NCBI GenBank assembly: GCA_903813345.2
Contig: CAIIXF020000010.1
Location: 14,879,181-14,943,180 of the forward strand
Source of the DNA: Owenia fusiformis
Taxonomy: Eukaryota; Annelida; Polychaeta; Sabellida; Oweniidae
Length of the DNA stretch: 64,000 nt
Reading direction: 5' to 3'
Shown here piece by piece: positions 1 through 64,000 of the stretch. Made by a program: the position numbers and the translations under genes. A model generated the notes under the pieces. The model did no database searches and was not told the origin of the DNA. It saw nothing but the letters and a program-made list of their open reading frames with translations. The number at the start of each line of letters is the position of its first letter. Within the stretch, counting starts at the first letter, position 1.

Positions 1-499
1 ATAGATTACGAGATGAGCTGTTTCACATGAGATACTAGTATTCTCAAAAACAGAACAGTGCTGCCCTCACTTATGAAGGTGTTGACATTTCAACTCTTTC
101 ACATTTGAAGAGGGTGAATTATCAAACCTGTGTATGGAAACATTCCCACCAGCCTAAACCCAGCTCTACCAAACCAAACACTGCATGAATGAATTATGAA
201 TTCCCCGAGGAATCCTTAACACCCCAATGGTTAATAGAATCCTTCCTTGTTGAAATTGTTGATATTTTGAATTAAGAGACCATTGTGGAAGATGAAAACT
301 ATAATGATGAGTAAAAAAAAAGAAGTTAGGAGTAGAATATGTGTGAGAACTAGTACAATGGAATGAGGCAATACTTTCAGACATACATGTACAAATGCTG
401 AAATTAAGAGTAAAATGATAATTTTGAGCAATTTTGCGTTCTATGTTGTGTCTTGACCATTCTCAAATGAAGGTAAATCTGAAATCCAAAATGAAGTTT
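1..499. other. No gene seen
   Basis: AT-rich sequence with stops in all frames. The short open frames here have no splice-site support and no recognisable similarity. I see only low-complexity A and T runs. Confidence 0.5.
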
Positions 500-975
500 C
501 CATGACAATGAAACATGTTTATCATGGCAACCAAGTAAATTGTAACCTCCGAAGTCTGACACAAGACACAAGTCTAATTATCTTTTAAGTTCCGAAAAGC
601 TGATATCTGTATCTGCTTGAATTCAAAAGTTATACCATTTATCAATTGTGGAGGTCTGAATTTCAATAAAACCCTAGTTACCATGGCAACCAATCAAAAT
701 TCAGCTCTCAAAGTCTGATTTAATACTTAAAATCAATTATTGTCTAAAATCTGAAAAAATGAGACATGTATCACCCTTATTTCAAAAGTTATAGCATCCA
801 TCCAATGAGGGGGTCAGAATTTCCCTAAAACCCTGGTTACCATGGCAACCAATCATATACCAGCTCCCAAAGTATAATACAATACTTAAAACCAGCCTTT
901 TATGAAGATCTGAAAAAATGAGACCTGTATCTCCCTTATTTCAAAAGTTATAGCATCCATCCAATGTGGGGGTTC
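500..975. repeat. ~160-bp tandem repeat with X-box palindromes
   Basis: About three direct copies with a ~160-bp period (starting near 500, 660 and 819). Each contains a version of the palindrome GTTACCATGGCAAC: perfect at 677-690 and 836-849, degraded at 517-531. The blocks share CTGAAAAAATGAGAC and TTATAGCATCCATCCAATG. GTTACCATGGCAAC matches the known RFX-family X-box consensus. A further half-site, CCATGGCAACCAC, lies near 1205. Confidence 0.8.
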
Positions 976-1625
976 GAATCTGTGAAATAGGCCCCTGTAT
1001 AAAACATGGACCCATATAAGGCCAAAATCTGAGATTCTGTGGACTGATCTTTACATAAGATTGTTGATAACATATTATAGATGTTTTCTATTTACACTTC
1101 AACCCTTCCTAACACACTGGTGACAAATTATGCACAAAATGACTCTATCATTCCTGAAAAATTGGCCTGAAAATTGACACCCGAAGGGTATGTTTTATCC
1201 ATTTCCATGGCAACCACTTAACCATGTGACTTGAAATTTTTATCATAAATTCAATTAGCCCATACCAATATGCCATAGCAATTTGGATATATTCCACTGA
1301 GTATTCTTTGAGTTCTTGCCTAATTTTATAGTAGGGGTCCAAATTATAGCCCATGGGGGGTAAAATGGCCACAAAATCTAAAAGCTGAAAAACTAGGACC
1401 TAATAATTCATACAAATATGTGAAATCATACTAGCAACATGAAAAATTATGTCCCGTAAAATCCCTCTGAACGCACGCATTTAGGCTCATTCTGACTGCA
1501 CTACATCAGAAGGTCAAGTATTTTAATCAAGGGCATTTCTGTTCTCCGATGTGAAATTCATAAGAATGCTTTACTCCCAAGATCTCTCATTCTGTCTTGC
1601 CTAGCCTGGTCCTTGGAACTTTATT
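976..1625. other. Intergenic; right part is a duplicated 3' flank of gene A
   Basis: No gene seen. From about 1505 to 1625 the sequence (ATTTTAATCAAGGGCATTTC onward) is homologous to 8345-8400 plus 8916-8950 and to 9130-9240 downstream of gene B, so it belongs to the duplicated segment. Confidence 0.6.
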
Positions 1626-2320
1626 ATCCCATCAAATGAAGTTTGGAGGGATATAGAGAACACCTCCATCCATCTGTCTGTACATCCATCTGTCCGTACA
1701 TCCATACGTCCGTCCAACCGTACGTCTGTCTGGGCGATAACTCAAATACCGCTGGCCCGATTTTGTTCATATTTTATACACATGAGCCCTATGTCAGTAG
1801 AATTAATTGCACGAAAGTTGATTTTCAAAATGGCGGCTATTTTAGTGCCGATTTTACAGTAATTTAGGTACAAATGTAAAACTACATATATTAACTATAA
1901 TATTTATCCTTTTTCAAGGTAAAAAAGTTTGATAAACACTAATAAAGGTAGAAATGTAGATATTTAGGAAACACATGGCAGCCATCTTGGAAAATGGTGG
2001 TCGTTACACACTATTTTATGATTTTTGCTATAACTTCAAAAGTAGTGGAGAGATTTTTTTCTTATAGCAGACATTTAACACGTTTTTACATTTTCCACAA
2101 TTTTACGTGTTATTTTACATTTTCCACAAAAACTCAAAAAGTAATAGAACGATTTTGTATATATTTCTAATTTGATATGTGACTACTTATAAGCATGGTA
2201 CACTGTTTATTGACAAAAAGCGGCCATTTGAAAAATGTTGTTTTATGAAGCAATTCTGTAAAGAGGGCAGCCAAGGCCGTTTGATGGGATTTGCCACGCC
2301 TTGGCGTTGCTGTTGTCTAG
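1626..2320. mobile_element. Dispersed repeat inserted in gene A 3' flank
   Basis: Against the homologous flank of gene B (9230-9260), the sequence between ...CTTTATT and TTATAAATGAAAG... is an extra ~0.69 kb here, so this is an insertion. It begins TCCCATCAAATGAAG, contains a CCATCTGTCTGTA / CCGTCCAACCGTA microsatellite-like tract (1668-1730), and ends with GTTTGATGGGATTTGCC, giving short inverted ends. A diverged relative with the same AACTCAAATACC and GGGATTTGC blocks lies in a USP2 intron near 51,690-52,040. Confidence 0.6.
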
Positions 2321-2607
2321 TTTTATAAATGAAAGCATCTTATGAATGTAAATTTTGCTTAGTTGTATATTATTGAATTCAGACAAGTATGTTTTCTAGC
2401 CCTACACTATGTTCATGTGCATATGAAAATGCAGATCTGACTATTTTGAAAGTCTATGGAATATATAATTTAAAATTCTGTCTAGTTCTCGAAAGGAAAT
2501 AACCTTCTCAAAATAATAGGTGATACATTTTGTGAGAACGTAATATGAACTATGTTCTGTTATCCAAGTCTTAGATATTGAACAACAAATATTTTGATCC
2601 TGCAAAT

Positions 2608-2613
2608 TTTATT
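2608..2613 (-). terminator. Polyadenylation signal of gene A
   Basis: AATAAA on the minus strand, about 170 nt past the gene A stop. The surrounding ~30 bp is conserved at 10,561-10,566 downstream of gene B, which supports a real 3' end signal. Confidence 0.55.
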
Positions 2614-2782
2614 CTCGAGGAACCAAAATACATAATGAACGTACATGGAGATAGAACTTTAAAATGGTCGTTTTGTAGTCTCTATAAAGGCTGTGTAAAG
2701 TATGCATTCTGAATCGAGATGTTTTTGTGTGTATGTTGGTTGGTTGACTTTTGGTTTAGGCGAGGTCATTTGATGCCGCAGT

Positions 2783-4137
2783 CTAAGCAGCCGGGGATTC
2801 TGGAATATCGTTGGTCACCCAGTATTTAATCTCCAACTTCGTCTCTCTTCTCTTTCTTGTCCGACGGAAGGTGACCAACAAACTGAAAAATATCAGTCAT
2901 CAGTATTGTGTAATGAATGAATCAAAATACGTATTTCTACTTATCTACAGTATGAATTTTGAAAAACCTCACACATATCATCAATAGAAGACTTGATATG
3001 CAGATGTATGAATAAATGGCAGTAGTCGTTTTGGTTGAGCTAGATAATCCATTACTCAAATTTTGTAGCAAAGCCTCTATTGATATTATTCTGGCTCATT
3101 TGTAATTAGCTTTTGATCATCTAGCTGTCAGATCATAAACTATATTATCATTTGTCATGTGTCATATGTCAAATTTGTGTGCATTTCATCTTGCCACAGT
3201 TGCTATATTATAAATGTATATAAATGAGTATATAAACCAAGTCTGATTAAAAAAAATATAATATATACTTATATTGAATGAGTTCCAATGGTTGACCAGC
3301 AGCATCCTTTGAAAATAAAGTCTGAATTCCAAATGCAGTAATTGTTTTACACCATCTGCACTCTGTGATATCCGTGAAATCAATTTCGCTATATACATCA
3401 GGGTCCTGATTCTTAAAGAACTCTATGATCGTGACAGCTTCTATTGATTAAATAAATAAAACATTGAATTAGTCCTTGAGTTCATTCTTCAAGACATACA
3501 TGTACAGGCAGACAAAGGATATCAAAGATTACTATGAAATCAGAATACTAGTATTGTGTTCTCTGGGAGGAAGAACGTTTAGAAACCATACTATGTAATA
3601 ATAAAGAGGCTTTAGAACATATATATTAGAACCAAAGAAATATACTTCCTATTAACTCGAAACGTTGCAGTTTACACAATTGTGCCATAATTTCTGAGAA
3701 TTTGGCGAGGAAATTGAAAAAGTAAGACATCATGAAAATAAAAACGACAGGCCTGTGTTCTCACCAGCTATTCCATTTGCACGTGGCACATCTTGTGGTG
3801 CAAAAATTACATCCCCTGTGAAAAACACTCCTAAATTCGAACAGTTGAGACGCACTGAACAGTCTGGCTCCAACAATGCTTCATTGAATGCTGTTGAAAA
3901 CTCGTCAAGTTCATCTTCAACTGAAATATTTATCATATGATGCAAATGGATGCATTTAAATTAATGAAAATATGTATCCATCCACTTTAGAGTTGGGAAT
4001 AATTTTATCAAAAACTCACCATTTCCTCTATATCCAATTCCACGAAGACGCATCAATCCTCTTCCAATTCCACGATGACCCATGATTATGGACACGTCAC
4101 TCAGGATCAGAACCGACATCACTATGAGCAGTTTCAT
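2783..4137 (-). CDS. Gene A: secreted 181-aa protein, unknown family
   Basis: Four coding exons on the minus strand: 4137-4020, 3920-3765, 3440-3269 and 2882-2783. All junctions are GT-AG and keep frame (phases 1, 1, 2). The start ATG (4135-4137) opens a signal peptide, MKLLIVMSVLILSDVSIIMG. A short Gly/Arg-rich segment follows (about residues 21-40), then an acidic start (VEDELDEF) and a domain with four cysteines at about 60, 66, 119 and 122 (the last pair CRWC), then a basic tail (FRRTRKRRETK) ending before TAG. A non-coding exon 1 probably ends at 5599 (donor gtaggg); the acceptor before the ATG exon is at 4150. Gene B has the same exon phases and lengths, which strongly supports the model. 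I do not recognise the family. A secreted or extracellular role is inferred from the signal peptide only; four Cys suggest two disulfides. Confidence 0.82.
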
Positions 4138-5201
4138 CTTAGTCTCTTTCCTGAAAACAATGATGGCTACTAGTATCTTAAATTAAATAATCTGTGTTAA
4201 AACAGCTCTGCAAAATACTCCAAATTCTTCAAAATACCCTGATTACCATCAATACACTTTGATGATTTTTTACTAAAAACACATTTGAAATCTACAGATT
4301 TCTTGTGACATTGTTAATCAAAAACAAATGCTGTGAAATATCAACAAAAACTAAAGATTGAGAAATTGTTAAAATGCGTCAAAATACCAAAACAAATCAA
4401 AGAGCAGTATAGAGCCCAAATAGCCTTATAACGTTGAAAATGACGAGCGCCGCATTTTTACAAGGTTAGTCAACCCAAAAAGAAAACACTTTATCCTTAT
4501 TTAATCATAATTAAAATCACAGAGTAGCAAGATCTCGAGGACCGTATTTCTTAAATGTTTTTGAATTTTGAAAAACGGTCAGGAAATCCACTTGGGGCAT
4601 GAGTAAAAATTGATATATTGTGGTAAAAAATCGAGGCGTCACATTTTTTTTCAACTCTCGAAAATCAGCTCTTATTGAAATATTATTTGCGAAATAAACA
4701 AACCGGTTATTGTTTTGTAAATATCGCCGTAACAATATTGTGTTGTTATTTTTTTCAAATCACACCTAAATTAGAAGGTTAAATCAAGGTAAACATTTTG
4801 CTCGTTCCCTTCGCCTTCAAAACCTTACACAATTTTGAAAATTCTAAAAGCGTTCATATTTAGACAATTTGAACTGGAGCTGTTATGCAATTGTGACATC
4901 ATAAATGCACATGTTCCTTTGAATTGAATTTGAAATTTTAGTGGGATTCTGATTATAATGGTAAAGTGTTACGTCTCACAGCGTATTTGACGCGATGTCG
5001 GGGTATATTTAAACTTAAAAATATGATAGATCACATCAAACTTTTCAAGCAAGATAATTATTTTACAGAAATGCGAATAAAAAGTACTTCAAGATGATAT
5101 ATAAAAGCTGAGATTACCCCGCATTTCCCGCATCGTCCCCAGGTCCGTGCACGTCATAATTTCCTTTAGTCAATGTTCCATTGGATGTAATTATTTTTAT
5201 C

Positions 5202-5470
5202 CTAAGTTGGGTCATTGGTTGGCCCACCCTGTTTCTTAGTGATAAAACTCTCTGGATCCTTTCTATGGTATGTAATGGTTGGGAAATAAGAATCTAAACC
5301 AGCCACAAGACCATAGTTTTCTTCATTTTGAATTTTTGTGTTATGATATTGATCTTTTGCTACTCTAATGGACTTTGAGCCTAGAATGTATCTGTCCCAC
5401 ATCGTTTGAGACTGGAAGCTCTTTCTTGTATGCATGCTAGTATATACAGCTGATATCAAGACTAGACTAT
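5202..5470 (-). repeat. Duplicated intron 1 block of gene A
   Basis: The stretch around 5240-5340 (ATGGTTGGGAAATAAGAATC, then AACCAGCCAC) is closely matched at 27,115-27,215 in intron 1 of gene B. An 85-codon open frame exists here, but its counterpart in gene B is frameshifted, so I read the block as conserved intron rather than coding. Confidence 0.6.
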
Positions 5471-5598
5471 AGTTTTCATTTTTGATTTATACTTAAACAT
5501 GTAGCGTTATGGTATTCAGCATAAATGAAATGTACCCTGCCTTGTGGTCTAAAATTGTTATAACGGATCTTGAATCTTTCTGTATAAATTATCCCTAC

Positions 5599-5880
5599 CT
5601 GTATTCCTGAATGATATTTTACCTCCTTCTTATTAACTTCTAGGAACTGCCAGAGATGTGGTATGACTCTTTACTATTTTTGGCATATAAAAGCACACGA
5701 TGGACTATCTTTTTCATCGCAGAAGCATTGCACTCCTCAGCGTAGTAATACTTGGTACCATATGGCATAATTTGACGTAATATATAAATATTTCTCGCCA
5801 TTATATTATTGTAAGCTGGTAGCAGCTTGTATGTTGTAGAAAACTATTGGAATATCCCCAAAGATCAAAGAAATAGTTTT
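5599..5880 (-). promoter_or_regulatory. Promoter and non-coding exon 1 of gene A
   Basis: A block of ~280 bp conserved with 27,612-27,895 upstream of gene B. It includes two TATA-like stretches on the minus strand (TTTTATATGCC near 5682-5694 and ATTTATATATTA near 5780-5796), the shared string TTATGCCATATGGTACCA, and a splice donor (ACAG|gtaggg) at 5599. Transcription probably starts about 30 bp below one of the TATA boxes. I cannot choose between them from sequence alone. Confidence 0.55.
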
Positions 5881-6589
5881 ATTTTGACTTTGATGGCTTT
5901 GTCTATTCAAATATGACATGTACTACCCAATGAAAACGTTATTCAAAATCTTAAAAGCAGATTCATTCAGTTCATTTTCATATTTGTGTTAAATCAACAC
6001 ACAACACAAGTACATGTACATTTTTACGGATAATGGTGATTTTACTTTAACTACTAATTAAATCATCTAAATCTAAACAGATTATTAAAACGTTGACTTC
6101 ATAATGTTTCTCCTCTTTACAGTCAACCTTGCGATCAATGTGTGTACCAAAGTGTATTGTTTTCATAAAAAAGTCACTTTACCATAGCTAATATTAAACT
6201 TTTGATTCATGTGTACATGTTTTTCTATTTTAAAAATAGTTGATAATCGTCTTATTCATTATGGCAATCAAAACTCAAAATTTGTGGAATTAGATCAAAT
6301 AAATAGGTCTAATTCTTAGTAGTCTGGAAATTGGATTTGGCATTTTCTCACAGGATAGTGTCTTTGACAAGATTACTTGATGATACTGATAGATGTCACT
6401 GAAAGGCCAGTTTTACGAGTATAATCGATAAAACAAACATTTACTCCTGTTACACCAGGACGGTTGAAATGCTTCGTTACGAAGCATTTTGACAAAAAGC
6501 TTCGTAACGAAGAAATTTCAGGCCAGGAGTCCGTTTCTGAACTTTTCGTATCGTATATCATTGTAAAAGCCAATTCTGAAAATCATCGT
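5881..6589. other. Intergenic, with a short palindrome
   Basis: No gene seen. Arms AAATGCTTCG (6467-6476) and CGAAGCATTT (6480-6489) form a hairpin with a 3-nt loop, followed directly by a second hairpin-like CTTCGTAACGAAG. Confidence 0.5.
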
Positions 6590-7310
6590 AAAGGAGTGGT
6601 ATCGAGATGGAGAACTGAATTCAACAATGTTTTTCTCAAACATTAGATGTAATAAAACACGGTATTTTATGTAATGTTGACTGATTGACAACAATTTAAT
6701 GCGAAAATTATTTAGAAATATTTTGTATAACTGTTTTTGTTAACCATTTTTTTGTTTTTTTAGTGCAATTGTTTTTGCTAAATTTCTACCAATTCTTGAG
6801 AATGAAATAAAATGTCTTTCCGAACCTTGCTGGAACAAAATAGCATATACAACATGTTTTTAGACCTCTCAATATTAAAGTAATACAAAGGAATTTTTGG
6901 TTGATTTTAAAAAAGTATTCAAAAAATTAAAACAAAATCCCCCAAAATAGATAAAATCCTTTTATTTCATTAACAAGATATTTTTTAAAATCAACCAAAA
7001 TTTCTTTGTACAATTACAAAATTGAGAGACCTAAACATGTTGTGTTTTTGTCGTTTTGTTCCAATGAGGTTCGGAAAGATGTTTCATTTCACTCTTACTG
7101 GAAACGTGACACCAAGAACAAAACAAGTTTTTGATGTGTTTTCTAAAACAATATAGATGTTTGTTTGTTTGTTGTTTGTTTCAAATTATATTGTTACCAT
7201 TCAAAAGATGACCATTAACTTGACGATGTGTTAAATTTTTAGATTTTTTATGACTAGTTTAAGAGAAACGTGTGTTCAAAAAGTTCTCCATATCGATACC
7301 AATCCTTTTT
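6590..7310. mobile_element. Palindromic MITE, copy 1
   Basis: Begins AAAGGAGTGGTATCGAGATG and ends with the inverted form CATATCGATACCAATCCTTT. The two halves are long imperfect inverted repeats centred near 6945 (TTTTAAAATCAACC against GGTTGATTTTAAAA, and AGACCTCTCAATATT against its inverse). It lacks coding capacity. The family recurs at 7629-8334 and, split in two, at 14,619-14,810 and 25,771-25,940. Confidence 0.75.
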
Positions 7311-7628
7311 AATTAATTCTGTAAGATACAGGTACTTCTAAGCAGTTGAGTCAGGAGACGGGCTCTCGCCATAATTTTGAGGGAAGCTGGTCCACCATTT
7401 TATCATATTGTCCTTTATTTTTTGAAAATGTCAGCCTGTCTGTTTCACAAGAACCATGGAAATGACTGATGGACCAGCCGTTAGCTCAAGCTCTGCTAAG
7501 TGATGTAATGTGAGAATTTATCAGCGTCTACCTGAGGTAATTCAATTACTGTCTGTATGTTTAATACATGATTCAGGTTGACTCAGGTGAAAGTTTTTGA
7601 CCTGTGTCTACATATGACATCAGACTGT

Positions 7629-8334
7629 AAAGGATGGGTATCGATATTGTGAACTTTTTGAACACACGTTTCTCTTAAACCAGCCATCAAAAAATTCTGT
7701 AAATTTTACACATCGTCAATTTAATGGTCATCTTTTGAATGGTGACAATATAATTTGAAATAAATATATATACCTTTCTCTATATTGTTTTAGAAAACAC
7801 ATCAGACACCTCTTTTGTTCTTGGTATCATATGTTCGTTATGAAATGAAACATCTATTCGAACCTCGATCATTGGAACTAAATGACATAAACACAACGTG
7901 TTTAGGTCTCTCAATATTGTAATTGTATAAAGGAAAGTTTGGTTGATTTTAAAAAAGTATCTTGTTAATGAAATAAAAGGTTTATCTTAACTTTTTTTTA
8001 TATATTTTGGGGATTTTTGTTTTCGTTTTTTGAATACCTTTTGTAAAATCAACCAAAATTCCCTTTGTATAAATATAATATTGAGAGGTCTAAGAAAATA
8101 TTATGCTATTTTGTTCCAACAAGCTTCAGAAAGACATTTTATTTCATTCTCAAGAATTGGTAAAAAGGAACAAAAAACAATTGCACTAAAAAACAAATAT
8201 GTTAATGAAAACATAAATTGTTGTTAATCAGTCAACATTACATAAAGGACCGTGTTTTTTATAGAATGTTTCAACAATTGGTTTAAGAGAAAAACATTGT
8301 TGAATTCAGTTCACCATATCGATACCTATCCTTT
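7629..8334. mobile_element. Palindromic MITE, copy 2
   Basis: Same family as the element at 6590. It starts AAAGGATGGGTATCGATATT and ends CACCATATCGATACCTATCC. Its left half aligns with the inverted right half of copy 1, so the two copies also form one 1.75-kb inverted structure around a 318-bp spacer (7311-7628) in which I see no gene. Confidence 0.75.
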
Positions 8335-8340
8335 GCATTT

Positions 8341-9340
8341 AAAAAGTATTTTAACCAAGGGGCATATCTGTTCTTTAATGTGAAACCCATAAGAATAATC
8401 ACCGGAGTTACGCTCGATTACGCTGGTATACCGAAACGGTTTGTTTCGGTAACAAAATGTCGGAACGTCGAAGGTACGATTTTTATTTTTTCCTTATTTC
8501 ACGTGTTGTAGGCAGAATCCCCACGACGTTTTTTCTCACAAACGTATATCAGTATCATATGTTTTAGAAAATGTACATGTTTGCAAAAATAGCTCAGAAG
8601 GCAACAGAATCGTCGATTTAATTCCTCAGTTAAGTTACATAAACGGTTTGGGTTAAAAGTGCAGATCTTAACTTTCTTTTGAAAAAACGTTTATGTAACT
8701 TAAGTGAGGAATTAAATCGACGATCCTGTTGTCTTCTGAACTATTTGTTTGCAAATATGTACATTTTCTTAAACATATGATACTTTATCCAAGTTTGTGT
8801 TAAAAATGTCATGGGAATTCTGCCTACGTGTGAAATAAGGAAAAAAGAAAAATCCTACCTTCGATGTTCCGACATTTTGTCCGTTTCGGTAACCAGCGGT
8901 AATCGAGTGGATCACAAGATCTCACTACTCTGCCTAGTTTAGTCCTTGGAAATTTATTTTTAAATGAAAGCATCTTAGAAATGTAAACTATGCTTAATTG
9001 TCTATTATTGAATCCAGACAAGTCTTATCTTGCCTTATGGTGTACTCGTGTGCATATTAATACTGCATGCATATTTGATTTAAATTGTTTTTTGAAATGA
9101 TATAAATCAGACTCTAAATTTGCATGTAAAGGTCTTTTAACCAAGGGGCATTTCTGTTATTTGATGTGAAACCCATAAGAATAATACTAAATACTCCTAA
9201 GATCACACTATTCTGCCTAGCTTAGTCCTTGAAACTTTATTTTTTAATGAAAGCATCTTATAAATGTAAATTATTCTTAATTGTCTATTATACAGACACG
9301 TCTTATCTTGCCTTATGGTATACTCATGTACATATTAATA
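8341..9340. repeat. Two tandem copies of the gene B 3' flank
   Basis: 8341-8400 plus 8911-9095 and 9125-9340 are two copies of the same flank (TTTTAACCAAGGGGCAT, AACCCATAAGAATAAT, CTTTATTTTTAATGAAAGC, CAGACAAGTCTTATCTTGCC), also present once beside gene A (1505-1625 plus 2318-2440). The first copy is interrupted by the MITE at 8403-8910, the second by the compound insertion at 9341-10,335. Confidence 0.65.
8403..8910. mobile_element. Palindromic MITE with ATCAC flanks
   Basis: A ~508-bp hairpin element centred near 8672. The inner arms include GTCGATTTAATTCCTCAGTT with its inverse, and the outer arms include ACCGAAACGG with CCGTTTCGGT. It is bounded by the direct repeat ATCAC at 8398-8402 and 8911-8915, a probable 5-bp target duplication. 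A fragment of the same end occurs near 12,225-12,270. Confidence 0.75.
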
Positions 9341-10335
9341 TTATAACATACCTATGATGATGTATAGTGCAAAGTGTACACAAGACAGCGGGCCAATATA
9401 AGTTTTGAAAAGCCCGTGCCCGCTAACTTTCTGATTGGTCAAGGCGCTGACGTCATAACCAATCAATCGAAGATAAAACTGCGCGAGCAATTTTTCTAAA
9501 CTCATTTCAATCATTTTCAAACCATTTGTTTGTCAAAATTCTATAAGAAAACGGTACCCTCTGACCAGTCTACATCATCATAGGTATGTTATAAATCGTT
9601 AATGTCACTATCGTGGCGCATATGTCCTCGGTTCTCAGAGATCAATGTCCCTCCCAAGGTCGGGCCATATATCACTGAGACCTCGGGCATATATGCCACG
9701 ATAGTGACATAACCTCTAATTATTATATACCCAATATGTAACACTAATCCTGATTGGTCAATACCTAGTCACGTGTTCCGAAATAGATTTACTATTTCCC
9801 TCGGAAAGTTATATTCCCGCTGACGTCACATTTGAACTATTGCCCGCTGACGTCACGATTGCAACTTCTATTACCCTTAGAAACGTCTGCGCATCATCAC
9901 TGCGCAGACGAAAAACAGAAAAATGGAGGATGAGCACAAACACAAATCAACTCCGTTCACCATGATAGACGTGCGTGAACGATACAGTATAAGCAACGTG
10001 TATAAAGTTCCCTAAGCTCAATACGTCTGTGTAATTTCAAGTGTTATGATAATCTATTCTATTGAATTTGTCAAGTGAGAGTCTCAGAGGCAAAAATTTC
10101 TGTTGAGCATCTGATGACGTCACAGCTTATAATGCTAACAATGGACCCGGGGAGGGGGCTTTCTAAGCCTTTTTGGCCTTCGCAGAGGAAACGGGACAAG
10201 AGTCAGTATAGGGTATATAATAAAACAAATAGTGACTGCCTAATTTCGAGCAATAGTGTAAATGATTTCCCCTTGGGAATATCCTCTACAATGTAGGCTT
10301 ACTATTCCCTCAGCATTGGCAGTCACTATTTGTAT
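9341..10335. mobile_element. Compound insertion of hairpin elements
   Basis: The flank reads CATATTAATA|...|...TGCATATTTGATTTAAATT. In the sister copy at 9045-9085 the two sides are joined with only a short linker, so this ~1 kb is inserted. Parts: a 254-bp element (9341-9594) with perfect 24-bp terminal inverted repeats (TTATAACATACCTATGATGA...); a palindrome (9600-9712) with arms TGTCACTATCGTGGC; a segment bounded by ATTATATACCC and GGGTATATAAT (9718-10,219); and a terminal palindrome (10,225-10,334) with arms ACAAATAGTGACTGCC. It carries four TGACGTCA sites and several ATTGG motifs. Confidence 0.7.
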
Positions 10336-10560
10336 ACTGTAGGCCTATGCATATTTGATTTAAATTAATTTATAAATTGTTTTTTGAAATGATATAAAAT
10401 GTAAAATTAAATAATTCTATCTAGTCCTCAAAAGAGCTTTCTCGAAACCAACAGGGTAATACATTTTGTGAGAACTGAAAATATACTATGTTCTGTACTC
10501 TATTCCTCCAAATCTTAGATGTCATGGATATTGAACAACAACTATTTTGATCATGCAAAT

Positions 10561-10566
10561 TTTATT
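10561..10566 (-). terminator. Ancestral poly(A) signal of gene B
   Basis: AATAAA on the minus strand in a context conserved with the gene A signal at 2608-2613. A 522-bp MITE (10,596-11,117) now separates it from the gene B stop codon. Confidence 0.45.
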
Positions 10567-10595
10567 GTTGAGGAACCAAGATACATAGTTAAAAT

Positions 10596-11117
10596 TAAGA
10601 AATTCTCCATCTAAAATGTCACTCGACTTTTTGGCAATTAAAAGTCCCTGCCTGCATTTAGTAGTCATATATTGTCATGTGCATAATTTTGAAACCATAT
10701 CCTAATTATTTCACAAACCCTTTGTTGATTCTGCCATAGTTTCCAATTTGTAAACAGCATTTAGCCTTTTTAATTGGGAACTTCTTTGAAATTTCCAAAA
10801 TGGCTGCCATGTGATTCCAGAATTAACATGAGGGTGACGTGACATCACAGTTGCTCGTTCCTAGGTAACAACAAGATCACAATTGCTCGTTTCTAGATAG
10901 CAACAAGATTTTTGATAAAATGGCACAGAATTACCCTGATTAACACCCTTAAAATCCGATTTTCAAAGAATATATTTGGAGAAACAATAAAAGGTAAGTG
11001 GAATAAATTAGAAGATGGTTTCAAGTTACCACATAAGTCAATTTGAAACTCAAGAATGCTTTCTTTGACTCATAATCACAAAAAAGTCGAGTGACATTTT
11101 AGATGGAGAATTTCTTA
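10596..11117. mobile_element. MITE in the 3' UTR region of gene B
   Basis: Inverted ends TAAGAAATTCTCCATCTAAA (10,596) and its inverse ending at 11,117, continuing into TGTCACTCGACTTTTT. The homologous 3' region of gene A (2635-2720) lacks it, so it inserted after duplication. It is related to the element at 46,164-46,967 in TEN1 intron 1. Confidence 0.8.
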
Positions 11118-11200
11118 GTATTGTAGTAAAGTCTGTATTCAATATCAAGATGTTTTATGTTGATGTTGGTTGGTTGATTTTTGGTTAGGCACGGCCAGAG

Positions 11201-14200
11201 TTAAGATGCTGAAATAATGTTGTAAACCCAATATTTAATCTGCAACTTCCTCTCTCCTCCTGTCATTTCCCGATGGAAGGTGAACACCATTCTGAAAGAA
11301 TATGAGGAATGACTCAACAAGAGCAAATAATTGGTTGTTCTGAATACTCTCAAACGTTATCCATATTTAGACAAGTTTTTTACTGAATCTACTTATTTTT
11401 CGACATATTTTGGAAACCTCAAACAATACTTTCAATAATAGATGATGTGGTATGTAGGTGTATAAATAGATGGCAGTAGTAGTTTTGGTTGAGCTAGAAT
11501 GCCATTACTTTCAATGCTTTTGTAGTAAAGTCTTCAGTGACTAGGAAAGTGAGACCATCTACCAAAATGGACAAATATCATTTGCTTCCATAGTATTGAA
11601 TTATTCTGGCTCATTTGTAATTAGCTTCTGATCATTTGTCAGGTGTCATATTTCTTTGCCCCATTTCATCTTGCCACAGTTTGCTTTATTATAAGTGTAT
11701 ATAAATGAGTTTATAAATCAAGCCTGCTTATAGAATAGCTAGATTTTGATATATACCTAGCCTGATAGAGTTGCACTGGATCACCAGCAGCATCCTTTGA
11801 TAATATAGTGCCAATTCCATATGCACTTATTATATTACACGATCTGCATTCTGTGATGTCCTCAAAGTCAACTTCGAGATATATATCAGAATCACCTTGC
11901 TTGAAGAGCTCTATGAGTTCCACAACTTCTATTGAGTAAATAACACATTAAATTAGTCAGTTTGTTCCTTTAAATGTACAAGTACATGCAGACAATGAAA
12001 GGACCTGTATGCTGTAAATCAGAATAACTTTGTTCTCTGGGAGGAATAATTTAGTTTAAAAAGGATCATACCTCTATGGTAAAGCTGCAAAACCAGTTCT
12101 GCCAGTAATAAGAAACTATATAGTAGAACCAATGTACAACTCGTTATTCTCAATGTTTAGGTATAACACAATAAGCACTACCCCTCGGTGCTGTCATTTC
12201 AGAGAATTATTACACATTCACTGGTGATCCGCGCGATAACGCTGGTTACCGAAACGGTTCGTTCGTGAACTAATATATTTCTACTTTGGTTCAGCCTTCG
12301 TAATAGTTTGCAACAACAACTTTTCGATAAATATCACAAGCTTTGAAGTCAAAATAACAAAATGGATGTTTTTGTGCTAAAACAAGATAATAAGAGATTC
12401 TAAAATTGGTTTTCGTACAACTTTAAACTTAAAAAAATAAAGAGAACAAGCAGCGATGACACAGTTTTGTTTTTTATCTTCACCAAAAGTGATATAAAGG
12501 CTCCACATTTTGGTTGACAATCGCCTTGTGTATAGCATAGCATAGCACAGCACAGCATATAGCATTGTGCATAGCATTATGCATGGCATTATGCATAGCA
12601 TTATATTGCATTGCATTTTATTGCAGTGCATTTTATTGCATTATATTGCACTGCATTGCATTGCATCGTATTCCGTATTTACCATTTCAGTTACACTTTT
12701 ATTACATAAAATGTTATTTATAAGATTATAATTTTCAAGCATTGAAAAATGTTTTATACAATATCACTTAAAAATATGAAATGGCCCAAAATAATATATT
12801 TCCAATGGAACCCTTTGCAAGGGTCACATCTGTTTGTGTCAGTCGGTAATATGGATTGTCACCCCTACAACAATACAATACTTAAAAATTGATATGCGTT
12901 CAATAGCACGTAGCTTGAATGATATTGGAAGTCTACTCAAATATGAACTTCGAAAAAGTGATGAATTAGCACTAAGCATGAATTATTTTTTAGTCAATAA
13001 GATAATTTGTTAATTTCATAAGCAATGAAGGGGGGGGGTGAATCTTTCTATTTATTGTAAACAATAAATTACACAGAGCAAATCGACACTTGCTAACTTT
13101 TGTTATATGAGAGAGGGAAGAAATTAATGAATTAAATTGTGAATAGGATGTCAGTTTTGTATCAATATTGCAATGGAATGGAATGCACATATTATAAGAA
13201 TATATATGAGAATAATTACAAGATTTTGATTCATTATCTCAGGTTCAGCTTCACAAATGGCCATGGCACATGCGACAAATCTATGAGCCTGGATATGGAG
13301 CATGACATCCCAAAGATCAACATTTTTCATTCGTCAACGTAACAAAGTGTCTTCGTCAACGTCACATTGGCAATATTCACGAAGATCGTCAACGTTACAA
13401 AAGCGAGGGACTAAATATGTGAATTGCGTCTTTGTTAATACACCAAACATAAAACCGCATGTATATTCTCAAACTAGACTATCTTCCTTAACATTGAGCC
13501 AAATTATTGTATAAGTGGTGTAAAATCGAGAAATAAAGATATCTTTAAGAAAACGAAGCCCGGAAGTTCTTCCATCGTGTTACACTGACGTACGCAAACT
13601 TGAAAATAAATATGTCTCATTAAATATTAGCTGTTGGATGTGGATTTAATTTCAAATTGACCAATAGTCTGCAATGCTCTCGGGTCAGAGGTTAAAACAT
13701 GTAAACATAACAGCAAAATGCCTTCTTCTTGTGTTTACAAATGACCCCACTACTAGGTGAATTTTTTGAGGTAATCCAGGGGACAAAATGGTGAGCCAAT
13801 TTATACAATTTTGGATATAATTTTGGTACCCTTTGCATTCTTTTGACTGCACTTCTTAAAAGAGAGCTTCGTAGTTTAACTTGACTCTGCATGCAGGGTA
13901 TAATTTTGGTGGTAATAACATTTATGTAAAGAGCTTTTGAGTACACCTTAGTAATCAATAGAAGAATTGAAGTAGTTGCTTTGCAGTGACTGAAAAAATG
14001 ATCATTGGATCCGCCAGTGGGTTTCTAGAAAATTAAACACTGTTAAAAATGGAAAAATCATGAAATACAAGGACATAATAGCCCTAAACAAGAATTCAAT
14101 AAGTTACTTCTTTAGTTTGCTAGAAAACTGGGCAGAGGGAAAGGCAAAATAAGAATAAACTGGATTTTCAATCTAATTTATAAAACAGGCCAGAGCTCTC

Positions 14201-17200
14201 ACCAGTTTGTCCAGATGCAGGTGGAGCATCTTGTGGTGCAAAAATTGCATCCTCTGTGAAAAGCACTGCTAGATTTGAACAGTCGAGATCCACTGAACAT
14301 TGTGGCTCCATCAATCCTTCTTTAAATTCTCCCAATAACTCATCCAGTTCATCTCCAACTGAAATATACATTTTGAATATTTAGTTTATTGAAAGGTTTG
14401 ACAGGACTTGGGATGATCTTCTATATTAAGACACCATCAATCCATTCATTTATCATACACGATGACCACTGAATTTAAAGTGGATATTGTTTTTTCCGAT
14501 TTTTTTTACTTCAGTTTGAACTATGTGTACATCTTATACGAATATATCAGTACATCTTATTAGCATTGGACATTTTCTGAGTGCACTGTCATAGTAACAG
14601 GGACAATATTTCTATTAAAGGAGTGGTATCGATATGGTGAACTTTTTGGACATGCATTTCTCTTAAACCAGTAATCAAAACATTCTGAAAATTTTACACA
14701 TCCTCAATTTAATGGCATCTTTTGGATGGTAAGGTTATAATTTGAAATATATATAAATACTTTTTTTCTATATCATTTTAGAAAACACATCAGACACTCC
14801 TTTTGTTATTAGACTCCAGATGAAATCTGGAGTCTATTGTTTTTGCCTGTTTTCTTATTAGACTCCAGATGTCAATCTGGAGTCTATTGTTTTTGCCAGT
14901 ATTCTTCTTATTAGACTCCAGATGTCAATCTGGAGTCTATTGTTTTTGCCAGTATTCTTATTCTTCTTCTTATTAGACTCCAGATTGAAAATCTGGAGTC
15001 TATTGTTTTTGCCTGTATTCTTATTATTAGACTCCAGATGTCAATCTGGAGTCTATTGTTTTTGCCAGTATTCTTCTTCTTCTTCTTCTTCTTATTATTT
15101 TTCTTTAAGAGTTTTTTCAATAACTATAAGGTATCCAGTAAAGACCATTATACAGTTCATTTAGGTTCAGTATCTAGTTGGTGGGAAATTGGGTCAAATT
15201 TTCATCTAGGTCAAAGGTCAAGAACTAGGTCAAATCCAGTACTTTGTCACTTTTTTCGATTTTCTCGGTCGTCCTTCAATATTTTTGATCCGGTTTTTTT
15301 TCATTGTGTTCCTCATAAAAAAGTAGAAAATCTAGGGTCGATTTAGTTTTTTGGTATCTCAAACCGATTTCGAGATATCAGTGTCCGAAAACGAGGTCCA
15401 AAAAAAAGTTCTTCGAATCCAATGTCCAGGATATCAGTTTTATAGGAAATTTTCTCAGGATTCCGAATCTGAAAACAAAATTTCGATCTGACTTCCGGTG
15501 CAGAAGTTATGGCGTTTTGAAAATTCAAAAATCGCTAAATTTGGTGCCCCATGTTAATTCAATGGGAAAAAATATTTTTTTGAAGTGTAAAGTACGAGAT
15601 ATAGACTAAGCACAGCTAAACATAATGGAAGCCCATAAAAGAAAGGGACCTCAAAACCTTCTTTTCATAAAAATTTGGACACCAAAATGCCTAGGTCAAA
15701 ATCTAGGTCAAATTCAAAGTTTTCCCTTATTTTTGCGATTCTGACACTACAGATTAATTATATTCTTAGAAATTTTGTATACATGTAGCCAAGAGTGTGC
15801 TAATAGTGTTAGCCTTTTGCCGTCAGAAAGTATTTTGACCCACTTTTGAGATATGGTGTCCGAAAAGTAGGTCAAAATAAAAAATTCTCCAAAATTAACG
15901 TTTGAGTTATGAATTAAGTATAGAATTTTCTCAGGAATCCGAATCTGCAAATCAAATTTCGATCCGACTTCCGGTTAGGAAGTTATGACATTTTGAAAGC
16001 TCAAAAATCGCTAAATTTGGTGCCCCATGTTATGTCAATGGGAAAAAGGATTTTTTTGAAGTGTAAAATACGAGATATAGACTAAGTACAGCTTAAAATA
16101 ATGAAAGCCTATGCAAGAAGGGGACCTCGAAGGCTACCTAACTTCAAAATTTGGACACCAAAATCCCTAGGTCAAAATCTAGGTCAAATTCATAGTTTTT
16201 CCTTATTTTTGCGATTCTGACACTATATTTAAATGATTTGCTTCAAAATTTTGTATACAGGTAGGAAAGAGTGTGCTAATAGTGTTAGCCTTTTGCCGTC
16301 AGAAAGTATTTCGACCCACTTTTGAGATATGGTGTCCGAAAAGTAGGTCAAAATAAAAAGTTCTCAAAATTTAACATATGAGTTATGAATTAAAGGTAGA
16401 ATTTTCTCAGGAATCCGAGTCTGCAAACCAAATTTCGATCAGACTTCCGGTTCGAAAGTTATGGCGTTTTGAAATTTCGAGAAAAATCGATCTGATGGTA
16501 TCCTGATAGAAAGTCAAGAGTAGAGAAGAAAATATTGAAAAATGCATCCATCCTTCCTTTGTGAAACTATCGTATCCTTCTTATCTACCTTTCCTTCATA
16601 TCCTCTCCTTCCTATCCTTCCTATTCTATTCCTTCTTCATATTCTATTGTATCATTCTTTCCTATTATATCCTATTGTTCCTTCCTATTCTAGCCTATCC
16701 TTCCTTCCTTTTTCATCCATCCATCCATCCATCTTTTTCTGGATGACTCAGCTTATTTTGGATGACTCGGCTTATTCTGGATGACTCGGCTAAAAAAAAG
16801 TCTAGATCTGGAGTCTGAAATTGAACTTCGTTCAATTTCCAAAGTCTAGTTATTATTATTAGACTCCAGATGAAATCTGGAGTCTATTGTTTTCGTCAGT
16901 TTTCTTATTCTTATTATTCTTATTATTATTATTATTCTAACCCAGTTTTCTCAATAACCATAAGGTTTTCAGTAAAGTCAGTCATTTGGTCAATTTAGGT
17001 CCAGCATCTAGTTCCTCGGAAATCGGGTCAAATTTTTATCTAGGTCAAAGGTCAAGAACTAGGTCAAATCCAGTACTTTGTCACTTTTTTCGATTTTCTC
17101 GGTCGTCCTTCAATATTTTCGATCGGGTTTTTTTTCATTGTGTTCCTTATAAAAAAGTAGAATATCTAGGGTCGATTTAGTTTTTTGATATCTCAAACCG

Positions 17201-20200
17201 ATTTCGAGATATCAGTGTCCGAAAACGAGGTCCAAAAAAAAGTTCTCCGAATCAAATGTCCAGGATATTGGTCTTATAGGAAATTTTCTCAGAATTCCGA
17301 ATCTGAAAACGAAATTTGAATCTGATTTCCGGTTCGGAAGTTATGGCGTTTTGAAAACTCAAAAATCGCTAAATTTGGTGCCCATGTTAAGTCAATGGGA
17401 AAAAATATTTTTTTGAAGTGAAAAATACGGAATATAGACTGAGTTCAGCTTCATATAATCAAAGCCTTTAAAAGAAGGGGACCTCAAAAGCCATCTAGCT
17501 TCACAATTTGGACACCGAAATGCCTAGGTCAAAATCTAGGTCAAATTCATAGGTTTTCCTTATTTTTTCGATTCTGACACTACACTTTAATTATATTCTT
17601 CGAAATTGTGTATACATGTAGCCAAGAATATGCTAATAGTGTTAGCTTTTTGCCGTCAGAAAGTATTTTGACCCACTTTTGAGATATGGTGTCCGAAAAG
17701 TAGGTCAAAATAAAAAGTTCTCCAAATTTGACGTTTGAGTTATGAATTAAGTATAGAATTTTCTCAGGAATCCGAATCTGCAAACCAAATTTCGATCCGA
17801 CTTTCAGTTCGGAAGTTATGGCGTGTCCGAAAAGTAGGTCAAAATAAAAAATCTCCAAATTTAACGTATGAGTTATGAATTAGGGGTAGAATTTTCTCAG
17901 GAATCCGAATCTGCAAACTAAATTTCGATCCGACTTCCGGTTCGGAAGTATTAGCGTTTTGAAATTTCGAGAAAAATCGATCTGATGGTATCCTGATAGA
18001 AAGTCAAGAGTAGAGAAGAAAATATTGAAAAATTCATCCATCCTTCCTATCTCATCCTACCCTATCCTTCCTATCCTATCCTATCCTATCCTTTCTTCCT
18101 ATTCTATTCTATCCTATCCTTCTTTCTTATTCTATCCTATCGTTCTTTCCTATTCTATCCTATCCTACCTTCCTATTTTATTTATCCATCTCTTTCTAGA
18201 TGACTCAGCTTATTCTGGATGACTCGGCTTATTCTGGATGACTCGGCTAAAAAAAGTCTAGATCTGGAGTCTGAAATTGAACTTCGTTCAATTTCCAAAA
18301 TCTAGTTATTTTTCTTAGCAAGATATCTCAATAACTAGAAGACTTAGGGTAAATCTGTTTACATGGTCAGTTAGGGTATGTGACCTAGTTTCTGGGAAAT
18401 GAGGTCAATTTTTTTTCTAGGTCAAAGGTCAAAATTTAGGTCAAATCTACAAATTGTCAATTATCTTTGTTATGGTTTATTATTTTTTCTCAATTTTTTT
18501 TTCATCGTGTAGTTAAAAAGGAGCGCTTTTAAGTGAACTAATTCTTTTTATTGTAACTTTTAAGAATTTTGAGAAATTTGACTTTAAAAAAAAGTTGAAT
18601 TTTTTTAATGTTCCAAATCTATTAAAATTGGTATTAATTTAATAGGAAATTGTCTCAAGATTCTGAATCTGAAAACGAAATTGTGATCCGACTCCCGGTT
18701 CAGGAGTTAAGACATTTTGAAATTTTGAAAAAATGATTTGATGATATCCCCATGTCATGTCAATCGGACCAATATTTTTTTATTTCTCATTAATATCAAA
18801 GTTCAAATTAAGCTTTTAATAGTAAATTTTCTCAGGATTCCGAATCTGAAAACAAAATTGAGATCCAAATTCCGGTTTACAAGTTATGGGCTTTTGAAAT
18901 CTCAAAAAAATCCCACCGCTGCCACCAAATTGTAACAATCTCAACCTTTTCATTAATATCAGATCTCAAAATGGTTTTGAGATAAACAATCTAGATCTGG
19001 AGTCTTGAATTGAACTTGTTCAATTTCTCCAATCTAGTTCTTATTCTTATTATTCTTTTTGAGTTTTTTCAATAACTATAAGGTATCCAGTAAATACCAT
19101 AATACAGTTTATTTAGGTTTAGTATCTAGTTGGTGGGAAATTGGGTCAAATTTTTATCTAGGTCAAAGGTCAAGAACTAGGTCAAATCCAGTACTTTGTC
19201 ACTTTTTTCGATTTTCTCGGTCGTCCTTCAATATTTTTGATCTGGTTTTTTTTCATTGTGTTCCTCATAAAAAAGTAGAAAATCTAGGGTCGATTTAGTT
19301 TCTTGGTATCTCAAACCGATTTCGAGATATCAGTGTCCGAAAACGAGGTCCAAAAAAAAGTTCTCCGAATCCAATGTCCAGGATATGAGTCTTATAGGAG
19401 ATTTTCTCAGGATTCCGAATCTGAAAATCAAATTTCGATCTGACTTCCGGTTCAGAAGTTATGGCGTTTTGAAAATTCAAAAATCGCTAAATTTGGTGCC
19501 CCATGTTAATTCAATGGGAAAAAATATTTTTTTGAAGTGTAAAATACAAGATACAGACTAAGCACAGCTAAACATAATGGAAGCCCATAAAAGAAAGGGA
19601 CCTCAAAACCTTCTTTTCATAAAAATTTGGACACCAAAATGCCTAGGTCAAAATCTAGGTCAAATTCAAAGTTTTTCCTTATTTTTGCGATTCTGACACT
19701 ACAGATTAATTATATTCTTCGAAATTTTGTATACATGTAGCCAAGAGTGTGCTAATAGTGTTAGCCTTTTGCCGTCAGAAAGTATTTTGCCCCACTTTTG
19801 AGATATGGTGTCCGAAAAGTAGGTCAAACTAAAAAATTCTCCAAATTTAACGTTTGAGTTATGAATTAAGTATAGAATTTTCTCAGGAATCCGAATCTGC
19901 AAATCAAATTTCGATCCGACTTCTTGTTCGGAAGTTATGACATTTTGAAAGCTCAAAAATCGCTAAATTTGGTGCCCCATGTTATGTCAATGGGAAAAAA
20001 GATTTTTTTGAAGTGTAAAATTCGAGATATAGACTAAGTACAGCTTAAAATAATGAAAGCCTATGAAAGAAGGGGACCTCGAAGGCTACCTAACTTCAAA
20101 ATTTGGACACCAAAATCCCCAGGTCAAAATCTAGGTCAAATTCATAGTTTTTCCTTATTTTTGCGATTCTGACACTATGTTTAAATGATTTGCTTCAAAA

Positions 20201-23200
20201 TTTTGTATACAGGTACGAAAGAGTGTGCTTATAGTGTTAGCCTTTTGCCGTCAGAAAGTATTTCGACCCACTTTTGAGATATGGTGTCCGAAAAGTAGGT
20301 CAAAATAAAAAGTTCTCCAAATTTAACATATGAGTTATGAATTAAGGGTAGAATTTTCTCAGGAATCCGAGTCTGCAAACCAAATTTCGATCCGACTTCC
20401 GATTCGAAAGTTATGGCATTTTGAAATTTCGAGAAAAATCGATCTGATGGTATCCTGATAGAAAGTCAAGAGTAGAGAAGAAAATATTGAAAATTGCATC
20501 CATCCTTCCTTTGTGAAACTATCGTATCCTTCTTATCTACCTTTCCTTCGTATCCTCTCCTTCCTATCCTTCCTATTCTATTCCTTCTTCATATTCTATT
20601 CTATCATTCTTTCTTATTCTATCTTATCGTTCCTTCCTATTCTAGCCTATCCTTCCTTCCTTTTTCATCCATCCATCCATCTTTTCTGGATGACTCAGCT
20701 TATTTTGGATGACTCGGCTTATTCTGGATGACTCGGCTAAAAAAAGTCTAGATCTGGAGTCTGAAATTGAACTTCGTTCAATTTCCAAAGTCTAGTTATT
20801 CTTATTAGACTCCAGATGTAAATCTGGAGTCTATTACTTTTGCCAGTATTCTTCTTCTTCTTCTTCTTTATTATTATTTTTCTCTACACGTTTTCTCAAT
20901 AACTAGAAGACATTGAGTCAAGTCCTGTATATGGTCAATTCAGGTCCAGTATCTAGTTCCTCGGAAATTGGGTCAAATTTTTATCTAGGTCAAAGGTCAA
21001 GAACTAGGTCAAATCTTAAATTTTCAACCTTCTGTCTATTATCTTCGTCGTTATTTATCAAAACAACTTTGTCTTTTTTTCATCATGTAGCTTAGAAACA
21101 GCCCTTTCATAAGTGTGCCATCAGATTTTTGATTACTGTTACCGATTTTGAGATATGGCGTCCGGAAAGTAGGTCAGAACAAAAAGTTCTCCTAATTCAA
21201 CATGTGAGTTATGAAATAAGTGTAGAATGATCTCAGGAATCCGAATCTGCAAATCAAATTTGGATCGGACTTCCGGTTCGGAAGTTATGGCGTTTTGAAA
21301 GCTCAAAAATTGCTAAATTTGGTGCCCATGTTAAGTCAATGGGAAAAAAAGATTTTTTTGAAGTCAAAAATACGAAATATAGACTGAGTTCAGCTAAATA
21401 TAATGAAAGCTTTTAAAAGAATGGGACCTCAAAAGCCATCTAGCTTTAAAATTTGGACAACAAAATGCCTAGGTCAAAATCTAGGTCAAATTCAAACTTT
21501 TTCCTTATTTTTGCGATTCTGACACTACAAATTAATTATATTCTTCGAAATTTTGTATACATGTAGCCAAGAGTGTGCTAATAGTGTTAGCCTTTTGCCG
21601 TCAGAAAGTATTTTGCCCCAGTTTTGAGATATGGTGTCCGAAAAGTAGGTCAAAATAAAAGGTTCTCCAAATTTAATGTTTGAGTTATGAATTAAGAATA
21701 GAATTTTCTCAGAAATCCGAATCTGCAAACCAAATTTCGATCCGACTTCCGGTTCCGAAGTTATGGCGTGTCCAAAAAGTAGGTCAAAATAAAAATTCGC
21801 CAAATTTAACGTATGATTTATGAATAAGGGGTAGAATTTTGTCAGGAATCCAAATCTTTAAATCAAATTTAGATCCGACTTCCGGTTCGGAAGTTATGGC
21901 GTTTTGAAATTTCGGAAAATCGATCTGATGGTATCCTGATAGAAAGTCAAGAGTAGAGAAGAAAATATTGAAAAATTCATCCATCCTTCCTATCTGATCC
22001 TATCCTATCCTTCCTATCTATCCTTCCTTTGTATCCTTTCCTTCCTATCCTTTCCTATCATATCCTTTCTTCCTATTCTGTTCTATCCTATCCTTCTTTC
22101 TCATTCTATCCTATCGTTCCTTCCCATTCTATCCTATCCTACCTTCCTATTTTAAACATCCATCTTATTCTGGATGACTCAGCTTATTCTAGATGACTCG
22201 GCTTATTTTAGATGACTGGGCTTAAAAAAAAGTCTAGATCTGGAGTCTGAAATTGAACTTCGTTCAATTTCCAAAGTCTAGTTCTTATTATTCTTTAGGA
22301 GTTTTTTCAATAACTATGAGGTATCCAGTAAGGACCATAATACAGTTTATTTAGGTTCAGTATCTAGTTGGTGGGAAATTGGGTCAATTTTTTATCTAGG
22401 TCAAAGGTCAAGAACTAGGTCAAATCCAGTACTTTGTCACTTTTTTCGATTTTCTCGGTCGTCCTTCAATATTTTGGATCCGGGTTTTTTTCATTGTGTT
22501 CCTCATAAAAAAGTAGAAAATCTAGGGTCGATTTAGTTTTTTGGTATCTCAAACCGATTTCGAGATATCAGTGTCCGAAAACGAGGTCCAAAAAAAAGTT
22601 CTCCGAATCCAATGTCCAGGATATCAGTCTTATAGGAAATTTTCTCAGGATACCGAATCTGAAAACCAAATTTCGATCTGACTTCCGGTTCAGAAGTTAT
22701 GGCGTTTTGAAAATTCAAAAATCGCTAAATTTGGTGCTCCATGTTAATTCAATGGGAAAAAATATTTTTTTGAAGTGTAAAATACGAGATATAGACTAAG
22801 CACAGCTAAACATAATGGAAGCCCATAGAAGAAAGGGACCTCAAAACCTTCTTTTCATAAAAATTTGGACACCAAAATGCCTAGGTCAAAATCTAGGTCA
22901 AATTCAAAGTTTTTCCTTATTTTTGCGATTCTGACACTACAGATTAATTATATTCTTCTAAATTTTGTATACATGTAGCCAAGAGTGTGTTAATAGTGTT
23001 AGCCTTTTGCCGTCAGAAAGTATTTTGACCCACTTTTGAGATATGGTGTCCGAAAAGTAGGTCAAAATAAAAAATTCTCCAAATTTAACGTTTGAGTTAT
23101 GAATTAAGTATAGAATTTTCTCAGGAATCCGAATCTGCAAACCAAATTTCGATCCGACTTCCGGTTCGGAAGTAATGACATTTTGAAAGCTCAAAAATCG

Positions 23201-26142
23201 CTAAATTTGGTGCCCCATGTTATGTCAATGGGATAAAAGATTTTTTTGAAGTGTAAAATACGAGATATAGACTAAGTACAGCTTAAAATAATGAAAGCCT
23301 ATGAAAGAAGGGGACCTCGAAGGCTACCCAACTTCAAAATTTGGACACCAAAATCCCTAGGTCAAAATCTAGGTCAAATTCATAGTTTTTCCTTATTTTT
23401 GCGATTCTGACACTATATTTAAATGATTTGCTTCAAAATTTTGTATACAGGTAGGAAAGAGTGTGCTCATAGTGTTAGCCTTTTGCCGTCAGAAAGTATT
23501 TCGACCCACTTTTAAGATATGGTGTCCGAAAAGTAGGTCAAAAAAAAAAGTTCTCCAAATTTAACATATGAGTTATGAATTAAGGGTAGAATTTTCTCAG
23601 GAATTCGGGTCTGCAAACCAAATTTCGATCTGACTTCCGGTTCCGAAGTAATGGCGTGTCCAAAAAGTAGGTCAAAATAAAAATTCGCCAAATTTAACGT
23701 ATGAGTTATGAATTAGGGGTAGAATTTTGTCAGGAATCCGAAACTTTAAATCAAATTTAGATCCCACTTTCGGTTCGGAAGTTATGGCGTTTTGAAATTT
23801 CGGAAAATCGATCTGATGGTATCCTGATAGAAAGTCAAGAGTAGAGAAGAAAATATTGAAAAATTCATCCATCCTTCCTATCTGATCCTATCCTTCCTAT
23901 CTATCTTTCCTTCATATCCTTTCCTTCCTATCCTTCCTATCCTCTCCTATCATATCCTTTCTTCATATTCTGTTCTATCCTATTCTTCTTTCTTATTCTA
24001 TCCTATCGTTCCTCCCCATTCTATCCTATCCTACCTTCCTATTTTATCCATCCATCTTATTCTGGATGACTCAGCTTATTCTGGATGACTCGGCTTATTT
24101 TAGATGACTGGGCTTAAAAAAGTCTAGATCTGGAGTCTGAAATTGAACTTCGTTCAATTTCCAAAGTCTAGTTATTCCTCTTTTTCTTTCTTCTTCCTCC
24201 TAACACATTTTCTCTACAACTATAACATCTTACTTAAACCAACTTACATGGTTATCTAAGGAATGTTTCTGGCTTTCTGGGAAATTAGGTCAAATTTTTA
24301 TCTAGGTCAAAGGTCAAGAACTAGGTCAAATCTTACATTTTCAACATTCTTCATCATATCTTCGTCAATATTCATCGTAACTCCTTTCTCTTTTATTCAT
24401 CATGTAGCTTAGAAAAAGGCGAATCAAAGATATGACATCAGAATTTTGATTACTTTTACTGATTTTGAGATATGGCGTCCGGAAAGTAGGTAAGAACAAA
24501 AAGTTCTCCAAATTCAACATGTGAGTTATGAAATAAGTATAGAATGATCTCAGGAATCCGAATCTGCAAACCAAATTTAGATCAGACTTCCGGTTCGGAA
24601 GTTATGGCGTTTTGAAAGCTCAAAAATCGCTAAATTTGGTGCCTATGTAAAGTCAATGGGAAAAATGACTTTTTCCAAGTGTAAAATACCAGATATAAAC
24701 TGAGAACAGCTTAACATTCTGAAAGCCTATAAAAGAAGGGGACCTCGAAGGCTATCTAGCTTTAAAATTTGGACACCAAAATGCCTAGGTCAAAATCTAG
24801 GTCAAATTCATAGTTTTTTCTTATTTTTGCGATTCTGACATTACACTTTAATGATTTGCTTCGAAATTTTGTATACAGGTAGCAAAGAGTGTGCTAATAG
24901 TGTTAGTCTTTTGCCGTCAGAAAGTATTTTGACCCACTTTTGAGATATGGTGTCCAAAAAGTAGGTCAAAATAAAAAGTTCTCCAAATTTAACATATGAG
25001 CTATGGATTAAGGGTAAAATTTTCCCAGGAATCCGAATCTGCAAACCAAATTTCAATCCGACTTTCGGTTCGGAAGTTACGTCGTTTTGAAAGCTCAAAA
25101 ATCGCTAAATTTGGTGCCCCATGTTATGTCAATGAGAAAAAAGATTTTTTTGAAGTGTAAAATACCAGATATAAACTGAGTACAGCTTAACATTCTGAAA
25201 GCCTATAAAAGAAGGGGACCTCGAAGGCTATCTAGCTTTAAAATTTGGACACCAAAATGCCTAGGTCAAAATCTAGGTCAAATTCATAGTTTTTCGTTAT
25301 TTTTGCGATTCTGACATTACACTCTAATGATTTGCTTCGAAATTTTGTATACAGGTAGCAAAGAGTGTGCTTATAGTGTAAGCCTTCTGCCGTCAGAAAG
25401 TATTTTGACCCACTTTTGAGATATGGTGTCTGAAAAGTAGGTCAAAATTAAAAGTTCTCCAAATTTAACGTATGAGTTATGAATTAAGAGTAGAATTTTC
25501 TCAGGAATCAGAATCTTTAAACCAAATTTCGATCTAACTTCTGATTAGATAGTTATAGCGGTTTTAAGTCTCGAAAAGTCAATATGATGATATCCCCATG
25601 TTAAGCCAATGGAGTCGAAGATAACATTCTTAAGAGTTGTCTAAATGTCTATATTCTAGCTGACTCAGCTTATTCTAAATGACTCAGCTTACAAGTATTT
25701 GGATGACTCAGCTTAAAAAAAGTCTGAAATCTGGAGTCTTAAATTGAACTTGTTCAATTTACATGTCTAGTTATTATTGGTATCATATGTTCGGAATGAA
25801 ATTAAACATTTATCTGAACCTCATTGGAACAAAGCGACAAAAACACAACGTTTTAGGTCTCTCAATATTGTAATTGTACAAAGGAAAGTTTGGTTGATTT
25901 TAAAAAAGTACCTTGTTAATGAAATAAAAGGCATTCTACAAAATTGAACCTCCGTTTTTAATGTTTATTTAATTTATGTTAGTGTATCCATCCAACATAA
26001 GAAATAATCTCATCATGAAGAACTTACCATTTACTTTTCCCTTTTCTCTATATCTTCCTTTTCCTTTTCCTTTTCCTTTTCCAGGACTGCACATGCCAAT
26101 GTCAATCAGGATCAGCAGACACACTAATATGAGCAGTTTCAT
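11201..26142 (-). CDS. Gene B: secreted 177-aa paralogue of gene A
   Basis: Four coding exons: 26,142-26,028, 14,358-14,203, 11,928-11,757 and 11,291-11,201, all with GT-AG junctions and phases 1, 1, 2. Exons 3 and 4 are 156 and 172 nt, exactly as in gene A. The start gives a signal peptide (MKLLILVCLLILIDIGMC), then an SPGKGKGKGKG segment instead of gene A's Gly/Arg stretch, then an acidic VGDELDELL and the same four cysteines (...QCSV, LDCSN, ECRSC). It ends KLQIKYWV...SAS before TAA. Over the third exon about 33 of 53 residues match gene A. Non-coding exon 1 ends at 27,612 (donor gtaaga) and the acceptor before the ATG exon is at 26,155. Intron 2 is 11,669 bp, against 99 bp in gene A, because of transposon insertion. 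Function unknown; secreted by inference. Confidence 0.82.
12225..12300. mobile_element. Fragment of the 8403-type MITE
   Basis: GATAACGCTGGTTACCGAAA followed by CGGTTCG resembles the terminal sequence of the element at 8403-8910. Only one end is recognisable. It lies in gene B intron 3. Confidence 0.45.
12528..12668. repeat. GCAT-rich simple repeat
   Basis: Degenerate tandem TAGCA / TTATGCATAGCA / TTGCATTGCAT tract in gene B intron 3. The long minus-strand frame over it (runs of MLC and MPC) is a product of the repeat and not a gene. Confidence 0.85.
12669..14202. other. Gene B intron 3, no exon seen
   Basis: Intron sequence. Around 13,325-13,480 is a repeat with CGTCAACGTAACAAAG, GCGAGGGACTAAATATGTGA and ACACCAAACATAAAACCGCA that recurs at 37,880-38,010 near the fucosyltransferase-like gene. 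The remainder shows nothing I can support. Confidence 0.5.
14619..14810. mobile_element. Left part of a MITE split by the array
   Basis: Starts AAAGGAGTGGTATCGATATG and follows the left half of the MITE at 7629 through AAAACACATCAGACACTCCT and TTTGTTATT, where it is broken by the array. It resumes at 25,771. Confidence 0.8.
14811..15062 (+). repeat. Five tandem copies of the unit 5' end
   Basis: The terminal hairpin AGACTCCAGAT...ATCTGGAGTCTATTG plus TTTTTGCC(A/T)GTATTC recurs with starts at 14,811, 14,860, 14,913, 14,975 and 15,029 before the body of unit 1 begins. Copies also start units 2 (16,861) and 5 (20,807). Units 3, 4, 6 and 7 lack it. Confidence 0.85.
15208..15232 (+). promoter_or_regulatory. 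Nuclear-receptor-like DR1 site, repeated in every unit
   Basis: AGGTCAAAGGTCA at 15,208-15,220 is a perfect direct repeat with one-base spacing (DR1), followed six bases later by a third AGGTCA. The same DR1 occurs at 17,042, 18,419, 19,160, 20,987, 22,398 and 24,304, one per unit. A second form, AGGTCAAAATCTAGGTCA (six-base spacing), occurs about ten times, for example near 15,693, 16,166, 19,646, 22,881 and 25,261. DR1 is the established site for RXR, HNF4 and COUP-TF type receptors. Binding here is untested. Confidence 0.6.
16540..16740 (+). repeat. TATCC/TTCC pyrimidine tract of unit 1
   Basis: Degenerate CCTATCCTTCCTATTCTAT-type tract ending in CCATCCATCCATCC. Equivalent tracts lie at about 18,037-18,190, 20,495-20,690, 21,975-22,160 and 23,865-24,055. 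The serine/leucine/proline-rich open frames over these tracts come from the repeat, not from genes. Confidence 0.8.
25771..25940. mobile_element. Right part of the MITE split by the array
   Basis: Resumes TTATTATTGGTATCATATG, matching 7825-7980 (GAACCTC...GGAAC, AGGTCTCTCAATATTG, GGAAAGTTTGGTTGATTTT). The copy then stops near 25,940, so its far half is missing. TTATT occurs on both sides of the array and may be the insertion-site sequence. Confidence 0.8.
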
Positions 26143-26374
26143 CTTATTCGCTTTCCTGAAAACATTGAATCAATCTCCTCATTAAAATGGCTCATTCTCA
26201 AAACTACTGTGCTATAGATAGATTTTGATGATTTTTTCATTCCTATATTCTTTAGATATTTGATCGAATCAATGTGACTAAACAACAGAATAATTAAGGT
26301 AAGAAAAAGTCTCAGTATTGTTGTAATTTCATTGAATTATGTTAATATATTCAAATACGAGTTTTACAGTGAAT

Positions 26375-26515
26375 ACCTAGGAGCCACAAAATGTGTTCAC
26401 TATAGGTAGGTGATCACTACAGAACTCAGTGGAGCATGTGCTGAGAAGAGGTGTTCACTAGGCACATGTGTTCACTAGAGAGAAGTGTTCACTAAGACAT
26501 GTTCTACTACATGAA
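26375..26515. repeat. GTGTTCACTA-rich dispersed repeat
   Basis: AGTGAATACCTAGGAGCCAC followed by repeated AGGTGTTCACTAG, and GTGTTCACTAAGACATGTT. A relative in the USP2 region (61,985-62,165) has GTGTTCACTAAAACATGTT. It lies in gene B intron 1. Confidence 0.6.
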
Positions 26516-27079
26516 AGCCAACATAAACTTTAATTAAACTTGGAATGTTAAAGACAATATTTAGGTAAAATAGGGTAGAGCAAAAAGTATAGGTAGACTG
26601 AGAAATTAATTGCAATCAGAAACAATTGAAAATAATACAGTTATAATTGTCAAGTATAATGTTCTAAGGAATGCTTTTTGAAACTTTCAACTTTTAAAGC
26701 TATAAAAGTATACAATATAGGTTGAGAAAGAATTGCCACACTAACATATTTTTGCGCTCATCATTGTTTCATGTCTTCTTCTAAAAAGTGCAAAATTTCT
26801 GACTTCCTTTCAGAATAATCTTTCTATCTTTAAGGTTATCAGGAAAGATTCAATAAGTGGTCCTGTCTTCGGTTCTAATGAACTTGAACATTTATGCATA
26901 TCATCTCATCCTTTTTGTAAGTGCATTATTAGTGTATTTATACAGGGTGTTCAAAAAACGCAACCCAAAGAAATCGCTATATCTTGGGAAATACTAATCC
27001 AAGTGTGTTCATATTTTCAGGAAAGACAGGAGAGACTGTGTATGTATAGCTCCTGTTGTAATTGAGTTATAAAACATGA

Positions 27080-27330
27080 TGTCTTGGACACATGCTCGCC
27101 TGTCTTGGACACAGTAATGAAACTCTCTGAATCTCGTCTATGGCATTGGTGGTTGGGAAATAAGAATCTAAACCAGCCATAAGGCCATAGTTTTCTCCTA
27201 ATGACCATTGTGAATTTTTGTTTTATGGACTATGGCGTTGGCTTTGTGGATGGATGTTGACCCTTTTCTAGTGTAATGAATTTCGAAACTTTCTTTTGTC
27301 TGTCCCACATCATTTGAGACTGAAAGCTTA
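27080..27330 (-). repeat. Duplicated intron 1 block of gene B
   Basis: Counterpart of 5225-5460 in gene A (GGTTGGGAAATAAGAATCTA, CATAGTTTTCTC, GTGAATTTTTG). It supports one segmental duplication that included intron 1. Confidence 0.6.
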
Positions 27331-27611
27331 TATGCATACTAATTAGTATGTACGGCTATTTTTGATCTCAAGAGTATTTGTTTTAATTTTTGATTTATTC
27401 TTTAATATCTTCAGTATGAATGAACTGTCCCATGGTCTTATGGTCTTGGATTGTGATAATCGTTCTTGAATTTTTGAACATCTTTTGATATTTCCCTGTT
27501 GGCATTTGTATAAAAAATATTTAAAAACCATTAAAATAAAAACAATATATTTCAATACCACATTAGTCATTCATGATGATTCATGCAAGCAAGTATATTA
27601 ATGATTCTTAC

Positions 27612-27895
27612 CTGTAGCTTTTCCTGAACGTAGGGTCAGCACCTTTGGTTCCTGTTAACTTCTAGGAAGTGTCAAGAGATATGTTATAACTCTCTACTAT
27701 TTTTGGCATATAAATACACTCCAATGACGGACTTTTTCATCTTTTTCATCGGAGAACCGGTGCACTCCTCAGCGTATTAATACGTGGTACCATATGGCAT
27801 AATTTGACATATAAATATTTCTCGCCATTATATTATTGTAAGCTGGTCGCGGCTTGTAGAAAACTGTTGAAATTTCCCCAAAGTTCAAAGAAATA
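27612..27895 (-). promoter_or_regulatory. Promoter and non-coding exon 1 of gene B
   Basis: Conserved with the gene A promoter: GGTACCATATGGCATAATTT, TATAAATATTTCTCGCCATT, and a minus-strand TATA-like TATTTATATGCC at about 27,705-27,716. Donor ACAG|gtaaga at 27,612. A transcription start near 27,675-27,690 would give a 5' exon of about 70 nt. Confidence 0.55.
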
Positions 27896-28706
27896 ATTTT
27901 GTTTTGACGGTCAACATTTGAGTAATCTTCTTATGATTTTAGTGGAGGAGGATTAGCATTGCTACACCAAGGCCAAGGCCATCTTTGTTTGGTTGAGAGC
28001 ATGGATGTATGTTGGATAATGATAACTGCCACATTTCAGATTTATTTTTGTATCTTTCAATGTCAATAAGCATGCATGTTAGAAGAGCTGGAAAGTTCTC
28101 TTCCATTGACTTCTTTATCATTAACCTCTCTATATTGTTAATGCCTCTACCAATATTAGTCAACACCTTTTCCAAAGGTATTCACACTTTACAAAGGTTT
28201 GTGATGTGATATTCATTTATGTGATAAATATGTTAATTGATTTCTAAATATATATTAATATAAAATAATTTTTAATACTTAATATCACTCATATCAATTT
28301 ATCAAATAGATTAAAATAGTTCGAAGTATTTTCCTTTATGCAGCTGTGTTATACTAGTATAATGTTGATTTAAATCTTTTTTTAACTACAAAACTGATCT
28401 GTCATTTGATTTTAAAATTATCAAAATTTTTGTAAGCTTTATGGAAAACAAAATATCTGAATGATGTTCTTTTACAATCTTTTTGCTGAGTATTATCATT
28501 ATTGGGATTCTGTTCATTTATTAAAATATCAGACTATTTTGCAACGGATTTCAGAAATACATATCGCATCATACACCATAGGCATTGATTTGAAGAAAAC
28601 ATTTATTGCATACATTACAATTATACAGTACACTGTATTCATATATATTCCTTGATTATATGAAATAGATAATTGGTGTTACACATGGTATTAAAAAAAA
28701 ACTAGA
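27896..28706. other. Intergenic, nothing recognised
   Basis: A 78-codon minus-strand open frame (27,939-28,175) has no recognisable motif and no splice-supported extension. AT-rich sequence follows. Confidence 0.4.
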
Positions 28707-28885
28707 ATTAAGAAATATAGACCGAAAAGCAGGGGTTATATCATCGAATACACCCCACAGGGCTAGGCACAAACGTTTTCTGTACCCCGAACGACCGAAG
28801 GGAGTGAGGGGTTCGAAAGCTTTTGTGCCTAGCCCCAAGGGGTGTATTCGATGATATTACCCCTGCTCTGAGGTCTATATTACGA
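28707..28885. mobile_element. Short palindromic MITE
   Basis: Arms AATATAGACC...AGCAGGGG, ATATCATCGAATACACCCC and GGCTAGGCACAAA pair with GGGGTGTATTCGATGATAT, CCCCTGCTCTGAGGTCTATA and TTTGTGCCTAGCCC around a ~35-bp centre. No coding capacity. Confidence 0.8.
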
Positions 28886-30010
28886 TTCGAACATGAAAAC
28901 TCAAACAAATTGTTTCGAATATTCATCATGGTCTGCCATTACTACGACCCACCGTTATGACGTCACACATTTCAAGTATTAACTGGGTTATTGATCTCGA
29001 ATATAACCCAGCTGAAGCATTGACTTTGTTTACAGTTTATAGAAGGCATGAATACAGTCATGTTCGAATGTACAATAAGATACAATGCCAAGCATATATT
29101 TATCTTATTTGCCCCTTGTGATATGATTAACAAATTAATCCAAACAAACATGTTTTCCATGTATTACCACTTCACATAATGAACATGTCAATACTGGTAA
29201 TTATCTTAGCTAAGGTTGACATGTGAACACAGTTTAATCTCACTTCAGTGATCTTTCCAGAATTTTTTCTCAGGTGGGTGCAAAATTTTTATTTTTACAT
29301 TTCAGACCAAAATTGGTCAAAATATGCCAATTAATCATGATTTTTCTAATTTTCAAGTGGGTGCAGATGGATTTTCAGGTGGGTGTAAGCCTATTTTCAA
29401 AATCTCTGGTGGGTGCTGTGCTCACCTGCTTCAATGATGGGAGATTTCCTTCATAAAACAAATATTAACGAACCCCCCAATATTTCACGTGTTAAATTCC
29501 CATTGACCATGTCATCTAGGAATATTGAGCTTCTGTCAACAGGCATGTTTAGAAACGGAACTAGCTATTTACTACATTTTCAAGTCAATCATGAATTACA
29601 TGTATCTCTACTTTGTAAGATTTCATTTTAATTGGAGTAAATTGAATCAATTGAAATAGCCCTCTGTCTTTAATAACGATGGTGGGGGTTCGCTAATATT
29701 TGTTTTATGAAAGAAGTAAAAATATTACCATAATTAAATCTTAAATATTCAAAAGATCACATTTCAATCTACACTATGTAATAATAAAAATCAAAATTGT
29801 TGGCGACATTGATAACGTTGAAATAAGCCTAAATCTAGATAGATCCTTTAAATAGTGGTTAACTGGTTAAAACAAAATTAACTGGCATTTTGAGAATTGT
29901 TTTTTGATAAACACATGTCTGCATGTAGCTTGTAGCTTGTAGTTATTTCATGAATTGATCGTATACTCCACATTTATTTAATGAATACAAATTAATTTAT
30001 AAATAATCTG
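28886..30010. other. Intergenic; AGGTGGGTG-containing stretch
   Basis: 29,270-29,430 contains four AGGTGGGTG-type motifs at irregular spacing. One TGACGTCA is at 28,958-28,965. No gene supported. Confidence 0.45.
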
Positions 30011-30017
30011 ATTTATA

Positions 30018-30540
30018 TATCACCACCAAAAAGTGGTGACACATTGTCACATTGTTATGGTCACCGAAGAAGTTCAAATCCGACTTTATATTTAAGATTT
30101 GACCTTCAATGACCTTTTCAAGATCCAAAAAAGGTCAAAAAGGTCTTTTTTCAACTTGCTTTAAATTGACCATTTTTTCAAAATCATATAAAAGTTCTCA
30201 GAAGTTTACATCTGGCTATAGATTTGACCTTCAATCACCTTCTCAAGGTCAAATAAGGTCAAAGGGTATTTTTCAACTTGCTTCAAATTGACTAATTTTA
30301 ATTAATTTTTTAATCATCTACATGTTCTCAACAGTTCAAATCTGACTATATCTTCTCAGGGTCAAACAAGGCATTAACATGACAAAATGTCACCACATAG
30401 TTGCTCACAATATTATGAGTTCAATCTTAGTCAGATTTGAATTTCTGAGAACATGTAGATGATTTTGAAAAATACATTGGTAAATTTGAAGCAAGTTGAA
30501 AGAAGACCTATTTTGACTATGAGAAGGACTCTTGCATTTT
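30018..30540. repeat. Dispersed GTCACCACC repeat with inverted segments
   Basis: Starts TATCACCACCAAAAAGTGGT, a relative of repeats near 34,635, 56,010 and 63,105. Two direct GACCTTCAAT...AAGGTCAAA copies lie at 30,100-30,270. The segment AGTCAGATTTGAA...AGAACATGTAGATGATT (30,427-30,465) is inverted to 30,312-30,350. Confidence 0.6.
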
Positions 30541-30910
30541 CACAATGACGCATCGGGGTATCTTTTAGAATCAATATTTTATAATGAAGAGTATTTTTAA
30601 AATTTAAATCTCAAATGCCAGTGATAAAATGATCAATATCATTGAATGTTTTCAAAAAATCTAAATCTCAAATAAAATAGGATTAGTGTCAGAATGAAAT
30701 GGAATACTAATATCACAGTTTAAATAATCAACTTGACGATAAAGTAATCTTGCAACATTGGCCACAAAAAGCCACGTAAGTCATCGCAAATAATTTCAGA
30801 CATATATAGACTAACATTATTTTCTGACCATGAAGACAGGAATATCTAGGTTGTGCCACATGCGTGCAAATGCCCCAAAAAATAGAACCCCACTTGAGAA
30901 ATCCTGGCTA
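30540..30910. repeat. Dispersed repeat, copy 1 of 4
   Basis: GTATCTTTTAGAATCAATAT, TTTATAATGAAG, AATAAAATAGGATTAGTGTC and TCTTGCAACATTGG. Other copies lie near 41,990-42,340, 42,470-43,015 and 44,660-44,760. This copy and the third end in GAACCCCACTTGAGAAATCC and GGCTACAGGCCTG, which resembles the end of the CAGGCCCGTAGCC elements in USP2 introns. Confidence 0.65.
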
Positions 30911-31540
30911 CAGGCCTGATATGAATGTAAATATATGAATATATGAATATATGTGGATATATGTTGACATTTTAATTAAGATAAGTGCACCAGAACAAAA
31001 TAAACATGGGAATGGTATTCATATTAATTAACATACACATAACAAGATTTGTGTGAAGTCTTGAAAAAGATACATTCTAATTTTACATGAGAATGTAGAA
31101 ATCATTACATCACGCTGGTCAAAATATTTTATCAATTCATCCAGCAACAGCTCTTATGCTCAACTAGAAACATACTGTTATACATGTGCCTGTACATTTA
31201 ACTTTATCTATAATACAAAGCAGATCAATATCACTGATTCATTAAATGTTCTAATTGTATTGAATAAACTATCTTATTGAATAAACATTTGACTTATGTT
31301 CTTTCATTGCTGAACATTACTTTGATTCCACGGGGACTCCACCCACAAGATTAACTGGTATTACCGGGTATACAATTTTTTTCCTGGTACTAAAAAATCA
31401 AGTGTGGATCAAGGTTACAGATTTTCAGCCAAATTAAGACATTTTGACAAAGGCAGCAGGTGCCACAAAGAGGGAGATAGCAATCCTCAGATGGGTTGGT
31501 GATTTGATGAATCTTCACAATTATTTACTACTAACATATT

Positions 31541-32045
31541 CACTGTTCCACAACTAGTTACTTTGACGGAATGTCAATGTAACAAATGGATGAATTCCCG
31601 GTCAGGAGTTTTTTATTTTCTCGATTTCAACCTACTTACCAGTATAAGTCAAGGTGCAGATTATAATTTGGCACAAAGCTAGAAAATATAGTCTAGTTTT
31701 AATAAGTTTCTTCGATTTGGAATTTGTTTTGTAAATGAAGTTGCAATTCATATATTTAGTCCATCGCTTTTGTTACAAAAGTCTGTTATATTACCAATGT
31801 ATGTTACTTTGTCGACTTATGTCAATGTATCAAAAGCGATGGCCTAAATGCACGAATTACACCTTTATTTAAAATTCAGAGCATTTCTAAAAGCTAGACT
31901 ATATTGTCTAACTTTGTGCCAAATGATAATCCGCAACATGACTTATACGTAAGTTGAAATGGAGAAAACAAAAAACTTGTATCCAGGAAGTTCATCTATT
32001 TTGTTACTTTGATGTTCCGTCAAAGTAACTAGTTGTGGGACAGTG
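31541..32045. mobile_element. Palindromic MITE with CACTGTTCCACAAC ends
   Basis: Ends CACTGTTCCACAACTAGTTA and its inverse ending at 32,045, continuing into CTTTGACGGAA. The inner arms (AAGTCA, AATTTGGCACAAAGCTAGA, TTTAGTCCATCGCTTTTG) pair around a centre near 31,790. A non-coding hairpin of about 505 bp. Confidence 0.8.
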
Positions 32046-32856
32046 ATGTTCAATAAACAATTTTGGCTCATTAGTGAGATTAAAATCTAGAATCCATAAT
32101 GTGGAATTTCACAATGAATATTGCATCCCTAGTGCTTTGTGCCAAATGATAATCTGCAACATGACTTATAGGTATATATCTTTTATTGACTTAATAACCA
32201 TGTCATGTAAATGACATATCAGTCACTACAGTGTACAAAAAACTACAAACTACAACTACATATTACAAAACTACTTTACATCAGTTTCACATGTCAGGGT
32301 ATGATAACAGAATATCAGTGTGGTGCATCCATAATACATGTGTTTTTAAAAATGTTTACATAATATTAATCATTTTCCAAATTTTTAAAAGAGTGATATA
32401 CAAATTTGGCTAAATGTAAGTTAACATGAGAGCTTTTACTACACATAATAGTTTCAAACAGTTTATCTGGATCTTTGCACTGTACTGTCCTTGTTCATGG
32501 ATTGTTGAATACGTAAGTTGTAAATAACTGTGCTGAAGATTCATCAAACTACCGACCAATCCATCAACAATGACAGAATGATGATACAAGAGTCTTGCAA
32601 GAGAATTACAATACTCCACTGTTCAATGATCAAACCCTTTTTCTTCCTAAGTATAATATCTTCACATCACAAATAAGAAGCTAGTTAACTCCATTTTACT
32701 GTTTAAAAAATGAATGGAAATACTTTGATATGCACTTCATCCAACCGAAGGGCAATAATCTAGATATATACAATATATAAAACATGTTTTGTTCTTAAGT
32801 GTTCTATAGATTTTCCCCAGATCAAATTGTGTGTGCACTTCACAGGGCTTCAAAAG
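32046..32856. other. Intergenic, nothing supported
   Basis: A short copy of the CTTTGTGCCAAATGATAATC...CATGACTTATA segment of the neighbouring MITE recurs at about 32,137-32,170. Otherwise no gene or structure that I can support. Confidence 0.4.
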
Positions 32857-33064
32857 CCAGAATATATTCTTTCTTTTTACCCCCTGCAATAAGCAGTTAC
32901 CATTTCCCCGATTAAGAACTCGCAATCTGATTGGCTGTCGCAACACTGCGACAGAAATCATGTATATGTATAAGTCATTGCGCATAATTAGATCACGTGA
33001 TTCAGTTAAATCGGGCGCTTCCAAATTGGTTTTAGCAGGGGGAAGAAGGAGGTACGGATTCTGG
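32857..33064. mobile_element. MITE with CCAGAAT...CCCCCTGC ends
   Basis: Inverted ends CCAGAATATATTCTTTCTTT and its imperfect inverse ending at 33,064, both running into CCCCCTGC. About 208 bp. The 122-codon minus-strand frame covering it is not a supported gene. Confidence 0.6.
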
Positions 33065-33749
33065 ATACCTGCATAGGAGGATGCATTGTGTTTGAACTTA
33101 TCCAATTTATCTCTTGTCTTTTATGGCAGGTAAATGTTACTGTTATGCACTTCTTCATTACGAGTACTATCCATGTTCTGATCAATTATTCCAGCAAGCA
33201 GACCTGATTGTGACCTTTCTTTGTATCTCAGAATGAGTCCAAATAACCTCACATATTAAGTTTTCTCCCATTGTCTCCTGAAGGAGATCGAGAAATGTCT
33301 CAGCGAAGGACCACCTCCCATCTCATATGATAGAGCATAGGGATAGACTCACATGGAGTACACCATATACTACAGGTGTACCTCCACATCTGAACCATAT
33401 TTTAAGGCAACTCATCTATTGTTCCTGCTTCAACCTGAAAGTAAAGAATGTCACATAACATATACAAATGTGCTCACCACCGTAAATATTGAAGCAATCC
33501 AAGGTCACATTTGATATTTTAGCATCATCAAAAAATGTCAAATATCAAAACCCAGTTATAATAGGGTTCCTACATTTAAGGAAAGAGTCAGTGGAACCTA
33601 AATCTTTTCCCTGGCCTCAAAAATTCTAGAAATAAGCTCCAAAAAGGAATAATAAAGTTACTGTCAGTACACAATAATAGTGCCTTCTTTTAAGCCACTG
33701 TGATATTTCCTTCTAAAAATTGTAGCTTATTTCAAAGTAACTGTATATT

Positions 33750-34140
33750 TCAGTGCTAGCTTTCAGAGGACCATTCATTCATGTAACTGTAAACTGAATG
33801 ATGAGGCTGATCAATATGTCATATCTGCAGTGAAACAGGGCTGTACCTTATCAACTACTCTATTTTCAATTGTCAAGACTGACCTTCAAGATGAACTTTT
33901 GAAATCCGATAATTCCCTAGCCTCATGTATAGTACTTTTAGGCAATTCTGAAAATGATCTTAATAAGATGCTCAATGTCACTAATGATTTTGCTATTAAA
34001 TATGGTTTTAGGTTCAGTGAGAAAAATCAAAAGTCTCATGTTATCTGTTATCATGTAATGGCAATTCTATGCCAAAGTACAGATCGAGGATGCTAAAGGA
34101 AAGGCTTATCAAGTACAAGCTTATCAAGTATTTCGGTGAG
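33750..34140 (+). pseudogene. Degraded LINE reverse-transcriptase fragment
   Basis: Translation contains KQGCTLSTTLFSI, then DLQDEL, GNSENDLNKML and YGFRFSEKNQKSHVI. This matches the known order in non-LTR retrotransposon reverse transcriptases: an RQGCPLSP-like motif, then a degenerate or deleted YADD region, then the ENDLQ..L......W..... K.K segment. The YADD box itself is not present and the frame shifts after HVICYHV (CNGNSMPKYR continues in another frame). It is a short, dead fragment with no endonuclease or 3' tail seen. Confidence 0.65.
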
Positions 34141-34169
34141 AGACTTAGATTTTGTAAGGTTGATAGACA

Positions 34170-34575
34170 GTGGTGGGACTCGCCACCAAAATCTCTACTC
34201 GAGTAGAATGATAAATTTGACGATCGAGTAGACGATTTTGGCGATTATTTTTTTAAAAAATTGACAAAAAATTAGAACCTGGAAAATCAATGCATTTGTC
34301 ACTACTTACATCGACTTTTGGTTTAATGACCACTCAATGATGTAGTTCTGAACGGATTGGGTTCCGTTTTGGATGTTTTAGAGGCACATTTACCGTATAT
34401 AAGCGATGATATAAGCCTTTTATAGATTTTTTCGACTTTGAAGTGAGTATGGAGGGTAAATCGCGATTTTTCTCAGAAATTTTCAGGATCACGATTTTCA
34501 AATTTTCAATCGATTGATCATTTTTCTAGGCTTATTCGAGTTCTAGTCGATTACCCGAGTCACTCGTTACACCAC
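34170..34575. mobile_element. hAT-like non-autonomous element
   Basis: Ends GTGGTGGGACTCG and its rough inverse CGAGTCACTCGTTACACCAC, flanked by GATAGACA (34,162-34,169) and AATAGACA (34,577-34,584), a near-perfect 8-bp target duplication as expected for hAT. Subterminal CTCGAGTAG, CGATCGAGTAG and CGAGTTCTAGTCGA motifs are present. Confidence 0.6.
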
Positions 34576-34696
34576 TAATAGACACTGAACTTTTTTTAAC
34601 GTTGGACTTTGATTTGGGATTGCTAGGGTTTGTTATGTCACCACCTAAAGTGGTATGACATATTGTTATAGTCTCCAACACAAAGTGGACAGTATA

Positions 34697-35217
34697 CATA
34701 CTGTACTCCGGGTAAATTTTGACGCTATAAAATTTCGCGATTTTTCAAAATTGCAATTTCGCGGCTATTTAATTTCGCTGATTTGAGTTGATGACATTTC
34801 GCGAATTGCACAAGTGGAATTTTTTTCCGATTACCGTGAATCAATGCGTATCTGGCTATTTTAGCCCGTTCAGAATCCAAGTAATGTTTGTATTTCCCAC
34901 GTTTAGGGCATTTATTTGAATATTCTTGAATGGCTTTTTTAACTTCAATTTGTAGGATATCATTGTTGTCAACAGTTCTTGCCTTTGTTGGCCTAATTAG
35001 CCAATTCAAAATGTTAGACATTTTAGGCCTTTTTGAATTATCGCCCAACAACACTAGACGAAACATTATACACCGAACGTAACATATCAAAAGTCCCGTT
35101 TCAAATCCCCGGGGATTTAAATGACAAATTTCGCGACGATAAATGTTCACGATTTTACTACATTCGCGAACAAGGCGAAATTAAATCGCACGCGAACAAT
35201 ACCCGGAGTACAGTATA
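34697..35217. mobile_element. Deleted DNA transposon with TIRs
   Basis: Inverted ends ACATACTGTACTCCGGGTA and TACCCGGAGTACAGTATATA in inverse orientation. The interior is rich in AATTTCGCG. It retains a transposase fragment on the minus strand (separate entry). Confidence 0.7.
34725..35150 (-). pseudogene. Transposase N-terminal fragment
   Basis: A 141-codon frame. The segment ILQIEVKKAIQEY...KRGKYKHY....RAKIARYALIHGNR resembles the DNA-binding N-terminal region of CENP-B/pogo-like DDE transposases found in many invertebrates (a Y..Y....RAKIGRYA.E.GN pattern, from memory of the family). No DDE catalytic region is present and the element is far shorter than an autonomous one, so it is a relic. 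Confidence 0.45.
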
Positions 35218-36329
35218 TATTTGGCGTTTGGTGTTTCTAACAAATATGCGCTAGCATTTTACATGTTTTCCTTGATTTTCCCTTCCATTAGTATACTCTT
35301 AGACACATTCCATTTGTTGCTGTGCTTTTCCCATTTCCATTTAAGTGAGTACATGTTTTGTTATTTCAGAATTCCGATTATTTATTCATGTGTATAAAAA
35401 CAGTATACTATCTCGTAAAAATAATATATATTTATATTTGTCACTGCAATGCATTCGATCGATTCTTTGTTTACATATGATTGCTAACATTTCTCACATA
35501 TCCATGCATTCTATCGAATGTTGGTAGTCCTTTTATAAGCAACCAATTCATGTTCAACCAATAGCAAAAAAATCAATCGCAGATGATATTTGTCGAGGAA
35601 GAGCAACAAGTCCCCCTTCATTGGCAATTGACCCCTAAATGCAGCTGCCAATTTCTCAAAATCTATGACAACCAATATAGTGAAAAGCTAACATCTTATA
35701 AATATATGTAATTCACAGGTAATAAAGGTGCCAATATATATTGATTGCTTCACCGATATCTCCAAAACCAACATAAAATGTTGAAACATTGATTTTGTAT
35801 ATATAAGGTATTTTAAGGAACAAATACCGCAAAATTATAGCCAAGAAATTCGATGTATATATTAAAAAAATTTCATATGATTTTCTTTTAATCTTTGTAC
35901 TAAATATTATGAAAAAAACAAAATAGTTTTTAAATGTTTTTTTCGACCCCTGCTAATGACAGGCATAATTCAACCTAAAAGCCTGCTGTATTTATAACTG
36001 CTATACAAAAACAAGATGCATGACATATGTAAGGTATCTAAATATAAGGTCAAACATCGCTGCACATATATCATGTCACTTATATTAATTAGATGTCCTA
36101 GAAATTTCATACCTTAGACTATAAATTCAAGTGACATCTTTGGCTGGGAGGCACAACTAATTAGTCCATTTACCATAAGTAACTGTTTAATAGGTACTGT
36201 CTCAATGTACTTGTATACATTTGGATAACATTGCAACCGTTTTAAGAAAACTCTGCTTCTAATATATCATGCATGAGTGTCAAATTGAAAAGTGTGAAAA
36301 ACAAGTCAAATATTCATATTCACTCACGA
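35218..36329. other. Upstream region of the fucosyltransferase-like gene
   Basis: AT-rich and non-coding. No repeat or gene recognised with confidence. Confidence 0.4.
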
Positions 36330-36330
36330 G

Positions 36331-36338
36331 TATAAATT
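36331..36338 (+). promoter_or_regulatory. Possible TATA box
   Basis: TATAAATT, 49 bp before the ATG at 36,380. It would fit a short 5' leader if the gene is truly intronless. A competing reading is that TTTACATACAG ending near 36,366 is a splice acceptor from an upstream non-coding exon. Confidence 0.35.
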
Positions 36339-36379
36339 AAAAAACAACAACTTAATTTACATACAGAGGACAAGGAGCA

Positions 36380-37843
36380 ATGTTTTGGAGGACCAAATAT
36401 CTGAAGTTTTATCTTGGGTCTTTATTTATAATGCTGTGTATTTATTTACTGTTTGTTGCATTGATTTTACTTAAACATAAAGTTCAACAATGGCAGGATG
36501 AAGTCTCGTCACATCTGGAATATTGCGATTCATGCTTAAATCATGGACATAAGATAAATATAGATACCAATGGTGAACTGGAACTTAGTCAAAAACTTGA
36601 GAATATTCCAAGGAACAAAGACTTGATCAAACATATAGGAAAAGATTTTAAAATGGTTACAGATTATGATTTTCTGCCTGATGACAATCATGACACTGTT
36701 GGGAGAAATATAAACATTGTTGAAGAAGTAAATGAAGAGGAGACTAGAGAAGAAAAAAAGATGAATGATAATGCAGAAGATGCTCCTTCAGAGATGGACA
36801 CAGAACAAGAAAAATATATTGTTTATCTCTGTGTGAAACCCTGTGGAGGTTGGGGTGATCGTATGATGGGGATTTTCACCACTTATATAATGTCTCGTAT
36901 ATTTCAACGTAAGTTTATCATTGCACAGCATCATCCCTGTGACCTTAAATCAGTTTTATTGCCTAATACTCTCAACTGGACATGGCCAGCATCGCTACAA
37001 ACATATATGGATGTCTTGAACCCTGCTGGCTATAACAATTTATACATCAAATATTTTTCAATTCTTGATAACAACAAGGACTTCCCAGTGAATGAAATTA
37101 TGAACCAAAGAGAAGATTTAAATATGTTGTACAACCAGCATTTATGGGTGTTTCGTACAAATAACGCGTTTCCATGGGCATTTAGTAATAATCCTACTTA
37201 CAATGGGAGTATAACAGCAATGGGATATAATGAAAGCACATTTTCTCTGAGGAACATGTTTAGAGATGTCTACAATGCTTTATTCATATTAACCCCAGCC
37301 TTGGAAAGCAGATATAATAGCTTTATGCAAGAATGCAAAAATTCGAGATTGGTTTGTACTCAAGTAAGGACAGGGCAGAACCCATCTATGCCAGATGATG
37401 TAGAACTGGCAGCTGTAGATATCAGAGCCATCTGGCAATTCATTCACACTAAGCTACACCCACAGAATGATCGTCTATTTGTGACGACTGACTCTGAAGA
37501 AGTTCGGCAAAATGCTTCAAATGAATTTGGGAATGTAATAATTGACACAGTGGGAAATATTACACATGTTGACAGATATGGATCCAACTGTAATGGCATG
37601 GAGAAGGTGGCCCTAGATTTCCACATCTTAAGTCAATGTGATTTACTGTTAGTCAGTCGGAGCAACTTTGGTGGTTTAGCTGCAATGCTTAGACATACAC
37701 GTGAAGACCTTTACATCTTGTATGAGAACAACATTTATGATGCTACCGATTCAGAAACAGAAAAAAAACTATGCGAAGACAATAGAGATATGAAAACCAA
37801 AACCCTATTTTGTGATCAGGAATATATCTTCAATTCTTTCTAA
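36380..37843 (+). CDS. Fucosyltransferase-like type II membrane protein
   Basis: Single open frame of 487 codons. Residues 1-7 are a short cytoplasmic tail and about 8-31 a hydrophobic anchor (YLGSLFIMLCIYLLFVALIL). Residues 32-145 are an acidic, charged stem. The catalytic-type domain runs from about 146: GGWGDRMMGI (156-165) resembles the GG.GNR start of fucosyltransferase-superfamily GT-B folds; CTQVRTG (326-332) corresponds to the HVRRTD-type motif I; TTDSEEV (369-375) to motif II; and CDLLLVSRSNFGGLA (420-434) to motif III (as in GT23, GT65/68 and GT11 relatives). Several N-glycosylation sequons are present (for example NGS 275-277, NES 284-286, NIT 393-395). The layout suggests a Golgi enzyme using GDP-fucose. 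Donor, acceptor and exact family are inference. Motif I lacks the second Arg of FUT8. Confidence 0.65.
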   Translation: MFWRTKYLKFYLGSLFIMLCIYLLFVALILLKHKVQQWQDEVSSHLEYCDSCLNHGHKINIDTNGELELSQKLENIPRNKDLIKHIGKDFKMVTDYDFLPDDNHDTVGRNINIVEEVNEEETREEKKMNDNAEDAPSEMDTEQEKYIVYLCVKPCGGWGDRMMGIFTTYIMSRIFQRKFIIAQHHPCDLKSVLLPNTLNWTWPASLQTYMDVLNPAGYNNLYIKYFSILDNNKDFPVNEIMNQREDLNMLYNQHLWVFRTNNAFPWAFSNNPTYNGSITAMGYNESTFSLRNMFRDVYNALFILTPALESRYNSFMQECKNSRLVCTQVRTGQNPSMPDDVELAAVDIRAIWQFIHTKLHPQNDRLFVTTDSEEVRQNASNEFGNVIIDTVGNITHVDRYGSNCNGMEKVALDFHILSQCDLLLVSRSNFGGLAAMLRHTREDLYILYENNIYDATDSETEKKLCEDNRDMKTKTLFCDQEYIFNSF

Positions 37844-37879
37844 AAAAATGAACTTCAAACCTTGGTTTAATTTACTCAA

Positions 37880-38010
37880 TGACAAAGTTGAAAAAATCAA
37901 CAAATTTGCCAATGTGACAATATTCATGAAAATCATCAACGTAACAAAAGCAAGGGACTAATTGTGTGAATTCCCCGGGCCATCTTCGTTAATATACCAA
38001 ACATAGAACC
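37880..38010. repeat. Dispersed repeat shared with gene B intron 3
   Basis: CCAATGTGACAATATTCATG, TCATCAACGTAACAAAAGC and ATACCAAACATAGAACCGCA match 13,355-13,465. It lies in the 3' UTR region of the fucosyltransferase-like gene. Confidence 0.6.
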
Positions 38011-38166
38011 GCATAGAATGGATGGTGAAAATCTCTAGTTCGTTAAACATTGGCAATGTAGTTGCATGTTTGCCCCCTAAAAGTCAAGGTATTTTACTTT
38101 TTTGAAATGAAATCTAGTGACAAATTGGGAAACAGATTTTTGGTAACTAATTGAAGTATAAGAAAC

Positions 38167-38172
38167 AATAAA
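38167..38172 (+). terminator. Poly(A) signal candidate for the fucosyltransferase-like gene
   Basis: AATAAA about 320 bp after the stop codon. It is the first good plus-strand match downstream. Confidence 0.4.
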
Positions 38173-38784
38173 TTGATGACAAGTGGTAATTTCTTGATCA
38201 AGTTACACTTGAGTGTAAGAGTGTGGTGATGAATGCCCATCACAAAAAAAACAGTAGCTATAATAATGTCACTACAATAATTGAAATAATCCTCAATAAA
38301 AATGTTTCAACTTACTTTACAAGACATTAGTTGCGCAAGATGATCCAGATATTGTGAGGTAATCCAGTAACTCTCCTGACAATCCTTGGTGCTTTTAATG
38401 CCTGGTGATTGCTACCATACTGCTATAACTTGATACTGCTATTTTGAACGCCTTTCTGCAATTCAAATCTTTGGTCCTATCAAATAGAGGTAAAAGAACA
38501 ATTTCAGTACAAATTACATATATCTAAACCTTCACATATATAAATACAGGATGGGCAAAAGAACATCCATATTTTTACTTGGTGGTAACTTTGGTGGTAA
38601 AAAAGGGTGGATACATTGTATTTTGATTGAAACGCAGGAATCACACTTCCAATTGTTTTTGAAATAAGATAAATAAAATAAATAAATGAATCACCTGAAT
38701 AAGAAAAGTTCACAGACACTAGGGGTCTGATGGAAACTAAATGGTTTTCAGAATACTAAAGAATAACTTCTTATGGTTTGTATT

Positions 38785-40873
38785 CATACTTGCCAACCTA
38801 AGACCAAAATTTTGCGGTAGATTTTTTTAAAATTGCTGTATTTTTGCGGTAGATTTTTTCAAAATGCGGTAGATTTTGCGGTATTTTTCAACAAAAATGC
38901 GGTAGTTTTTGCGGTAGGTTTTAAAAAAAAAAGGTAGTTTTTACGGTAGATTTTAAAAAAACGGTCGTTTTTGCGGTAAATTAAAAAAAAACGGTAGTTT
39001 TTGCGGTAGATTTTTAAAAAATACTGTAGTTTCAGAGGTTTGGGGTAGATTTTTGAAAAGAGTGTAATTTTGCGGTAGAAATTTTTAAAAAGCGGTAGTT
39101 TTACAGAAGATTTAGAAAAAATGCGGTAGTTTTACGGTAGATTGTTAAAAATACGGTAGTATTTCCGGTAGTTTTTTGAAAAATCTGTAGTTTTGCGGAA
39201 GATTCTGAAAAATGCGGTAGTTTTACGATAGATTTTGAAAAAATGCGGTAGTTTTACGGTAGTTTTTTGAAAAAACGGTAGTTTTGTGGAAGATTTTGAA
39301 AAAATGCTGTAGTTTAACGGTAGATTTCGAAAAATGCGGTAGTTTTTACGGTAATTTTTTGAAAAACCGGTACTTTTGCGGAAGATTTGCAAAAGATGCG
39401 GTACTTTTACGGTAGATTTTGAAAAAATGCGGTAGTTTTTGCGGTAGATTTTTAAAAAACTAGTTTTGCGGAAAAATTTGAAAAAATGCAGTAGTCCTGC
39501 GGTAGATTTTGTAAAAATGCGGTAGTTTTTGCGATAGATTTCTAAAAAACTAATGAATAAAACAGTATGTTTACCCTGTTATCACACCAAACTAGTTCTC
39601 ACTACGTTCTCGAAAACGGGCTTAAACTGTGCACGAACGGATTTGACGTAGTAAGAACCCACTAAGAACCGTTTGGGATCTGTTACAAACTTCATGAAAC
39701 TACTCGAACGAGTAGGTCCTCCAGAACTTAGAGCATGCTCAAAATTTTCTGGTGATCGTTACGTTCTGCAATCAGCACGAGTGATAACGTACTAAGACGA
39801 CCTGGACGCACTGGGGACACACTACGAACGGAAGTGTCGTACTTCAATCCTACTAGGGACGTATTACGACGTTGTGTAGTCAGGCGTAAATTGCAGACGT
39901 GAGTACCCCAATCTAGTCCGTTTGTAGCTCGTTCATTCTGTTCGTAGACAGACCCAACTCGACAAAATAAAAATAAATGCGTTCTGCACGGATTAGGGAC
40001 ACGATGTTTACTATTTTAGAACGAGTTCAACCGTAGGGAAATTTGGTGGATAATTCAGTAACATATTAGGACGTATTGAGAACGGGGTACAACTAATTGT
40101 CAACTGGTTCAAACTGATTAAGGACGTAATTGAACTGCTTGGTTACGTTGTGTAGACCAGACGAACGCACAATTTAACCCGATCTAAACTTGATACCAAC
40201 GTACTGCAGACGGAATAAAGACGACATGAACGTATTAAAAACTGCTTATGAACGAATTAACAAAAATAGCTATCACACCAGAACCAGTTGTCACTGTGTT
40301 CTGCAAAACGTTGCCGAATCGGTTTTAACTGTGTGCGAACTGAATGAACGTAGCTACAACGTTCTACGGTCTGTTTACGAACTTCATGGACTTTCCCGGA
40401 CGGGGAATGTGATTTAGAATTTTGAATCGATTCAATATCCTGCCGATACCTTATATTCGGTTTGGTAAAGGAATATTACAGGGACAGTACAGAAAGACTT
40501 CAATTTTAAGCATTTCCAAACAAAAACGGGAGATTTTACGGTAGTTTGAACAAAAATACTGTTGATTTTAGCAGAAATACGGTAGATTTTCAAAAATTTA
40601 CGGTAGATTTTCAAAAATTTACGGTAGATTTTCAAAAATTTACGGTAGATTTTCAAAAATTTACGGTAGATTTTACGGCCGTTCTCATGGAAAAAAACGA
40701 GTTTTTAAAAAAAAAAATTACGGTAGATTTCGGAAAAAATACGGTAGATTTTTTTACGGGTGTTTTTACGGGAAAAAAATGGCATTTTCTTATGGTAGTT
40801 TGTCATTTTTTTTACGGAAAAACGAAAAATTTACGGTAGATTCCCGTAAAAATACGGTAGGTTGGCAGGTATG
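38785..40873. mobile_element. 2.1-kb TIR element with minisatellite arms
   Basis: Ends CATACTTGCCAACCT and AGGTTGGCAGGTATG (inverse, one mismatch), flanked by GTATT at 38,780-38,784 and 40,874-40,878, a probable 5-bp target duplication. The left arm (38,810-39,550) is a degenerate minisatellite of GCGGTAGTTTT / GCGGTAGATTTTGAAAAA. The right arm (40,520-40,870) has TACGGTAGATTTTCAAAAAT, with about four perfect copies at a ~23-bp period near 40,580-40,670. The centre (39,580-40,430) is a more GC-rich, degenerate GAACG/ACGTA-rich sequence in which TATCACACCA...AACTTCATG occurs twice. No transposase frame was seen. Confidence 0.7.
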
Positions 40874-41482
40874 GTATTGTTCATATATCAATATTTCATT
40901 TGACATCAACCTAAAATTACTCACTTATCTTGATGAGCAACGGTTTCAACAGCAATCAGATGTCTTTTTCTTTAGTGTACTAACCTTTGCTCATAATATT
41001 AGGTTGAAGACAAATAATATAGTTAATAAGTTTTCAGGATAATTTTTGAAGTAACAATCTTTCAATAGTATTAGTCATGCTGCAAATAACAGAACCAGAT
41101 AATTATTCAGTCTCTCACAATGACACGTAATAGGTCAGCGTCTTCATTATATTCTGAATTTATTTCAAGCCAAAACTAGATATAAACCAATCCATTTAAA
41201 CTTCCTTATTGGTATCAATACCCTCCAAATGGTTCAATTTCTATTCAGAACCATAAATCACAATAATGACAAGTTTCACTTTAGAAAAAGATGCTCTCTC
41301 TCACATTTTCATTTTTGAAAGTTTGAAAGTGTGATTGTTTCACTACTACCTGAATGATAGTTTTTCATCTCTAATGTTCACAAAAATAAGTTCAACTAAT
41401 AAGCATTATGCTATACAGGTTGATCCAATTGTTAAATACTATATTTTGATACATTTTAGGATCAGAGTTAAAAAGGTAGAAT

Positions 41483-44400
41483 TTAATACTTACCTGAGCA
41501 ACTAGTTAAAAATTCTGTCTGAACTTTTAATGCTTTGTTGTACATATGGATGTCAACACCATCCATACTACGCAATACTCTGCAACGCAACATGGCAACT
41601 CCACCATTTGTGACTCTTTGATCATCTGTAAGAATATATATTCAATTGATCACTGGATTACTCTGTCCTTCCTTGGTGAAAGGAGCATGTGAAGTATAAG
41701 TAGAGCTTCATGGAGATATTGCCATTCATCCCGGGATATTATAGTCTTATTTTGAAAATTTTTAACATATCCTGGGGAAATGGTATCAAGGTAGGTTTTG
41801 AAGACTCCTCCACATATAGTATCATATTGTATTCATTAGCAAGGACTGTGTTCAAAGCATTTGATCATTTACTGTGCTCATATGGGGCTATGTAGCGTAT
41901 TGGTCCAGTTTGAAACTATAACAAGGATGGGATATCTAGTAGCAGCAAAATCATTTTGACATCAGAATATTGAAACATAGTAATTGGCCATCTAATTCAA
42001 TCTTAATAATAGATTTTTCCTGAAAAGTTACGAATTCTCAATGAAGCAACAGTGTATCTTTTAGAATCAATATTTTATAATGAAGTGTATTTTTAAAATT
42101 TAAATCTTAAATAAAATAAGATTAGCGTCAAAATCAAATGGATTACAGACGGTATTACAATTTAATTAATGAGAAATGTAGGAATGGTATGCTCTTTAAT
42201 GTCAATATATTATCGTGCTGAGTTTTGGCTCATATGGACAAACTAGTGACAAAGATTAATACCAACTTTACATTAAAAGATAATCTTGCAACATTAGCAA
42301 GACAAAATGCCACACAGGTTATCACAAACAAATTAAATTAGATAGGATTCAACCATTTACTGTGTTCATATATGTAACATATTAGTTCTGTACGTATCTG
42401 TAACTAGAGCTCATGTGGTGTCTAAGAGTAAAATCATTTCATCCGAATATTCTAGTAATACTAATTGGCCATCTAATTAAATTTTTAATAATATTTTTTC
42501 TGAAAAGTTACGAATTCACAATGACACAACGGTGTATCTTTTAGAATCAATATTTTATAATGAAGTGTATTTTTCAAATTTAAATATTAAATAAAATAAG
42601 ATTAGTGTCAGAATGAACTGGATTATAAGTAACAATAACAATAAAAAAAGAAATGAATGAACGTTATACTCTTTTATGATCAATATTTGATTGAACTGAG
42701 TCTTGGCTCATATGAACAAACTAGTGGCAAAAACAAACGCCAACTTAATTGACATTAAAAGTTAATCTTGCAGGAGAATTTGCAAGACATATAGGTTATT
42801 GCAAACAATTTTAGACGGTTAAATCTTGGATTTTAACGCTATTCTGACCACGAAGATAGGCATTCTTTAAGATCCATTCATTATCTGAAGGAAATGCATA
42901 AACAATGATAATTAAGTCAATTACTGAATTAGGTATTGCGCGCAGTGCAAATCTGCATGTAAATTTAACAAAAAAAAGAACCCCACTTAAGAAATCCTGG
43001 CTACAGGCCTGTATATACAATAATCCAGATGCCAGTAGGAGTTATCAGTTTCACCACCAGGTGGCTAATTCGTGCCAGATACCAAGGCAGATATATTAGA
43101 GGGTTCCCTTAAACTTGAATATTCTTCAGTTCTAGTAGATTAATGTTCATATTACCCTTATGTATCTGGGGTTTATTTCTCAAAAGTTTGTAAAGTTGCG
43201 AATTAGTAAATTCATTGTTGTTTTTAGACTATACTTAGTACATGCATTTCTCGAAATTTAGTAACTTTGAGAAAATTAGTAACTTTTTTCGCAAAGTTAC
43301 TAAAAAATGACCTCATGTGTGATTTTGATCCTAACTTTATGTACACCTTTGGAGGTCTTGTAAGTCTTTCGTCAGTTTTCCTTGACATATTTTAACTTTC
43401 GTTTTTATAGTAATTATATATTAGGCTATATCACAGATAGTTCAAGTGTACAAGAAATTTATTTTGGTCCGATATCCATTTGAATTAATATCCATTATCA
43501 ATGATTTAACGTTAGTAACATTACGGACTATATTCACTCACAAGCTCAGATGTTCTTGCATTTCAATAGTTTTGTTGGAACTGCAATAAACATCACACCT
43601 GACAATGGAATATGGGAACTAGACTCATGGCATCATAAAGCCTCCCGTTCGTAATCTTACTAAAAAGATACAAACTTACAATTACAATTTGCGATTTAAT
43701 AACTTTTTAGTAACTTTTTGAAACTTACTAAATATTTTAAAAGTGCACTATACTTAATTTAGAAGAAAAAAAAAATCATTGAAACATGTTACTCACACAC
43801 TACCTCAAATATGACACAAAGTTTGATTTGCTTTTATATTGAACCAAGAAAAGAGTAACTCACATGGAAAAAAGCATTTGAAGTTCAGAGATCATTAGAC
43901 ATGCATGCACATGTTAAACAAAGTGCATGTTTTAAATTACTATTGATTTAAAAGATGCCGACACTTCAATAAAAATGAATGTATCATGTAATACAAACAA
44001 CTCTGCCATCTTTCATTGAAGTTGATAAAAACTTGATGTATAAAGCTTGACAGATCGAAAATATTTTTTTGATAATTTATTGTAAGATTTGATGTGGTCC
44101 ATTTGAGCTGTTGTTGGTGTCAAATGAAAGATAATAAGGTTCTTATCAATACATTGGACATACTATGAAATTTATATGTAAGTCTTTATTTTGCTCAAAA
44201 ATTTTGAAAATTCCCAAAGTGCGCCTTTAGGTAAAGTTTCGAGAAATAGACCCCTGATAGTTATACAAATGAAAATATTTCTTTTGTGATTTTATAACAT
44301 GAGGTCTATGGGAAATCTCCCCGACCTAGAAGTCACATTTTCAAAGAAAATTAAATTTTTAAGTTGATAAACAATTTTTGAAACCATATTTCTAGATGTA

Positions 44401-47078
44401 ATTTCAAATATGATATCACTTTGACTGAATTTTGAATATTTAATGATGTAAATTAAGATTATTTCTTCTTGCATCAAGTCTGAATAGTGTCATATCAAAT
44501 CAGAAATGTCAACTGTAACATCTGCAGATATGAGTCGATCAATCATTGCAGGAATATTTTTAATAATAATATGAAATAATATAAAATTTCAAGAAGATTA
44601 ATAGCAAATTGTTAATTCAATTCTTAATAAAAGTTTTCTGTTCCTGAAAGGCTACCAATTCACAATGATGTAAAGGTATCAACTATATTTTATAATGAAG
44701 TATATTTTTAAAATTTAAATCTCAAATAAAATAAGATTTGTGTCAAAATGAAAGTGATTAATCCTTTTATGATCAATATTTTATTACCAATCCACTAACA
44801 GTTTATCTTAGTTGTAGCTATTATTGATTAGACCATGAACCTATTAGAGTAATACGAAGTATTTGATTCTTAAATCATCATTCCAGAAATCATGATCTGA
44901 TAGAGAAACCAAACGTGATGACCTATCTGAAAAATGAGCTGGAAAGCCCGATGAAAAACCAAATATTAAGCTAAGCATACTAAGTAAGTCTTGTTCATCC
45001 ATATACCAGTGCACTAACCTGTAGTGGTCTCAATTTCTCCTATGACTTGCACAAAGGTCCCTACTCTTGCAGAGAATGGTTCTACTGATTGTGTGTCAAG
45101 TTGTAGTTTCTCCTCTGTTTTTGGATCCTTCAGTATTGCCATACAAGCACGGAAGTCATGGTCTTGCAGTCTAAAAGTAAACATGCTAGATAACTCTAAA
45201 CAAGTATCTTAGTCTTATTTAGTTTCTAATAAAGTAAGTTAGATATAATCTAGTGAGTACTGATACAAAAATAATGGCAAATGAGTATTTGACTTCATGA
45301 TCAAGTAAAGGGAGTTATCGGATGTAAATAAGTCAGTACTAAAATATGGACATTAGTGAGTACACTTTCATGTAAACTGGGACTATCATAAAAATGTGGA
45401 CAAGTGAGTAAACTTTCATGTAAACTGGGACGATCATAAAAATGATAGTGATGTAATGATGTAAATTAGTGAATACTAAGATGTGAACGACAGTTCTTCA
45501 GGGTAGGCAGCATTGTGAACTGAACACCCCTACTATGGCCCAGTGACAATGTGAAGGGTTAGTGAATGATATAGGGGGTGACTTTAAATCATGTTATACC
45601 GTATATTGTACAATGATCACATTTGTATAGTAAGCATATACATGTTAATACAACTGTGTTGGTCATACATAATTGTGCCATCTATCTGAATACAGCTATC
45701 ATGTTGAGAAATATTGGTAGCCCTTCTCAGCGAATCTTGTGTGATTCAAAAAGAAGTTTGATTCCAAACGAGTGATAATATTAATATTATGATATTAACC
45801 ACGCATCTACTTACAAGTATGCGATATGTCCTCAAGCGCCCCATCCCCATTATATTGTGAAACTCAGTCAAACATAAAGTCAATGAAGTAGCAAAATACC
45901 CATCTGAGGGTATTCGTGCGTTCAATGAAATTTACTTAATCCATTTTGCCGGTCCCTTGTCTGATCACGTGTCTGGGTACTGTCTCAGATCAAGTGACTC
46001 ATTGATGTTTCACTCAACCATGTCTTCTGTTCAAGGAAAATGTTTTGCTAAATAATCTTATTTTACAACTTCAAAGTAGGCCTAGCTACATGTAGTTTAT
46101 AAAATTTTGATTTTTAGAGAGATTTGACTTTGAGAAATAATTTTATTCTGATCCCAGGATCAACTTAGAATTTTCGACATCTAAAAAGTCACTCAACTTT
46201 TTTGCAAAAAACCTTCCAAAAAGTAACAGTCGCATGAATTCACATTGTCGTACTTACAAAATGATCCACCGCCTAACTTATGCACCATCGAACTCGGTAA
46301 TATTGTACACGTAACTATTAATTACTGTATATTCCCATAGAAAACTGGGCTTGCTTTTCAACATTTCAAGCGAAAATTCTCTACGGAGCTTTTGTTTTTC
46401 TGACGTAATTTCTTCTAAGAAATCGGTGACGTGATAGGTTCAGTTCATCTTATTTTGAAAGGGGTGTCATCTGTTGAGAATATTTATTTTCATCTTGTCC
46501 AGTCCTATATATAACCTGCCCTTATCCTTTTCGCTTGTGAAACCGCGTAATAATGTTGAAATTATGGATTAGATTCTCTGAGAGTGGCGACATGTCTGCA
46601 TCTCTACCATCTTGCATTTGACACCCCTAATTTTGGGCGAGTCCAAGTAAACCGCCCATCCGGGTGATTAGAAAAGGTAGTATGTATCCAAAAGACTGAA
46701 TATAATATTCGGTCTGAATTTATTCAGACGAAGGATACAGTCTATTAGAAATGGGGCATTTTCTTTTAAAAATCGAGCAGCAACAAAGATACTTCTGGTC
46801 AAACTGAGTTTATGACGAAACTTATGAAAGAATCAATAAAAGGTAAGTGGTATACATTAGGCGGATGCAAAAATTAAACGTGGCGCCAATTTGAAACTTC
46901 AGAATGCTTTCTGTGATTCAAAATCACAAAAAAAGTCGAGTGACATTTTTAGATGTCGAAAATCTTAGTCTACTCACATGCCATATATTCTTACACTTTT
47001 CCTCTCAATACTCGGGTCTTCCACAGTTCGATTAGTTTCATTAATATTCATGAGACTTCCAGTTGGGGGTAGAGACAT
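41483..47078 (-). CDS. TEN1: TEN1, small OB-fold subunit of the CST complex
   Basis: Three exons assembled by splice sites and phase: 47,078-46,978, 45,170-45,019 and 41,625-41,494 (reading on to a stop at 41,485-41,483 gives 131 residues; human TEN1 has 123). The product begins MSLPPTGSLMNINETNRTVE, then SVRIYGILQDHD. The TQSVEPFSARVGTFVQVIGE segment aligns with the TKLVEPFHAQVGSLYIVLGE region of vertebrate TEN1, and LRCRVLRSMDGVDIHMYNKA with its VLTCVEGMNLPLLEQA. With CTC1 and STN1, TEN1 binds telomeric single-stranded DNA and promotes C-strand fill-in. The last exon is uncertain: a perfect gtaagt donor follows SCS at 41,494, so a short extra exon may exist (candidate 38,455-38,439, weak). 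Introns are 1.8 and 3.4 kb, both carrying transposons. The head-to-head neighbour is USP2. Confidence 0.85.
41990..43015. repeat. Two tandem copies of a dispersed repeat, outside TEN1 exons
   Basis: 41,990-42,340 and 42,470-43,015 share GTATCTTTTAGAATCAATAT, AATAAAATAAGATTAG and AATCTTGCA blocks in the same order, with TTTTGATTGAACTGAGTCTT-type spacer. They are related to 30,540-30,910 and to a shorter copy near 44,660. They lie in TEN1 intron 2. Confidence 0.65.
43168..44255. mobile_element. 1.1-kb TIR element in TEN1 intron 2
   Basis: Left end TGGGGTTTATTTCTCAAAAG and right end GTTTCGAGAAATAGACCCCT are inverse of each other. The left interior is rich in AGTAACTTT / AAGTTACTAA motifs (43,250-43,310 and 43,690-43,730). 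No coding frame was seen. Confidence 0.55.
46164..46967. mobile_element. MITE next to the TEN1 exon 1 donor
   Basis: Ends CTTAGAATTTTCGACATCTA and its inverse ending near 46,967, continuing into AAAAGTCACTC(A/G)ACTTTTTT. The right end lies only ~10 bp inside intron 1 from the donor gtgagta at 46,977. It is related to the MITE at 10,596-11,117. Confidence 0.8.
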
Positions 47079-47370
47079 ACTTATTGATTAATCTGCCAAC
47101 TTAGGCACAAATACTTGACAAGAGTTTATTTTCAGTTTTTCGAAGTGAAACTGAAAGTAGGAGGTGAATAATCTTGACATATTCAAAACTCTTTTTGTCA
47201 CTAAACAGAATATAATCATCTAATGCATATTTTGAAAATAAATAATTGAACTGTTTTAGGTACTAATATATTTGATTTTAGGCTAATAACAGATTTATCT
47301 GACGTAACCATAACGACTGTCCGTAGATTTTTAAATCACGTGACCACACTAGGTTAAAATGGCGGAGGTA
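47079..47370. promoter_or_regulatory. Putative bidirectional TEN1/USP2 promoter
   Basis: Lies between the TEN1 ATG (minus) and a CACGTGAC E-box (about 47,337-47,344) followed by AAAATGGCGGAGG (about 47,356-47,368). AAAATGGCGG matches the YY1 motif that is typically placed just downstream of TATA-less starts in the direction of transcription, here rightward toward USP2. A TGACGTAA near 47,300 is also present. Confidence 0.5.
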
Positions 47371-49854
47371 ATTTGAGACGGACCTGTCAAAATTCCGATC
47401 ATATTTTAGCTTATTCTCTGCAGCATCATTGAATAGGTAGGGTAGACTGTATGTATAATATATTTATATATTTTTCCTCTAAAATTATATCATCATTGAA
47501 TCTACATATTCTCCGAAAAGTGTGCAATTAGTTTTATTTTTGACCTGAAAATTTCAGGTGAAATTTCTCCGAAAATTTGTCAAGGTCTCTGTGATGATCA
47601 TTTGGACATTTGATTGATAAATACATCCCAGAGGTAAGATTTTGATATTTGGATGGTACACCTCTCAGATTCTTTTTCCATGAATTTTAGTAGTAGTGAT
47701 CAGTGTTTTCAGTAGGTTTGTCTAAGATTGCGTCCCTGGGACATACTGATTTTCAAAAATGTGTCCCCCTGAAAAAACTGTGTCCCTTGAAAAAATGTTC
47801 CTGGGAATTCAAAGTCACGTTTTTACACTGGATGAAATAAAATTGATGTTGTATAGCTTTTGCTATATCGGTCTAAATCAGTGTTCTAGTTAGCGAGTTT
47901 TGTCATTGAATGATACAGATATCATCACTTGTTACGTATAACTTATATTCAACCATCAAACACCCATTTTCTTTGCATATTTCGAAGCTTAATTTTCTAT
48001 TGATTTTAATGGCTCGTCAGCTCAGAAATGTCTTGCTTTAGAGGCAATCTGCGCAAGATTCCTTCTCTTAAATAATGATCACGTGATTGCACTTGACCAA
48101 TAGAAAATGATTTAAACCAGGTCTTCAGCTAGCGGCCAATCATAGGAGTTTTACTGATTACTGCTCAGAAATCGAGTATTGGATAACTATTTGTCCTCTC
48201 ACATGCCTCGTAATATTTCGATCAGAAATCAACTTTCGGGAAGCAAACTTCGAAAGAAAATTTTATTTTTTTTAGAAATGGAATTTCTTTTAATTATTTA
48301 GTGGATTCTGATAAAGAGACTGAAAGTAAGATCTTTCTCAAATCATTCATCCAAAGTTAATTTTGTGCATATGACTTGCACTGCATCCAAAAAACATAGT
48401 TCATTTTTATTTCCGGGTCCAAGATTTTTTCTTTGTGTTTTTTCAATGCTTGGACAGCGTTATTGAAAACACAGAGTGATGAACCAGATTTAACAATGTA
48501 AAAGTAAACTTATTATTTTATTAAAAATGGTAATGAATATAGTTCATTTTAAAAGATTGAGGTTAAACAAAATGGCCGTTTCTACTGAAGGATTTTTTTC
48601 AAAATATTGCTGTAAGAAAATACTAAATAAAAGCCGATGTAGATGGACATATGAACTAACTCTACATACTTAGTTCAATGAAGGTATGTTTGTTACATTT
48701 TACTTCATTATAGCAACAGTCCATGATAGATAGCGTAAAAAGCAATAAAACAAACAGGGCTTCATGATCAGCCTAAGGCCACATTGTGGCCGACGAATAA
48801 GGTAAAGTTAATGAATTATACTCTATTTGAAATATCACCTTTCTATAAAAAACAAGGTTGTTGGGTTGTTCTGGCATACCTAGTGATATTTTGAGCTATA
48901 ATGAAAGAACATACATTGATTGGGGAAATCTCACAATTAAGGTGTCATTTTGAGGATTGTTCCTTTGATTGCTCATATGTTCGGGTTCGCCGATATTCCA
49001 ATTTCTTGAAGATTTCCCAATTCTAAGTCATGCGAGCCTACTAAATTAGAACATCAAAATATTGCGTTAATTTATTCCTGCAGTACATGAAAAGACAAGG
49101 GGAATAATACTCCTTCTGATGCAGCAGACTTTGGTTTGATTCCTGGTTGAACAATTTTTTTAAAAAAATAAATGGTGCATTGATCATGCAGAAACAGGAA
49201 AAGAAAAGCAGTTTATAAACATATCAACTAAATATTAAAGTATTAATAATCTTGTCAGTTGTATGAAAATGTAAAGATATCATAAGTCCAAATAAATTAT
49301 TATTATTAATATAATAATAAATTATAATTGCGTTTTATGAAAAGGTCAGGCTTCACATTGAAGAAACAATGATTCCCTTAATGGAGATGTTATTTTACCT
49401 ATAGGACTAAGGAGGCTAGATATATTAGGCCTTGATTATAATGCATGTACACTTAGTGTCGATGGCCTTTATCTTGAACACTGTTTAGGATAATTAAAGT
49501 AATGATTATAGCATTTATATAGAGTATAATGGGCCTATGGGATTATGTTGATGTATTGTCATTGAGGAATTGCTCAACAATGAAATATCAATTATTTTAT
49601 CCTCCCCAGTCATCAGATTTTGTGAACATATATCAATCATTGATCATAACAATAGACTTGTTATCTAGGCAGGACCAAATTAAATTAACACGATCTATTC
49701 AGTAAACAAAAAAGACAAAACATGCACATTTTTGTAAAACAAATATTAATTTACAGACTATGAGCATTATTGTGCAACTGGTACTTTTGCAGAACAGAGA
49801 AATTATTTGTTGAATGTTTGAAGTTTTTGACTATTTTTATTGATTTAATTTCAG
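47371..49854 (+). other. USP2 5' UTR exon and first intron
   Basis: A strong donor, CCCAGAG|gtaaga, at about 47,632-47,633 could end a 5' UTR exon that starts near 47,360. The acceptor TTTAATTTCAG at 49,854 opens the exon with the start codon. Between them I see a GTGTCCC-repeat stretch (47,730-47,810) and unremarkable AT-rich sequence. Confidence 0.4.
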
Positions 49855-49956
49855 ATGATTTGGCTAGAAGCGAGGAGACAGTGATCCTCAGTTGAGTGTA
49901 TTGAAACATCACTTCTGGACATTATTGGATTATTGTGCACATTTTGAAGTCCATCT

Positions 49957-52900
49957 ATGCCAGGAAGGATTGGTGTTCATTCCCCCTTATCGACTTACGA
50001 TACTAAGCCTCATTATGGCACATCTTACACTGACACCTATAGTAGGCCCCTCAGTAACTCTAGCTCTCGCTCACTCTCACAAAGCAGAGTACCTGATAGG
50101 GGGCGTTACTCATCATCATTTGATTCTTCGTCCACCCTGACGAGGTCAAGACCTTTACCTGCTGGTCCAGGCCCTCAGGATGAATATGGCAGGAAGTATG
50201 AATTTAGACCAAAGTCTCGCAATAGTTCTGTGTCAAGAATTGGCCCGCTTAAAGCAGACCATAACTCACCGATTAAAACTAGTTCATATAATGGAACTTC
50301 AGATTGTGCATTGTTAAACAGGCCAAAAAGGACAAATAGTGTACATAATTTATCTGCTGAATTCGAAAGAAAACTGAGCACTAGCAAAACTTCATCTGTT
50401 GCTTCCAGTAGGAAATATAATAGTATAGGTGATATCAAATCTAGGACTAGAAACTATGATAGCAAGGTTGATGATGTGTATGAAAACAGCGTGCCTGATG
50501 GAGTCACATCTCCTAGTAGATATCTTAGTAGGACTAGTAGCTATGATTATAAATCAACAAGGGGCTCTGATAGGACGTCATCTCTCCCACCTGTCACACA
50601 CACAGAGCGAGGGAGGGCTCGGGAAAGGATCAGTGATGATGTCACATCTACGACTTCAGAACGAATATCTCGCAGAAGCTCAAGTACATCAGCTGCTAGT
50701 ATAAGTTCACAGGTATGGTATAATTTTGTCATTTTCAGTTTTCAATGAAGAAATAAAGGCACAGGAGTTTAATAGATTCACTATTCAATATTGGTACAAA
50801 ATTTGAATTCCCAGGTACAGTATATGTTTTTGAATTTCTCTAATTGTTAGAATCCTGTCACAAGTAAATGTTATTTGTCATGAAAACCAAATTAATGGTC
50901 GCATTGACTCATTACTCATACTGAACAGTATTTCTTGTATTCCTTCATATTCATGAACATAATTTATTTAAATCACACCCATCAGTACATGAACTCCAAT
51001 GAAATTGCAGGATATGATCAGATGAACAATCATGAGCACATGTTCTTTTAGAGCTCCGCATGCGCAAAGTAAAATTTGAAATCATGGAATACTCATAACA
51101 AAAGCAAACATTCTGAGATCAATTTCAATGGCAAATGAGGCCTGTTTATTAAATTGGTTATCTAACGTGCCAATACCAATGCTCATCTTTTTGAAATCTT
51201 CCCCCTGGAACAGTTTAGGGGAAATATCTGTAACCATGTCAACAGATCATGGTAAAATAAATATGAAGCTTATTTTTTTTGAGTCGCATGACCCTGTTTG
51301 AAAATATTAGGTCCCCACCATAATCATCTAATAATGATCTGCCCCTTTAGTGAGTGCTTGACCTTAAGTTTCTTATCAGGCATATCAATTTCACTCACAG
51401 CATTACAACATTTTTCAAATTAAAATTGTCAATCAAACCTTGAAATATACATGATAAAGGAGTAAATTGATATTTATGCTGATCATGCATTTTGCCTAAA
51501 GGCTGGAAGGTAACTTACCTGTACCTGGAAAGTTTATATTATTTCTTTGATTGAGCGTTGGATCATATTGGTGTCCTTATAAATAAAGTGCTCAATATGA
51601 GACAATGTCTTATCCCATATTAAAAGTTAATAGATTACTTGACTGCACAAATTCTTATCATTATCCCACTGAATGAACTTGGTGAAAGATATGGAGAAGC
51701 TGTCTGTCCGTCCATCAATTCATCTTACCATTTCTTTGTCAGTCCAGCAGATAACTCAAATACCAATTGATAGATCAGATTCCGGGCATAGGGCCTCTTT
51801 TTGAGAAGGAAATTTCAATATGGCCACTCAGTTTGAAATGGCTGCCCTTATTCCTAAAAGATTGATAAGTCAAATACGGGTTGACAAATTTGGTTCTGAT
51901 TTATTTGCTGATGCCTTAGGGACTTATGACCTCTGCAGTCATTTTTCAGAAGAAATAATCAAATTTGGTCAAAATTTTGATAAAGTTTTTGTTTGGTGGG
52001 ATTTGCTAGTCCAGGGAATTGCTATTTTTCTAACGACCCTTGCCATTGAACTTTGATCAGAATTTCTGTGTTAATCTTATACAATGATTCTACTTCACAT
52101 ACCTAAAGATAAAAGATATTTTAATAATATATGATTGAACACATACCATACCTTCTTCATTTAAATGTCATGTGTGATGGATTATTTCTGTGACATCATA
52201 GCAATTACCTAGCAACAAAAGCCAAGAAGGGTAACTCTACCCTCTGAAGCAGTCAGGAAAATAAAAATGGAATAAAATTGGATTATTTTATTGACATTGA
52301 GCATTCAATGGCTAAGACTCATCTTGGTCTAATGACAGGATGCACAAATAAGGTTAAATGATTGGTTGTAAGATGGTATATGGGACATTGCCGGCAAGTT
52401 TTCTGTCTGTAAAGTCAAGTTATACTCTGACACAGGGAAATGAGGTCTCAATGAGGCCTGGCAGTTTTAAGACACTTCAACATGTGAGTAAGGTGACATT
52501 AGAAGTTGAAGTTTAAAGTACATGTACACAGAAGGTTTAATATAACCATGTTTTTTCATTGAATTGTTTCATTGGCAAAGGGCACAGGAGGCAATTTTAT
52601 CTAGCAAATTGATTATTTCAAGAATTTGTTCAATACCATTTTACAGTCTCTTGTTTTTAGAATTTTGATACTGGAGACCTTGGTATGGTTAAAAATAAAT
52701 GATGATGAAAATGATATGATTTCAATATTTTTAGTTGTCATTAAATTAGACCACATTCAGACTAGTTTTTGTCATTTTGACCATATCAAGCTGCGACATG
52801 ATAAATTATTCCTTATCACGTGGGGAGGCAATGATGAAACATTATGTTCAATCACTTGTGGCGTGGTACCGTGAAATCTTCATTCACCATCATGCAATTA

Positions 52901-55900
52901 ATATTATCATTCCCTAAGCAGTAGAATAGATTGTTGAATCTCATGCCCCATATATTTCTATCCTCACTATTCTTTTCTTATCTGAAACTGGTTTTTTTTC
53001 AGGGTTACTCATCACCGAGGCAGTCAGGATCTACCTGGGAACAAGGTGGCAATGCAGGAATGCGTAATCTAGGAAATACAGTAAGTTAGTGATGTTGTCA
53101 AAATGAAAGTCAGCATATTTATCTACTGTAGATACACTTAATTTGGCTCCCGTTTAATTTGATGGTTTGGCGGATCTAGAAAATCTGCCTAATTAAAATT
53201 CCGTCAAATTTCAGTTTGGAATTTTTGTCTAGTGCACTTCAGAAATATAACTTCTGAGGCCCCATTTCCTGTCATTAGTCATCAATTCTACATTATTCCA
53301 AAAGAAATACAGAAAATATCTTAGTAAACACCTGTCCTAATGACATAAATATAGACAAAAATTAAACTTTAGTCCTGAATCCGCCGAGTGAAATAGCCGC
53401 CAATATTTGAAATTGAGCAAATCTGTCTTAAGTAGCGTCAAAATAAGTGTATCTACAGTACTCTTGAGATGATATTTCTTCCACAATTGTGATGACAATT
53501 TGACAAAACACACTACCAACTCATTATAAGATTTGCATGTAACTTTTTCTCAGCACATTGCAAAATTCTTACAAGTTATATTTGATGAAATTTCCAGCTT
53601 AGTTTTCAAAAGAGTGCAGAACTTGCCTGTCCATGTAAATGTGTTTAGTATTATTTACTACCATGATTCAGTGTGCCTCCAATAAAGTTTCAAAAATTCT
53701 TAAATCATGGACATGAAGTTGGTGCTAAAATCTTACCCTAAAAAATTTGTGAAATACTAAAATATTGCATTATTACAAGCAAAGTAATAAAAACTAGTGG
53801 TGTCAGTTAACCGCTTGAGCATTAACCGGTTAACTGGGGGTTTTTACCGGTTAAAGTAGGTTAACCGGCGGGAAATTTGAACTTATAATTTCAAATGAAA
53901 TCTTCATCTTCGATCTTGGAAGTTGAAAAAATTTGGAAAAATGATATATCGGCGTTTATTTTTTACGTTCGTCAAGCTTTACGCTATTCTATGTAAGTAA
54001 GCGCGGGAAAGCAATGTGGCAGGGATTAAAGTTGCTGATTGGATGTTTGTAAGGAATTATCGGACCTATCACATGTATGAGTAGCTCACATGAAACTGAC
54101 GCTTGAAAAACAAACAGATTAAAATGCAAAGTAAGCGCGGGAAAGCAATGTGGCAGGGATTAAAGTTGCTGATTGGATGTTTGTAAGGAGTTATGGGACT
54201 TATGACAAGTAGCTTACGTGAAACTGACACCATAAAACCAAACGGATTAGCATGCAGAATAAGCGCGGGAAATAACAGAATTATACACGGTCAACTAACC
54301 GCCCATAAAAACTCAGACCGGTCAAGGCATTATCGGCGGTTAACCGGTTAACCGGTTAATACTTGACACCTCTAATAAAAACCCACATGTTACACTGAAG
54401 CTTAAAAATCCTCAAATATCCTAGGGAGAGGACTGTGATCTCATATTATAACAATTTTCGATTTCAGTGCTTCATGAACTCAGTGCTGCAATGCCTGAGC
54501 AACACAAAGCCCCTCCTAGAGTACTGCATGCAAGAACGTCATATCATGGACATCAACAAAACTACAAGCAGCTTAAAGGGGGCTCTTATCAATGGTATGT
54601 AGTGTGTGCTGTCAGGTACATCAAGCTACATAGCACCTTACCAATTAATCTTGTAGTTTGCATAATACACATTCCGTTTGATCTGATTGAACCTGAAACA
54701 ACATCCCATACAGAAATGCCAAAAAGCTCCTGAATTTCCAAGTATCATTCAATCTACATTTCTAGAAAAGCTAAATAAAACTCAGACCCGTAGCCAGAAT
54801 TTTCCAAGGGGGGTTCACTTTTCCAAAAAATTCTAGGGGGGTTCACTTTGGCAAATTTGGCCAAAAATCACTCAAAAAATAGTCAGAATGGTGAAAAACT
54901 GCATGATTTTGAAAGAAATTTTGGCTTCGAACCCCCCTGGCTACGGGCCTGAAACTAAAAGCAAATGAAGCTCTGCTAACAACAGCTTCACAAGAAGTGT
55001 TTCATCAATTTTTTATACATGTATGTTTTAGGGTAGATCTATGTTTTGAGCTGCCTATATTAGGACCAGTCATGAAATACACTCTATGAATAAAACATCT
55101 CTATGTCTTCATCAAATATTCAAACCTGAGTGTTAAAGTAGATTAAAAACAGTTGATGTTATGCAGTTGTAGCACATCAGTATAACCTGATATCATATTA
55201 TTATTCTGTATTGTAAGGGGTCTCTGACTTTCTTTATGGCTAATAGTCAAATAGCTAAAGTTATGGCTAAATAGTCAATAAATCAACATTTGTTAATTAA
55301 TAATTAATGTTACTTTGATTTAATCCCAAACTCCCCCCCCCCTTCACTGTTGAAGAAATACAAAAAAAAATTCTCCTCAGAAAATCAGAAATTAAATTGG
55401 ATTTCATCCCCACCCTTGCAAACATAGACAATAGAGTATTTTGATGGAAATCAATGTTGTAATGCATTTCCTTTTGATGTATGCTTTTCATTTGCAGCGT
55501 TTGTCTCTCTGTTGAACAGTATATGGAAAAGTGGAGAGTCTTACGTAGTTCCTACCTCACTCAAGGCCCAAATACAGAAGTTTGCACCACGCTTTGGAGG
55601 ATATAAGTAAGTAGTATTCTATGAGCTTCTGTCACTTACATGTAGTTCTAAGCTTTACCATATTGAACCTGTGACACTCCTTTAAATTAAATGTGTGTTT
55701 AATGTTCCCTACCCGCTCATTCCCTACATTAATCATTATAAATAAATCTCTCGCTTTGTTTAGTAATTTTTTTAGTATATATAAACAAGTATTTTGCATT
55801 GTGTGTCAGTAATAACTACTTTGACTGTATTTTGATAGTATATTGTTATATTAACTACAGGGTGTGTTGTAAGGATTTTGGACCCACCATACAAAATTGA

Positions 55901-58900
55901 ATTCAAGTTATTTTTTCCTATACATACTTAATCAGGTGGACTACAGTCTAGATCACCACTTCAGTGTTATGTCTGTGGCTTAGATAACTCGACAACAGCT
56001 TTCATTTGTCACAAGCAAACGTGGTAACATATATTGTTATGATCTCCAACATTTTTGTGGACAATGTTCGGTAGTTGGTGTCTGACAGTTGGTATTTGAT
56101 GTCTGTAACAAATGGCAGTTGGTGACATTTTGCATGTTAATGCCTTTGATATTTTTTTGTTTCAGTCAACAAGATGCCCAGGAGTTACTAATATATGTGT
56201 TGGAGGGGCTACATCAGGATGTCAACAGGGTAACTACCAAGGTGAAGCGTGAGATCATTGATGACAAGCAGCTAGAGGGACTGAACACTTATGAGCAATC
56301 TCGCCTTTATTGGAGGAATTATACCAAAGTTGATGACAGCTTCATTGTAGGTGAGTGAAATAAGGAAAAATAGAGGTTAATAGACCTTCCCAATAAACAT
56401 TGCCCACTTTTGGTACATCAAAGAAGCTATGATATATAGGCTAGGTTGATTGTGTCATTCAAAGAATCAAGCCCAGCAGTTCACCGTTTTGTTTTCAAGT
56501 CCAGAATAATGTGAGCCTCTGGAAGAACTGAGTTGATTAATTGCCTACATTTGAGACACAGCATCTTAAATCTTAACATAAGCATTTACTTGACTCCCAA
56601 ACTCAAAGAACCCAAATAGGTATACATGTTTTAATATCAAAAATTAATTTTATTTTTATATACATTAAAAATATGGTAATTACTTGAAATAAAATGAGAG
56701 ATCAATTATGTTTATCATACAATATTATTGTGAATATTGTCGGACTTTGTACAGACGAAGGGTAATTTGTGTCAACAACTATATTACAAGTGGGTGACGT
56801 ATGACAGGTATACGTCGCTGTGAAATCACAAGACGTAACAAAATGGCTTAAGTCCCTTCAACTCCTTTGCATAACATAAAAACTAAAGATTTTGGTAGTG
56901 TGTCTATTCCATTTATTCTTACAAATCAATATAAAGTTCTAAACTCCACTGAATGAGCGCGATCCTCAATAAAATCTCAAAGAGTCCAATAATTACAAAA
57001 TTACAAGTAGTCCCAAAAAGTCTCAGTGATCTCGGAGCTTATGTTTCTTAAAGATCAAAGGAATGCTTAAATCCAAACTGATCACAATTGTCTCAATCTC
57101 AACTACTCTCAAGTATCGAAAATGCTGATCCCGATCCTTCTTCAGGATCTTAAATCAGGCACAAAATTCAAAAAGTCTCTATATCAAAAGTCTGATCAAA
57201 TAGTCTTCTAATCTCAATGATCTTGGGAATCAAAGACTTAATCCCATAAAACTTATCAGTTACATCTTCAAAATATCTAATCTCTACTCTATTATAATGT
57301 CGTTAGTACCTCCAAATGACCCTTCTTCAGGATCACGAGCTAACTATTTGCAACACAGTTTATTCCCTTATAATACATGCCATCTACATAAAGTTAGTCC
57401 CTCCGAATGACCTTTATTCAGGATCACGAGCTAACAATTTACATCTACATAAAGTTAGTCCCTCCATATGACCTTTATTCAGGATCACGAGCTAACAATT
57501 TACATCTACATAAAGTTAGTCCCTCCATATGACCTTTATTCAGGATCACGAGCTAACAATTTACATCTACATAAAGTTAGTCCCTCCAAATGACCCTTCT
57601 TCAGGATCACGAGCTAACAATTCACATCTACATAAAGTTAGTCCCTCCAAATGACCCTTCTTCAGGATCACGAGCTAACTCAACCTCATTGGTGATATTT
57701 AAATGGACAATAAACTCATGAAATATCAGTGGAACTGTTTCACTTACGTTTTTGTGTAAATACTCGAGCGCCGGTAATTCAAATTCACTCTGAAGTTTCT
57801 TCAATGTAATGTCGCAATTAAATTATCATTGATGTCTCCATTATGTCTCCAAAAACGGTCATTAAAGTTGAATTTCTTCGGGACAAAATTCAACACAGCC
57901 CCGCCATTGATGAATATTGAAAAACATGGCGTCTAGGGGTTTACAAATTGTAAATCACGGCAAAACTTTCCCCTAAACTCCCGCCAAAAACATGAAATTG
58001 ATCATAAGTTATATTGCCCCTTTTACTTGAAATGGGATTGGAAATCCAGGCTAATGCATAATAAACACACTGAATTTATATAAAAACTACTTTAATTAAA
58101 GTTTACATTAAAATATGAAAGAGTAATTAACTTGACCTAAGTTTTACTACGTTCGTAAATTTACAGATGGCTGCCGTAAGCAGAAAATGTTTTCAAAAGA
58201 TGCGTCAGGAATATACAAAATCTACACTCTACCTTTAAATTATAAACGCATCATGGTAATCTCTGGATTATAACAATTGATACTGTGATAAACATAACAT
58301 GTAATTTACCTTTACAGTGGTAGCAAATCCTGTCCAAAATTGAGAAAAATTATGTGGTCGATCACTTCCAGACGACACAAGTATAACGCGCATCTATTTT
58401 GCGCATGACGGGTTACTATGCAACTCAGCGCCCTTACATAAAATTACAAAGTTGACATGCACTACTCCACCAGTGAAAACTATGACATGGCATATATTTA
58501 ATTTTCCCACAATATATTGTTCATTAAATGGTCCATTGATTATAAGATCTTGAAAAAACTCCAATAGCAGGTGAAAGATTAAAACTTGTAAACCTGACAA
58601 TATTTAGCAATGCAAGCCATACCAATGATAGATGTAGATGTAAAAGAGAGGGTGTAAAAGATCTGGTAATAACATCGGAATAACTACATCTTTATTGTGT
58701 GTTCCAGATACGTTTGTAGGCCAATTGCGGAGTACTCTAAGATGTACAGAATGTGAACATAAATCTCTAACATTTGATCCTTTCTGGGAGCTATCTGTGC
58801 CATTACCAAAGGTAGGTGACCCATATACATACTTGTTTTGTATTGATACACTTGGATTAATGATACTGAAATTGAATATTTTGTTGTGACTGGCATTTGG

Positions 58901-61900
58901 TGTTTGGCATCAACATTGACAGCATCTGTAACAATTTGCCCTTTTGCTTTTGCAACTATGTGCACGGTGCCCATGTCAAGCTGCGCACCTACTTAGGCGC
59001 GCAGTTTGTTTCGATCACAAACTGCGTGCCTAAGAACATTGCATCATTTAAGTTTGAGTCTGTATTTTGAAACGTAATTTAAAGACATTTATCCTGCATT
59101 GTTTTCTTGTTTAATGCGTTCATTCTGTGGCGAATATACGAATCTTGCAAATACTAGCAAAAACTATGTTCAAATGAATCTAAGTTTTAAAACATAAGCA
59201 GATTAATGGCATTTTCGTCACTGATTTAACAGGAATTTATACGTAAATCTATCTATAGCACTATAAACATAAATGACAAATACTTTAGACTCGTTTTATA
59301 TTTAATTCCTTACACATTTATCATGTATAATTCAAAATATTTCGTGATAAAACAGATAATCAGGAGATTAAAAAGAAATAAATCACAAACTGCGCGCCAA
59401 TTTTAGCCAGAAATAACAAATTGTGCGCATACACCATTAAAACTACATATTATCATTGGAATTTCTACAGAGGCACGTGTAGGTGTTTTTCATGTAGCTT
59501 TGGAAATTTTGCTTTATCGTCAGATTTTATGAGATTTTCATATTGAAAGTCAAAATGTATAATAGAAGTGACAATTAAGTTGGGAACGAAAAAAACTTTT
59601 ATTTTCAGATCACCATCTTGTTGGATGGACTCTCATAGTGTTTCAATTATGTGGTCCTACTATTAGACACATATGTGCCTTGTATGGCGCTTATGTTTTC
59701 TAATAATACAAAACAAGCTTGGATAGGCAAGCAGCTTGGAAATATTAGACAAGCAGTTTGGGAAATACATGTGAATATAGGCACGCAGTTTGACAAGAAA
59801 AATGTTTAAATCACGTTTATGGCATATTATCCTTTTGAACACAAACTTTGCTGATTTAATCAGATGGAGTGATCCTATATATTCTAGCATACACAGACAC
59901 AATTGCTGAATAAACGGCAAATGACGATAAAAAGACATAGATATAACTTTACACTGTAAATTTTGAACACAGAAGTTACTTAAGACCCTTATATTGAGAT
60001 AACTAGGTTTACATCGGGGAAAACATTGAGTACTATGAGTACTATACTATAAGTTCATCTTCACAGAATGGTACTATCTTTAGAACGAGACTAACCTTGT
60101 ATTTTTCGTATTTTGGCTCTTTTTGGGAGTCGTGTCCTCCCCGTCTCACATTTTGAAATATGCGCGCAGTTTGTCAGAGTTTCAAACTGCGTGCCTAGTA
60201 GGCACGCTGCTTGACATGGGCATCGTGATGTGGGGACAAATTATCCTGTTAGTGCCAGTTTGTCCCAAGTTTCTTCCTAATTTTACACAATTACATCTGT
60301 ACAAACTTGTTTACTTGTGGCTTATAATGCAGTTCTGCAAAGCGCCGGGATGTGTTTGTTAAAGTTTTGTATAAATTTATATGGAAATAAATCATTAATA
60401 AAAAAAATAAAAAAATTACATCTGTACATTTTAGAGAGGTTACTCAGATGTCTCCTTACAGGACTGTTTCAACCTCTTCACTGTGGAGGAAATGCTGGAG
60501 GGAGACGAAAGGCCGGTAAGGGAAACACATTATTAGTATTTTTTTCTATGATATTATTCTCATGATCAGCATCACATTTTGCTTTTTCAGGGCACACTAC
60601 AAGCACTGATGTATAGGACAATGTCCAGTGAATAAAACTATTGTAAAGCCAGGCCCGTAGCCAGGATTTGCCAAGTGGGCTTCACTTTTTGGAAAATTCC
60701 AGGGGGGTTCACTTGTGACAATTTTGGTCCAAAAATGGCCAAAATCACTTAAAAGGTGCTCAGAATGGTGAAAAGCTGCATGATTTTGAAAGATTTTTTA
60801 GGTTTTTGGGTTCATCGAACTCCCCCTTGGCTGCAGGAAAACGACAAATGTGTCCAGTGTATACTATAATAACAAGATTGTTCACTGATAGGTTTAAACA
60901 TGGAAACCCATCATTGTTGATCATTCATGAGTTAAATTATTTAAAGCAAAACATTGAGATGGAAAATCATCAACTATTTATTGATTTACTCACTCATTGA
61001 AGGTTTATCATCATTGACTTATCTGAGATAACATAATCGTGAGAAAATGAACTTTTGGCACCAATTTCGGTTAAAATTTTGATTTCAACAGTCCAGTATA
61101 CTAGCGGAAGTCAGCTATAGAGCACTACTATATTTTCATTGTAGAAATGTGAGAAGTGCAAAACACGTCGTAAATGTGGCAAAAGCTTCAGCATACAGAA
61201 GTTCCCGCAAGTGTTAGTTGTCACGTTGAAGAGATTCTCTCAGGAGAGGTTCATGAGGAGCAAGCTGTCCACCAATGTCACCTTCCCTGTCAATAACTTA
61301 GATCTCACCGAATATGCTGCTGACAAATCTGGTAGGAATATTTGAAGAAAGTTGAATATTTTAATTTTTTTTATTTTTTATTTTTTGTATTCTTCTTGTC
61401 AGGGATTGGCTGGGAATATAAGGAGAGGTTCATGAGAAGCAAACTCTCCAGCAGTGTCACAAATCTAGTATGCATAGTTTGAATATTTTAGTTTTTTGTA
61501 TGGATCTTGTCAGTTATTGACTGAAAGTCAGTGAAGTATACCCTTGTAGAGCTTATGGATTGCAAACTTTTCTTGATAAAACTTGAATAGCCATTTTGGA
61601 TAGTTTAACCTTTGCATAACCTACGTATAACCGTTTAGATTGTTCCTCAATATAAAACAAAATATTGTAAAATGTGTTTCTAGGAGGTCCCTTTATCTAC
61701 AATCTCTATGGTGTTAGCAATCACTCTGGGAGCACATACAGTGGCCACTACACAGCATATGCCAAACACCCCTATAATCATCAATGGCAGCTCTTCAATG
61801 ACACAAGGTAAGAGAAGACCCCTTAGTGTGTTAGATAGATAAACATAAGCTGGACAATCATCTAACTTATGGTACAGTTGAGAAAAAGCAAGGAAAATAA

Positions 61901-62323
61901 TGGCAGAATTATCGCAAATAAAACAAGATATTATTGACTCTCAAGAAATCATTTATGATTGAAACATTTATTTACCAATACAGAGAAACCTGTGCACATT
62001 GAACACCTACATGTATGGAGCCACAAACAAGTGCTCACTGTATGGGAGGTCTTACAACAGAGAGGGAAATTTTCATACAGAATTCAGTTGAGTATGTGGT
62101 GAGGAAGGGTATCCATTAGAGGCAGGTGTTCCCTAGAGAAAGGTGTTCACTAAAACATGTTTTACTGTATATGTTTTACACATAGTTTCTCTTATGAATC
62201 TTCATATTCAATGTTGTATTTTTCAGAGTCAGCAAGGTTTCAGAGCGACAAGTTGTTTCCTCTGAGGCATATCTCCTGTTCTATGAACTGACATCCAGTG
62301 GAACACGATCATCACGTCTATGA
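49957..62323 (+). CDS. USP2: USP2, ubiquitin-specific protease
   Basis: Ten coding exons: 49,957-50,712; 53,003-53,080; 54,468-54,594; 55,498-55,606; 56,166-56,350; 58,708-58,811; 60,435-60,515; 61,145-61,331; 61,684-61,807; 62,227-62,323. All junctions are GT-AG and phases join to 615 codons (human USP2 has 605). Residues 1-270 are Ser/Arg/Tyr-rich and poorly conserved. The protease domain begins [20 protein letters not shown] with nucleophile Cys279. The NQQDAQE motif spans the exon 4/5 junction region. Two CxxC zinc pairs are at 431/434 (CTEC) and 482/485 (CEKC). GHYTAY supplies His564, and FNDTR supplies Asn581/Asp582. It ends LLFYELTSSGTRSSRL. USP2 removes ubiquitin from substrates such as cyclin D1 and p53 regulators in vertebrates, and has clock roles. 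USP21 is the nearest alternative, but the overall length fits USP2. Confidence 0.95.
51690..52040. repeat. Dispersed repeat in a USP2 intron
   Basis: CTGTCTGTCCGTCCATC, AACTCAAATACC and GGGATTTGCTAGTCCAGGG are diverged counterparts of the 1626-2320 element. A 78-codon frame over it is fortuitous. Confidence 0.5.
53795..54374. mobile_element. hAT-type non-autonomous element in USP2
   Basis: Perfect 8-bp target duplication ATAAAAAC at 53,787-53,794 and 54,375-54,382. Terminal repeats TAGTGGTGTCA and TGACACCTCTA (inverse, one mismatch). Subterminal AACCGGTTAA motifs occur at both ends. The interior has a tandem pair of AAGCGCGGGAAAGCAATGTG...TTGGATGTTTGTAAGGA (about 53,999-54,065 and 54,131-54,195) and a third AAGCGCGGGAAAT near 54,260. 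The right end is 94 bp from the catalytic-Cys exon. Confidence 0.9.
54783..54951. mobile_element. CAGACCCGTAGCC MITE, copy 1
   Basis: Ends CAGACCCGTAGCCAG and CTGGCTACGGGCCTG (inverse), with flanking AAACT at 54,778-54,782 and 54,952-54,956. The interior repeats GGGGGGTTCACTTT. USP2 intron. Confidence 0.85.
56005..56158. repeat. Dispersed repeat abutting a USP2 splice acceptor
   Basis: AACATATATTGTTATGATCT, AAATGGCAGTTGGTGACATT and TTGCATGTTAATGCCT match 63,105-63,255. It ends within about 10 bp of the polypyrimidine tract and acceptor TTTGTTTCAG of the exon at 56,166. Confidence 0.7.
57300..57681. repeat. 61-bp minisatellite in a USP2 intron
   Basis: At least five tandem units beginning AAAGTTAGTCCCTCC at 57,390, 57,451, 57,512, 57,573 and 57,634, each with CAGGATCACGAGCTAAC. 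A diverged first unit starts near 57,301. The variation TCCAAATGACCCTTCTT versus TCCATATGACCTTTATT alternates between units. Confidence 0.9.
58966..60225. mobile_element. 1.26-kb TIR element with subterminal motif array
   Basis: Left end GGTGCCCATGTCAAGCTGCG and right end GCTTGACATGGGCATCG are inverse. The motif (G)CGCGCAGTTTG or its inverse CAAACTGCG(C/T)GCC recurs about ten times, for example near 59,018, 59,028, 59,392, 59,780, 60,162 and 60,185. Clustered subterminal copies of one motif are typical of transposase-binding sites in hAT or CACTA elements. No transposase frame was seen. USP2 intron between the exons at 58,811 and 60,435. Confidence 0.75.
60650..60836. mobile_element. CAGGCCCGTAGCC MITE, copy 2
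   Basis: Begins CAGGCCCGTAGCCAGGATTT and shares GAATGGTGAAAA(A/G)CTGCATGATTT with copy 1 at 54,783. Its right end (CCCCCTTGGCTGCAGG) has decayed. USP2 intron. Confidence 0.75.
61415..61475 (+). pseudogene. Partial duplicate of a USP2 exon
   Basis: GGAGAGGTTCATGAGAAGCA, then AACTCTCCAGCAGTGTCAC, repeats the part of the 61,145-61,331 exon reading ERFMRSKLS.NVT. A stop follows within about ten codons. A TTCTTCTTGTCAG acceptor-like tract precedes it. Confidence 0.75.
61985..62165. repeat. GTGTTCACTA-rich dispersed repeat, copy 2
   Basis: AACACCTACATGTATGGAGC, then GTGTTCACTAAAACATGTTT. Related to 26,375-26,515. In the last USP2 intron. Confidence 0.55.
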
Positions 62324-62850
62324 GACCAAGCCAGGAATCATCATCTTGTATCTATAATTACCTACTTTCATCAATTTACATGTACTCAACTAGTAGTACT
62401 GTACATTTGCCAACTTATTGTACATGTACTCCTCTTTTACAATTACTCAACTTATTGAAAATGTATTCAGTGTACATGTCATCTTACTTACATATACTTA
62501 ATTATAAAAGTTTACACAATTACATTTACATCTACTCGACTTCAAAAAGCTGTGAAAGGAATTACAGTGCAGTAGCTAGATATGACATAAATGTAGAATG
62601 TCAAGTTGTACATAATGTACATCTACTATCTTGTTGTACATAATGTACATACACCAAGAGAATTTAAAGACCCTGGCAATGCACAATAACTCTGTCATTG
62701 GCCATGTTATTAGAATATACAGTAGTTATGATTTAAAACTATAGCGGTGTGAATGTACAGTATGCATTGCAAGACTACAATATTTTCTACTTTGCACAAA
62801 TGCAAAGATTTACATTAAAAGTCTTCATGAATCTGAAGTCAAAAATAAAT
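62324..62850 (+). other. USP2 3' UTR with TACATGTAC palindromes
   Basis: TACATGTAC or close variants recur at about 62,378, 62,422, 62,472, 62,610 and 62,635. AATAAA at 62,844-62,849 is the first plausible poly(A) signal. A 107-codon open frame overlapping the USP2 stop has no independent support. Confidence 0.5.
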
Positions 62851-64000
62851 TAATCAAAAATTAACATTTGTGAAATGTTTCTATGGTTGTTAAATTTTTA
62901 TCACAAAATTATTTATTGAATGTTATTAAAAGTTATAAACTTTTTCTATCTGTTTTTTAAGATATATCTAAAACATGAGATTCAAATGTATTTATCATTT
63001 CCGTCTTGAGGTTTTTCCTACACAGGTACAACATAGATTCCCTCCTTCATCAGTCTGATATACTGCGCTAAAAGTTGGTCTTATTTGAGGTTAATGGTTA
63101 TTATGTCACCACCACAACTGTTGACATATTGTTATAGTCTCCAAATCTTGTGAATGTTGTTTTGATGGTTGCCATGGTGTTCAGCCGTTAGTGTTTGGCA
63201 TCCAGCATCTGTAAAAAATGGCAGGTGGTGACATTTTGCATGTTAATGCCTTGTTATTTTTTGGTGCTGTGTATAAGACTGATATTTATATGTTCATTAA
63301 CATATAGAATTTTTAAACATGTACAATGTACAATGCACATATAACATGCACAACTATCTACAATGACAATCTGGAGCATAGCCTATATGTTTTATGAAAA
63401 CAATATGTTTTATCTTTATAATTAAATGTTTGGACTAATACCCCCTCTCATATACATGTATATTTGAATTGATTAGTCTAGTGTATCCCATTGTATACAT
63501 TATAAATTATACCATATTATATTTGTCTAGTCAAACTTATAATTAATCTAATGGCTTATAGAATCAACTTAATCTTGTGTGTAATTAAACATGTGTCACT
63601 GAATCAAGCAAAGAAGTGTTTTAAAAAAGCATGATATAGTGAAAAGGTGGAACTGGGCAAAAAAATAAAGTAAATAGGTATGTAGAGGTACTAGAGGCAA
63701 CTAAAATTGTATAGAGATCAAAGAAAATCATGCCTGTCATTCTGCTTTGAGGTAAAGATTAGAACGATATTACAAAGGTTGTAAATTAACAGCATATTGC
63801 ATGCAGCTCCATCTATCTATCTTATAAATGTATGAACCTTGTTGGTTGTAACCTATCCCCTCCCACCAATCTGCTTGATGTATAGTTACACATACCCAAA
63901 TCAGGTTGTGTTTCTCAGTCTTGCAAAATATACAATGGACTTGTGGATCTGTAAATTGATGGTGTTTCCAAAATGGACACACACTCGGTAAATTAAACGA
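62851..64000. other. Downstream flank with one dispersed repeat
   Basis: 63,105-63,260 is another copy of the GTCACCACC...TTGCATGTTAATGCC repeat (compare 56,005). No gene recognised before the window ends. Confidence 0.45.

Follow-up and report, generated by a model that had tools for sequence, protein, structure and literature searches.

Seven elements of one family in the window

The stretch of DNA that we analysed (the window; C10:14879181-14943180, 64,000 nucleotides) comes from an Owenia fusiformis genome assembly of 498 Mb in 525 contigs. Positions 14811-25772 of the window belong to one transposon family with seven 5' ends and seven 3' ends, all on the + strand (Table 1). The 5' end, or head (H), consists of a palindrome, AGACTCCAGAT-loop-ATCTGGAGTCT, followed by a spacer, ATTG(T/C)TTT..TTC (ATTAC.. 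in the head at 20807), and a (TTA/TTC)n tract. The 3' end, or tail (T), runs from ATCTGGAGTCT through a linker and a hairpin, AATTGAAC..GTTCAATT, to TCTAG, which is followed by TT; the TCTAG words end at 16849, 18305, 19037, 20795, 22281, 24171 and 25770. The word AGACTCCAGAT occurs 21 times on both strands together, against 0.04 expected.

Table 1. Elements E1 to E7 and two example ends, in window positions
Feature	Position	Strand	Basis or remark
E1 (outermost), 5' end: hairpin, spacer, first part of tract	14811..14858	+	bracket partner of tail at 25770
E1, headless body and 3' end	24174..25772	+	profile-model ends; bracket partner of head at 14811
E2, 5' end	14860..14911	+	bracket partner of body 22284-24173
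E2, headless body and 3' end	22284..24173	+	last 517 bp resemble E7
E3, 5' end	14913..14973	+	bracket partner of body 19040-20797
E3, headless body and 3' end	19040..20797	+	bracket partner of head at 14913
E4, 5' end	14975..15027	+	bracket partner only; spacer type absent from training set
E4, headless body and 3' end (short, diverged unit 3)	18308..19039	+	bracket partner of head at 14975
E5, uninterrupted, within E4 tract	15029..16851	+	own head and tail
E6, uninterrupted, second insertion within E4 tract	16861..18307	+	own head and tail
E7, uninterrupted, second insertion within E2 tract	20807..22283	+	own head and tail
Example palindromic 5' repeat, 11-bp arms	14811..14835	+	-10 kcal/mol as DNA, z -5.8
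Example 3' end: subterminal repeat, hairpin, TCTAGTT	16806..16851	+	motif match and folding

An earlier note, made from the letters of the window alone, had described this stretch as seven Helentron-like units in tandem, each with a 5' hairpin, a pyrimidine tract and a 3' hairpin, and each tail joined to the next head. The seven tails (ATCTGGAGTCT, hairpin, TCTAGTT) are all there and end at the bases given in Table 1; the hairpin has its exact form five times on the + strand, and units 3 and 7 carry a shortened form. The 5' hairpin proved not to be a feature of every unit. It stands only at unit 1 (five times over), unit 2 and unit 5, whereas units 3, 4, 6 and 7 are headless, beginning within a TTATT/TTCTT tract right after the preceding tail and continuing into the body. 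Only two of the six internal junctions (16851/16861 and 20797/20807) run from tail to head as described, and the other four run from a tail into a headless body. The pyrimidine tract is real but is two tracts, one of TTATT/TTCTT behind the 5' hairpin and a separate ATCCT-rich one near the 3' end.

The close likeness reported for units 1, 4 and 6 was confirmed (aligned-column identity 97.1 for U1/U4, 96.0 for U1/U6 and 95.9 for U4/U6), as was the divergence of unit 3 (58-62 against every other unit) and unit 7 (76-83 against all except U3). Unit 6 (22284-24173) is a mosaic: over the first ~1.37 kb its likeness to U1/U4 is 97 per cent, but its last 517 bp is 93.9 per cent like U5 and just 85-87 per cent like U1/U4. 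The mosaic is most readily read as recombination between copies, and the likeness of U1, U4 and U6 as membership of a shared subfamily; a body start similar to theirs (98.2 per cent) is found in a 54-kb array on contig C1. The bodies also contain an internal repeat of 476 bp, present in one or two copies in each unit except unit 3 (15448-16474, 19401-20426 and 22638-25541); units 2, 5 and 6 further share a repeat of 133 bp. Elsewhere in the window lie three unrelated tandem repeats, at 38810-39550 (units of ~31/92 bp, GCGGTA motifs), 40578-40674 (21-bp unit, 4.6 copies, 100 per cent matches) and 57381-57679 (61-bp unit, 4.9 copies, 97 per cent matches).

The architecture bears out the assignment to non-autonomous Helentron-type elements (HINEs): a palindromic 5' repeat, a complementary 3' subterminal repeat, a 3' hairpin, a tract and a TT target. 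The elements open with AGACTCCAGAT..ATCTGGAGTCT, and the complement ATCTGGAGTCT starts 44 bp from the TCTAG end; the 3' hairpin ends 12 bp short of it (z -3.5), and both palindromes are computed to fold well as single-stranded DNA. Scanning the array for ATG, GTG or TTG frames revealed no coding capacity, the longest frame being 102 aa. Insertion is at TT in T-rich sequence, without a longer target duplication (one insertion, 40 empty sites). A canonical Helitron, with 5' TC, 3' CTRR and insertion between A and T, was rejected: these elements start with AGACTCC behind TT and insert at TT, though they do end in CTAG. A search of a plasmid collection with one 3' end gave no match.

The earlier note had named ends that fail to coincide elsewhere in the genome as evidence against its reading, and in the loci read this did not occur: 10 of 14 loci on C1 taken as isolated consist of one head, one body and one tail and run from AGACTCCAGAT to TCTAG(TT), with TT before AGACTCC and TT after TCTAG. 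The other four are L004, with two heads and one tail; L006, a partial head followed by a piece of a second family; and L003 and L007, both headless within the stretch, with two exact heads just past L007. The empty sites that the note had asked for were found for one isolated copy, whose joined flanks of 121 nt match 40 paralogous places full-length at 119 nt each (40 of 1,304 candidates scored). The net gain on insertion is two bases; we take these to be one TT, which is either a duplication or the element's own. For one array, no empty site appeared among the 40 scored of 434 candidates, and the left flank matched nothing beyond the common repeat on the right.

Bracket pairing of heads and tails

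With each head treated as an opening bracket and each tail as a closing one, the window spells HHHHHTHTTTHTTT, which is balanced at 7/7 and never falls below zero. Pairing the brackets gives E1[E2[E3[E4[E5][E6]]][E7]]. We propose that a new copy lands in the (TTA/TTC)n tract which, in a resident copy, follows immediately on the 5' hairpin. Such an insertion would split the resident, leaving its old 5' end on the left and its headless body on the right with the newcomer between them. With every such split, heads would pile up at the left of the array while headless bodies gathered at its right, in the manner of brackets. We therefore read the 11-kb stretch as a nest of seven HINEs of one family, formed by serial insertion behind resident 5' hairpins, and put the probability of this reading at about 0.93. 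The evidence lies in the bracket structure, the agreement in subtype between paired ends, tracts cut in two, one empty site that shows a gain of one TT on insertion, and the recurrence of the pattern in other arrays and in a second family.

Seven further C1 arrays were read from end to end, with heads and tails called by profile models at a score of at least 12 bits. Together with the window and two arrays described below, this makes ten. The sample was a selected one: the C1 arrays were drawn from the first 100 ends listed for that contig, and the two described below were chosen for list-predicted balance. Six of the ten are balanced (the window at 7/7, and others at 24/24, 4/4, 3/3, 8/8 and 2/2), two of them reading HHHHTTTT and HHHTTT. 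The other four are not: HHHHTTTTTTTT (4H/8T), HHTTTT (2H/4T), HHHTTTT (3H/4T) and HHHTHTT (4H/3T). Counted by exact ends only, C1 up to 24.65 Mb (minus the 54-kb array) has 16 multi-copy clusters; 6 of them are balanced, one as HTHT. These unbalanced arrays and clusters imply that head clusters must also lose and gain heads. In all, the ten arrays hold 61 heads, 67 tails and 23 adjacent pairs, which leaves 38 surplus heads and 44 headless bodies.

The largest array (C1:22589500-22643700, 54 kb) has 24 heads and 24 tails. An additional tail in it has been disrupted by a deletion of 43 bp lying between two GTCTAG words, and two of its members are separated by ~10 kb of another sequence (C1:22612752-22622790), which opens with the palindrome GATTTTTGCTTT..AAAAGCAAAAATC, carries related GGTCAAA motifs, has no frame of 150 aa in the portion L031 and is perhaps a third family. 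This foreign insert may hide ends, and with the broken tail it makes the 24/24 balance partly luck and not to be over-read. More generally, balance alone is weak evidence, since a plain tandem array balances too; the weight rests on the headless bodies, the stacked heads and the matching of subtypes.

We assigned heads to types by their spacers and tails by their linkers (GAA, or TTAA/TTGA). Adjacent head-tail pairs, which are paired alike under any model, served as the training set that defines the type rule, and agreed in 31 of 31 cases. Among non-adjacent bracket pairs, 24 of 26 testable ones agree in type, with 5 more carrying untrained spacers; both mismatches fall in the 54-kb array. Shuffling heads among headless bodies within each array gave a mean of 16.8 agreements against the 24 observed (p 0.0012), and first-in-first-out pairing gave 16, the test being informative only where an array has mixed types. 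The spacer type of the window's E1 head goes with TTAA-type tails in all three of its training pairs. Matching by hairpin loop from exact-match lists alone gave 9 agreements in 12; one loop, TGAAA, is shared by the two tail types (4 and 11 training pairs), which makes loops a weaker guide to partners than spacers. Inner copies would be expected to be the younger ones, but an age test by divergence from the subfamily consensus, a crude measure that mixes subfamily age with sampling, did not show this: inner copies were younger in 11 pairs, older in 16 and tied in 1 (n=28).

A prediction was also written down from the exact-end lists before fetching: that C1:3413900-3430700 would read HHHTHHHHTTTTTHTT and C1:3458500-3463100 HHTT, together with the partner types. 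Both words were confirmed on fetching (the second array from 3458600), at 8/8 and 2/2. The two arrays contain six non-adjacent pairs, and all five with trained spacers agree in type. As the lists already contained hairpin loops and tail linkers, what was new on fetching was the spacer types, the lack of further mutated ends and the body junctions.

The earlier note had taken the array as rolling-circle read-through, which predicts repeated head-body-tail units with near-identical neighbours. This is not what we found, and read-through is not supported: four of the seven units are headless, the heads are stacked at one end of the array, and a body resembles its neighbours no more than it does other members of its array. 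A tandem produced by read-through or unequal crossing-over could still be rescued if heads were later lost from some units and multiplied before one by slippage. Head clusters are indeed short tandem repeats with a period of about 53, in 7 of 37 cases two neighbouring heads show no difference over 40 nt, and the two heads and one tail of L004 would fit. Slippage explains at most those 7, however, as the other 30 pairs differ within 40 nt, and a tandem predicts neither near-equal numbers of lost and gained heads nor the subtype matching of bracket partners nor the outcome of the written prediction. Consecutive bodies are 0.738 alike (49 pairs) and non-consecutive ones 0.752 (300 pairs), and the nearest relative lies in the same array for 14 of 68 bodies against 13.4 when shuffled (p 0.47; eight arrays plus isolated loci, the two later arrays being excluded), a result that likewise gives no support to local hopping from a source copy in the same array. 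Subtype matching and array relatedness thus largely refute a tandem origin, which we consider very unlikely. Still more improbable is integration of circular copies by homologous crossing-over at the shared tract (Campbell type). The 399 tail-to-head junctions counted genome-wide are compatible with it, as they are with side-by-side insertions, but it yields head-tail-head-tail with exchanged heads and not HHTT; head-to-head junctions are three times commoner than tail-to-head ones, and the adjacent head-tail pairs of the training set do not show exchanged types.

Landing tract, second family and transposition machinery

Consistent with serial nesting, the 32 bracket-paired split parents inspected, out of the 37 non-adjacent pairs in the ten arrays, are cut within the tract between spacer and body, with TT on each side. 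In one array, two copies that are 99.1 per cent alike over their first ~340 bp differ by the presence of a 4.2-kb insertion in one of them. The habit is widespread. The whole genome contains 2,567 exact 5' ends and 2,824 exact 3' ends, along with 1,276 head-to-head junctions (a head, then another head start within 14-44 bp) and 399 tail-to-head junctions (TCTAGTT, then a head start within 30 bp). Together the junctions amount to about two thirds of the exact-head number, although the junction patterns are shorter than the exact-head pattern and are not strict subsets of exact heads.

A preference for T-rich tracts, together with shelter from selection inside a dispensable element, may drive the nesting. 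Yet the site TTATTATT occurs 114,708 times in the genome, and the elements' own tracts make up an estimated ~6 per cent of these sites (at 2.7 sites per intact tract). Of 60 long (TTA)n loci on C1:0-19.9 Mb, 18 belong to the elements themselves, and among the 42 others just 1 has an exact head directly behind it. Set against the junction share, these figures indicate that tract preference alone may not suffice, and selection against insertions elsewhere, or docking at resident ends, could add to it. In docking, which would supplement the nest reading and is not its opposite, what the transposition complex recognises is the 5' hairpin of a resident copy, next to which the new copy then goes in, and a mere liking for T-rich tracts would not be enough. 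The single hit among 42 foreign tracts, compared with 1,276 head-to-head junctions per 2,567 exact heads, and the small share of own tracts among available sites both speak for docking; selection may nevertheless remove insertions elsewhere, and the site share is an estimate, so we regard docking as possible but somewhat doubtful.

The landing tract is not reserved for one family. One of the 32 split parents also holds, in the same tract, an element of a second family (L043, minus strand 2252-3790; C1:3428449 to about 3426911), whose head is AGAATGCCG..CGGCATTCTATAGTTTTCGCC and whose tail is AACGGCATTCTACGAAATCGCC..GGCGATTTTAAATGTCTAG. Docking, if there is any, is therefore not family-specific. 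Genome-wide the second family has 59 exact heads and 64 exact tails. Clustering at 30 kb gives 12 clusters with more than two ends, one HHHTTT, two HHTT and nine unbalanced; the remaining clusters are 27 plain HT, 12 lone tails and 6 lone heads. Tentatively, then, the tract behind the 5' hairpin might be a functional landing pad, with resident 5' ends attracting Helentron complexes of more than one family. Were this so, new copies would be stored in old ones as same-strand nests that mimic satellites, with the order of insertion kept in the bracket words.

The insertions themselves would be rolling-circle events in trans, carried out by a Rep/helicase/endonuclease. The earlier note had suggested looking for an autonomous Rep/helicase copy with the same ends; at 8 of 58 PF14214 places, picked to span the score groups and with their 5' sides read partly or not at all, the 3' flanks contained no such tail. 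Three sampled places carry Helitron_like_N, DUF6570 and a PIF1 helicase (on C5 in two overlapping frames), and two of these three also carry an endonuclease domain, so the genome does possess machinery of the Helentron type. Contigs C13, C505, C515, C158 and others with numbers from 13 upwards carry many of the 58 Rep matches, with open frames of about 2,000-3,300 aa and up to seven matches on a single contig (C13).

For the second family there is a candidate partner. On C12, a head at 19506444 and a tail at 19533986 lie on the same strand with no other exact end of that family between them, and the 27.5 kb so delimited (C12:19506444-19534018) encloses the sole PF14214 match among those listed on C12, which lies at 19514795 on the opposite (minus) strand and has an open frame of 3,164 aa. 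In the last 464 aa of this gene there is a Pif1 2B domain, and two endonuclease matches there fall short of the cut-off. About the last 200 bp up to the tail are 98 per cent like the small second-family element, and the preceding 1.8 kb gave no match. Judged by these ends and domains, the 27.5-kb element, of which ~19.5 kb of the interior is unread, is an unproven candidate for the autonomous Helentron partner of the second family. Another long head-tail distance of that family, C11:30581783 to 30607179, contains no listed Rep match.

Comparison with known systems

The structure in the window is genuine and well formed, though its tandem reading was mistaken; the kind of element is known, and its habit is uncommon and well supported. 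Tandem Helitron arrays are often taken as missed termination, and tandem-looking arrays here are ordered nests, so the relative order of insertion can be read from sequence alone. Helentron target choice thereby becomes testable, and repeat annotation that calls such arrays satellites or read-through products needs re-examination. The nests also suggest how an element might spare its host some harm, namely by taking its own copies as targets.

Our comparison draws on excerpts of the papers cited. HINE/DINE-1-like elements (Thomas, Vadnagara and Pritham 2014, PMC4067079) have the same palindromic subterminal repeats, with a complementary repeat and a palindrome near the 3' end, and the same T-rich target, TT flanking the element on either side; some copies carry microsatellites or tandem repeats, and copies outnumber coding elements. 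There, HINE structure and TT preference are described and tandem arrays are related to bypassed termination; clusters are ascribed to missed termination or neighbouring insertions, whereas in Owenia they are nests, and the tract in which copies land is fixed. In the Pacific oyster, Cg_HINE (PMC7492417) shares a left module with a repeat, a complementary repeat and a microsatellite, a right module with a repeat and a palindrome, and longer internal repeats; nesting of copies in the microsatellite is not mentioned in the excerpt. DINE1-like Helitrons of Calliphora vicina (PMC3630058) likewise have subTIRs, a microsatellite and a 3' hairpin, but 11 of 322 repeats (3.4 per cent) were nested in other elements there, with all classes pooled.

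Nesting within one family is known from retrotransposons, which use another mechanism. Zepp LINEs of Coccomyxa (PMC3446292) nest into clusters, reported as one per chromosome, and autoinserted plant LTR elements (PMC6911290) form same-family nests with a positional preference. In the open-licence PMC literature searched, in so far as the excerpts tell, we found no account of Helentron nests this deep at a fixed tract.

A further parallel is FoHeli of Fusarium oxysporum, of the Helitron2 type (PMC5148889), which has end hairpins and asymmetric inverted repeats as here. That paper proposes self-insertion as the origin both of nested elements and of those in which several 5' ends go with a single 3' end, and by analogy the isolated HHT copies in Owenia could be transposed composites of the same sort. 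The excerpt gives one nested example and a number of multi-5'-end elements; the Owenia figures are about 2,600 exact heads and 1,276 head-to-head junctions, with arrays of up to 24/24 ends and a fixed site. Helitron self-insertion is already known; for the depth and the fixed site of the Owenia nests we found no counterpart in the literature searched.
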